Made by a program: the position numbers and the translations under genes. A DNA stretch of 64,000 bases from positions 9,858,001 through 9,922,000 of the forward strand of contig NC_060023.1 in the NCBI RefSeq assembly GCF_021134715.1, given 5' to 3'. The stretch is from Daphnia pulex. Taxonomy: Eukaryota; Arthropoda; Branchiopoda; Diplostraca; Daphniidae. The notes under the pieces were generated by a model, which saw nothing but the letters and a program-made list of their open reading frames with translations, ran no database searches and had not been told where the DNA came from. This document shows, in pieces, positions 1 to 64,000 of the stretch; position 1 is the stretch's first letter, and each line of letters opens with the position of its first letter.

Positions 1-515
1 ATGCAGCACAGGTGCAGAATGGAGACGGTGCAGCAGTAGACGTCGAAACTGTTCCAGATATCACCTGATTGGTAGTCGTAGAAATTTAAGTTAATTAAGT
101 CTATTCACTAATCAAAGATTTATGTTGCAGACTTACACATGGCGTAGCCAAAGATCCATTGGCCGAAGATGATGACGCTGGCGTTAAACCCCATGGCGAC
201 GAGTGCCACCAGGATGTCGGCCATGGCCAGCGACACGACAAAGTAATTGGTGATGATGCGCAATTTGCGGAAGCGCGCTACGCTAATGATGACGAGCAGG
301 TTGCCGAAAATGGAGGCGGCAATGATGAGTCCCATCAGGAAAGTCTTGACGACCAGAGTCAGTGTCAAGAACCAATCGACGGCAGCGTCGGCGTCGTCGC
401 CATCGTCGAGACCTCCGCCCAGCTCAGCGTCCATTATCGAATAACTAGTGGCGTCGAACAGCGACGAGCCGTTGTCTATCAACGCAGACAATTCCGTATT
501 AACGTCCATGGCCAT
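1..515 (-). CDS. Beta-adrenergic-like octopamine receptor, N-terminal part (partial)
   Basis: Class A biogenic-amine GPCR of the plasma membrane, read right to left and cut by the window edge. Coding exons are 515..137 and 64..1; the 72-nt intron 136..65 has a GTAAGT donor and a CAG acceptor and splits a Cys codon (ATG T|GT GAT). The first exon encodes an acidic extracellular N terminus with an N-G-S glycosylation sequon, TM1 (GNLLVIISV), the first cytoplasmic loop ([12 protein letters not shown]), TM2 ([11 protein letters not shown]) and the start of TM3. The second exon reads [20 protein letters not shown], the TM3 core including the amine-binding Asp region. From family knowledge, beta-type octopamine receptors couple to Gs and raise cAMP. 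I chose the ATG at 513-515 (a second is at 507-509) because a pyrimidine-rich 3' splice site ends at 542 (TTTATAG), so the hydrophobic reading upstream is probably intron. Another amine receptor (dopamine, serotonin) is the alternative; [17 protein letters not shown] favours octopamine beta. Confidence 0.85.
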
Positions 516-541
516 CCCGACCGCTCCTATTGGTAGGAGAC
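516..541 (-). other. 5' UTR piece of the receptor's first coding exon, with upstream splice acceptor
   Basis: On the minus strand, a polypyrimidine tract followed by TTTATAG ends at 542, and 26 nt later comes ATGGCCATGGAC. This is a typical 3' splice site, so transcription probably starts farther right, within the gene-poor tract, with one or more untranslated exons that I could not locate. Confidence 0.5.
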
Positions 542-3500
542 CTATAAATAGATAAAGAAAAAGCAATCAATTGAAAATCCCGATCGAAACGATATCAACG
601 GCAAATGCACAACAGACAGAAATAGATCTAGAAATTGGTCCTGATGTAATTTTCTGTTAGTCAAAAATACAAAAAGACGTTTTCAAAGAAATTTTCAATG
701 TTCTATCTAAAGATTTTTCTTTGTCAGAGGTTTTACAGTGTAAAATTATACATCTGCATCGAGTATTGTCATGGTGATTATACATGTCGGAAAAGACGGT
801 GCGCTGAAGTTTGTCGTGAAAGGACGAAAGATGGAAAATCTATATGTACCACCAGGGCTGTGTCTAACATATCCCTATTGAAGGAGCCCCTTTTTGTACA
901 GAAACTGGCCGGCTGCAGTCGACTGGAGATGATCTCCCTTTCATTTTCCATGGTATAGAGTCTCCTTATAGTTCACGTCGCCTTTGATGATGACTAGCTA
1001 GCGTGCTGGTTTTCTTTAGCCAGCGCAGAGTCCTATATAAATGGATACGTGTGTAACTTGCTGGCAAGTATATAGGGAGAGAAACAGCGGGGGGAAATAA
1101 AGTATGTCGACCTGCATTCGGTTGCCGAGTTCTAAATATATTACACGAGGAAAAAAAAAGTTCGAAAGCTCTATGAACCCTTAAAGTGCACTAGCACGCC
1201 ACACGGAATATCTTCATGAATTCACCCCTCTGATTGTAAATACTGTAGAAGTTCGATAACATTGCGATCGTGCCTCGAGCTCTAGCGATTTTACGTTCCA
1301 CACCCGCTGTGAATTATTGACACAAACGTTGGGGGGATGCGTCAAATAAGATACCGAAACCAGGACCCAAAATATCTGAGATACAGATCGATACTTGATA
1401 TTTGTTCATATTGTCAAGCCACTGGCCACCAACACTACAAAGAGAGCAAGAGAGTCTAGTCTATTATTATGGCCAGTGGTTATAAGATTTTCTCACCTCG
1501 GGTATCATACGAGCTATCGATTGAGATCATATTGCAAAGGCGGCGGCAGCAGCTGTGATTTGATCGCTAACGCCAGCCAATTTCTGCTGAACCTGCACAG
1601 GCATAATCTATAATAAGTATAACGACCCTATCGCCTAACATATGACTCGGCACGCAATACCCAGACTTTTCACGTGGGCCAAGTTTCTTTTTTTCGATTT
1701 TAGCCGTCGATTCGGGAGTTGCCAAACCGCTGGCTCTTCTTCAGCAACGACGGTTCGAAACGTAAACACAAAAGAGAGTTATTTCTATAAAACAACAACA
1801 TCCGCATGATGTAACCATTACAACGTTGCACCACCAGCTCAAATTTCGCAACCGGAGAACGTGTAGAAATGAGAGGTTGTTTACAAGGGTTAAAGAGTAG
1901 TATTGAATAAGCCATGGATGCGACCGTAGCGGCAGTTGGCTGCAGCGTCGTCCGAAAAAAAGAAGAGACCGAGGGCCGCACGGTGACCAGCAACAGCAGC
2001 AGACGAGCAATATCGATCCATGCATTAACGACGAAAGATCTGCGCCAGACTCTGCTGGCGTGGATATAAGCAGGTTCTGCTATCCCGTTGGAGGTAATGG
2101 CCAAACGAAAAGGAGAGGAGGAAACCCGGCTGGCCAAATGAGATGAGTTAATTGTCGCATTGCTCTAGAAGTAATGGGGGCATTCCTTTCCTGCCGACCC
2201 TGGACATTCGATCCTTCTGTTAAATAATAACCACTATCCCATAGCCCCCTGTTCCCTTCCGCTTGATTGTGTTATTACGCCCGCAGTTTGGCCTGGCTTT
2301 CGTTGACCGCTGTATAGTCTCCTATGTACTCGCCCGCTCCATCAAATTCTCGCAAGAGTTGGGAGCGCCGTCGATTATTATCGGAATAGAAGCGGTGAAT
2401 CACTTGTCATCCAACCGTGGCTGCATGGCTCTATTTTTAGCTGGAACTACTACTTCTTCTTCTTCTTCTTCCTCGCGCCTATCTTTCACGACGGCAATCT
2501 AAAAAAACCAAGTCACGTAACGATGCGTCGGTCGTAGAGCTCAAACGTCATCTGGCCTACAAGGGAATGATAACGATATATATATGGTCAACCCCCAACG
2601 TAATCTTGCGTCCACATAACCTCCGGCGGTCCCTATTTTCTATAATGTGCCCTCCATTTCTTTCACTACTTTTTATTTATTTTTTTTTGAAACGTCAGCC
2701 GAAATATACAATCACATTGGGCCACCGCCGCAGTAGTGATGGATCGGTTGATTCATATTACATTGCGTCGCTACCGCTGTTCCATCACTGACGTCGTGAA
2801 ATGACTGCGGTCGCCTCTGAATGCCTCAAAACTGCCACCCGTCTCTTGCCCGTGTATTTATACATAAAGGCCGCATCTGATGGGCTGTGCATGTGAAAGA
2901 AGGCCCCATCATCGGGCGGGATATAACGCTATATGGCCCTGTTGGACTCGTGCCCAAAGTTGATTTAGTAAATCTAAAATACGTGAGGGGTTTCTAACTT
3001 TTTCCTCCCCCCCACCACCAACAAAAGAACGTGCGATCCAGATGCGCCAGGCTTAGATAATGCGAGACGAATCAAAATAGAAAAGAAAAAAAACGACGAT
3101 ACTTGCGACGAGCTTGGCCGCGTACGCAAAAAAAGACTTGGATGTTATAATTGAGCAGCCGGGAAAAAAAGAGAGGTCCTTGGGAGCACCAAGGCATTTT
3201 CAATGGGGTGGAAATAAACTAGGTCAATATATGCTGAGCTAAGCTGTGTAGCGGCCCCTCTGCATGATCTAATCGAATCCTTCCACGTCAGATTTCTATT
3301 GTGACGTGATCCATACAAGTTGATGGTTAACAAAAAATAAAATAAAAAAAAGAGAGAGATGGATCCGCCCTGTTTATACAAGCCGACGTGCCGGGGCGTA
3401 CAGCAACACGCAAAAAAAAAAAAAGAAGAAGATACGGTGGAATACATTTGGGGTCGTGTAAATGTGTGACGGGATCTACTGGTCCAATTCGGCTAAAGTG

Positions 3501-6500
3501 TTTGGCTTAAGTTTATATAAACCTCCCTCCCGCCCAACAACAAAAAACGAGTGCAGCAGCAGCTGCTGAGGTTAGCGATGGAAGAAAATGGGAGCGATCC
3601 ATCACAGACCCTGTTGGTTCTTGCTTGACATTCGTCGAGATACACCGCAGTGATGTCTGAGGTTATTTCTTTTTGGTTTTCTACTCAACCGCAACGCGGC
3701 GACGTCTGGGCTCTCTTCTTGTGTGTGCCTTTCGACTTGTGTCCGTCTATATCTCTCTGATGCTGTTCGATAATGCATTTTCTGGCTCTCTCTCTTTATC
3801 CCTCTTTTCCTTTGCTAGCCTCTTCATTATCCCAACATTTTTCTACTTCATTGTTCGCCCTCCCGGAGGTCTGCGCACTCCACGTCTACTTCCCGGATGC
3901 TTTTGTATGAGCAGAAAAAGCATCGATAACGAAGATATTGATACAAAAACCAGTTTCGGCAAAATATTTCTATTCGCAGTATCGATCCAGACATGAAAAG
4001 AATATAGCAAATACAATCTATACAATATCGTCATGTCTGATGTGAATAGTTCGTTGTACAGTTGGCTATAGTTAAAAGACTCTATTATGGCAAAGGTCTT
4101 TCAAGCGAGACGGAATTCCACAATATCCGTGCACGGCCCATTGTTCGCTCGACTGTCATCCTTCTCAATCTATATACTCTGTCTGTGTGTGTATAAATAT
4201 TTATTTATACACATATGTATATACGTATATATAGTGAACAAGGATACAGCGAAAAGAGCCAGAAAAAATCGGAGAAGAAGAGCACAAGACACGGAAATAG
4301 CCCTGGGTGTACATCCTATGTATACATAACTTGTGTATGCATCAAAAAAGATTTTTTTTTCTACTGCGATGTGATGAAAAAAAAAAGAGATACTTCCTCA
4401 CAGACTAAGGGACGTCTACTTTTGTTGAATCTCTCGTGTTCGACAGCACACATAGAGGCAAAGCTGCTTGGGTTAGTTCCGACTGTGTCGTACAACGTTT
4501 CACGTCAATGCCAGCACGTCCTAGAACTCATACGCTATTACGAATGCCCCGCTGTGTGCATAATTCGCAGTCGCTTGCAATCTTCTTATTCGGCGCAGCC
4601 TAGGGAAATTCAACTGACAGCACAACAGCCGTCGAGCTGTCTGCTGGTTACTATTCCCCGCTGCTGCTCCTGCTGCATCCGCCGCCATCAGCTGCGAGAT
4701 TTTTTAAGTAGTAGCCCAGAGGATTGAATATTTGAATCACGGCTGAGCTGTGCAACTGCGGTATTAGTACAAAAGCCGGTGATCATCTATTCGTGGGAGA
4801 AAAAGGACAATTCTGTTCACATGCGAGCCATTTCTCGAGTCATATTCCAAGAAAAGCTGCATAAGAATTTCAATCAAGTTGTTGCATAATTGAATTGGGA
4901 TACAGCCCAGCCTAACTTGTTTAACAATGGCAGTAACGACGCTAATAAATTCCTACTTTGACTGAACTTTATTTAAGTGGGGGGCAAAAACGCTCTTTTG
5001 AATAAGTCAAAGAAAACAAATGGAGGGGTAAAATGGCAGTCAAATAAGGCCCTCATTTGAAAACCAGTAACTTTTCTTTCACCAATATTCACAGGGACCG
5101 ACAGGGACAAAGTCTGGCGAGCGACAACAATAGTCTCAAAATGATGACGGCCGGATATTGACAAATACTGTCGAGTGCCTTTTGTGAATACACGGCCGGA
5201 GAATTTGCAGATATTAAAAAACAAAACTTTCCATCTCGATCAAAAAGAATGTTGAAAACAGCAAGAAGGCCAGGAACGTTTCTGTCTTATTGTTTTTCCT
5301 CCCCCCTGGAAATAGCAAAGTTGCTACGTAGCTGAGCTGCCGAAATGCCTTGCGAGCAGAGTTTCATTGGAAATCGAATCACTTTGTCTTATTTCTGTCA
5401 CATCAGTTGTCTGTCCGGCAGCAGACTCTGGCTCACATTGTTCTGGGCGCTATTCTTAAAGTTGCGACTTGAAATCAAATCAAATATCAGAGCAGCCCAG
5501 GGGTGGTGGGGTGTGTTTCCAGACAGTCATCTAACGCTCCCAGCTGAGCTAAAGGAACTTTTGTGAACTGGACCCAGTCCTTTCCCTTTCTCTTGTGTTA
5601 AGATTGTCATCATCGCGGCAGCGGCGAGAAATTGCGCACGTCAACTGCTGCGCCGTGGCATTCTGATATGAAAGTGATTGTGCAGCGCCAAGAGCGCATA
5701 TCATCCCTCCCCCCTTCTCCCTCAGTACGACAAACATTTTTGCAGTGTTGAAAAAGAAAAGGGCTAATTATAGTCTGGTGAAACCCGCCAGCAACAACAA
5801 CCAAAGCCAAGGCCAATAAAAACAAGAACAACAACAACAACAAAGCTCGTGATTTTTTTATCGGCATATTTAATGATTTTGTTTTATACCTAAGATGTCT
5901 ACAGAGAGAGTAATATCTTTTAATGCTGCTTGGATGGTGCATGTTTCTGGCTGGTTATGGGCGATTTCGTGTTTCCACGGGAGTTTTTCGCAACGTGCCA
6001 ACGGCGGGAGAGTTTGCCAGACTATATGGGCCATAGGAACAAATGGATATGGCGGCGGTGTGACTGGGCTCTACTAGGCAACTCAAAAGACATCTCGGTT
6101 AAAAAGATACTCTACTTATGATGGCTTCACGGTACAGCGTAAAAGATTTTGCCTCCCTGTCACACGTATACATTTTCATTGTTTTCTCCGCCCGTTGCCA
6201 TTGGTTATGTGTGAGCGAACAACACAACAAATGCGACTTTTTTCAACGCCCGGCAACTTTGCCATAGAGAATCTAAGGGTCGGTCAAAGTCCTGTCGTCT
6301 CCTCAAACAAATTACGAACCTTGGAAGATCAATTTAATCGCCGTCAGAGTTAAATTGAACAACGAACTCGAGAGCTGTGAACGACACGAAAGCGACAAAC
6401 TGAAACTAATCAAATGACTTATTCATAAGAGTTCCCCCCCCCCTCCCTATAGGAAGGCCCAGATGCGTGCAAAACGACTCAAAGTCAATTAACATGTCTC

Positions 6501-9500
6501 CAATTATGGAGAGCAGAGCCATCCAGGCGGCAGAACGGAATAGAAAAGTCGACGAAGAGTTTCACAAGACTGATCGTATATTCCTCGTTATTGATCGGCC
6601 CATTTTACGTCATTAGAGTTGGCGACAAAAAAGCGTTTCGACGTTATTCAACTATGCAAGACGACGACGACGGCCATTAGCCGTGATATAGTTCAACACC
6701 TCCTTTGTGGATACAAAATGAAACGGGAGAAAGAAAAGCAATTCGATATTTACCGACCGAAGAATAGAAATAAAATTAAAAAAGAGGGGAGATTGAAAAG
6801 TTAATTCGACTCGGTTGTTGTTGATCACGCCACAAATAAATTTGTTAAACGGGAATTTGCGCCGGGGGGGAGGGGGGCGGAAGCGAGGGGTTGGAGATTT
6901 GTTGTCATCAAATCTGCAAATCGCGTGAAAAGGCCGCAACGAATTTCGGTTGAACCGAAGCCATAATTGGCACGCAAGAGGCGATAAAAGAAATAACAGC
7001 CGGGCTCGTCGTGTTCGTGCGTGTGCGAAAAGCGCAAAAATTAGGACGGGACATTTTGTCGATCAATTATTGTCAGGTTGGTATCCGATGAAAAAGAATT
7101 ACAGCACAACTCGCTCTGATTATTTGCGTTTCAGACTGCGTAACAGCATAACAAAACAAAACAAAAAACTTGGTTGTCCTGCCGGGCTGGCCGTGTACTA
7201 TAGTCTTACACTAAGCTATTTATATCTCGCAACAACACACCAATGGGCTCCAGTGATCAACCGACTTCTCGTAGTTCACGTTGTAAAACGGGCTATTAAC
7301 TGGCTATGCCTTGCGAAGGTTAACAGCCCGTCATCGTCCGACGTGATTTACAGCTCACATGTCTGTCGTGTGTAACTAACTAATAACTGGTGAAACCCGG
7401 CAGCGTTTTCCTGCCTGATTGAAGCCTACAAATGATCTCATTTCCATTCCGCCGCCGCAGCGCTACAGGGCGATACAATAGCTGCGTGAGAAATAAGAAG
7501 AGAACTTTGCCCCGGGAGGAATCAAAAGAGAATTGTCGGGAATCAAAATGCAGGGACACGTTTTCGTAGAAACTTTGTGTTTAGGCCAGCAGAGCCATTA
7601 AACATTTACAACTTTATGGATAGACCTGCCGCTACCACCATTTCCGTCAAATCGCATAAGCTGGCGAAAAAGTGATTCCCTTCAGACAAAAAGAAAAAGA
7701 AAAAAAATTCTTTTTCCTCCCGTTTTCTTTATTCCTGACCGCTAACGAAGCGTTGGGATCAGCGGGAACGATTTCGTAAGAGGCAAGCCGACAGACTGTC
7801 AAATGACGGAAACAATGGAGCCAAGTCGGAGAACCGAATCAGATAATATCCCTTGAAATAGAAAGCAATATACATGCATAAAAGGTCCACAATGTACCGT
7901 ACGTCCCCCAAGATGATTATATTCAAACTCATCGAAAATGTTATCTACTGAATTCTGATGTATACGTAAAGTGGGAGGGGAGCAGGGCTGAAGGTTTTTT
8001 TTCCCTTTTTCTGACTCGGAACGGCGGAAATCGTTTCATATTCATTGCAACTGAAATCGACTTTTGACGTTTTCTCTCTTTGACAGCGAGGCTTTTTCTG
8101 CGTTGCCGGCTGGTGCATTCTTGATGTGACTATTGGGCCGCACGGCTGGTGACTCGCAAGTGAGTGACTCTATATTCAGAACCGAGCTGGGACGGATTAG
8201 AAATCGAATCGAGTTGCCGCCCAGGCTCGTTTCGGGGCCATGCTTTCGCCCTGGCATATAGTGTGCATGCCTGGAAATCAACCGAATTCTAAAACCTTGC
8301 GTGTGGGTTTTCTATGGGAGCGTGGTTGTTTTTGTTTTTTGTTTTTTTCTGGAGTGAGGGGAGAAGCGGTCGACATTTGGTAGGAATTCAAGAAATGGAA
8401 ATCAATCACTTACGGTTGGTTGATTGGATCGAATTAGTTTGGCAGACTGGTCCTGGCTGCTGACGATGATGATGGCTCCTCTGCTGCTGCTGATGCCTCC
8501 TTTCGTGAGATGAAGAAACGGCGACAGCATTCCACTTGGTCAAGCTCCTGATTCACTCGATCCCTTAGTGCACAGCCGAGGACGAAGTCGAAGTAGGAGA
8601 AGAAGATGAAGAAAGGGACGCAGAGAGTGCGCCGGATGATAGGACGAAAAGATGAGCGTTACGCCGTTTGACACAAAGCCTTTTACAGTATTGGGTTTCT
8701 TTTCTTCTTCTTCTTCTTCTTCCGCCGCCTGCACTGTCTACTGCTGCGTATCGAGCAACCAAATAGCCAAACGTGCAGCAACGAAGAGAGTGGTTCTAGC
8801 AGTGAGACGTGCCGGGTTTGTTGATGATGATCCTCGTCCCATCAACGTCGTGAACATCATCCGCCTTGTTCTCCTTTTATTCGCCAGATCGTCCGTCTTC
8901 CCCAAATCGCCTTCTTGGGACTCGTTTCTCGTGTTTCCAGACTTGTTATCCAACCTGCACAGAGAGAGAGAAAAAGACAGAAGAAAAAAAAAATCAATAC
9001 GGAAAGCTCCATTCAGTCGGCACTGTAATCACATGCAACGATGGCGATCGCCCGCCCCACTTAATTATTTACAACGTGCGGTCGTCCTGTGTGACTCTGT
9101 GACTGGCCTCTCGGTTGCAACAGTCCATTCAAGGCGTCACCGAACAAGTCAGAAACAGACTTTGATATTAAGCTGATTTTTCTATAGAGTCCACATAGGT
9201 CCTCCACCCAATTAGTTTTGCAGACAACGTGGCGTGATGTGCATCCCATAATTTCCTGTAACCTTTTCTGCGCGGTGTATGTTTACACCCGTGAACTGTT
9301 ATGCCTTCCCTGTGTCTATCCAGATGGCGCGTCCTAATTGGATTCCTTGAACGATCCTTCTTTCAATCTGTCGAGGACACGGCGACTTCACAGCAGGTCC
9401 TTCTTGGCTGGGCGTTAGAGTACGGCCGAGCTGTGACGACCAAGACACGGGTTGTCAGATGATTCGATCAAGGTGAACCAAGTGGTGTGGTGGTGGGTAT

Positions 9501-11039
9501 TATAGCCAGGAAACGTCTCCTCTTTTTCTAATTTTTTTGTACATCCCCCAGAGAGAGAGAGTGTGTGGCGAGGGGCTGTAACAAATGAAGGATCCTCAGG
9601 AAACTCTTGCCCCAGAATAAAGAAATGGAGGAAAAAGACAAGAGATTGAGAGATAGGAAATCCTTCCGTGTGACGTAGCAATATTTATATAAATATAGCT
9701 CTCACCAATCGATTCTCTCTGATGAAGGATTTCTTTCTCTTAGTCTCTCTCTTCCCTCCACGTCTTTTTTTGGCCTCACGTTGTATCCGGCACGATCGGG
9801 CAGTGATCGATCAGCAGTTTTTGTCCCTCTTAGTACCGTAGTACAAGTCGACTGACTCTATTCCTACTTCTTCTTCTCCTACCCCAATCTCCACAACAAC
9901 CTCACACTGGCACAAAAAAAGGGATCGACTTGCATATCTTTTTCATCTCGGACGTAAAATGTAACACGCAGGAGAGATCGATATGTATATAGACCGCTGG
10001 TGGCCATCCTGTCGTGTAATCTCGCCTATAGCTCTCTCTCTCTCTCTCTGTATGCGCACATAACATTTTCCATTCTCAGTATATAGCCCTATAAGCACCA
10101 GTGAGCTAACCAGACTTTAAGATCCCTGCTGCAAGACGATGGATGTACTAGCCCGTAATCTATTATTACAGAAAGAGGACTCTGAGGGGTCAAACCAATA
10201 GGTGACCCAATAGCTAGGCCCATTTTCTCTTTGCCGGGTGGGTTAAAACCAGAACAGACAAAAAAAGGAAAGAACAAATCCAACGTTCGATAACGACGGC
10301 CGATCCTTCACGCTGTTTCGCCACGCGTACACGTCCGGCAGCACTGTATGATGTCGTTATGACTCTGCTTTCCAGAATAAAAGAGAGAGAAAAAGAAAAA
10401 TCGATCTCCGCCAAGGAGAGACAGAGAAAGTGGATCGCCCAGATTGCGTTACGACATCCACGGATGTGTCGAAGGGGAAGAAGAAGAAGAAGACGAGAGG
10501 AAGATGGAGCGAAGAGTGTGTCCAATCAAAAGCGCTAGTAATGTTAGGTGTAGTAGAGAGCGTCTGCATATACAAAAAAAAGTTGCAGTCGACGCAAATA
10601 GGAGAAAGGAAGTTGAGTATAGATATTTATAGCAGTGTTAGAGATATTCGGATGAAAGGACGGTAACTTTCGGGTGGGCAAAAGGGGAGTATAGAGGAAG
10701 TTGCTGAAACTTGTCAATCAGAAAACGGGCGCCGAGAAAAGCAGCGGGCCGCGTGCGCGCCTTTGGCGGACGAACAGAAGTTTCCGAGTTTCCGAGCGCT
10801 GCGCGATGCCGGGCGCGGTGACTGGCAATGAAATTTCCTTTTCTATTCCTAACATGTTTCCGCTTATTATATTTCACAAGAAAAAAACCCGGTGCGGAAT
10901 TGAATCTAGCGTGAAAGCAATCATTTCGTTGTGTGGTTATGTCTGTCTGTCTTTCTCTCTCTACTCTCCTGCGCTAAATTTCATCAAATCACCAAATAAT
11001 GTCTTCTTCCTTTCCAGTTTTACACAATAGACGACGGAC
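542..11039. other. Gene-poor sequence, no supported gene
   Basis: About 10.5 kb upstream of the receptor. Open frames here are short, low in complexity and resemble no family I know. It contains simple tracts (TTC repeats near 2,455 and 8,700; TC repeats near 10,031) and scattered TATA-like AT-rich stretches that I cannot assign to a transcript. The best reading is 5' intron(s) or regulatory DNA of the receptor, given the splice acceptor at 542. No tRNA or repeat family was recognised. Confidence 0.5.
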
Positions 11040-12818
11040 GACTATTTTTGTTGCGGTGGTTTTCACTTTCTTGGCATCGCATTCGCCCGTCAATTCCAAT
11101 CCCGAAACCGTCGCGCTCCTGCTGCTGTGCTCAGCCTACACAGTGCCTCAGTGCACACACACAAAAAGAAGTAAAAAGTAGATCCATCTACCAGGAAACA
11201 CGGGATGAAAGAAAACAAGAAAACGAGAGGATAGAAATGCGGACACACAAAACAAATCGCCAAGACAACGGGGAAAACTCTCTGCTGTGCCGAGCGCTTC
11301 CAATGCCAAGGACAATCGAAGTTGGCCATTATTCTCCCGTGAATTCGGGTCCGTGTTTTCCAACAGACAAGCGCTGAAGGAAACAAGAGCCGAGCGAAAA
11401 TTTACGGTGTCGGCCCGTCCGTTTTCCTGGCGCTGGATTGAACAGCGGCTTCTGCTGTTTGGCGGTGACAAAACAGTCAAATGGCGACGAACGCCATGAC
11501 CCAACACAAAAGGCAGGCGCCATAGGACACTCATCAAACGGCGCAGAAAAAAGTGGCGAATGGGAAAATTAAAAGGGAATTGAGAGCAGATAAGAGTCGG
11601 GTCTATGTATAGGTCCTAAGAGGCCATTTAGTGAGAGTTTGACTGTGTGCGAGAGAGGATTATGCGCCAGTGTTTACTGCCTTAGTGTTTCCACTAATAA
11701 AATAAGAAAAGAGCAAAATGAGGCGCGGGGGTTCCAGCAATTCGGTCAGAAGCTATAAAGCAGGGTTATATCATCGAGAACGCCAAGTCTCCTCCGTGGC
11801 GTTTTTTGATGGTGTGATGAGACCGGATCTTTGGAATGCACCTCAAATTGGCACGGCCAGACGGGTTCCTTCTCTCATTGTTTTTTTCTCCCATCCAGAC
11901 TTATTTACGACAGGACTTTTTTAAGTCACAAATGAAAACAAAAGGGAGGCAAAACCAATCGGAAGAGACGATTCTTTTCTTCGTTTGTGTACTAGCGTGA
12001 ATCATCGTGAGCGAGTTTGTTCTTTTTTTTGTTGGTGGCGATTTTTATTTTGGCTTATTTCCCCCCTCTCGTATCGTCGAGTCACCGGCGCCAAACTCAA
12101 TCACCCGTTGGCCATTACAAAGTTTTCTCGTGTCTATTATTCTCTACCGCCTCACCCCGTTTCAGAAAGGGGATAAAGGAATTCCGGGCGGATAGCTCTC
12201 TAAATATATTCTTACCCATGTGATGGTTGAGAACGATCCATCATCTCCTAGTCTTTATATAAATATAACCCAATGTGTGTACTGTGTATGCCCACACTCT
12301 GCAGGCCGTCGCAGGCCCGGCGTGTAATATTATACGGAAGAAACTTATCTTGGCAACCCTATGTATAATATAAAAACGCCCATGTTTGTTGACTCATTTT
12401 CATTCCACCGTACATCCGAAAAAGAAAGTTACCATCACATGTCAAGAATGAGGAAAATAAAAAAGACACTGGGGATCGGACCGGATGTGACCGTCAAGTG
12501 TTTCACGGTTAGAAGGAACGACCATGTTCGTGGTCAATTGAAAATTCCCGAGCCCCAACAGGACGCCAAACGTGAAATAGAGGAATATCGATCGGTTTTC
12601 TCTTATTCTTGACGATATAACAAGGAGGGGGGGAGAAGAAAATAAAAAGTAATTATTTAGCTTGGACTGTAACAAGAGTCTAGTGGACGCTTCCTGCTGC
12701 AAGGAGCCTTTCGGTTCCTTCTCTCATTTCCGTCAAACAGTCAGGACGGCGGTGATCAAGTCCTGATGGACCAACCCGACGGGCTTGTTTGGGGCGGCCG
12801 ACTATAAAGTCTTTTGCT

Positions 12819-12840
12819 GGTGGCTACTTATCAATTAACG
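12819..12840. promoter_or_regulatory. Conserved word with GATA-like and homeodomain-like cores (block A copy)
   Basis: A 22-bp word is identical here and at 29,557-29,578. It contains CTTATCA (a GATA-type core) directly followed by ATTAA (a homeodomain-type core). Flanking DNA is diverged, so this word stands out as selectively retained. Its regulatory role is inferred. Confidence 0.4.
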
Positions 12841-15800
12841 TTAACGTCTGTACTGCTGCTGCTGGCCGAACAAGAGAGGCAGTGAGCATTCACACGCCAC
12901 TAATAATACCCAGGGCATTAGAAGACAGCAGACGTCATTTCGTCTCTTATTTTCCCCCCTTTGTTCTACACGGTTTCCCTCTTGAAAGACGGACAACTTG
13001 ATTGAGTCGTTTTTTTCTGCCTTTTCATCTCATCCGATTCATCCGCCCATGTCAGCGCACGATAAGTATAATACGGCCTCCGCCCAATGCGTTCTAATAT
13101 GTTAGACCTCCTATTTCAATTTCGGATCCGGCAACATTTGCGGATGCGGCGGTATTACTCAATCCGGCTGTGGGTTTTTCGCCAGCCAGCCCCAGCACGA
13201 TGGAGGGTGGAATTGTACAAAAATGTGTAGGAGGAGTTTCTAAAGGATAAACAGGAGGAAAAAGGATTAGGAGAAAATTGGACTCTCATTGGTTTCATGT
13301 ACTAGTGATGAACAGCCGCCAGACCTCTGGCTCCCGTGTCGTCCATTTTCTTTCTGTTACACGAGTGTATACGACAAGATAAACGAGGCATGTGAATCCT
13401 TTGGCTAATAACATTTTCATCCATCTTTACGGTTTCTTCTTTTACTTTTCTTCCTCCCTTTCTTCTTCACGTTAAGGTACGTATAGAAAGAAAAAGAGAA
13501 GGAAAAAAAAGAAGCAGGGTCGCAAAGAATCTGATGAATTGTGAAGAAACGTAGACATCAAGAAATTGGAACAAAAAGCAGAGGGGGAAAAAATAAGATG
13601 ACAGGACGGAAGGAGAGAGAAGCAGAAAGCAATCTTCCATCCTTCGTCCACAGAAAAGCACGGGAGTCACGAAAATTGTGCACGGGCGATGAAAAGACCG
13701 GTGACTTTGTCTCGGCATCATTGCAAGAAACGAAAAATAAAAAGGAAAAAAGAGACCAGAGTCAGCTCAGGGGATCTTAAGAAGATTCGTTAGTTCCATT
13801 TCTTTTTCATCCGGTTCGTGATTGTTTAATCCTGTATACCGTCTTATCTCATCTCACGGCGAGCAGAGTTGAATAACAGATTGAATAAGGAAGCTGAATA
13901 TGAACCAAAGAAAGTTTTTTCTATCAAGCCAACTTGGATATTCGACATTGATTGTTAATACGAATAAGAAAAGCGACTTTACTGCAGAGTAACCCAAAAA
14001 AAAACTTCTTCCTTTTTTTCTCCCATCTATCACGTTTCACGATGCACCTGTCAAACAGGTTTCCAACCTACACGGCCGCATACACTTTCCTCCATTTTTC
14101 TCGTTTAGGAAATAATAGGGAAAAGAAAAAAAAAACTTGGGCAAACGACATTGAGACTTGTGGCTCACAAGTCGATAAAGCTGTGCATCACTTTGTATGG
14201 ACAGGTGGATGCCTAATAGGGTTACACACTCACGGCATTGTATGTGCAAACATACATACACACAAAGTTTCGTCCGGCTTATTCCCCCGAAAAACTCACG
14301 CAACAACAAACACAGTCCTATACGCCACCAAATCCACCGGCCCGCTTAAGCTTAATGAATGCGCAATGTTGCAACAAAACAAACTGACTTACCGACAACA
14401 AAACACTTGCCCGCCGACTTAAAATCACACAACTATCAACAGGGACGATCCTGCATCACAAGTTGTGCAAATTTGCATTCGACGAAAAAACGAAACACTA
14501 GCGGTCGCACTTTTTTCTTTCCCGGCACTGGTTGTATATAAATATATACTTAATCATCAAACGCACAGCACCTAGCGAAACAAGCAGCTGGTGTGCTAAA
14601 AAAATGTCTATGCGCCACGTTTATTTCGGTTCCGTCCTCTCCCGCCCGCTAATAATATTTCACGATTTCTTAAATCACTTGGCAATTGGCTCGAATCCCG
14701 CACACACAGATGACGAAACAAATACACGCAGTGAAAACTATGAATCTATCGGCGCGGGGGGGGACCTTGAACCAACGATATGACAAGTCACACACGACAC
14801 GACGATAATTGGCCGACTTGACCGAGACCCTGGTGCTGCCAGACGCGGTGCCGACCGCCGAGAAAAAAGGAGGAAATTGAAAGATCCGTGAGTGAGGAAT
14901 AAATAAAAAAAAAGGGGAAAGGAACAGAATTGGACAACTTTATTTGACGGGGGTAGGAGGAAAAGAGAAAAGTGAACGATCCACTGAGCGGAAGATCCCG
15001 CCGACAACTAAGACCCGGTCGCGTCCTTTTGCCCGTTCTATACCCCTCAGTGATCTGGTCTGTATGTATGTGAGCGTGCGTGTAGCTTCTACACAACGGT
15101 GCGGACGTGCGTGCCACTATCCTCCCGTTTCGGCCGGCCACCCCATCCGAAAAGCCTCCTGCTGGGTGGTGGTGGTGGGAGGGATCGTAACCATTCACAC
15201 ACTTGCACGCACTTGTCTCATCACGGAACCCGCTGCGCATGCGGCAGGAAGGGGGGGGGAAATGAAAAAATAACAAAACGAAAAACAACAACAACAACTA
15301 CAACCATTTTTTGTCGTTGGTTCTTTGATCTTCAGCGACACATTTTTATTTATTTTTTAAGCGAATTTACTGTCGGGTTTGTTTTTATTTCACCCAGTCT
15401 TCGTGATTTTTACAGTGCGTCTCTTACGCCTGTAACAACATCACAAAAAGATAAAGCCCTTTAACCCTATACTCATACTTGATGGGATTCCGACTGATGG
15501 AGGTGGCAAGGGGGCCACCTCTACGCATTAAAATTAAAATCGATACATTGTATATTGCATCCTATTAGAAGGCGCAATATATAGCCCGACATCTTCTCCG
15601 TGAGTGGCTGCCACATCCAGCCAGAGTGTGGGTGTGTTTTCGTACACACATGTATATATTAATAGATTCCTTCTTCCTTACTCCCCTAGACGCCTACTTT
15701 CAACTCGTCGTCTTTTTCTATTTTATTTTCAAAATTTCGCGCGCCAGGGAACCTTCAGGTGATAATTTCGTTGCGTGTTGGGAAAAAAAAAGGCAGGCAA

Positions 15801-17160
15801 TTTAAAACATGGCACAGAAGAATGAATTTCTGATATGGGAAAGGAGACAGGCTGTTGACGGAATGGGAAAAGAAAAAAAAAGATTGCTGTCGTCTAGCCG
15901 TAATAACTTGATACTTTTTAAAGCACACAACAGCGCGGAGGAGGATTCTTCATCCAATAAACGGCCAATAAAGAAAACGCGCTTGGGTATTAACTCATCG
16001 ACAGATTTCCAGCCAGCATCTTGAGAGCAGTGTGGGCGGCGTGGATTATGCAACAAGAAATATGTACATCAGTAAAATACAAAGGTCTGGCTAAACAAAA
16101 ACCGAAAACGTTGTCGCTTGGCACGTACGAAACCGGTTCGTTACACAACACTGCGTCTTACGGAGGACCTCTTTCATGTGTCCTCGAATTTATCGTTTTA
16201 CTATTCTTGGATGTACAAGATAACGACGGGTTCACCATTTCCCTTGTTATTCCCAGCCGTACCAAGTGGGGTAACCTCAAAAGAAATGTTAGCACGCGCT
16301 AAAAGGATAACTCACAGAGTACTCGTTCAACTTATCAACACCCAAGTGCCACCGGTTCAAATGTTTACACCTTAGAATTACCTAGTAAAGAGAGAGGCAT
16401 GTTCAAGTTGTCGGCAGTTGATTTAAACTCTCGAAATTCGAGAGAATAGGCCGAACGTGTCGAAATCACAGCAGAGAAACGACCGATAACAAAATCAAAA
16501 TGAAATTTAAGTCTGAGGTTTTCCTCTTCAATTGGATAACATCAAAAGATGTTGCGTCGTAGACGTTTGCTTCGCATTACACAACGTCACGAGCAGAAAG
16601 GAATAACCAGGGACAACGTCAGATGCTGCTGCTGTGCTGCTTCGGGCATTATAGTGTATCGGAAAGGAATAGAAGAAGGATGCCGTTGCGGCGGCGGCAT
16701 CAGATGCTGCTTGCTACGTACTACTAGAGCCAGTCACGGGTTTCATCCCGTGAAAAACCGATGGTTTATTTCATCGTTGGGCCGCGCTTGTCGCCGCTGC
16801 CGTAGGGTCATTGGGTATTCATTGGGCGTTCCCTTCTTTCCCGAACGGCCTTTTTTCATCCCGTACCCCCCTAGGTGTTGGTAAAGGGCAGCCGAGCGAC
16901 CCGCCATGAACCCCAGAGTATATAGAATCCCGAGATATCTATATTATTATAAGCTCAGAATTGGCCAGCAGCAACTGAAAACTCCGTTTGGATTCTCTCT
17001 CTCACGTTTTCACTAACATCATTCATCCCAACGTTTCTCTTCCTCTTTTCGTGAATGCACAGTTCATTTGAAAAACAACTTTACGTCGGGCAACATATTT
17101 CGGGAAAAACCACACCCCCTCACGTCCGGTCGCGTTTCGATCCCGGTGAACTCTGGACTG

Positions 17161-17173
17161 CCCCCCCCCCCCC
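17161..17173. repeat. Poly-C run
   Basis: Thirteen consecutive C residues. A matching poly-G tract lies at 36,842-36,855. Such runs are length-unstable and prone to sequencing error. Confidence 0.9.
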
Positions 17174-18810
17174 ATTCAGTACAAAAATATTGAACATCAA
17201 TTTGTAATATCCGAGACCGGCTGTGTGATTCCCTGGCGGCTCATGAAAGACCGGAGAAAACGGAAGAAACGCGATAACGGTTAAGACGTAGGTCACGATA
17301 TGGTTGCGAATTTTTTCCAAGTTATTGCCCACAGCAGTAAACGGATAGAAGGATGGATCATTTCTTTTATTGCTCACCAACAGCGCTTCCTTTGATTTGT
17401 GGTTTCATTGATAATAACGGTCGAATCGATACGTCAATAGTTGTGACTCGGTACATCTGTACTGCTGTGTACATGGTAAAAAAAATCAAGAGTTTTCGGA
17501 CGATTCACCCCCTCAAAAGACGATCCCTTGGAAGTTTTTAGCCTCTGGCCCTCTGCTAATAGCTATAATCTGTGCTTGGTATATGTCGTGCATACAAGTT
17601 TCGTATTTACAATCACGATTATTGCGTAATTATATGGTCGGGATCGGATTTACCATTCAACTATGAAGCCTGCCGCCAGCAGTTTACGATCTGTCCAAAC
17701 ATGAGATACACACTGCTGCGCAGTTTGAATAACCATGGGAACCAAAAGAGAGAGAACAGCATCGAAAATGTTGCTGGGAGCGCTGCTATCGATACTAAAT
17801 CACAGTCCGTGTGTCTTGTTACACACGTATATACCAGCAAATCTTTCCAAGTATATCAAAATAGATGAATAGAGTGAAGACAGCGCAAGAGATCGGGCAG
17901 TCGTCCAATAATAATTCTAGACGGGAGTCTGGCCAGCCGGCAGTATTTAGCTGGATAGATGTATGTAACGGAGCAATATCGCCATCCGCGGGAGTCACGT
18001 CTAAATAAAAACGGCGATGGCTGTCACCAAGATGACGGCGCCAACTCGTCTTTTCATTATTAATGTAACGTCGGGATAATAAAGAATCACGTTGCTCCAG
18101 GGATGGAGCAGCAGACCTATCCAGTAAGTAATGTAACATTTCCGCCTGTTGCCCAGGTCCGCCGTGTGTACAGGTGGAGAGAAACAAACAAAAGAAAAAC
18201 CCGGTGAACCTTCACCTTTTCGTGGATGTTATCGACGCGAAACAGCCGGCAGAAACTAGGGACGTGTTTCAAAACTCCTCCCAAAAGACAAGAAAAGACA
18301 ACAAAAAGGATCGCACTTATTCCGAGAAAGAAAGTGGGAAATGCCAAGAACACGAGCCCAAAGTCTATACGTGGGATACCTTGGGATTGTCCTCTTTGTG
18401 TTCACTTGTGGGTAGAAAAGAAAATGGAGAAAAAGTGTACGCCAGACACACAGGCACCAGCGTGGGCTTAATCTGAACGGTAAAAAAAAAAAAAAAAAAA
18501 TCGGAAGGAGGTACCGGGACGAGCTTGGTAATTAGTTGCTTTAACGATGGAAAACTAATCTCGCCTCTCACAGTTTTATATCTGCCTTGATTCTTATCTC
18601 GACGATATGAGATGTGCTGGCGTTCCTCGTCTAATGAACCTTTTCAGGTGAGCGCCGGATGATTGCTTTCAATCCGACAGCGATTCTTTACCCCCCACGA
18701 CTCCGATCCTAGCCTCTCGAATCACGGTCGAGTAACACTGGCAAGTCCGTTGGTTCTTAAACCTCCATCCGCGCGATCGTTTCGTCAATAGATCATCAAG
18801 ACGACTGTCA

Positions 18811-21800
18811 CATCAGCCCACACAGTTTATCTAATATTCCAATTTTTTTCCCTACACAATTTCAATCCGGGCCAGGACGTTTGTGGAGATTGTGCAGCGA
18901 AGATTGGAGAGCAGCACATATATTGGGTCCGTTTAAACGCAGACAATGGCCAAGCAACGCAGAGTAAACTGACAGGCTTTTCAACGTTAAATTGAAATCT
19001 TGACGTTGGCGGCTCACAAAAAATACGAGAAAGGAAGGGACATGTGATGCGGATAAGATGCAACCCGATTAGTCGAATTGATTTGATGGTTGTTGTTGCG
19101 GTCCCCCCCACATGTCGGATTTTTACCATCCCATCTGAGTCAAGTGTTTGTCCGTTTTCTAGGAAATTCAAGCAGTGACGTCTTACCCTTTCTGAAAAGA
19201 CTATTCTTTGGATAATGGGGGGAAAAAAAGTATTACCGGAATACACGCAAGACCGGATTTAGTCCGCTGGAATCTCTTCCGGAGGCCACATCTTCCATTT
19301 TTTTGAAAATACTTTTTTTTCCGCGAAATTTTGCGTCGTTGCTAGAAAGTTTCGTCGCGCAGCCTACGCGTTACGTTACGTAAAGGAGAAGAAGAAGCCT
19401 TTCACATTGCCTGTCTAAATCAGACCTTGTTCCTAGTTAGACGGTGAGGAGGTGACGCATTTAATGACGCAACGGACAGGCCAGCCTAAGTTCATTTACA
19501 TTGAAATCAATCCCATTACCATCCAACGCCTACTTAACATTCGCATTTTGTCGCTTGAAATACCAAGAAGCCGTTTCGAATTGAACAAAAAGTTTTAACA
19601 AATCAAAGAAACACGAAGGCGTAAGTGCACAGAGAGAGAGAGAAAGAGCAGACACACACTGCATCAATGCACATTTCATTGACTTTTGACATTTCAAATG
19701 TGTCGTCTAACCTTTATGCGGGATATTATTTTCTCTGCCTCGTAAACCATACGGCGACTACTCTCTTTTGATTGTCCGAAAAGAAAGGAGCCATCAACTT
19801 ATGAAATATTTACTTCCACTGTCTCGAGTCTAGACCAAAAAGAAACGAACGATCCCTCTCCAACAACGGATGTAAATGTTCCAAGTGAGCCGTTAGCTAT
19901 GTATATGACTAGACTATTTTTTTCTCTCTCTTCAAGGCAATATATACGAGACATCCAGACTGATTTACCTTCAAAAATAGGAAGAAGCTTACAAAAGATG
20001 AATGCCAGGTTATTCTTCTTCCCATTTTCTTGTACTGGATAATTTTCGGGCGGAAGTGATACAAAAACGAAAGAGCATAGAGAACGGGGGAGGATTGCCA
20101 GCAGCAGAGTTGCTCGCCCTCAAACAGCCACTTTGGCAGACGGAACATAAACAGTCGGAATACAAAGCGCAACGGTGTCTACTGGGATGCACATAAACAC
20201 ATGACGTGTGTTTATCTGTTGTTGTGTACGCCAACAGTTGGAAAGAGTGGGGGTCCTAAAGGCACCACACCGGATGGAGAGAGAAACAACAGCGGAAAAA
20301 AAAGGATTTCCAGCCAATCGGCAATAACCCAGGGCTACATGCCAAAACCCTTTGAACTCGCAAGCCAAAGCATATCACGCAAGACGTGATACATTAATAT
20401 ACAAAGGCGTGAGCGAAAATCAAGCCAGTCATTGGATCCATGCAAATTTGAATTTCGTGCGAAAAAAAAACAAAAAAGATACCAGAATCAAATGAAAGGG
20501 AAAGTCAATACGAGGCGTACAATGTCAAGTTTTGGCTGCATATAGAAAGGGTTATTATTACACGCCGTCCCAACCCATTGCCGAAAATGTCGGTACATCG
20601 ATGAATGAAGATGATAGAAGCCATAAGTTGGGGGATTTTTTTTTCCTTTTTTTTCCTCTCCAGCCCCCCACGACACACACACACACAATTTATGCCGTCA
20701 ACATATGGACTCCCTCCGTGAGTGGTTGCACTATCCATCAAACGTTCAACGACAGCAACCGGTCCTTCAAGTGCGGCAACAAAGATGTTTTCAATGCCCT
20801 GCAAGGCTACACAAATCATCGCGGAGATTTCTGAATATTTATTAAGTAATACTATAGACGAGAGTTTTACTACGTGTGTTTCTAAACGCCCGTCTTTGTT
20901 AAGCGCGGCGGTGGCTCGAGGTGAAACTTATGCAAGCAGGATATTAAAGGCTCGTGAGCCGACCGAGGCGGCCAACTCAGACTGGAACATAAACAACAAA
21001 TTTCCGGCAAACAAACAATCAAAAAAGAAAAAAAGATGAAACCTCATCGGATCCAGTTTTGTCGCAGGATCTTCCCGAAATAAACACGACGTTGACAATT
21101 TGCCAAACATAAGAGGCGTAACGCGGTATTAAAAGACGTAACCATCCAAGTGTAATGGCCGTGTATAATTCACGCGCTTCAGGGAGGTGCTGTGCACGTC
21201 AAGAGAATTCGACAATTTTTTCATTTTATTTTTTTAAAAGTCCGCGTTTATTTGCATTCAGCAGCCGGGATACCCCTCAGGGTCCATTTGCGAGATGGCG
21301 GATCGATGCAAAGAGAAAACATGCAAGCAAAATACACTGTAATCTCTCATCATTTTACGTCCCGTCACGCAATGTAAACAAGCAAAAGACAAAAAGACAC
21401 TTGTTGCCTTTCATCAAGATGCCCTCAGATATTCCAGAAAAGTTGTTCAACGGGAATCAAACAGGTATGTCAACAAAAGAAGAGTATTAAAGTAGAAAAA
21501 CAAACAAATGCCCACGACCACTCCCTCACAGACTTTCAAGAGCTATCTTTTGCGCCGTTTGTTTGTTATGCTTTGGCCGCTGCTTGTTAATACAAACCTT
21601 TCTCTATTTTCCTTTCATAATTTGACTAACGAGATAAAAATTGATTGAAAAAAAAAAGTCGTTATAAGCCCGAGCTCAAGGGAAACCGCCATTAAAGCGG
21701 ATGGAACGTGTTGCAGATTTTCTTGTCTACAAACTATTTATCTTCAGAGCTTAATGGACAGGCCCCGCTCTCACTTGGCGGCATGCGTAATGATGTATAC

Positions 21801-24689
21801 TGTGTAGATTACAGTAGCAGTAGACTTCCATAAATCTCTCTTCGTCTCGTCGTCTAATGATACAATGAGAGTGAACAAGCTTAGCGAGGGATTTTCGGAG
21901 AACTTCAAATAATGTCGGTGCAATGACACACCAGACGTGAAATGAGATGTGGCATCGCAATTTCAAATCAGAGAAAGACGCCAGATCAGTTGGAAGCCAA
22001 GCGAGGCAATTTACTTGGAAAAGAAAAGAAAAAAAAAGGCGTGAGTAGTCGAATTTCCCCGTGCAACGTGAACAGAATAAAACCAATACAATTGACTTTA
22101 AATGTATAGTCACAAAAACGATGGGGGGAACTTCAATTGCTACCATTAGGAACTGCCGAAATGCTACACAGAAATTTGAAATAAGCTAATAGAGAGCAAT
22201 TTATGGTGAAAGAATGATTTTGTCATTCAGGGAAAATCAACAGATCGAGTGGGTCAATCTCCAATCGCGAGTGTATTCTCCTCAGAGTTGAGCCAGAAAA
22301 AAAAAGAAAAGAAAACGAGATGGGATTGTAATCTTTCTCTGCCTATACTTTATCCAAGGATTGTACAAATTTAGAAGATGGTCCATGACTCATTCCTATA
22401 CTCTTCACTCATCCCACTTTGGCGCTCCCGGCTACAAATCTCACAAATTACATGAATTGAGCTGTTTCTTACAAATGCCAAAGTTCTACCATTTCTTTCT
22501 CGCCCAAGTTGTGAGTGCGAAGCTCGAGCGAGCACAATACGCAGATGACGAGCGAAGAGCATAATTGGCTGTAACTTGTTTCAACTAAGACAACCTTTAG
22601 ACGAGAATCAAGACAGGTATAAAGCTTGCTCAACAATCGTACCCATTCAGAGTGGCTGTTACTTTGAGATCTGCATCACCTGTCGACGTTTAATATTTAA
22701 ATTTCCGCAGAGAGCATTAGATCCTCATTTCAATAAATTTGATATTCTTAGTTTCCTCCCCTTAGATTAAGATGGATCGATTTCCCAACCTTTCCAACCT
22801 TTCTGCCTGGACTTCCTACTTTCTATACCACTCACGATACGATAGCTCTTTCACGGTCTCTTGGGTGATTAACGTCTGATGGCTTCTTCAAATCCCTAAG
22901 TATGAAGGACATTTCCGAGTAGATTTCTTCCTGACCTTGTAAAGAGATTTCAAATTGATTCCCAGTCGATCACGAGAAGCGGGAGTCACGAAAAGTGAAA
23001 ATCAATTTTCATTCAGATACTCGTAGAATATAAATTCATTGCCATACGAGGTCCATGAAAGAAACACGCATCAGTAATGTGTTGTCCCTCGTGTACTTCG
23101 TGATTTCTCCCGAAAACGAAACAACAACTTGTTGATTTTTCTTTTATCCAAACAAAAAACCCACACGAAGGACAACGAATTATCTGAACCTCCCGTTTCA
23201 TATTTACATTTCGCTTCGGGATTCAGTGATTATGAATTAATAAAAGGTTGAGCAGCAACAATGGGAAATAGAACGTGAAGTTTGTTATTGACGTGCAAGT
23301 CAATCAACCGTCAGCCTGCCTGCCTGCCTGCATGCCGTGGGCACTCAACCAGAGAAAAGGCCGAGCCTAGTGGATTCTTGGAACAAGGACGCAGTTTCCA
23401 TCGTGGAAAAAAAGGCATCGCATCACGAAGCTTGACAGTGAATTATCGTCAACAATTCCAGTAAATTGTCCGCTACAGTCTGCGCGACGATGCGTCACAA
23501 TAGCTTCCGTCCTGTTCTAGCGGGAAATTCAAATGTGTTTAAAAGTTTAATTCCTCCAGATCAATAACGTCCATTTTTAAAAGAAGAAGTAAAACGCACA
23601 CAAAATCCGAAATATTCAATAAAAGGAAATTCAGAGCCGAATTGAACGACTGGCCTGTACAAGCGCACGTGACTCGAGTCCTTCCATCAAAGTCGACCTC
23701 GTGACCAATTCGTTCATGCAGAATAGACACGGCGGCACCGCTTCTCCCCCACCCTTCCTGCAAGACTCGAGCCAAACGGACATGAGTCAACTGATTACAC
23801 CCCGAAGCACATACCATTAGCTATTAGGTGCATGAAATAAACGAGAACCACGGCTACTGCAGGGCAAATGGGAATGAAAATGAATCGACGTTCCAGTAGT
23901 TTTCACATTTTCCAGCCCCATCTTGTATGTACGAGAACAGGAGCGTCTGAATCAGCCGAGACAGCACAAACAACGCACCATCACGATGACGAATACGGTA
24001 ACCCTTGTAGTGTGTTCTATACTACAGACTGTCTGGAACCGTTTGATGGCGGGCATTTTGATTGATGGTTTTCTCTCCACTCGGCTGAATCTGAAACCTC
24101 CCTTCTTAGTATCGCGCCCTCCACTCTCTGCCGAATCCTTTTCCCGTCTCCAAATCTCATTTTGTCTTCTGCCCCTTTCCCCCCCCCCCCTCCACACACA
24201 CACAAGGAAAAAAAAATGAAGGAGAAAAAATCTAGATGACGACCGCGAGTTTCTTCAACGGGTTATTTGTCGTATTTTTTTGCTGCTGCTGCGCGTTCGG
24301 CTTCTTTTTATTCTCTCATTTTCTTGGCGTATCATCGCTCTTGTCTCGACCATATCTTTTTTTTTCTTTTCTCCGGTTCCTTTTATTCTCGTCATCGACT
24401 CGGTAGCTCTAGACAGAGATCGCTCCCTTTGTCTTGAAGACGAGCCCAACTCTGTCATCTGCAACGAGTGTACACATGAACGAAATCCCCTTTTGAGTTA
24501 GACATTTGTCAGGTCGACATCATTCCCTTGGCTTCCTGTCGTTATTCGTCGCTGATCGATCCTGATATTCAGTCGTTTGCAAAGTCGAGATAAAACACTA
24601 CAAAGATATGTACCGTCTCCAAAAGAAAAAAATCATCTTTAAGTGAATTAAATTAAGTCTTTCCTTAAGATTTCGAGGTAAAATGTTAG
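18811..24689. other. Gene-poor sequence between block A and the inverted element
   Basis: No reading frame here resembles a known protein and no paired splice signals flank a convincing exon. A 17-bp word at 22,872-22,888 recurs exactly at 41,682-41,698, with a GATAGCT about 25-40 nt upstream in both places, so the A/B duplication may extend weakly into this interval. Confidence 0.45.
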
Positions 24690-25530
24690 TAAAAAAGAGG
24701 CCGATATTCAAAAAAATGAACAACCTCATATGTCCAACAGATTCGTCAAAACGAAGAGATATAATTGAATCCATCATAGCAATTCGATTAGATCCCGTCA
24801 AGCGTCCTGAATGGAGGGAAAAGGCCGCGAAAATGAGAAATGACCAGTGCGCAACGAGAACGCGAGTGCTCCATCAATCCCATCGTCTTGCACGTCTGGA
24901 TCTGGCGCATCTTCCAACGAGTTGCATTATTAGATCTCGGGGAATTAAAGGATGAACGGGACGATAATAGTCCAGTTTAGTTTCTTCTAGAACTTTATCG
25001 AGCAAATTTGCAGCCAATCTCCTACTACACACTCTGCTGGCAATCAATATCCAATTTCGCAACAATATTTGTAATTCGTTCCTTTCATAATTGCCGATCC
25101 CTCGAGACGTGGGCTTTACACCCAGCGTGGGCGATCGTTAATGTAACAAGAAACAACTATAAATACTGTTGCCAGTGGATAAGCACAAAGAGTCAAAGAC
25201 AAATAAATCAACAGAAAACAAAAGGGCTAAGCCCTCCCTCCCTCCCGAAAAACAAAAACGAAACGATACAGACGGGAGTAAGAAAAGCGATGGCGAAAGA
25301 GCAATGACAGGGCCCCTCAACAGTGGGCGAGAAAGTTGGCGTCCGTTCCATTCCCGCCGAGTTGCACTGGTCGTTGCTGCGGCGGAGATGACAGGTCCTC
25401 TCTCTTCTCTCTCTCTCTCTCTCTCTCGCAATCCCACCCATTTCCTTCCTCCTCCAGTCAGCAGCCAAAGACCGACGAGGCGGACGGTAATCCATTTCCG
25501 TCTCTGCGTCTGCATCTGGGTTCACGGGCG
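24690..25530 (-). repeat. Inverted homologue of the P3/P4 upstream blocks
   Basis: Read on the minus strand, this segment matches 54,030-54,720 in order and partly matches 51,150-51,625. Shared pieces include an AAAGACCGACGA word near 25,466, a CTGTCATCTCCG word near 25,385, CTTTAATTCC near 24,945, TCATTTCTCATTTTCG near 24,835, and a near-identical run of about 35 bp around 24,777-24,815. It is the ancestral or a dispersed copy of DNA duplicated with the paralogue array about 27 kb away. No terminal repeats or transposase were seen. Confidence 0.7.
25397..25428. repeat. TC dinucleotide microsatellite
   Basis: A TC-rich run of about 32 nt, mostly perfect, inside the inverted element. It lies between two pieces conserved at 54 kb, where the run is absent. 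Confidence 0.85.
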
Positions 25531-28189
25531 TGACCCAGTACACGACGACTCGATCGCTGCCGGCCCATCTCAGCGGCAGAAGAAACAACAAGAGGCAGCA
25601 ATCGCAGGGCACGTTGTCTTTCCGACAACAAGACATTTCCTTATATCCATCAACTTTGTGAGTCATGACGAATCGAGATCGATGGCAAGACGGACAGATG
25701 AGGCGTTCCTACTTTTCCGTCCAAATTCTTTCCCTCGGCATCCGAGACCCTCATAGAATATTATACATTACGCCTCCATAAAGTTCCCGTAGGCTCTTGC
25801 AGCCAGCAAGAAACATAATCTAACGACAAATAATTAATTTACGAAAGACCGTGTTCGCTGAACCGAAAATTGCCATCGCACTAATTAGCCATTGACGTCC
25901 TAGCAGCATCGAAGAAACTGTTAGGCTCTGACGTAGATTCTGTAGTCAATGTGCATAATTGTGGATGGAAAGATAAAGAAAATGTGGAATAGGGTCGACA
26001 ATTTAATCTCAAGTCCACGGTTCATGATGTCGTTAAAAACGGAAAAACAGATCATCTTCCGCTGTTGGACATTACTTGAAATGAGTCACTTCTACCAAGA
26101 ACATTTGTTCATTCTTGGCAAATGCAAACAAGATCCGCCATCCTCTCTGATATATTGAAAAAAGTATATCGCCTTTCGCAGTTAATCAAATCGTGTGACT
26201 CGAGTCGTACGTATTACGTGGATGAAAAGAGAGAAAAAAAACCAAGAAAACTCTCTCTCAAATTTTCAGCAAGACAATTGTGCTATTTGTTTGGGAAAAT
26301 GCTAAGACGACGTGCTTCAAGAGGACACGTTTCATCTTGGCCGGCGATCGATATTTTCTCCCAGCACAATCAAAAAGCCTAATGCAGAAAGGATATGACA
26401 CTCAGGAGGGTTAGTTCATTAACATAAAATAGTTCATTACAAAAGATCTGAAGAATCGCAGCTATATACTTCCCAACAGTTATTATCTCATCTAATGGTG
26501 ATGGCTCTATATCTCCCGCTCGACTATTGTCAACCACACACTTCAAACGGCTGCTATTAAGTGGGAAATCAAAGACTGGCGTGATTAACGTCGTTATGGC
26601 CAGGCCATAGGGAGAGGTGCGGGAATCGTGCAGACCGAAAAGCTCCTCCCCCTCCCGTCGTTACTGTCGTTTGACTGATCATTCATTCACACAAGAGCGT
26701 CGCAACCAGAGAGAACGAGAAGAACAAAGCGCCTGAAAGAACCCCGACTTCAGCGGTAGTAGTAGTAGTAGTATAGTAGAAAAAGGCCGTCCGTGATCGC
26801 CGTCATTTGCATTGACTAGGCAGTTTTTCTGCGTTCATAAGGTCATCACCATGGGAGAACAGCTGGCAGCCATTGCTAAACACCCACACCTCGTCGAGTT
26901 TTCTTTCTTTTTTGTTCTTCTCGGTTGCCAGCCGAAAACATAGGGATAGCCTAAAGGTGGCCGGAGAGTCTGGAACAAAGCCCGAACGAAAATTTTATTG
27001 ATATTCAAATGCAACGGTCGGTTTGCGTTGAAGCGCTTCACGCCGTCAACCGATTTTTCTATTCAAAGAATAATGTAATAGCTTCATTCACTTCGCTTTC
27101 CATTCCATTGCCATTCTGATGGCGTGCGATCCTACACGCCGGGAAATGATGCGGATGTGCGTCAGTCACACGGACAACTGCAAAAACAAAATTTCCTTTT
27201 TTGTTCTGGCGCCTAAATTTGAATTTTTACTAGACCGGTTTAAACAATCTTTAGAACTTGATGCCAACGTCATGTCTTGATTTCAAGTTCTAATAACGGC
27301 TAGTGATTGTCTCGACTAAACTTAGAAAATGGGTTGTCAAACAAAATGATAAAAGAAGAAAATGCAGCTGTTCTTGATAAACTAGTCACAAGAAAAAACG
27401 CTGAGCGGCATTTTCACCCAAGGGCTATGTTTTTAGTGGCCTGTTCAACGGTAGCAATATGCGTCTCGTCAAAGCGATTAATCACCATCTATAAATTGAT
27501 CCACTTCTCATTTCCTGCAATCAGCAGTTCTTGGAAATAAATTTCCGTGCGTGTTCGTCGTCAACAGTGAAAGTTGTTTCAAATTCCCCCATGAACGAGA
27601 CGCACGAGTAAAAGCAAGTGGAGGTGACTTCAAAAATAAATGTGGCAAAAATGATTATTAGACCTCACAAATTGTAAAACCCCTTCCATTATGGGATGCC
27701 AGATGGAATTACTGACGCTGTCGAGATGAAAAATATATGTTTTTAAACTCCCCAAACAAGCAAGCCTCCAAGCCAGTGTACACAAGAGTTTATCAGTCTT
27801 GGTGCAGGCATCTTACTAGACATGGTAACAATCAAACAAAAGGGACACGGAGCATATTTGATGAGATTTGCTCAACTCAAACTTGGAGCCGCATAATTGC
27901 CCGGAATCTTTTAAGGTTGCTTTAAGAGATACAAGAGCTCACGGATTTCATGGAAAGACTGGTTCTCCATATTAAAAATGTACATGTAAGCTGTCGCTTT
28001 GGCACCGCACGATTTCAAAACCTTATTTTAGGATGAAAAGAAAAATCACTTACTGTGGCTGAATTGAATAAGGTTCACGGACGACTGGATCGATTCCTGT
28101 TTCTTCCTTCTACCAGATGGAGAAACAGCTAGCATTCCACTTTCATTCTCTTTATTATATCCTTTCCTTTTCCCGTTTGATGGAATCTT
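25531..28189. other. Gene-poor sequence left of block B
   Basis: No supported gene. A GTA trinucleotide microsatellite lies near 26,757-26,780. Similarity to the DNA left of block A could not be followed here, so about 28.19 kb is close to one edge of the recognisable duplication. Confidence 0.5.
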
Positions 28190-29556
28190 TTGGACGATGT
28201 TGCTCACTTTCTTGGCATCGGATTCGTTCGTCAGTTCCAAGCCGCAAACGTCGCTACTCTACACCCTATTGACACAAAATCGTAACAAAAAGAAAAGTTA
28301 GATTCATCTACCACGAAAACGGGAGAAAAAGAAAAGAAATAAAACCGAGAAAAGAAATGCGGACGCAAAACCAACCGACAACACAACAGGAAATGGGAAA
28401 GCGAAAATTTCTGGACGCTTCCAATGCCATTAGGACAATCAAAGTTGGCCATTATTCTCTCTTGAATTTGGGTCCGCATTTTCGACAACAGACAAGCGCT
28501 GAAAGAAAAAAGAACCGAGCGAAAATTTACGGTCGGCCCGTCCGTTTTCCTGGCGCTGGATCGAATAGCTTTTGCTACTGGTGACAAAACAATCAAACGG
28601 CGACGAAGGACGAACGCAAGAAAGAAAATAGACCACAAAAAGACAGGCGCCATAGGACACTCATATGAAATGGCACAGAAAAGTGGCCACGAATGAAAAG
28701 AGAAAGGATTGTCAGTCTATCTGCGACCTACCATAAAAGAGTTTGACTAAAAGGCATCAATGTTTCAACTGTCTGCTTTTAATGTTCCCACTCAAACGAA
28801 CAAGGCGTGAGGTTCCAACAATTTGGACAGAGCAACACAATAAGATTTTACGAAGAATGCCAAAGCCAAAAAGTCTGGTATTCATAGAGACGGGATCGTT
28901 AGAATGCACTTCAATTGGCACAAGCCAAATAGTTGGAAATATCTCAGACGTGTGCTTTTTCAGACTACAATGTTATTTCAAATGAAAAGAAGAATAAGAA
29001 TGTATGAGGTTATCGAGTCAAGAAACGTGAAATTCAATCATTCTTGTTTGCAAATTCTACATTTGTCGTTTCCACTTTACCAAGAACTCATTCCTTATTC
29101 TTTTATCCCACATCATGTGTTGTCGTTCGTCTTTCCAAATATAATGCAGGTTATAAAAGACCCTCCCGCCATTATAAGGAAGCTGCTCTAAAACAAACAC
29201 ACGTTCACTGTTCTATATCCGCCAGTTGCCATTAGAACCACTAAATGTCAAGAGCGCTGGAAGTCTCTCAATCGGATGTAATAACGATCGCTATCGTGGA
29301 GTGGTTCATTGATGTACAGATATGGAAGTTGCCGTGGTCGTCGACGCGAAAATTCAACAGAGTTGCCCAGCAAGTGGAAGAAAATTGACCGCCTCATTCA
29401 CAGAAATGGTCCGCTCAACCGTATCTTCATTTCCGCCAGACAAAACGGATCGAAACCATGTGCTGCTGGTCTCTGTGCTGGTGCCACCATCTGTTTATAG
29501 AAGCTAGACGGGCTGGTGACGAGATGGACAGCGTCCGCTCCGACCCTCGCATCCTA

Positions 29557-29578
29557 GGTGGCTACTTATCAATTAACG
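29557..29578. promoter_or_regulatory. Conserved word with GATA-like and homeodomain-like cores (block B copy)
   Basis: Identical over 22 bp to 12,819-12,840, with CTTATCA followed by ATTAA. Candidate transcription-factor site pair; function inferred from retention alone. Confidence 0.4.
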
Positions 29579-31757
29579 CCCAATGATGGGGACGGCCAGC
29601 CATGGCAAGAACATCGTTAATAACACTGACGTCGTGCGTCTTATTATATAATACGGAGACTGCCGGCGGCCGTCATCTGGTCGCTTATTTCCCCCCATTG
29701 TTCTTGGGGGACAATTTTCCACTCTTGAAAGGAGAACGAGGAGGAACTTGATTGAGTCTTTTGCCTTTTCTTATTTTCTTCTTATACAGCCTGCGATGCC
29801 CTTTTCCTCATCGGATTCATCTGCCCATGTTAGCCGATAAGTACGGCCCAATGCATTATCTATAAGACCTCGCCCACTTTTTTTTTCTTCTAATTTTGCT
29901 TCCGACATTTGCGGATGCGGCGGTAGTGCTTCCACTATCGGTTGCAGACATGACGTAAGAGCCTTAGAGGGAGAAAATACATCTCTTAAACCCAGCATTA
30001 AAAGAAGCTATTTGCAATATCTTTTGGCGAAGATGGAAAAGGACAAACGAGACACACGCGAATCCTTTGGCTAATAAAATTTTGATCCGTCTTACAGTAC
30101 ATTTTAGAGTCTAGACTGGTTTTTGTTATGTTGGCGGTGTGGGTTGTTCGGAAAACGGATAGGAAAAAGTCAGACAACGACGACAAACAAGAAAGAAGAA
30201 AATTGCGTTGGGAGGTATATCACGATAGTGGAACACGAGAGAAAATAAGATGACAAAAATCTGATGGGAAAAGAGAAGAAGCAATCTTCTAGTGTTGTCG
30301 TCCTTAAAATACTTCCACCCTTGCCTGTAAAAAAACTGATCGAAACTTGAAGGGGCCTCTGATCTTTCCTCGTGATTGCTCCCATGATTGGATTTCGGTA
30401 CCTTGTCCCGTTTGCCTTGTTGGTGCACAGAGTCCGTCAATAGAAATTTGATATTGTCCCAACTTGCCATTCCCAAATCTTTCCAAAAAGACAGTGATTA
30501 ACGTCGATTATTTCCTCAATTAAAACGACATTCTAAACCGCAGATGTTAGATTAAACGTAAATGGACGTTATTACGGATTAGGCGAATCAAATACATCAC
30601 GCCCCTCGGGACAACAGGGCCCTAAAGCTGCTCACCCATAAGCTAATAACAGCCCATACGATGTAAGATCTCAAAAAAAAACCCCAAAAAGAAAGAATAC
30701 AAGAAACTTACCACAAAACATGAGTGTTGTGCGTTGCTGGACAAATCGAGGGCCGTGGGCGTGTGTAATTGGCTACGTCACTTTGCCAAAATCGAAGTTT
30801 GATGTGTCTAGTCTCGTAGAAAACGTCAATAAGGTAACCGGTTCATTAAAAAATTCGCACTAAACACACTTTGTTTTTAAGATGATGAGAATCCACATCA
30901 CTTCTCTTCACTCGAGATGGTCCAGCGAGTTCATGTCGAGACAATATTGACTCAAAAGACGGTGGCCTCTAAACAAACTTGAAAATGTCAGCGTAAACTG
31001 GTCAATATAGAAGAAAATAAAACAAGATCCACATAGAGACGATTCCCGACAACAACTGAGCCCCGGTCACGTCCTTTGGCTCGTTCTGTATGGCTCTCTG
31101 CCCTTATGGCCATCCCAGTGTGTTCGTATTCGATGCGTAGCCTCTTCATTCCGCCAGACACACACACTGTGCAGAACGATGGCCGGATTAGTCCGGAAGA
31201 CAATTGCACGCACTCGTGTCTTATGTCATCACGGAGCCTGCGCGAGCCACTCAGCACAACTTCACTAACAACAACTTCACCTGCTGGAAGTTTGTTCGCA
31301 TTTGTGTTCCAAGTTCAATTGTTTCAAGACATTGATGAATCTTCATATTCCCTGCTGTTTTCACTACGTCACACTGTGCAGGCACGCAACTAGATTTTGT
31401 TTTTCGACAATTTTTCCATATTTCACAAAATGGTGGAATGGACAGCGAAATTATGGTCAAGTGACTGATGTTCTGTGCATGGCTGAATTCGCCATCCTCT
31501 TCTCTGACCACGTGACGTTCTCCTTTACATATGCAGCACATAAAATGGCTGTAGATAGTTTAGAATTAACGGCACGATCAATAATGTTTGCAAAACTGTT
31601 TCACGCTTTTCTGATCAGTAAAATCTCCATGAGCCAATTAAACCACGTGTCGGCCTCTCCGGCATACTGGCCTTTGTGCACGGAAATTGCTTCGGAAAGC
31701 GTTTGTCACTTGTCTGCGCTTTTGTCTCTGATTGTCGGAAAGTATCGAAGAAGTGCG

Positions 31758-31813
31758 AACCGTTCCCCCCTTTTTTCGTCCGCCATTTTGGAATGAAAGT
31801 AGGGGGAACGGTT
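31758..31813. repeat. Perfect 12-bp inverted repeat, 32-nt loop
   Basis: Arms AACCGTTCCCCC at 31,758-31,769 and GGGGGAACGGTT at 31,802-31,813 are exact reverse complements. They could be termini of a tiny element or a hairpin; no target-site duplication was evident. It lies in the part of block B that does not align well to block A. Confidence 0.6.
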
Positions 31814-34295
31814 AGCTAAATAAAAAATGGATTCCAAGACAGACCCAGAAAAGCCATTTTTTTCGTTGTTTATTTTTGATCTTTTTCCAAGTAAACGAAG
31901 CAAAAAAATTATGTTTGTTTTGTTTTGTTGATACAGGCCCTTCCTACTCATTCATTTTGATTTTCTTTAAAAAAATAAAATGGTTTTCAGAAAAACGCCC
32001 ATCGTCACCTTTTCTGATTATGTTTTTAAATCTTGAAAAATGGCTGTGTTGCCAAAGAAAAAAGATTATATGGAAACGATAAATGGCAAGATATAGTTTT
32101 ATATCCTAACCATCGTCAGTGAAGTGGTGAACACGATAATAGCCACAACACAAGGATAGCAGCAGCAACCAGCCAATAAAATCTGTGCTCGTTCCTGCCG
32201 ATTCAATTGATCCTCCATCATTTCTCCAATACACGTATCGACCAGGCTCAAGGATTCAGTGACGTGAAAAATTGCTCCGCTCTCTTTTCTTTCGCCTCGC
32301 GACGCACGTTCTCGTCAAGTGCGGGAACATGCGTGAAAAGACAAAAAGACTCTCTTGCGTCAGTATATTTATACTGGACGGCCAAAACACAGCCTGGTCG
32401 TGGGCCTCCGCCGGATCATTGTTATTCATTGGACGTTGCCATTTCGCTCCCATTGCTGATGTCTTTCTTTTTTTAAACCTCACATAGGCCGGTTCTATTG
32501 CGGATCTCTTGTCGTATAAAAGTTATTATTATTACAGCAGCAGCAGTGTGGGTGATACAAACACTCGAGTGAAATTTATTTCATTTTTCAGAGTCGTTTT
32601 ATTCGTCAATTCAACTCTCGTATCTATCTTGTTGGTCGTTCAGGGACTATACACTCCCACTCCATCCGGTCACGTTCTTCTATATATCGTGAATTTCTCC
32701 GCGTCATAAAATATTACCCAGTTTTACTTGCAAAGCCTAATATAGTTCTTCCTGTGATGGATACATGACGTAAATGTTTAAAGATCCAAGACCTGCTGCG
32801 ACTTACACTGCATTAAAAATACTACTCGGAAGTTTTCTACCGTTTTAGACCGGTTTTTTCCTGTTTGGGTTTTTATTATTATCGTCATAATTTACGAGGG
32901 TTTTATTTTTAACTCGACGTCGGGAGTTGTAGTAGGTATCCTACTGTATGTTGTGAATCACTGGGCCGATCCTGAAACTCCGCCTATATAGAACGGGGCG
33001 CAATGATTGATGGGGCCATCGGTCCGTACGAAATCGAATGACGTCCAATCATTTCTAATAAGCCGATGCATCGTAGACAGAGTTTCCGTATACGTGAGTG
33101 ACTAACTGAGTTCGACCCTCCATTCTTCTCTCCGTATAATTGAGCTTGCAGTTTCCACTTGGCTGGCCGAAATCTAAGGATAAAAGAAAAGGACGGAAAT
33201 AATACAAAAAAGGCTAAAGAATCGAAAGATTATTGAACTGTTATTGCCGTTTTTTTCAAAGCCAAATTATTTGGTTTTGTTGTAAATCATTGTTCCAATT
33301 CATTCCGGGTCAATTGGCGACACATTACGCACGGCAGAGTGGAGCTGATTAGCCCCGCCCAATAAAAAAGTGGATAATTCCATCCATATTTGCATGTGAG
33401 CACAAAATAACAGCATTAGCATAGTCGACATTACACAATGATTAATACAACAGCTGGAAAAGCTGAAAGGTAGACTATGAGTTATTAAGGCCAACCAAAA
33501 CGGGGCAAATAAATCTTGGCGCATTTTTTCAAACTGAAATTTCGCGTCGTCGTTTTGAATTGATTCCAAGATTTTTCAAAGCCGGGTGAGTAATTGGCTA
33601 TGAGTGTCTGCCAATTTATTGGTGTCTGTTTGTGTGAAGGAGAGAGCCTTGGGATGAAGAATGAAATTCTTTCGGGTTATTATTAGGCTCGTTCAAATCA
33701 AATTAACTTGTAAAAAAAAAATTACGACGTGATGACGGTCACTCGGTGGGGGGTGATAGGAAAAGGACATTTATAGCGCCGAGACGCGTTCCAACGGGTG
33801 CCAACTAGTCACGGCTTTAGGTGTTGAACCAAGAATTTTGCCAAAGCAAAAGAGTCAAAGAAAGGTCATAGCCTCTCCTTCACTCTCCTATGAATGACGA
33901 CATTGATTCATTATCCCCCATCTATATCTTAATGCAAAAATGATTCCCTCTTGGCTTTTAGAGCAAACAGAAATGGTACTTATTAGTTTTCAACTAAAAC
34001 TTATTCCCTCAACTTATTTCCTTATCGTTTTTGAGCGGTTAGATTAATTTATTTTAATTATTTATTTTAATTATTTATTTATTTTAATTAATTAATTTTG
34101 AGGGGGGGAGTTCGATTTTTTATCTTTTCTAATTTCTATCGATAACTTATTTCGTAAGCATGCTGATTAGAACAATTTTCGACAAGTGTCGTCTGCTTTC
34201 GTAGAGTTAAAAATTTCGAAGAAGTCCGTGACAAAGTTCCCGCAAAGTTCCAGATTTAAACAGACTTATTTGTTTTCGATAACCGTCATACTCTT

Positions 34296-35290
34296 TAGCT
34301 GGTAAATAAAACTAAAAATACAAATTATAGAATGATTGTGGGAGCTACAGAAGAGACCTGTTTCAAATTTGGGAAATGTTACTTCCTAACGAGTAACGAC
34401 TAGCATTTACCCTGTGATTGCCCCATCGCCCTGACGATGCATGTCAGTTTGTTTGTACTATGAACTTTTTTTTTCTTTTTTTGGCAGATTTGGGCCCAGA
34501 GCCAGCCATCATAACCACTATCAATATGCAAGTTTGGCTTGTGCTGGTATTGAGCAGCATGTCACCAGAAGTCTCATCGCTTGGGTAATGATTTTCGTTT
34601 CTTTTATCGACCTGTGACCTACTATAGATATTATAATGTTGCATTACCTACGTCAATGCAGTGCATTACATGGGAACCTTGAATTATCCCATTTATTAAC
34701 AATTACGGTTTACCCAGTGTCTCATTTTCAAGTTTTCCTGACTAGTTGTTATTCTGTTAATATTTTTCGTAACCCATTTTCTATTTTTATTTAGATAAAC
34801 AGCATTCCTCTTGATTGGAGACACTACTGATGTCGGCCGAGTTATGGATCTCCCTTTTTCCCCTTTTTTTAAATGTCAACGTGTACACCCATGTGAGTGT
34901 GGGTGTATTCACGAGGACACCCTTTTACCCTATCCCGTCTGCTGGTGTAATATAACTCTTCAGCGGATGGATGGAGCAACTGTGGGTGTCTGGCTGTATT
35001 TCCCAGGCATAAAGGTAGGACACAATTGATCTCTATTCTTCCTTTTGGACAATTTTGGGTGCCGTTGTTTGTAAATCGTAGTCAAAGAGTATGTTTATTC
35101 CTGATGAGCTAGGCGGTTGACTGCAACTGTTTTCTCTCTCCGTTTTTGTTTTTCTCAGTTAGGGTTCACTAAAACATTTCTCGAACGACTGCAGATCAGG
35201 CATGTTTTTGTACCTCACAACTTTATCTGTGGGTAAACCATTCCATTCGAAAATATTAGAATTTGAAAAACTTTTTAAACACAAGCAAAG
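34296..35290 (+). repeat. 1-kb dispersed repeat R1, first copy
   Basis: Matches 48,451-49,468 along its whole length in the same orientation with moderate divergence. Both copies have a T-rich tract ending in TTTAG followed by ATAAACAGCA (34,796 here) and, about 210 nt later, AAAG|GTAGGACA (donor at 35,015). This exon-like frame is preserved although no open frame is. A hairpin sits in the middle. It may be a mobile-element remnant or a duplicated noncoding transcript; I see no terminal repeats or encoded enzyme. Confidence 0.75.
34875..34918. other. Imperfect hairpin in R1
   Basis: Arms 34,875-34,891 and 34,900-34,918 pair through ACACCCA/TGGGTGT and CGTG/CACG, with a 3-nt bulge and 8-nt loop. 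The outer GTC-AA/GAGGAC pairs are partly mismatched here and fully paired in the second copy. Confidence 0.65.
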
Positions 35291-36010
35291 TGCAACAAGA
35301 CATTTTTTTTACCGGCATCTCGTCGTTGCGACCACTGCATCGAATTAAACAACTAGACTAGCCAAATTGATTTCAACGAATATATAGTCTGAGGAAATAC
35401 ACATACGGCTTACACTGACAATCTTATTCCACCGTTGATGAGAGTAGTTAGGGGCGGAGTGAGATGAAATCGATCCCGGAAAACAGAGAGAATAGTCGAA
35501 GAAACTATGGCAATGAGCCAAGAGATTTCACGGGCCTTTTGTGCACACGTGTGCAGAATGCCGAGCTGTGAGAGTTGCCGATGCCTGTCGAAAAGTTGGT
35601 GTGTATACGGTGCAATGCCGTACGTAGAGCACGTGCAGGTTTGACTCTACATATACTAGCACGGACGAAGAAAAGTGGCGAGTGCATTAAAGAGTTTTCC
35701 CGCTAGTCGAGTCAGTCTCTTTCCTATTACATTTCCTCGTCTTCCGTTCGTTTGGGACGGCGGTGGTGGTGGTTCTCCTAACGAACCTTTTTCAGGTGGC
35801 GAGGTGTACAAGTGAGTGCCGGCCGGATGATTGCATTCATCGGCCAGTTATTCTTCTCTCTGATCCCCTTTACAACGATAAGACCGCCCTATTCAAAACC
35901 CGCGCGTCTTATCTACTCGACAAGGCAAACTGAATCAGCAGCTCGCAAGTTGTTGTCGAGGTTTTGAACGCATTTCGTCAATAGATCATCAAGAGATTTT
36001 AGAGTTGTTC

Positions 36011-39000
36011 ACGTCTGTGATCCTGCCTCTCACACCAGTTCCTGCCCGTATCCAGCTAATAATCTGAATTCAGAAATGATCCTTCCCGTCACGAGGATCA
36101 TCACGAAAAGCTTAAAAGGCGTTTTGCGCAGCTTGTGATTTCATTTTTAAAAATCTTTAAAACGAGTCGATCCTCTGCTGGGTTGCCGTAGTTGTTAATT
36201 CTCATCTCCTAAGTGTCGTCAATATTTTATCTTCTCTCCTTCCAAGTTCGCGGGTAACTGTTGCCATGGGGCTCTCATTCAGACAGCCAAACTTTCTAAT
36301 CTGAACGATACAAAATTAAGATTTGTTTTGTTTGTTCAGTCTCAAGTTCGCCGTGGATGGCGAGAGAATAAGTTGACAAAATCCTATCTGTTGGGTCATT
36401 TGCATTACTATAGGATCCTGCTGGTTCTTCTTTCTTTGATATCGTCCAATCTATGGTGCGCAGAGTTTGCCAGGGTCCCCCGCAACAACTTTCAAATATG
36501 TATCCTAGGTACAAATGGGAAACGCTGTCACCCTGAAACACTTGTAGTTCGCAGATCTTACAATGAAGTTTTCGATTGATGTTTTCTCCTTGAAAATCTG
36601 TTTTTTTTGCATATATCAGCTGTTGTAATTTAAACTAATAACTTTCGTCATTAACCGCCGAGCGTTGGATATAATCAAACCTAATAGCCCATTGCGTGAT
36701 TTGATTCAATCAAACGACGACAAAGTGTCCGAGTAAAACTGCTAATTGCTCCTAATATTTTTGGGGGCAGTTTTTCTACTGCGGATCACGTACTAAAATT
36801 GTTCGTGATTTATTTACTTGATTTTCTTTTCTTCGATTAGTGGGGGGGGGGGGGGATTATTGGGTAATATCGGTAGATACTTTGTTTCAGTATCTTGATA
36901 GTTCTATATGATGCCCGTACATGGGCAACTTTTCTGATTGCTTGACCCGAATCCGGAAAAGTACAGACACAGGATCAGACAATCTCTAGCGCAGCATCGG
37001 TGTGTGTAAGTCTTGTCGATCCTTGAGCCGGATCCTGGAAGACACAATCGATATAGACTGGCGCGAGCTGATTTTGTTGTCATCACTACATCGCCCAAAC
37101 TATGGTTATAAATACAGGATCGGTTTACAAATAACATGGCGCTTGTTTTTCCCTTCTTCTTTCCTCTTGTTTTCGTCAACGAATCCGCGAACAGCAAAAG
37201 CGTAAGGGGATAAAAGGATGTACTCTCCAAGAAAAATGTACTCTCTATAACACTGATTCCGGCAGACAAAACCATGTAAACAGCGTCTATTTAGGATAGG
37301 ACTACCTAGCGATCCAGAATCCTGCGGAAATGCGTCGGATGAATTCGGCAGGAATATCACGCACAACCTTGTACCCCGGGGCGAATAAACAAACCGAAAA
37401 TCTGCGGGCTAGAATTTTCAATACGCGCACGCGGTTCACTGCGAACGTCTATGTTTGTAAAGGTGAAAATCAAGTTGTTGTGTATATCCTCTCTATAGTG
37501 GGCAGGGGAGTGGGGGGAATTACCAGGAAATCAAAGAACAACAAGGCGCACAGCACATTCGAATGGATCGCACATATTGATGCTAGGCAGCAGTTATACG
37601 CCCCGGCGCGTGCTGCTGGTAAAACGACTGCACCGGGAAAATGTCAACCTTGCGCGCTTGCGGTGAGCGACAAAGACGAGCAGCACGTAGATGGAATAGC
37701 TGATATTGTTGTTCACTTGACTTTTTGAACGTATTAGACGCCAAATGCAACGACACCCCTCATAGGAAGACTTGTATAAAGCAAAGAAGATTTCCACGGA
37801 AATATATAAAAGGCTATGAAATTCATTCAGATTATTCGAGACGGGCTTTATTGCGTATAGGAAGACAAATATGATTAGCAATTTTGTTTTTTGTTGAGGA
37901 TGGTGTAGTTCGGGATAGATCGAGGAGAGATTTCTGGGCGGAAACGTTCCGAGACGGTGACGGCAATTAGCCAATTCGACTAGCAAACAAGAAACGAAAG
38001 AAATTCAAAATCAAATTCCCGAGAAGAGCGAAGATAGAGAAAAATGAGTTCGTCGCGGATACCTACAGCATCCTTTTCTCAAAATAAACTCGGGGGGTGG
38101 GCTGGTAATTTGCCAAGCAAATTGTCTGAAAAGAATAATCGAATCTTTGCATACTTAAAAGCTTCGTGAGTCACGACCCTATATATTCCAAGTTGCTCTC
38201 GTTAAACTTGCTAATGGCACCTAATTCTTTCATATCCAAATTTTCGTAAATGGAAGCGTGTGTGCTGCTGCTGATGTTTTATTGGGTGGCCTCATAAATA
38301 TTGATCACTTCTTCTAAAGCTATAATGTAAGTCAGGTAGAGAGACGAGGTGGTACGGTACAAAGAGCAGCAGCGCACGTGCCAAAGATAAAATAAGAAGC
38401 AGCGGAACGAAATAGACTCGCCGATTTATTTATCGCGCTGTACTGCAAATATCAACAACTTTTCGAACCTTGAACTTTCTTTCTTTCATCCAAGTCGATA
38501 AAGAGGCAACAGCCCCGAGAAAATAAAAAGAAAGAATTCGATCCGCACTCGTCGTTATAATTAGGTTGCGGCAACCTGGGATGGCATATGGTGATTGTTT
38601 GATCATTTCTCAGAATCCAACTATACATCTGAAATCGAGATTGAATTTCACTTTTCAATATTAATACCCGTCTCACCCCCGCTATATTGTCTTGTCTATT
38701 GGAACACCACGGGCTATATAGTGATCTGACACGTGCATCACGGAAGTCTTTCGCCGAAACAGACTGAAACAAAATTCCGGTGAGGCTGGAGAGAAATTCA
38801 AATTGTGCGCTTGGTATCTTAGAATCGAGACGAGTCTGTGCACATCAATCAAGTGGTGTAGGTGACATTGGCCTTATTCTATCGCCATATATCATCCCGG
38901 AGCTCCTATATGTTGTAGCTATACGCTCACACACATGTCTAAACTTTGTGCATTTGTATAACGGTCGAGTGAATCTCTATTGCATATCAGCTATAAATAG

Positions 39001-42000
39001 ATATGTATCGCTCGGTTGCCCACAACGTCAATTCTAATAAGGCCAGCGTGATATTGCGCCCCCCCGTCACATTAAAATGCACAGCCTCTGCGAACAGTAG
39101 GTACCGGTTATTGTATACTTGTCTTGATTCGTCAAAAGATTTTCCAGTCGTTATTTCGTCTTTTTGGATTTTTATTGACATTCTCTGTCCGCCGTGAATT
39201 TCCACGAATTTCTGTGTTGTCTTCCATTTTTTATTTTCAACTATTTATATTAGAGCACGGCGACAAGGTCTTTTGTTTTTTTTCTTTTTCCCTCCCCAGT
39301 TGTATAAGACCAAAGTTGAGATGCAGGGCACGCACAAATGTCCTCAAAACTCTCTCTCTCTCCGACTTCAATCCATTTTTATTCTTTTATGTAACGCTAG
39401 CTGCTGCGCTGGATGTACTATATAGAACTATCCTCTCAGCACGACGCGATATGTCAAGTATACGTGGAACTGGTCTATATACTAGTTTCCCGTCGCCCAC
39501 CCTGCTCCTGTGTATAATGTATATGCTCGACAACAGATGTGCGATAGATCGCGCAGTTGCGCTGCTATACACATAGACGACGGCTTGCGTGTCGGCGAGT
39601 TTCATACGAGATTTGAGCTTTCAATTTTTATTTGCATTTCTTGTTTCGAGTCCCGTTTGTCTTTGTGCTTTGAGTTATTCATGCGGAAGCGTCGTTACTT
39701 ACTATTATCCGAAATTATGCGGAAACGATTCTTCTTCTTCTTTTATTTCCCAAGCTCAAAAGAATGGCGGACGACATTTTCCGCTCGACTTTCATCTGTT
39801 TCTCACAACCAAAAAGAATCAATGATTGACTTTCCTCCGGAAGAATTTTCCTGGAATCTATCCAGTCGCCCAGGATTATTTGATTTAAAAAAAAAAATAA
39901 TAATAATAATTCGAGCATGTGGAAAACCAGAAAATGAAATTGCAATATATCTATCTGTAGGTATAACTATAGCCGCTGGCGTTATATGCGCGTTCCTCGC
40001 CAATTTCTTGTAGAGCTTCATCATCATTGTTTTGCATATGCATAGGCGATGCTGCTGTGTGGGGAATGTACAATAGAACACGTTTTTATTTAGATCAGAA
40101 GAATGAGGCGTAGTGTGAAGCCCCTTGCTTATGTTCCTCGGGAATCACGTGGCACGAGCAGCAGCACAATCAAATAATGTCGTCGCTCTCCCGTTGTGTG
40201 TCGAGTTCTATAATTAGTATACACAAACCGAATCCATATACTTACATATATTGTCGTTCGGGAGGCTGCTGGAAAAGCCAAAATTCGGTTCTCTCTCTGG
40301 TTCCCTCTTAGACATACTGCATGTTATTTTCATTAGCAGCCAACTCTTGTCTCCGACCGAGTATTATTATGTCTTTTGCTGTAGTACTCTTGTAAAAAAG
40401 AAAATTTTCTTTTGGCTATTCTTTATAGAGCTGCACACACAGCACAATAAAAGCCTGGGCTGTATATGAGATTAATGAAAGTACGTGGAGGCCGGCCATC
40501 TCTCTGCGTCAAAGAAATGCTCTTACATCACTGGACCCACCTCTTATGTGGCTTGTGATTTCCTCTGCTCCCCCTCTTTTTTTCTCCCTGGCATTTCGGA
40601 CCTAATGATCTAACAGAATAGAAACACACGGCCGGGGAGATTTTGGATTCCAAGAATAGGCCATCATTAGCAAAAGGAGAACTGACGTCAGAATGGGGCG
40701 AAATGACGAGCTGGGTGTATAGGATCACGGCAATTTATACAGTGAACGACAACTGACGCGCAGAGCGCCCTAAGGTGTTTGAGAGAAATCATTAAAAGGC
40801 GTATCAATTGAAATCAGTCCAAGTTTCTCAAGGGCACGTATCATTGTTATTATCGCAGCGATCAAAAGCTCAAAATAAATTCAGCGACAAATTTCTTTTT
40901 TTGTTCGCGCCAACAAAATCTATAAAGCCATGATGACAAAATCCATTAGATTTCTCTTCTATGCTAATCCCGATTTTGGCCGATGTAAAGTACAATAGCC
41001 GCAGATAACGAATGGAAACCGTTTCCAACGGAAGCCTATTTTCCCAAGAAAGAATGCCGTACGGAAATAGAGCTGTGGGGATTACAGGAGATATAGGCCA
41101 AATTGTTAATCGGTTAACTTGTTCCACGAATGGTTTAACTGAAGTTCTCTGCATTTTGAATAAGCCTCTAACGAAGGTTTTTCTTTTTTTTTCTAAATAT
41201 TCAGAGTATAGTATCACTGATTGTACGGGGGTGGTGGAATATGTGAAATCAATCTCCATCTTTTTCTAATCACCGCCAACAAAAGAATAAGATTGGTTAT
41301 AATCTCAATTCTATTTGTTATTATTATAGTACATATTATACTCGAGGTTGGCGCCGGGTTCCGTAGGAATACGTAGAGGAATCCTCTTGGTTGTTTTGGA
41401 TCTATCCTTCACGTTTATAATGAAACTAATTCACTTGCTATTAGCGACGTAATAAATCTTCATTGCCTCGGATTCCTTTGATATTCCTGGCGGCCCTGGT
41501 CTACACTATATGGAGTGTGCTGCTATTTTTCCCCAATAATACATACACAACTATATATTCTAACTTGCATTGCCCGCAAGTTTTATCGTGCACGCCACAC
41601 TCACAGACGTTATATACTTCCACGATTTCCCCCAACAGTCGATAGCTATAGCCTACGTTGCGCATGACGTCATTGGCTGTGACGTCTGATGGCTTCTTTG
41701 CGTGCTTCCATGTACTACGTGGATTTCCCAAGTTGCTTTTTTGATCATATCACGCTAGATAGCTCATATATTTTGAAGATTAAGTATTTCGGTGTCATTG
41801 GAAAAGTTTAGAGACCAAGGGCAGCAGATCAGTAAATCAATTCAAACTAAATCCAACGATATGCAGATCATATTATGGTTAGCGTTTTACCCTTATTGAT
41901 TACATATTGCTCATTTTTGTACGTCGATTGAACGACAGCTGGAAAAAAAAGGAATGGCCGTTTATTATTATGGCCGGAGAAGTTTCGACAAGTTCTCGGC

Positions 42001-43740
42001 CGATTTGGCTTCCGCACCGAAAAGTCAAAAGCAGTCGTCCAGCCGATCCTCGCAGGACGAGCAAGAAAAGCATGGCATTTTATTCTCAAGGCAAGCCACT
42101 TTGTGTTATATGTAGGATCGCAGCGCGAAAGAATAGGATGGAACTTGACAGTTAATTATTTTCCGCGTAAAAAAAGAAATGGGAAACGATTTCCCATCCG
42201 CCATTTTTTTTAAATTCCGGTGCCGAAGGCGACGATGCGTTTCAGTTGAGCAAGAAGACAATAACGTCGTAAGTTTTCATATTTGATCGAGCGTATTATA
42301 TAAGTCAGCAACGGCAATCCGGAAAGATCAATAAAAGGTCGCGTCAAAGTTGAATGGATAATAAAAGATCGTCTTTAACCCTGTTCGGAGAGAGTTAAAC
42401 TATAATATAACTAGAGGAGCAAACGAACATACAAGACGAAACACGGAAGTTTGAAATCAAATAAGGGGAAACACAGTCCAGGGAGAGAATGGAAAAGTGC
42501 CGGAATGAAGGAGTAGCACGCACGAATGAACAGCACAGCACGACCGATTTTATGTTACAACGGGCCGGATTATTGGGGTGGCGCATACCTGTTCTCTGTG
42601 CTCTGTCCTCATCCGGCGTCCGTCTTGTACGCACGTGAAAACGCACAGCCGATGTATAGCAGCAGACGAGGAAACAAAAGGAGTTGATGATTCAACTTGA
42701 TTACATCCTCAACTACATACTCTATTATGTGCACGGAATAAAGCTAGAGAATCCAATCCAACTACATTGTATGTACCCTGATAACTTGATATCAAATATC
42801 CATCAGATTCCGGACAGTTTTTTTTTATTTCCGGCCCGAATTTAATATGCTGGCTGATGTGAAAATAATTCCAGTTATTGATCTATATACATGCAGGCCT
42901 GGGATTCATGCATTATCTAAAACCACTTAGTCGGTCTCTGATGTTATACTTGTTTGTTTTATCTTTTCTTCTTCACTTCTTGCGGGACTTACGCAACCAA
43001 AGAAAGAAGGCGACACACAGCTGGGAAAACGGCTATCGTCATGAGCTCATGACTAATAGCTCGTGACCAAACGGCGAGTTCGCGGTGGAATAGAGATACA
43101 AATGTATTTCCCTGGCACTCGACAGATAGTCAATACATAGAGCAATGCCCACGTTAACCTTTACCTTGAAAGCCAACATATATGTATAACATAGTCTGCC
43201 CTTTTTACATCTTAGTGAACTCTTCCATCACAATAAACTAGACAGCTCAGATGAAAGATCGAGAATTTTCAGTCTCAGATCGCTGAGCTAAGAACATGAA
43301 TGTTCTGATAAGCATAAGTTTTTAAGCTTGAGTTTTTCGAATTCATATTTATCAATAATTCATTTGATTCTTATCTCCTAGTCGAATATTCTATTATGTT
43401 CTTAGTATTATAGAGATTGATGCTCGTTTCTTCTTTCCTATACCCAGCAGCTTTGCTTTTTGCTATAAAAAGGGATTCGTGTGTAACTATAGGTCTAGAT
43501 TTTTCAGAGAGAAATCTTGCTGTTAAGGCTTTAGACTTGCCATCTTTTTTGTTGGCTGGACGATTAGTTTTTGTATTCATGGAGACATCGTTCATGCTAT
43601 CGATCGCAATATAGCCGCATTCTTTAGTCACTTTCCCAACTTATTTTCTATAACTTTCGATTAGTTAGTTTGACTCGTTTCATTTGGTAACGCGCATCAA
43701 TAGTTTGTCAAAAATTCCGAGAACTAACAGAAAATCAATG
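36011..43740. other. Gene-poor sequence between block B and the paralogue array
   Basis: No supported coding gene or RNA gene. A 14-nt poly-G run lies at 36,842-36,855. The interval becomes AT-richer toward the paralogue array. Short frames here lack recognisable domains and are not flanked by matching splice sites. Confidence 0.5.
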
Positions 43741-43753
43741 AAATTGTTCGTTG

Positions 43754-43759
43754 TTTATT
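43754..43759 (-). terminator. Candidate polyadenylation signal of P1
   Basis: TTTATT on the plus strand is AATAAA on the minus strand, about 120 nt past the P1 stop codon, a suitable place for 3' end formation of that gene. Confidence 0.5.
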
Positions 43760-43876
43760 TTATTTTTCTCCCAAAGAACAAGTTGAAGAATTGAAAAACG
43801 CAATCAAGTCTCGTCAAAATTTAAATATGAAAAAATTGAAATAAGAAAGAAAAGGCATCGCATAAATAGGCAAAAA

Positions 43877-44668
43877 CTATTTCTTCACTTTGAGGGATCC
43901 ACATTTGAATTGTTCGCATTTTTCCGCTTTAGCGAAGATGTTGAAGGAGTCTTTGAGTTTGTCTGGAACGTATTCCTCCACAGCTTTGGTTACCGTACGA
44001 GTTGAGTCGGAAAAGGAGCGGGACAAGGATCCGACTTCACAGAGGAGACGCTGGATGCATTCCTGCGAATTCAATGCGGCGTAGACGACCTGGGTCAACC
44101 GCTCGACTTGGGCGACGCTCATCGATGGAAGAGCCGAGGAAGTGGCCGGAATGTTCTTCTTGGTCTCCGTTTGACGACGGTAGCGGTTGTTGTTGCCTTG
44201 ATGAGGTCTGTTGGAGTTGTTGTCGTCATTGTTGTAGTTGTCATCTTGATACTCATTTCCATAGCCGCTTTCATCGTAGTAAGCAGTCTCGTTGTATGCA
44301 TTGGTTGTTGTTGCTGCTCCACCAAGGGGAAGTAGTGGTTTGTTTCCGCCGCCACCTCCACCCCCGCCGCCTGCCACAACAACAACTATCACGATGATGG
44401 GAATCAAAATGGGGAGCACGACGATCAGTGGCAGCGCCAAGAATTTGGTGATTATACCACCACCACCTCCACCACCTCCTCCGGCGGAAACATCATCGAC
44501 TAAAGGAGCCAACTGCATCGGGGCAGATTCATAATTGTTGTACGGGGCATCGTAAGACGGAGGTGCGTAAGCTGGGGCTGCATAAGGCATCGGAGGACTG
44601 TAAGCCATAGGAGGACTATAAGGCATCGGAGGACTATAAGGCATAGGGGCCATTGCCATTGAAGCCAT
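43877..44668 (-). CDS. P1: polyGly-flanked membrane-segment protein with four-Cys C-terminal domain
   Basis: 263 residues, family not recognised. Residues 1-35 are repeats of the type MPYSPP/MAYSPP. Gly9 lies at 63-71, a 24-residue aliphatic segment at about 76-99 (ALPLIVVLPILIPIIVIVVVV), then Gly9 again. An Asn/Tyr/Asp-rich linker follows to about 160. RYRR at 162-165, followed by Gln, resembles a furin-type cleavage site. The C-terminal 90 residues hold Cys204, 210, 251 and 256 (spacings C-x5-C and C-x4-C), probably two disulphides. No N-terminal signal peptide is visible, so topology would depend on the internal hydrophobic segment. The ATG immediately follows a 3' splice site (TTTTTAACAG|ATGGC), and the upstream exon (ending at 44,766, GTAAGA donor) has no ATG. 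If processed, the Cys domain would be released or exposed outside the cell; that is inference. Confidence 0.8.
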   Translation of the reverse strand: MASMAMAPMPYSPPMPYSPPMAYSPPMPYAAPAYAPPSYDAPYNNYESAPMQLAPLVDDVSAGGGGGGGGGIITKFLALPLIVVLPILIPIIVIVVVVAGGGGGGGGGNKPLLPLGGAATTTNAYNETAYYDESGYGNEYQDDNYNNDDNNSNRPHQGNNNRYRRQTETKKNIPATSSALPSMSVAQVERLTQVVYAALNSQECIQRLLCEVGSLSRSFSDSTRTVTKAVEEYVPDKLKDSFNIFAKAEKCEQFKCGSLKVKK

Positions 44669-44765
44669 CTGTTAAAAACGGAAGAAAGATTTAAGATGAT
44701 TTCTTTAGTTAAAAAAAATAAAAAAATAAAATAATGAAATAAAATGTTACTGAATAATATCTTAC

Positions 44766-44861
44766 GATAGAATTTGGATGCTGAAAAAGTTGATGACTTT
44801 GCAGGAGAAGATCAACTGATGAAGTGGGATGCCGTTGGACTGTTCACCGTGGTCTTAAATA
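44766..44861 (-). promoter_or_regulatory. P1 promoter and untranslated first exon
   Basis: On the minus strand a TATTTAAG box at 44,861-44,854 precedes an ATG-free exon ending at 44,766 with donor GTAAGA. A TCAGT initiator-like motif lies downstream of the box. The intron 44,765-44,669 runs into the P1 start codon. The layout repeats in the three other paralogues. Confidence 0.55.
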
Positions 44862-46145
44862 GTGTCAGTAAAAACTGAAGTACGCGCTAAACAACCTTCG
44901 TTACGTCATTAGCATTAACGATTACCTTGGGATTTGGGAAGGTGCTATTAATTGAAGAAGGGTCATAGATGAAAAACTCTTATCAAAATATCTCCTTAGT
45001 TCTTACCTTGGATTTTCTTTTTCTCAAAATTAATTGAGAAATCATTCAAAAAAGATTATCCCTTGCGTTATTACAAAGAACGGTTGAATACTATTCTCTT
45101 AGTGATGGCGAAAAATGTTTGTTGTTTATTAATATTTCAATTTGATCGCCTGTACCTGTACTTATTCGCGGAATCCAATGAGCAGCAATTAATTCCCTAA
45201 TTTAGTTTTCCAGTCAATTACTTCGCCACAATTCCGTGCGTTGCGAGAACCTTTGCGCAAAAGCTGTATCGTTATTGAATTGTGTAAGCAAATCTATTTT
45301 ACTCCGTTGTTTCACTTAGCAAGCGTGATGAATGATGCAACTTAATTCTGCCGCGTAACACAATTGCGGATGTATAGCTGGATGAAGTTTCAGGCTATAC
45401 ATGATTGGTGCATATCATATGGATTAATTGTTTGATTTACTTGTCTGGTTCAAAACGTTAAAGGTCATTTTTTTTCAGTTACACTGATTCGCTGAACCTC
45501 TAGGATCTTGAAGAGGTCACTATTAGTTCAATTAAATGAGTTCCAATTTCCCATGCAACATCATGGCATGCGTCCGATTAATTTCATCGTTCTTTTCGTT
45601 GCGACTTGAACAACCACTTTTGCTGATTCGATCTGACATATTACGTGACACTTTGGGGAGTTATACGCAACAGCAGTGTACCACTATAAACAGGACCGCT
45701 TTTAATCAGTAATACGCTGTAACAACGCGGAGACGAGAGTAATATCGCTTATCGAGTTCAGATGAGTTCTGCCTGGATGCCTCTGCAGGAGGATTAAATT
45801 TCATCTTTTTATTAATTTCGGCCGAGAATATTAGCATCATTTTTTGAATCATCAAAACTGTTCGTTTATTGAGAATTCATTATTAGAAGAATTTTAAACG
45901 TAAAGATTAAGTTATATATGAATAATTTCAAAATAAAACTAGAGACCATTTCAATTCTATCCTGGTTGTATTATTACATTTAAATGGTTCAAAAATATCA
46001 CGTACAGTATACAAATGGTATATACAAGTCACACTGTTAAAAATTTGAATATGTCAAGTGTTTCGTCTCTATTTTAAATAAGAAAAAGTTAAATATGAAA
46101 AGTTCAAATAATAAAAAGGGGAGAGAATACAGCAACCACCAGTTA
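44862..46145. other. P1-relic intergenic sequence
   Basis: AT-rich sequence with no supported gene. The part from about 46,020 resembles the 3' flanks of the paralogues (AAATAAGAAAAAGTTAAAT type sequence), so it belongs with the relic to its right. Confidence 0.5.
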
Positions 46146-46239
46146 GTTTTTCATTTTGAGGGATCCACATTTATACTGCTCACATTTACTGCTTTAGCGA
46201 AGACGTTGAAGGAGTCTTTGAGTTTGTCTGGAACGTATG
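46146..46239 (-). pseudogene. 3' relic of a fifth P-family gene
   Basis: About 94 nt match the last 30 or so codons of P2 (from the VPDKLKDSFNVFAKA region to the stop), followed by paralogue-like 3' flank. A one-base deletion after the AKA codons (GCAGTAAATG against GCGGAAAAATG) shifts the frame, and upstream of 46,239 the similarity ends abruptly. It is therefore a truncated dead copy between P1 and P2, showing the array once had at least five members or a failed duplication. Confidence 0.8.
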
Positions 46240-46839
46240 AATGATCCTCATCTGTTCCGTCTGCAGGAGCTATATAGGATGTAAGATTCTTTAGATTATC
46301 TTTTCAATGAGCTATCTATTACATACTACATCTAACCACATTTATAGACATGAAATGTGATCTGATTCTTCATTGGAGAACTCTCTTCGATCCTTGACCC
46401 TCGTTTCATAATTTGCCTTTACCTTCTAACGCTCATTTGCTTAATGTGCACTTCACCCCCGAAACTAGAATTCTGTACTTTCATCATCATCTTTCACGAT
46501 TGGAAATAAATGACGCGGCAAAATTCCTTAAAATAATCATTTGAAAAATTGGACTTGTTTGTAAAAGTGAAAGTCTAATAATATAGCCAATATTCTGTTT
46601 GGATGTTACAAAAGTCATAATAGAATAAAACGTCGGAAAGCACTTTCATGCAAGATTATCGGCAAAATGTATTTAATACATAGGCTACAGAAGATCCATG
46701 ACCCACATGCGCGTAATTGTAAAAAAGCATTTCATTTGTTTCGTGAAAAATTGTCAAAATGATAAAGGTACAAGTCTCACCACTATTTTAAGTTAGAAAA
46801 CGTTACATAAGAAAAATGACATATAGAAAATAGACAAAA

Positions 46840-47616
46840 TTATTTCTTCGCTTTGAGGGATCCACATTTATACTGCTCACATTTTTCCGCTTTAGCGAAG
46901 ACGTTGAAGGAGTCTTTGAGCTTTTCTGGAACGTATTCCTCCACAGCTTTGGTTACCGTACGAGTTGAGTCGGAGAAAGAGCGGGACAAGGATCCGACTT
47001 CACAGAGAAGACGCTGGATGCATTCCTGCGAATTCAATGCGGCGTAGACGACCTGGGTCAACCGCTCGACTTGGGCGACGCTCATCGATGGAAGAGCGGA
47101 GGAAGTGGCCGGAATGTTCTTGTTCTTCTCCGTTTGACGACGGTGGCGGTTGTTGTAGCCTTGATGAGGTCTGTTGTCGTTGTAATTGTTGTTGTTGTCT
47201 TGATAGTCGTTCCCATAGCTGTTGTCGTCGTAATAAGGAGTCGACTCGTAATTTTCATTTTTCCCTGGTACTGCTGCCGCGGAACCAAGCGCTGGATTTT
47301 TATTACCTCCACCTCCACCGCCTCCGCCGCCTGCCACAACAACAACTATCACGATGATGGGAATCAAAATGGGGAGCACGACGATCAGTGGCAGCGCCAA
47401 GAATTTGGTGACCATACCACCACCACCTCCACCACCTCCTCCGGCGGAAGTATCTTCAAGAGCGCCCGGTACGACCAACGGAGCCAACGGGATCGGAGCG
47501 GATTGAGAATCTCCGTACGTGGATTGGGCAGCGTAAGGCGGAAGTGCGTAGGATGGTGGTGGTGGGACTGCGTAGGGCATCGAGGGACTGTAAGGCATCG
47601 GGGCGTATGCAGCCAT
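46840..47616 (-). CDS. P2: polyGly-flanked membrane-segment protein with four-Cys C-terminal domain
   Basis: 258 residues, paralogue of P1. The N terminus is Pro/Tyr/Ala-rich, then SAPIPLAPLVVPGALED, which P3 and P4 share but P1 lacks. Gly9 at 59-67, the same aliphatic segment at about 71-95, Gly9 at 96-104, then an Asn-rich linker. RHRR at 157-160, then Gln. Conserved Cys 199, 205, 246 and 251. The nucleotide sequence of the membrane segment and C-terminal half is almost identical to P1 even at third codon positions, while the N-terminal region differs. The start codon directly follows TTTCAACAG; an ATG-free upstream exon ends at 47,718. A long opposite-strand frame over this gene is a by-product of its repetitive codons. 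Confidence 0.8.
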   Translation of the reverse strand: MAAYAPMPYSPSMPYAVPPPPSYALPPYAAQSTYGDSQSAPIPLAPLVVPGALEDTSAGGGGGGGGGMVTKFLALPLIVVLPILIPIIVIVVVVAGGGGGGGGGNKNPALGSAAAVPGKNENYESTPYYDDNSYGNDYQDNNNNYNDNRPHQGYNNRHRRQTEKNKNIPATSSALPSMSVAQVERLTQVVYAALNSQECIQRLLCEVGSLSRSFSDSTRTVTKAVEEYVPEKLKDSFNVFAKAEKCEQYKCGSLKAKK

Positions 47617-47717
47617 CTGTTGAAACGAGAAAAAGGAAATACAGCAAGATTATTTTGGACAACAGTAATAAAAACAGTTCAAAAAAGCAAAGAAATTGAC
47701 ATTCTATTTGATATTAC

Positions 47718-47815
47718 GATTGGGTTAGTTGTTGAAGTTGAAAAGCTAACGTCTTTGCCGGAGAAAGTGCGTTGGAAAACTGTGGTGTCAACTGAACTGT
47801 TGCTCGGATCTTATA
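47718..47815 (-). promoter_or_regulatory. P2 promoter and untranslated first exon
   Basis: TATAAGA box at 47,815-47,809 on the minus strand, TTCAGTT initiator-like motif about 22 nt on, ATG-free exon ending at 47,718, donor GTAATA, intron 47,717-47,617. Confidence 0.6.
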
Positions 47816-48450
47816 AGGGCCAAGCTGTTCATTTGCTGAAGGTTTACTGCTTTGGAATTTTAATTATTATCATTAATTAATCGTCATTAATTTTCTGGCT
47901 GTACAACATGTCCTTGCATGGTGGGATTTTGTTTAATTACCGAAGGGTGATTTAAAGACTGTAAATGATATTTTTACTTAATTACCCATTAGCTTTTTTT
48001 TCTCAAAATATATAGTTAATAACAGGAAATCCTTCACCAAGTTTGAAGCATATTCAGTTAATTTGCGGGATTTGGTCTTAAAGTAATTGATGAGACGGAC
48101 AATTTGATACTATAATAATCCCGATCCGTTCAACGGATGTCGAGCGCGGGTGTTATTACTGTTTAGACAACCGCATGTGATTTTGTGCGGTTTTAATTTA
48201 GGGGGCTCGATATTTAATTGTATATCGATATCTTAAGTATTGCTAATTAGTTAGAAGTTAGTGTCGTCTGCATTATTTTTCGTTGCTTCGAAAGAGAGAC
48301 CGATACAAGTAAACAAGTTTAAGATTATAAAGAAAACGGAACGATCACTTAATTAGAAACATTTATGTGGCTGACTGGCTGCACGAAAAATAGCAGAACA
48401 AATAAAATAACAAAGTGTGATCGTCGTGTGTATGGTGTTTCGGTCTGTAT
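47816..48450. other. AT-rich spacer
   Basis: No gene or recognisable repeat seen; upstream DNA of P2 before repeat R1 begins. Confidence 0.5.
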
Positions 48451-49468
48451 GCTGTTTAGCAGGTAAATACAACTAAAAGAAAACAAATGTAATGATTGTG
48501 GGAGCTATAGAAGAGTTAAACCTGTTCCAAATTTGTGAAATGTTAGTTCAGGACTGACTAGCATTTACCATGTGATTGCCCTGTCGATGCATGGCAGTTT
48601 TTTTTGCACCATTGGTTTGCATTAGGTAACCTTCTCCTTTGTGCAAATTTGAGGACTGAGCCAGCCATCATAACAAATAGTAACGACAATATCTATGCCA
48701 AGTTTTTATGGTACTGATATTATGGACCTGTCAGCAATTTTTCTCAGTATCATCACTTGGGTCATGATTTTCGTTACTTTTCATCATGAACCTGTGAACA
48801 GAAATTCTGCTAGATATTTTTAGTAATGCATGACTTTCGTGAATGCAGTGTATTACATGTAAACTTTCAATTATCCTGTTTATTAACAATAAGAGTTTAC
48901 CCACTGTCTCATTTCAACTTTTCCTTACTTGTTGTGTCTGTCTAAATATTTTTCGTAACCCATTTTTTTATTTTTCCATTTAGATAAACAGCACCACTCT
49001 GGACTGGATAAACTACCGATGTCGGTCGAGTTACGTAGCTCTAGTTCTCCTTCCTTTATAAATGTCCTCGTGTACACCCATGTGAGTGTGGGTGTGTTCA
49101 CGAGGACGCCCTTTTTCCTATCCCGCCTAGTGGATTCTGCGGATGGATGAAGAACTTGTGGATGGATCATGGATGCCTGGCTGTATTTCCCATACTTAAA
49201 GGTAGGACAAATTCATCTCTATTCTTCCTTTTTACTATTAGGTGGCGTTGATTGGAAATCATTACGTAGTCACGGAGTATGTTTATTCCTGAGCTAGACA
49301 GTCGACTGGGACTGTTTTCTCTTGCCGTTTTTTTGTTTACTCAGTCAGGGTTTTTTAAATAACTCAATTGTAGAACGACTGCAGATCAGGCTTGTTTTGT
49401 TTTTTACCTCACAACTTTTTCTGTGGGTACACAATCGAATTCTAAAATATTTTAACTTTAAACACTTA
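48451..49468 (+). repeat. 1-kb dispersed repeat R1, second copy
   Basis: Same-orientation copy of 34,296-35,290, located between P2's promoter side and P3's 3' end. Shared pieces include TGATTGTGGGAGCTA, GACTAGCATTTACC, ATATTTTTCGTAACCCATTT, the TTTAG|ATAAACAGCA acceptor-like site, CTGGCTGTATTTCCCA, AAAG|GTAGGACA and AACGACTGCAGATCAGGC. The central hairpin is better paired than in the other copy. Upstream it carries GCACCATTGGTTTGCATT, an insertion relative to the first copy. Confidence 0.75.
49064..49107. other. Long hairpin in R1
   Basis: Arms 49,064-49,080 and 49,089-49,107: GTCCTCGTG pairs with CACGAGGAC and ACACCCA with TGGGTGT, leaving a small internal bulge and an 8-nt loop. Strong potential stem in DNA or RNA. 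Confidence 0.75.
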
Positions 49469-49743
49469 CACTAGCGTACAGCTAGACAATTTTATGACCA
49501 AGTGGGACCTGTCACCACATCCGCACCACCTCGAACAAAAAAACGGTGCAAAGCACTTTCGTCACGAAAGATGTATTTAAGAAAAATAAGAGATACAGGA
49601 GTCGTCGTTGTACACATCAGCATTTTACCTTTTTCGTAAAACAGTGTCAATCATTATAAATTAAATTATTTATCAAGTCTCGTCAAAATTTGAGTAAGAA
49701 AGAGTTAAATATAAAAAAAAGGCAAAAGTAAATAAATGTGCAA

Positions 49744-50532
49744 TTAGTTCTTGACTTTGAGGGATCCACATTTATACTGGTCGCATTTTTCTGCTTTAGC
49801 AAAGATGTTGTAAGAATCTTTGAGCTTCTCTGGAACGTATTCCTCCACAGCTTTGGTAACCGTACGAGTTGAGTCGGAGAAGGAACGGGACAGGGATCCG
49901 ACTTCACAGAGAAGACGCTGGATGCATTCCTGCGAATTCAATGCGGCGTAGACGACCTGGGTCAACCGCTCGACTTGGGCGACGCTCATCGATGGAAGAG
50001 CCGAGGAAGCAGCCGGAATGTTCTTGCTCTTCTCCGCTTGACGACGGTGGCGGTTGTTGTTGCCTTGATGAGGTCTGTTGGAGTTGTAATTGTTGTTGTT
50101 GTCTTGATAGTCGTTCCCATAGCTGTTGTCGTCGTAGTAAGGAGTTGACTCGTAATTTTCATTTTTCCCTGGTACCACCGGAAGACCAAGCGCTGGATTT
50201 TTATTACCTCCACCTCCACCGCCTCCGCCGCCTGCCACAACAACAACTATCACGATGATGGGAATCAAAATGGGGAGCACGACGATCAGTGGCAGCGCCA
50301 AGAATTTGGTGACCATACCACCACCCCCTCCGCCACCTCCTCCGGCGGAAGCATCTTCAAGAGCGCCCGGTACGACCAACGGAGCCAACGGGATCGGAGC
50401 GGATTGAGAATCTCCGTACGCGGATTGGGCAGCGTAAGGCGAAGGTGCGTAGGATGGTGGTGGGGCTGCATAAGGCAACGGTTGGCTGTAAGGCATCGGG
50501 GAACTGTAAGGCATCGGGGCGAATGCAGCCAT
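49744..50532 (-). CDS. P3: polyGly-flanked membrane-segment protein with four-Cys C-terminal domain
   Basis: 262 residues, closest to P2. N-terminal APMPYSSPMPYSQPLPYAAP repeats, Gly9 at 64-72, aliphatic segment about 76-100, Gly9 at 101-109, linker NENYESTPYYDDNSYGNDYQ as in P2, RHRR at 161-164 then Gln. Cys 203, 209, 250 and 255. The ATG abuts a 3' splice site (GAACACCAG|ATGGC). An untranslated exon ends at 50,647 with a GTAAGT donor. The promoter is an exact duplicate of the P4 promoter. No function can be assigned; a secreted or membrane-tethered extracellular role is the simplest inference from the processing-like site and paired cysteines. Confidence 0.8.
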   Translation of the reverse strand: MAAFAPMPYSSPMPYSQPLPYAAPPPSYAPSPYAAQSAYGDSQSAPIPLAPLVVPGALEDASAGGGGGGGGGMVTKFLALPLIVVLPILIPIIVIVVVVAGGGGGGGGGNKNPALGLPVVPGKNENYESTPYYDDNSYGNDYQDNNNNYNSNRPHQGNNNRHRRQAEKSKNIPAASSALPSMSVAQVERLTQVVYAALNSQECIQRLLCEVGSLSRSFSDSTRTVTKAVEEYVPEKLKDSYNIFAKAEKCDQYKCGSLKVKN

Positions 50533-50646
50533 CTGGTGTTCAGAACATAATAAAATAATATCGGAACCTAGAAACTAGTTCAATTTCAACACTCTTATGG
50601 GAAATGTTTTGAACTTCCATTAATATATTAAAGAGGAATCACTTAC

Positions 50647-50833
50647 GACTTATCTGCTGGATGACAATTCTGTTGAACGTCTTTGCCAGAACTGCTGTGC
50701 CATTCGCTTCATTTGCCGGGTCTTATAAATGGTTGATAGGTTAGCATCTACATTACGACACGTGTGGTAGGCGGAGGCTAGCAACCGCAACCCATGTCCT
50801 TGTCTTTTCTCAAAACTCTCCAAATTAATAACA
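50647..50833 (-). promoter_or_regulatory. P3 promoter (137-bp exact duplicate of P4 promoter) and first exon
   Basis: 50,697-50,833 is identical, base for base, to 53,292-53,428. It holds a TATAAGA box (50,727-50,721 on the minus strand) and a CACGTG E-box about 36 nt farther upstream. A GCAGTT initiator-like motif lies about 34 nt downstream of the TATA box, just outside the identical part. The ATG-free exon ends at 50,647 (donor GTAAGT) and the intron is 50,646-50,533. Confidence 0.7.
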
Positions 50834-51149
50834 CCAAGTACAAATAGTTAAATAATTGTTTGGAAGTCAATTCTTCTTTGAATCCATTTGCGTTTGTACG
50901 TGCACGTAGAGTTGATAGATTTCAATTGAACAGCCTCAATGGAAAACTTGAATTTGACTAATCAGCTGATAATCTTCTTACAGCAAAATGCTTGTGTCAG
51001 CTGTATTTGAGCTGTAGTGAAGATAATTAGCTACTCAGATAATAATTTTCAAATTACTTAAAGGTATCACCATTTCCACACACTGCCAGAGTTGATCAGT
51101 TGATCATGATCCAGTTTGAACAGCTGTTAAAACTTTTAATCCAACTTCG
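50834..51149. other. P3 upstream sequence
   Basis: Diverged homologue of 53,429-53,745. Shared fragments include TTCAATTGAACA, GACTAAT-AGCTGATAATCTTCTT and GCAAAATGCTTG. No gene. Confidence 0.6.
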
Positions 51150-51625
51150 TTGCGTAAGTGAACCCAAAAACTGGAAATGAATTACCGGCTGAATCGTCGG
51201 TCTTTTGCTGTTGACGGGAAGATGAAGGGAGTGGTAGGTGGGGTTGCAAGATTACACAGAGGGCCTGTCATCTCCGTCAGTAGCAACCGACAATGCGATG
51301 AAAATGGGACGGACTCTTACTTTTCGTCCATTCTTGAGAGTTAAGACGCTTCTTTCCTCTTATTATTTGATGGGGATCATTTTTGTTTAGCTTTCGTATG
51401 GAAAAAAGAAATTGTGTCTATGTTTCAAGTTGCAAGCACCGCTCGATGCGCCAAATGAAATGAAAACTGAGACTTGCCTCTTCACGGCTGATCGTCATAG
51501 CAACGAGCAATGATGTGTTTTTCTTTTTTCAATGTCCGAGAAGGTGACGAGTGTATAAGTGGGAGCAAAGGCGATTGGCTCGAACCTGCTTTAAAACTTG
51601 TTCCTTATCTTTTAATTTGACAGCC
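51150..51625 (+). repeat. Upstream duplicated block (P3 copy)
   Basis: Highly similar to 54,030-54,485 and, more distantly and inverted, to 24.9-25.5 kb. Best-conserved parts are GTCGGTCTTTTGCTGTTGAC, GGGCCTGTCATCTCCGTCAG and GGCTGATCGTCATAGCAACG, the last resembling an RFX X-box half site. It marks the distal end of the unit duplicated together with P3/P4. Confidence 0.8.
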
Positions 51626-51644
51626 GCAAGATCCGCACATCAAA

Positions 51645-51743
51645 ATGGCACGTTTCATCATTGGTTATGCTGGCAATAGCATCGTCATTTGGTTGTTTTC
51701 CATCATGGTCCTCTGTTGCTTCCGCAAGTATACTGGGAACTAG
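51645..51743 (+). CDS. Possible 32-residue hydrophobic micropeptide
   Basis: An ATG in a good context (AAAATGG) opens 32 codons ending in TAG. The peptide begins MARFIIGYAGNS, has one hydrophobic stretch (IVIWLFSIMVLCC) and a short basic tail. A TATAAG motif lies about 90 nt upstream (near 51,553) and is absent from the homologous block at 54.4 kb. A splice-acceptor-like TTTGACAG ends at 51,623. Single-membrane micropeptides exist in arthropods, but a frame this short can arise by chance and the two homologous blocks do not preserve it. Confidence 0.2.
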   Translation: MARFIIGYAGNSIVIWLFSIMVLCCFRKYTGN

Positions 51744-52319
51744 AAATCTTTAGATGGTCATTTTCATGAACTACGGTATCTAAACCAATTTTATGGATAC
51801 GATAAATATCCTGACTTGGATTCTCGATCAGAAGATCGCGAATGAATCCCTTGTCGTTAATCGATCTCCGTTTCATTTGCCTTTAGATTACTAATGCTCT
51901 TTTAATTTGCCTAATATGCGGCCTTGACTGTAACTAAAATTCTGTACGTTTCAATCTTTCAAGATTTGAAACGAATAACACATGAATAGTTCCTTGAATA
52001 CCAATAAAGAGATTGGACATAAGTAAAAATACTAATGACTTAATGAGCAAGTCGGAGCAAGGTCAGTAGCCTACATTCGGTAACAGATTGAATGATCCAA
52101 ACGTTATCATACAATAATAAATTGGTGCAAAACAAATTCGTGACAGATGTATTTAAGAAAACAAAAGGATATACAAGAATGTCGTTGTACAATAGCATTT
52201 TACGTTTTCGTAAAAAAGTATCAATTAAATAATTAATATAAATTAAAAGTATCAAGTCTCGTCACTATTTTAAATTGGAAAAAGTAATAGACGAAAAATG
52301 CACAGAAAATAGCTAGCAA
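51744..52319. other. P4 3' flank
   Basis: 51,830-51,990 resembles 46,370-46,540 (3' side of the P2 unit), and 52,120-52,260 resembles the 3' flanks of P2 and P3 (GATGTATTTAAGAAAA, CAAGTCTCGTCA). This shows that duplication units include several hundred bases of 3' flank. No gene. Confidence 0.6.
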
Positions 52320-53111
52320 TTAGTTCTCCACTTTGAGAGATCCACATTTAAACTGTTCACATTTTTCGGCTTTAGCGAAGAGGTTGAAGGAGTCTTTGAG
52401 CTTCTCTGGAACGTATTCCTCCACAGCTTTGGTAACCGTTCGAGTTGTGTCGGAAAATGAGCGGGACAAGGATCCGACTTCACAGAGAAGACGCTGGATG
52501 CATTCCTGCGAATTCAACGCGGCGTAGACGACCTGGGTCAACCGCTCGACTCGGGCGACGCTCATCGATGGAAGAGCGGAGGAAGAAGACAAATTGTACT
52601 TGTTCTTTTCCGCTTGACGACGCTTGCGATACTGGTTGTCTTGATTGGGTTTGTTGTCGTTGTAATTGTTGTTGTTGTCGTAGTTGTTATCTTGATAGTC
52701 ATTGCCATAGCTGTTTTCATTGTAATAAGGAGTCGTCTCATCATATTCATTTTGTCCGTTTTTGCCGACATCTCCGCCGCCAACTTTTGAAACAACAGCA
52801 GCTACCACTGCGGCGACGACCGCAGCCACAACAGCGGCGACCACAGCCACAATTGGAAGCAAAATGGGGAACAAGCCAGGCAACGCGAGGAACGTGGTCT
52901 TCATGCCACCTCCTCCTCCTCCTCCTCCTCCGGCGGAAGCATCTTCAAGAGCGCCCGGTACGACCAACGGAGCCAACGGGATCGGAGCGGATTGATAATC
53001 TCCGTACGGTGAAGGGGCACCGTAAGGCGATGGTGGTGGGGCTGCATAAGGCAACGGTTGGCTGTAAGCCATCGGAGGACTGTAAGGCACCGGAGTTAAT
53101 GCAGCTGCCAT
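52320..53111 (-). CDS. P4: divergent P-family member with alanine/valine-repeat hydrophobic segment
   Basis: 263 residues. Shares the N-terminal PYSPPMAYSQPLPYAAPPP theme, the SAPIPLAPLVVPGALED stretch, Gly9 at 61-69 and the C-terminal Cys domain (Cys 204, 210, 251, 256) with P1-P3. The hydrophobic segment is different: about 73-109 ends in tandem AAVV repeats (five), and the second polyglycine run is reduced to GGG. The processing-like site is RKRR at 162-165, the best furin match of the four. Within the Cys domain it has small changes (ARVERL, SDTTRT, LKVEN at the end). The ATG follows TTTTGAACAG. Because the segment is made of a short DNA repeat, it probably arose by repeat expansion replacing the ancestral segment. 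Confidence 0.8.
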   Translation of the reverse strand: MAAALTPVPYSPPMAYSQPLPYAAPPPSPYGAPSPYGDYQSAPIPLAPLVVPGALEDASAGGGGGGGGGMKTTFLALPGLFPILLPIVAVVAAVVAAVVAAVVAAVVSKVGGGDVGKNGQNEYDETTPYYNENSYGNDYQDNNYDNNNNYNDNKPNQDNQYRKRRQAEKNKYNLSSSSALPSMSVARVERLTQVVYAALNSQECIQRLLCEVGSLSRSFSDTTRTVTKAVEEYVPEKLKDSFNLFAKAEKCEQFKCGSLKVEN

Positions 53112-53235
53112 CTGTTCAAAACAAAATCAAATAAGATCGTGAGTAAAAACTTGCTCAATTCTAACATTCCAATGGTTACATTTTTAAAACACCAGTAATG
53201 AAGAGAATAAAAAGAAATATGCCTTTAATTTTTAC

Positions 53236-53428
53236 TGGACGCGATGGGTAAACTGATGTCTAGGCAGAAGAAGATGAGCTGAAGAACTGCGGTGCCATTC
53301 GCTTCATTTGCCGGGTCTTATAAATGGTTGATAGGTTAGCATCTACATTACGACACGTGTGGTAGGCGGAGGCTAGCAACCGCAACCCATGTCCTTGTCT
53401 TTTCTCAAAACTCTCCAAATTAATAACA
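53236..53428 (-). promoter_or_regulatory. P4 promoter (137-bp exact duplicate of P3 promoter) and first exon
   Basis: 53,292-53,428 equals 50,697-50,833 exactly, with TATAAGA at 53,322-53,316 and the same CACGTG. The GCAGTTCT initiator-like motif is centred at about 53,288, just downstream of the identical part. The ATG-free exon ends at 53,236 with donor GTAAAA; the intron is 53,235-53,112. The adjoining untranslated exon and intron are clearly less similar to P3. Confidence 0.7.
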
Positions 53429-53744
53429 TTCCGTGCAATAGTAAAATAACTGTTTGAATTCAATTCTTCTTTGAAATCCATTTGCGCTCTATGTAAAATG
53501 ATCCATTTCAATTGAACAAGCTCAATGGAAACCTTGAAATTGACTAATGAGCTGATAATCTTCTTGTAGCAAAATGCTTGCTGCGTTCAGTTGTATCCGG
53601 GTTGTAGTGTAATGATAATTAGTTGATCAATCATAATCTACACACTTCTAGAGTTGCAATGGTGATATTTGAATTGAGTTTATAATTTTTTTATTTGTTA
53701 TTTAATTTGGATATTTGATCAGTTTGAACAGCTGTTTAATCCGA

Positions 53745-54026
53745 AGGCCGAGGTACGTGTAGAAGGCCGAGGGGCGTACGCGTAGCGTAGGCCGTGTTAC
53801 GTGTAGGCCGAGGTACGTGTAGAGTAGGCCGAGTTACGTGTATGCCATGGTACGTGTAGGCCGTGGTACGTGTAGCGTAGGCCGTGTTACGTGCGTAAAT
53901 ATTAGAGAAAGCCGGCCTACGCTAATAGACACGTATCACGGCCTAACTTTTCCTGAATGAAGAACGGCCTGCCGGCCGAGGAAGAACGGCCTGCCGGCCG
54001 AAGAATAACGGCCTGCCGGCCGAGGA
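53745..54026. repeat. Two adjoining GC-rich minisatellites upstream of P4
   Basis: 53,745-53,895 is an array of about 16-nt units of the form GTAGGCCGNGNTACGT with irregular spacers. 53,915-53,945 carries the same words in inverted orientation. 53,960-54,026 holds three 22-25-nt units built on AACGGCCTGCCGGCCGA, itself largely palindromic. The array interrupts sequence that is continuous upstream of P3 (near 51,130-51,155), so it is an insertion or expansion specific to this copy. Confidence 0.85.
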
Positions 54027-54720
54027 AGTTCCGTAAGTGAACCCAACAACCGGAAATGAATTACCGTCCGACTCGTCGGTCTTTTGCTGTTGACGGGAAG
54101 ATGAAGGGAGTTGTAGGTGGGGTTGCAAGATTAGACAGAGGGCCTGTCATCTCCGTCAGTAGCAACCAACAATCCAGACTCTAACTTTTCGCTTATTCTC
54201 GAAATTTCAGTTGAGTGGCTTCTTTCCTCTTAATAAACGGGATTATTTTGGTTTGGTTTAGTGCTTATCGTATCGCAAAACAAATATTTGCCTATGTTTC
54301 AAGTTGCTTCTATTGCTCGATGCGCCGAATGAAACTGCGACTTTTTGCTCGTTCTCGGCTGATCGTCATAGCAACGCGTAATGATGTGTTTTTCGATGTC
54401 CGAGGATGTGACGAGTGTAAGCAGAGCAAAGGCGATTGGCTTGAACCTGCTTTGAAACTAACTTGTTCCTTATCTTTTAATTCCTCAAGATCTAATATAC
54501 TCGTCTGAAGCTGGGCCAGAGACGTGCAGATGATGGGGGGTGATGGAGTACTAGGATACACATGTTCGGTACACTGATCATTTCTCATTTTCGTGGTCTT
54601 TTCCTCGATTCAGGACGCTTGACAGGATCTAATCAAATTGCTTTGATGGGTTCAATTATATAGCTCTTCTGCTCTTCCCCCACGTTGACCGATCTGTTGG
54701 CCGCTTTCTTCCCCTTATCC
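54027..54720 (+). repeat. Upstream duplicated block (P4 copy)
   Basis: 54,030-54,485 matches 51,150-51,625 closely. The whole block to about 54,720 matches the minus strand of 24,690-25,530, including the TCAGGACGCTTGACAGGATC stretch at about 54,612. In the right-hand part one strand reads as protein-like with mostly synonymous differences from the 24.8-kb copy, but this copy has an in-frame stop. Confidence 0.7.
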
Positions 54721-55511
54721 ACCAACCTGTTTCTTTAAAAGAAATATATATTGCGTTTTTATTAAAGATTACTATCCTACGGATACCATCTTTATTATCG
54801 TTTCATTCCATCTACTTTCGATCGTTGCTGGCTAAGCCATTTCCTATTAAGCTATTTCGGTTTTTAGTTGTATCAAATCTTAGGATGTTTGAACATGACG
54901 TTAGAAATTAAGTGGACAAGTAATTTAAGAGATGTTTAACGGGTTATGATTTAATGGCTTAATGGCTTTCGGCTAGGAGCTAGGCTCTATTGATTTTTCT
55001 TTTAAGAGATTACAAAACTTGCCATCCTTATAAATTGTATTGGAATATTCATTATTATGTATTAATAAATGTCCAGCCCAGGATGAAGTAACATCACATG
55101 CAGAATTGATTGAAGGGGGAATACATGGTAAACTGTACTGTAGATATTTCAAAAAAAAAACAGAGATGCAATATATATGGAAAAATAGTAGGTCGAAATT
55201 CGTAGGACCAAAAATAGGCGAATATGTATGCAGGCGAGTTGCGTGCAGGACTAGTTCACATCGAGCGTGTGACGAGATTACTTGAATTTGGAGAGGAAAA
55301 GTCATAGATGTTAATAGTTTGCACTTCCAGGGCAATAATGCTGCAAGTTTAGAAATAATTTTGGCATTGACGACGATCAGAGTACGGCACATGAATACAA
55401 GTGCATGCTAGTGAAAGAATTAACACTTATAAGAACACTGAAAGGTATGCGAGCTCGTATGAATAAATGCCGGTAGGTTGTAGGTTTAGTGGAGAGTCTT
55501 AGCAAAGTGAT
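54721..55511. other. Spacer and tetraspanin 3' UTR side
   Basis: No supported gene. The right part must contain the tetraspanin 3' UTR, since its stop codon is at 55,512-55,514; I could not place a clear polyadenylation signal. Confidence 0.5.
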
Positions 55512-56508
55512 TTAAAGGATTGTTTCGTATTTCCACTTGTTGATGCAACTGGCTAACATGCAAGTCAAAACCAGCCCCAAAATGTGAAAACCTGCCACTG
55601 CTAGACAGATGATTCCAATTAGCTTGCCAGATGAACTGATGAAAGTAACCACAGTCGTGTAACAGCCCTTGGAATCGAATAGGATATACAGATTAATTAC
55701 ATTATGCATTCGTATAATTTTTAAGCGCACTCGACTTACGACTTCATTGATCGATGAGGGGTTCTTAGTGTTGCAACTCGGGGCTTTGCAGCAGGAATTT
55801 GGAACTGGGAGTCCATAATCTTGCCAGTCTTCATAGCTTTCAACACCACAACATTTCAGCTGAAATTTTAAAATCAAATTTAAGATATCAGTACAAAAAG
55901 GTGTAAATTTATAGTTAAATGTGCTTACAGCAGTTTGCATGGTATCAACGGCATCTCTGTTGGCTTCAACATTTTTGTAGCTCTTCATGCTGTTCTTCAA
56001 ACCATTCTTGAAGCTTTCTTTGATTGCATCCTGGTAGGCAAAGGCAGCAATTCCAATGCTGATCTGGATAACAAGTACAACTCCCAAGAAAGCTGAATAC
56101 TATTGAAATCAATGTAATAGATTAGTGGTTTATTGTGTCAACAAATAATCTGTCACTGTTACTAACCAGGTAAAGAAGAATGGGATTTCCAGATAGTGTG
56201 CAATAGCAGGACATCAGTCCTACCAAAGCTATGGCAACTCCAACGGACATGAAGAAAATGGCAACATGTGAAGCAACAGGATTTGATGGGTTGACATCTA
56301 GGAATTTATGGACTTCGAATTTCATCCAAATTCCAGCAGCTAAAACAGCACATCCAAATACCTGTACAAATAAAATAAACATTATGAATATCTGAAGAAG
56401 TAAGTATCAAATCACACAAATCTAAAGTACCCAAAGTGCAAAGTCAAAGAAAACGAGTAGAATTTTCATGAACGCCAGGGTCCAACCGCTCTGAAAACGC
56501 CCCGGCAT
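55512..56508 (-). CDS. Tetraspanin
   Basis: Five coding exons on the minus strand: 56508..56431, 56361..56167, 56099..55929, 55859..55740, 55667..55512. All junctions are phase 0, introns are 67-72 nt, and the product is 239 residues. It has four membrane segments (about 13-36, 58-78, 87-112, 203-226) and a large extracellular loop with the hallmark CCG (151-153), PNSCC (168-172), Cys177 and a final GCY (189-191). That is six loop cysteines, hence three disulphides. The cytoplasmic tail is short (NKWKYETIL). From family knowledge, tetraspanins organise membrane microdomains and partner receptors. The first donor is GTACTT, weaker than the others, yet gives the expected junction (FALW|VFGCAVLAAGIW). 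Which subfamily this belongs to I cannot tell. The start codon is 844 nt from the divergent TMEM230 start. Confidence 0.9.
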
Positions 56509-57351
56509 TTTGTTTCAGTTTTACTGACTAAAATACGGACAAAGGATATCAAACGATTGTGCACTTAAGCTAGGGCACACGAAACTGTCAACTACGACGT
56601 GTACCGTATGTGTTTGTCTTGACTGGCCCTATTGGTTGAACACGTAATACCCCATAAGAGAATCAATAACACAACTGCTGTCAAAATCCTCACAGATGTT
56701 GTCCACACTTGCCACTAATGCTTAATAAGCGCAAATAGATTTTAACAGGTAAAGTAAGTAAGTAACTAGGAAGAAATATTGATCGAGAAAAAATCAAATT
56801 AAGGCGCCCTTTCCATAAACGGTTTCATTTACTCTACAAACAGATAAAAAAAAAACAATCTTGTATTTTTATCACGAGATAAAAAAAAGCAAACATTTGA
56901 AATGTGAATGAGACGTACCGACAACGTTGGATCTTCACAGTCAAAAATCGAAAAAAAAAATTATTGTTTTGAAGTTTTTCCCAAATTTTGCTCCATTTTT
57001 CCTAATCTAAAACTAAATCGAAAATATTGCTGGAGTTAGTACAACAAAGTTCGTGCTTCTTATTGTAAGCTTTATTTAGATATACTGTTTAAATGTGATT
57101 AACTCTTGTCATATTGCAGCACTGAATAATTAATTCTTAGGCAATCTAAAACTTCAATTTTAACCCAAAGGTCTGTTTTAAATTCCTCTCTCTCATGGTC
57201 ATATGACTGAAATCGCTTGTCAAGTAGTATTGTGTTTTTGGAATTGGAAGCTCTTTTAATGAAAAGAAACTAAAACTAGTCTCATGTCTTATTGTGTTGC
57301 CAAGTAACACATGGTGATTTTTCTTACTAAACTTTTTTCATTCTTTGACAG
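56509..57351. promoter_or_regulatory. Shared divergent promoter region, tetraspanin / TMEM230
   Basis: The 843 bases between the two divergent start codons must hold both promoters and a 5' untranslated exon of TMEM230, because TMEM230's ATG sits right after a splice acceptor. No TATA box is convincing. Confidence 0.5.
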
Positions 57352-57906
57352 ATGATTAAAAGAACACCTCAAAAAATGAACAAATCAAATAGTTCTCATG
57401 ATGATGTTCAATATCACCGAATGACAGCCCAAAATGATGGATTTGTGGATATGCAGGTACAATGTAATAATGTTATAGCGAAATAACACGATTGACAGAT
57501 TGGTGTATATAATTGCAGTTTGAAAGAAGTTCCCCTCAAAAGATTCCTTGGAAAGCCATTCTATTGGCATTTGCACTTTTTCTCGGTGGTACTTTGTTTC
57601 TTATCCTTGGATCACTGTTGGTGTCTGGACACATTGACTCAAAGGTAACATTTTATTCAAATTTCACAATTGATTTGAATTAATCTGAAGTTTGTCTGTA
57701 ACAGTATGGAGATCGCACATGGCCATTGATAATTATTGGACTAATTATGTTCATCCCAGGAGTAATTAAAAAAAAAAATTACTGCATGTAAGTTAGTGCT
57801 TAACAGGATTGTCTATATATTTCAGGTGTACCACGTACGGATTGCCTTTCTCGCGTATACTGGATACGAAGGGTTTTCTTTCGAAGACATTCCTGAATTT
57901 AATTAA
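57352..57906 (+). CDS. TMEM230: TMEM230 homologue
   Basis: Four coding exons: 57352..57456, 57519..57644, 57705..57761, 57826..57906. All are phase 0; the product is 122 residues against about 120 in vertebrates. It has a polar N terminus with [28 protein letters not shown], a first membrane segment about 47-68 ([20 protein letters not shown]), a second about 83-103, and the conserved tail [24 protein letters not shown]. The DGFVDMQF, IPWKA, IPGVYH and YDDIP-like ends match the family. TMEM230 is a two-pass protein of secretory and recycling vesicles. The ATG follows TTTGACAG directly, so a 5' UTR exon lies upstream; an inner ATG would remove only eight residues. Confidence 0.92.
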
Positions 57907-58115
57907 TTCTTTTTCACGTCCGAAACTAAGAAACATTTATGTTTCTTGTCCCACATGTCTATGAAACTTGAAGTGTCCTCTTAATAAGTATTTTCCTAGT
58001 CTAAAAAATATTTTGTTACTTTATCGTGGTGCTGCGCAATATAGAATGATAATCTAATTAAAATCTTTTATCTGTTTCAAATAGGTGTTTAGCCTTGTAA
58101 TCACATTTCTATAGG

Positions 58116-58121
58116 AATAAA
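58116..58121 (+). terminator. Polyadenylation signal of TMEM230
   Basis: AATAAA about 210 nt beyond the TMEM230 stop codon and the first one on this strand after it. Confidence 0.6.
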
Positions 58122-58129
58122 AATCTTAA

Positions 58130-58871
58130 ATATTGACATTTTGTTCCACGTCATCAGCAACCAGCCCTGTAGTCAAGCTTGGAAGTCTTTTCTAGATACG
58201 GAGTAGCCAGATAAGTAATTGAAAAGCTCTTTGCTGTGGACGGGACGGCTGTGGATGCTCCAATACAGGTAATCTCTGTTGTACCTACTGCTCGAACGGA
58301 TCCGTTTGCTTAGGACCTACCTTCGGGCATCTTCCACAGCTTGCATTTGCTGCTATCTCCTTTTCTCCCTCATCGCGTACTTTTACTAATGATGTTCTGA
58401 CGCACGGTAAGAAAACATATGCCTGTTCTTTTGATGTGTATATATGTACGTATGTCAACTGACCCAACGCTAAGACTATAAGGTTGCATCTATTTTTAAC
58501 CGAAAGCGCTACAGCGATCCTACCTGCAGTCAAGATTGAGGGAGACAACAGAACATGCGCACCTAAGATTAACATCATTATGAATACTATTTGTTTACCA
58601 TGGCGTGTAGCGAGAGAAACTAAAACTCGAAAAAAAAAGAAGGCTCTTTTTCTCTTCCCACATGACGTCATCTAGGCTTACTTATCAATATGTGTTCCAC
58701 ACTGCCTGCTAGATAGTTTGTGTAGTTCTGGTTCCTCAATCTGTAAAGCGGCGTCGTCAAGGCAACTCTACCTTCCGCGCCGTACTCTTTTCTTGTGCTT
58801 TCCCCCCTCCGACCAGATAAAGAGATCGTGCGGCAGGCAATGAAGCCGGGATTCACGCTCCACCTGTCGAC
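58130..58871 (+). promoter_or_regulatory. 5' region of the phosphodiesterase gene
   Basis: No coding sequence seen. A CAG|GTAATC donor-like site at 58,268 and a pyrimidine-rich acceptor ending CCGACCAG at 58,816 could delimit an untranslated first intron. In the frame of the coding start there is a TAA at 58,818-58,820, so translation of this isoform begins downstream. Other isoforms with upstream exons are possible. Confidence 0.4.
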
Positions 58872-61800
58872 ATGTTAGGAGTTGCTCTGGAGATGGCTGA
58901 AGTGACAGAGCAGAGCGACGTCTTTCTTTCGATGGTTCAAGACATTGCAACCGAACTCGACCTTCACCTGGTAAGATTCATTTTATTTATAGATTTCTAA
59001 ATATCTGAAACTTGCTTGCCTTTAAATTAAATACGGTGTTGTTTATTAATTAGTTGTGTCACAAAATCCTGGTGAATGTCGGGCGGTTGACGGCAGCCGA
59101 CCGTGGATCTCTTTTCCTCGTCGAATCGGTCAACGAGGATACATTCTGTGATGAAGATGTCGGAACGCCGTACCTGGTTCCAAAACTTTTTGATGTTACC
59201 GTCGACTCGGGTATGTTCGCGCCGTTGAGCAAAATTAACTGTAATTACGTGTGTGTGTTGAGATAATGGGGCGGACTGGCCTTCTAGGGACGGGTAGAGA
59301 GAGATGGATACTGTGCGCCTGATGCAGTTTTCTTGTATAGCATATGGAGGGGGAAATTGATTTTCGATTGAGTAAAAGGATAGTATATGGACGTCTTTTT
59401 TCTTCTTCCTTCTCCAAATGTATACACAAATGCGCCGCTAGGCTGCATGCTATTGAGGGCTAACAGGGGTCCTTTTAGTAATAATGCTGCCGGCGAAGAG
59501 GACGACTGCTCCTTTGAAAAGAAGCAGAGCAGAGAGGGGGTCGCAATCAAATCAAGTCCTCGTATAAATAAAATCATTTCCTAGATGTAAGAAGATGGAA
59601 ATTGCCTCCGAAAACTCGACAGTCAATCTTATTAATGGTCTCAATGACAGATTTCGATGATACTTTGCTGAAAGCGGGCCTTGAAGCACAACCTATTCCG
59701 CTAGGAAGCGGAATAGCTGGTCACGTGGCCCTTACCAAAACAGGACTCAGGATTGTCGACGCCTACCGGGTAAATATAATGCTAATTGATTATTAAGTTT
59801 TCATCTTGCATGTGTACATGAGATACTTCTTAACACATAATTCCAGAGATGAGGGATTTGTATTTGGGGGGGTGAAAGGGTGCCGTGTAATGATTGGAGG
59901 GAAATCGATTCCATGTTCTATGTACTATACATGTCGTATTTCTAGGCTATTGAATTAACTTTTGGATTGGTTTTGGCGGGCGAACGTCACAGGATGAACG
60001 TTTCCTGCCTGAAATAGATAAGAGAACCGGCTATGTCACACACAGCATCCTCTGTCTTCCCATCCTCAACCGTCAGGGTGGTGTTGTCGGTGTAGCTCAA
60101 ATGGTTAATAAGAAGGGAGCCATCAGCGGCTTCACATCATCCGACGAGGAGGTAATGAGCTCTCGTCTTGCACACAGCAGCCCTGATTAAGGAACACATA
60201 AAATAAGATAGATTTTCAATTTGAACCTTAAACATAATTACCAAATGTGTGTGTGTGTGCGTACGTGTATGCGACTGCATGATGAGTCCCGATGACGAAT
60301 TTATTGATCCCTTGTTATTTTTGGCCTCGTGTTCTGAGGCGCACGTGACGTGAATCGAATTCCACATTTCCCGTTTATTTTCGTGATCAAAGATATTTCG
60401 GCGGTATCTCTGTTTCGCCGGAATTGGAATCCAAAATGCTCGGCTCTTTTTGCGCGTTCAGAATGAAAAGCAGCGGAATCAGGTACTAGAAACTATATTT
60501 CGCTTTATCGTTTATTATTCGCATTAAAGTTTTTTTTTTTTTTTTAATTCACTGGTTTTGCGTGTTTGAATCACTCAACTTTATTCACGGATCAGGTGCT
60601 GCTCGGTCTTGCAGAATCCATATTCCAGGAACAGACGTCGCTGAAAAAGTTGGTCCAACTCATGATGTCAAATGCACGAAACTATCTGCATTGCCGGCGT
60701 ATCGTCATTTACGTCTTTTCACCGTCTGAAGCTAGCGTAAATATTCAACAAAGTTCTGATTGTTTTGTAAAGTTGATCTTTCGGGGGACTTTAGCACGGT
60801 GAAGAAATGGACATTACCACTGGATTCGAGTACGTCAATGACGAAGGACTCGGTCGAAGCAGTAACCAGAATTGCGAAATCAATTTACTTTCCAGCGTCC
60901 AACTTCAAGAATCGCCCTTCACTCACCTTGCCCGTTTTGTTGCCCAAAATCGCCAAGTTTGAATTTTTTCTTTGTTCGTCGTTTTTCTCGTCTAATGTGA
61001 CTTTGGAATGTTTAGGTGATACGTATTAATGAAATCAGTGATTATAGCGACTGTTGCCCAGAATTAGCCAAATTACTGAGGGGCGTCGCAGCCCCCATCA
61101 ATCAATTCCTGTCGCTTCCCATTTACAATGCGCGATCCGCCGTTGTTGGTGTGGTCCAGTTACTCAACAAAGTATAGTATCTCAGTGAGTCTAGGCAGAG
61201 CGTGAATAATTAAGATTATTGTTTACCTAGGTGGATGGCAAGGCGTTTACGTCATCGGACAAATTGGCAGTCGAATCGTTCGCCCTGTTCTGCGGGATGG
61301 CAATCCACAATACGCAGACGTACGAAGAGGTGTCAAAACTTTCAGCCAAGCAGAAAGTGGCCATCGAGTGTCTGTCGTACCACTCACGCGCTAATGAAGA
61401 AGATGTTGAACAGTTGGAGAATGATGTCATTCCTTCAACAGAATACTATAATTTAACCAAGTAATTTATTTCATTTCAATGCAGTTAAAATTTCTTTTTT
61501 AAATTCTGACTTTTTGTCCATTATTACAGATACGATTTTATCGATTTTGAGTTATCGGACTTGGATACATGCAAAGTCGTTTTGCGGATGTTTATCCATT
61601 GCGACCTCATCAACATATTCCGTATACCGTACAAGGTACGCGATCGATTTTGGATTGCTCCAAGCGGAGAATCGATTTCAATCTAGCCGTTTTTTCTTTT
61701 TTAATTTGCGAAATTGATTGTTATATTCCCGCTGGCTGCGCAGGTTCTTTGTCGATGGATTCTTAGCGTCAAGAAAAATTATCGACCAGTGAAATATCAT

Positions 61801-63506
61801 AATTGGCGTCATGCATTGAACGTGGCTCAGACAATGTTTGCCCTCTTGAAAACTGGCAAAATGGAACAATTCATGACCGATCTCGATGCAAGTGGAGCAT
61901 TTTCCTCTGCCTTCTCTTTTTATTTTATGCAAATGAATGATAACAAAAGACTTCTATTGATTGCTTGCTAGTGTAGATTTTGAGTTTATTGGTTGCCTGT
62001 TTGTGTCACGACCTGGACCATCGTGGAACCAACAACGCCTTCCAGGTACGAACATTATTGTGTTTGGTTTTGCATACATCAACTGCTGTTCCTTATTGTG
62101 TTTGTTTTGCCTTCAAGTCAAAAGTGATGTCCCCTTTGGCTGTTTTATACTCGACTTCAACCATGGAACATCACCATTTGGATCAATGCACTATGATCCT
62201 TAGCGACGACTCCAATAATATCCTACAAGTACGATTTCTGTTTGCTTCGTATTCACTTTGACAAATGCAATTTTAAGGCTTTGCGGTTCTTTTGTAGTCG
62301 CTGTCGCCAGAGCAATATAGGCAATCCGTTCACATGATTGAGCATGCTATCCTTTCAACCGATTTGGCTGTTTACTTTCGAAAGAAGAGTAGATTTATCA
62401 CCATGGTAGAAAATGGAGAATTCAATTGGCAAGATCCTGACCAGAAATCATGTAAAGCGAGCAATTCTTATACGATTATTAGACATTGCCTCAAGCTTCA
62501 GTTCTAAACCCATTTCTTTTTGCGTGTGCCTTGCGAAGTGCTTTGCGGTATGATGATGACGGGATGCGATGTGGGTGCCATTGCCAAGCCGTGGTCCATT
62601 CAACATCGAATTGCCAAACTAGTCGCGGAAGAGTTTTTCGAGCAGGGCGATATGGAGAAACTGCAACTCAATGAAACACCTATTGTAATTTTATCTGTAA
62701 ACGGATTTATGATGAACTTATTAAATCTTTTGTTCTCATTCAGGCCATGTTCGATAGAGACGAGAAAGATAATCTACCGAAAATGCAGATTGGATTTATC
62801 GACTCGATATGTCTGCCTCTCTACAGGGTAAAATGTAAAATACGAGCTATTGTAATTGAATTCCTAACATTCCATATTTTTTATAAAAGGCACTTTCGGA
62901 ATCGTTCCCTTGGGTCAAACCAGTTTACGAGACATGCTTGAGCAACCGAGAGCAATGGAAGAAACTGTCTGATCTCGTCGATATGGGTTTGACGTGGATC
63001 GATCACCCGTTCATCGAGAAACCCGTAGAACACATTGTCGGTAAGTAAATAATCCTTAACTATTTTAAAATGGCTGACTTAAAAATGCCCATATTGATCT
63101 TGCCAGGAAGCAAAGAGAAAGAAAAGATCCCGTTGATTGTGACGGATTTGAGTGCTTCAAACCAATTGGTAATTTGAAAATCAAAGAAAAGTTTTAAGGC
63201 TCTTTTCTTTAATACTCCCGATTTAAGGTGGGAAAAAGTGGCAACCGTTACGACATGGACCATTTAAAATTGGAGCAGCCCAAATCAATACTAAAGTCAC
63301 CTAGCAAGATTATAACGAAATCGATACTCAAATTGCCGAAGAACGTCCCTGCCTCGGGATCAGCTCCTGTTAGCCCTCACCAAGAACCCTCTAAACATTT
63401 GACTCGGATGCGTTCAATGAGCCTCAATAGCCCCACTGAGTTGGTCGATATCAAACCCCTAAGACCTAGTCGCGATTATACCAGTAAATTGTGTAGCATT
63501 TCTTGA
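58872..63506 (+). CDS. Pde6: cGMP-type 3',5'-cyclic nucleotide phosphodiesterase with two GAF domains (PDE5/6/11 group, Pde6-like)
   Basis: Nineteen exons: 58872-58970, 59054-59210, 59651-59769, 59993-60151, 60393-60482, 60596-60736, 60795-60956, 61016-61171, 61231-61460, 61530-61635, 61744-61887, 61977-62045, 62118-62228, 62298-62451, 62539-62684, 62744-62827, 62890-63040, 63107-63168, 63228-63506. Phases agree throughout; 872 residues. GAF-A (about 15-200) and GAF-B (about 210-400) both show the VVGV-Q-NK...F..SDE/K signature of the cyclic-nucleotide-binding family. The HD catalytic domain spans about 440-755: YHNWRH (His492, His496), [10 protein letters not shown] (His532, Asp533), TGCD (Asp643) and the invariant Gln696 in MQIGFID. 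It hydrolyses cyclic nucleotide to 5'-nucleotide. [14 protein letters not shown] and the C-terminal CSIS, a CaaX-type prenylation box, recall Drosophila Pde6; Pde11 is the alternative. One intron (61,888-61,976) appears to be GC-AG. The start is the first in-frame ATG after a stop; it has a short pre-GAF region, so an upstream exon may be missing. Confidence 0.9.
61888..61976 (+). other. GC-AG intron in the phosphodiesterase catalytic domain
   Basis: Donor GAT|GCAAGT and acceptor GTGTAG|ATT join TDLD to [15 protein letters not shown], the expected family sequence, in phase 0. Nearby GT choices shift the frame or create a stop. Confidence 0.8.
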
Positions 63507-63563
63507 ATCCATCAACCCGTAAAACACTCTGATAGACACATCGTTGAGCGGTTGGTATGTCAT

Positions 63564-63569
63564 AATAAA
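63564..63569 (+). terminator. Polyadenylation signal of the phosphodiesterase gene
   Basis: AATAAA 58 nt after the TGA stop at 63,504-63,506. Confidence 0.65.
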
Positions 63570-64000
63570 ATTCTGAATTAACATTACAAAAAAGTTCAGT
63601 AAAAATTTACCATTTTGTGAAAGGTAACAACGAAAATACTGAAATCAATATTAATGTTTGAATGTTTTTATTAATGAATTTAAATGCCTGAGAAGCTTCT
63701 CCCGAATTATCACCAATTTTTTCCATATTTTTTCACGGTTTGTTTAATTGTTCTGTACTTCTGTTACTTAAAAAGAAGTCCCGTTCACAAAAACAAACAG
63801 AAGCACTGAAGCAGTAAAGTACAGTACAGTGACATGCAACCTTGACAGACTGTCGATAATGGGAAATTGGGAATCGTATTTAAGTAACTCGTCAACCCGA
63901 CCGATGAGAGTGATAAGTATAAAATATTTTTATTATTCTTAAACATTTAAATAGAATTATTCTCAAATTAATGAGTCATTAAATGAAGGAATCAACTGAC
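63570..64000. other. Right-edge intergenic sequence
   Basis: AT-rich; no gene, repeat or RNA feature seen. Confidence 0.5.

Follow-up and report, generated by a model that had tools for sequence, protein, structure and literature searches.

We describe a family of seven predicted proteins in Daphnia pulex, four of which are encoded in tandem in the window, the stretch of 64,000 nucleotides on contig 7 that was analysed. Our preferred reading, to which we give a probability of roughly 55%, is that they are single-pass type II membrane proproteins from which a C-terminal domain with four cysteines would be shed. Sequence comparison supports the view that the family is real and lies outside the libraries searched. 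No Pfam model reached its cut-off for any member and PDB sequences gave no match below E 0.11, in line with the initial annotation, which did not recognise the family. No relative was confirmed on viral and prokaryotic contigs. The layout is familiar from other families and the sequence family is absent from the libraries searched. In the first Daphnia pulex protein set, about 10,000 of 30,550 proteins, about a third, are given as lacking a known homologue (PMC3584848).

The family copies in the window were located as follows.

43877-44668, minus strand: P1, intact gene of 263 amino acids with a single coding exon (open frame and family alignment)
44861-44854: upstream of P1, TATTTAAG; AG stands immediately 5' of the P1 ATG
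46143-46238, minus strand: relic, the 3' end of a family copy with the C-terminal ~30 codons (blastn and alignment)
46840-47616, minus strand: P2, intact gene of 258 amino acids (open frame)
49744-50532, minus strand: P3, intact gene of 262 amino acids (open frame)
52320-53111, minus strand: P4, intact gene of 263 amino acids (open frame); its hydrophobic segment is divergent, with AVV repeats, and its second Gly tract is reduced

Four intact minus-strand paralogues and a relic had been proposed initially, and all five were recovered. The open frames encode 258-263 amino acids. The relic comprises 96 bases; aligned with P2 in 97 columns, it shows 91% identity, and a gap of one base disrupts its frame. 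Between P2 and P3 the DNA of the coding region is 90% identical; the remaining five pairs among P1-P4 share 75-81%. Frames of at least 236 amino acids were found five times in the region of 43-54 kb and in none of 200 first-order Markov copies of it, where the longest frame was 228. One of the five lies on the opposite strand over P2; this 303-codon open frame (46969-47880, plus strand), antisense to P2, is probably a side effect of the Gly/Asn-rich coding strand.

The layout described initially was found in each of P1-P4. It runs from a Pro/Tyr N terminus through Gly9, the hydrophobic segment, a second Gly9 (only GGG in P4), an Asn/Tyr/Asp linker and RxRR to a domain with C-x5-C and C-x4-C. 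In P3, the elements map to the following positions.

50721-50728, minus strand: TATA-like box, ahead of a probably noncoding first exon
50317-50343, minus strand: first Gly9 tract, residues 64-72
50233-50316, minus strand: hydrophobic, proline-broken segment, residues 73-100, the predicted signal anchor (Kyte-Doolittle 19-residue mean 3.49)
50206-50232, minus strand: second Gly9 tract, residues 101-109
50041-50052, minus strand: RHRR, furin-type site, residues 161-164
49747-50040, minus strand: C-terminal four-cysteine domain, residues 165-262 (conservation, purifying selection, four-helix model)

The Gly tracts are exactly nine residues long on both sides of the predicted anchor in three copies. 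Their codons are mixed in P1-P3 and in the copy on contig 3, whereas GGA is used in seven of nine in P4. The full-length structure model, with a mean pLDDT of only 39.1, placed a helix at residues 82-101 of P3. The C domain was modelled as four helices with modest confidence (mean pLDDT 60.7), and a PDB fold search with this low-confidence model returned no significant match.

To look beyond the window, the whole genome (133,188,837 bases, 13 contigs) was searched at the protein level. Three further members were found on other contigs: the C3 copy (70% identity, 236 amino acids, Gly7 and Gly10), the C2 copy (45%, 255 amino acids) and the C12 copy (43%, 262 amino acids). When the genome was searched again, with the C12 copy's C domain as query, the identical seven members were recovered and no eighth at E <= 10; the four members annotated initially have thus become seven. 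The C2 and C12 copies lack glycine tracts. GESGLTKLLKK stands ahead of their hydrophobic segment, and their linker is of the Thr/Pro/Gly type; the segment itself, likewise broken by proline, is retained, as are the basic site and the same four-cysteine terminal domain. The Gly-tract layout that had been taken for the family order thus holds for five members but not for these two, and the tracts are an elaboration in one branch. Since the C2 and C12 copies have the same end without the tracts, the defining core consists of the hydrophobic segment, the basic site and the four-cysteine domain.

The topology was deduced from the order of these elements. All seven members have one strong hydrophobic segment, with a best 19-residue mean of 2.84-3.49, and a Lys just upstream of it (KLLKK in the C2 and C12 copies). 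In all seven the four cysteines are C-terminal to this segment, and N-glycosylation sequons lie C-terminal to it in five members and N-terminal in none, counts that partly reflect composition. The conserved cysteine domain is preceded by RxRR, as initially annotated, in six of the seven; the exception is the C2 copy, where KRR alone, a weaker site, speaks against a furin cut. Furin acts in the lumen, and with RxRR in front of the cysteine domain the simplest reading is that the N terminus is inside and the C terminus outside, followed by release of the C domain.

According to this scheme, the internal hydrophobic segment would serve as a signal anchor, the Pro/Tyr-rich N terminus would stay in the cytosol, and the linker and the four-cysteine domain would enter the secretory lumen. 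A furin-type convertase in the Golgi would then cut at R-x-R/K-R and free a mostly helical domain of ~85-98 residues that may be closed by two disulphides. In the five members that have it, the polyglycine next to the anchor could provide flexible spacers that were gained in one branch, one side having been reduced again in P4. A surface or secreted destination is plausible from the predicted topology, and release into the epidermal extracellular matrix is a tentative guess. Of the cuticle, egg-case, immunity and adhesion roles suggested initially, none gained support from the analysis. The N terminus of P1, P2, P3 and the C3 copy (4/7) contains PPxY, which we take to be a candidate WW-domain ligand motif.

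Several features speak against a type II orientation. The positive-inside bias is small in P1-P3, with one Lys within 20 residues before the segment and one basic residue within 20 after it, and in the C2 copy the basic residues around the segment are equal, three before and three after. Moreover, three prolines lie inside the hydrophobic block of every member, which is unusual for a membrane helix. VVVVA followed by G in P1-P3 could suit signal peptidase as well, and counts against an anchor.

The start of the protein was examined at the gene level. A TATA-like box is found 153-212 nt upstream of the ATG in all seven genes. By eye, it is followed by a TCAGT-type initiator in P1, P2 and the C3 and C2 copies and by TCAGA in the C12 copy, and in these five genes a GT donor after the initiator closes a short first exon without ATG. 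The promoter stretches of P3 and P4 are nearly identical and lack a TCAGT-type initiator. Counted from the first base of the TATA box, they have in-frame ATGs at a distance of 16 and 25 bases; no signal peptide results from these ATGs, and their frame is closed by a stop after 20 codons (P3) or 15 (P4), so that the protein probably starts in exon 2. In line with the initial annotation, no N-terminal signal peptide was seen: AG stands directly 5' of the ATG in 7/7 genes, and the top 11-residue hydrophobicity starting in the first 25 residues was 0.16-1.50. TGACG occurs ahead of the TATA box in five of the seven genes (P1, P2 and the C3, C2 and C12 copies) and TGACGNA in four of six genes counted; as it was picked after the fact, this motif is a lead only.

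Selection acts on the protein. In the C domain, dN/dS was 0.05-0.32 in all 21 pairs of the seven genes, with 0.06 for the C2/C12 pair. The Gly-hydrophobic-Gly block gave 0-0.13 in the six pairs among P1, P2, P3 and the C3 copy, which indicates that this block is under selection too. The same block gave 0.36-0.49 when these four were compared with P4, and nine of the ten comparisons of the five Gly-tract genes with the C2 or C12 copy were saturated. Evolution is faster at the N terminus, with higher values: 1.34 for P2/P3 (3.2 synonymous and 11.8 nonsynonymous changes), 0.79 for P2/P4 and 0.80 for P3/P4.

The likeness of P3 and P4 extends to the flanks and the promoter (77.5%), and a second duplicated block, 51149-51617 versus 54028-54482 (77.5%), lies between and beyond these genes. 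The likeness of P2 and P3, on the other hand, ends near the gene edges and covers little more than the coding region. The pattern would fit an amplification of the window gene by tandem duplication, followed by exchange between the copies. A short frame from 51646, just past the first copy of the block, looked hydrophobic and signal-like by eye; no gene was established there.

A consistent resemblance below the threshold was seen to the arthropod DM4/DM12 domain (PF07841). DM4_12 was the top Pfam match for all seven isolated C domains (13.9-16.3 bits, E 0.017-0.091), with a best E of 0.013 when the domain ends were slightly shifted. An hhalign comparison with nine DM4_12 loci of the same genome gave a probability of 20% and a score of 23.2; the best of 200 column shuffles scored 18.3. 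On visual comparison, the succession of C-x5-C-E, Y-x-x-A, a Cys pair and SL resembles DM4/DM12, C-x5-C-E being present in 7/7 members within a four-cysteine domain of about 90 residues. It is nevertheless doubtful that the four-cysteine domain is a divergent DM4/DM12 branch on a new membrane-anchored N terminus. No DM4_12 score attained the curated cut-off of 22 bits; elsewhere in this genome the same model gave nine matches above it. With full-length queries DM4_12 was listed for one of seven members (E 0.17). The alignment comprises 18 columns around a single motif; for the second half, local shuffles reached the score in 133 of 150 cases and global shuffles in 143 of 150, and full-length global alignment failed, as 54 of 150 shuffles reached the score. 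In addition, the DM4_12 domains here are apparently split over two exons, whereas the family domain is unsplit. Their second pair is C-x6-C in eight of nine loci and C-x7-C in the ninth, always with P next; the family has neither, but C-x4-C-G-S-L in 7/7.

Two further readings were considered. It is unlikely that the proteins are secreted silk- or cuticle-like structural components, in which Gly tracts, AVV repeats and Tyr-rich stretches would assemble or cross-link extracellularly and the hydrophobic segment would be a cleaved internal signal. The Gly/Tyr/Pro composition of low complexity and the (AVV)n of P4 would suit this, as would the gene structure, a TATA promoter with a single coding exon being frequent in abundantly expressed cuticle genes. 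However, the four-cysteine domain and not the repeats is best conserved, the Gly tracts are missing in two of seven members, and a chitin-binding or cuticle Pfam domain was listed for none of the seven at E <= 10. We think it quite improbable that the shed helical domain acts as a ligand of the hormone or cytokine type, with the remainder as its membrane-held precursor. A type II anchor, a convertase site and a small helical disulphide domain form a ligand-precursor layout established for other families, and the low C2/C12 value of the C domain is in favour; against it, the PDB sequence search matched no known ligand, fold searches with the low-confidence model gave nothing significant, and hormone genes less typically show tandem amplification with a relic.

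For the preferred reading, a precedent of a type II anchor with furin shedding is C. elegans COL-99 (PMC4678570). The family resembles the MACIT collagens (XIII/XXIII/XXV) in its predicted type II anchor, its furin-type site and a conserved C-terminal part next to a weakly conserved N-terminal tail (PMC4678570). It differs in the lack of Gly-X-Y repeats, glycine occurring by eye only as pure tracts by the anchor (7/7), and in its basic site, which is distant from the membrane and adjoins the C domain. The Osiris genes (DUF1676, PF07898) are small arthropod tandem genes whose products have a hydrophobic segment with proline and a pair of cysteines, and the family is similar in these points. Unlike Osiris, no signal peptide was seen in the family; DUF1676 was listed for none of the seven members (hmmscan, E <= 10), and a genome-wide DUF1676 search was blank, controls included, and is therefore uninformative.

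A wider picture may be drawn tentatively: an undescribed crustacean family with a proline-broken type II anchor, insulated by glycine tracts in one branch, would shed a new helical four-cysteine domain; with this shed domain constant and the cytosolic tails and linkers diverging among the tandem copies, it would form an amplifying secreted-ligand or matrix system. Because it has a clear conserved core, a testable processing route and few members (seven found), the family is directly assayable. If the shed domain is a ligand or matrix component, this would give a function to a class not covered by the libraries searched.

The sequence next to the cluster was also inspected. A tetraspanin gene exon (PF00335, E 2.6e-24) adjoins it at 55512-56099 on the minus strand. 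Just beyond the cluster, at 53740-54028, lies a tandem repeat array of the GTAGGCC type; contigs C1 and C11 carry stretches related to it.
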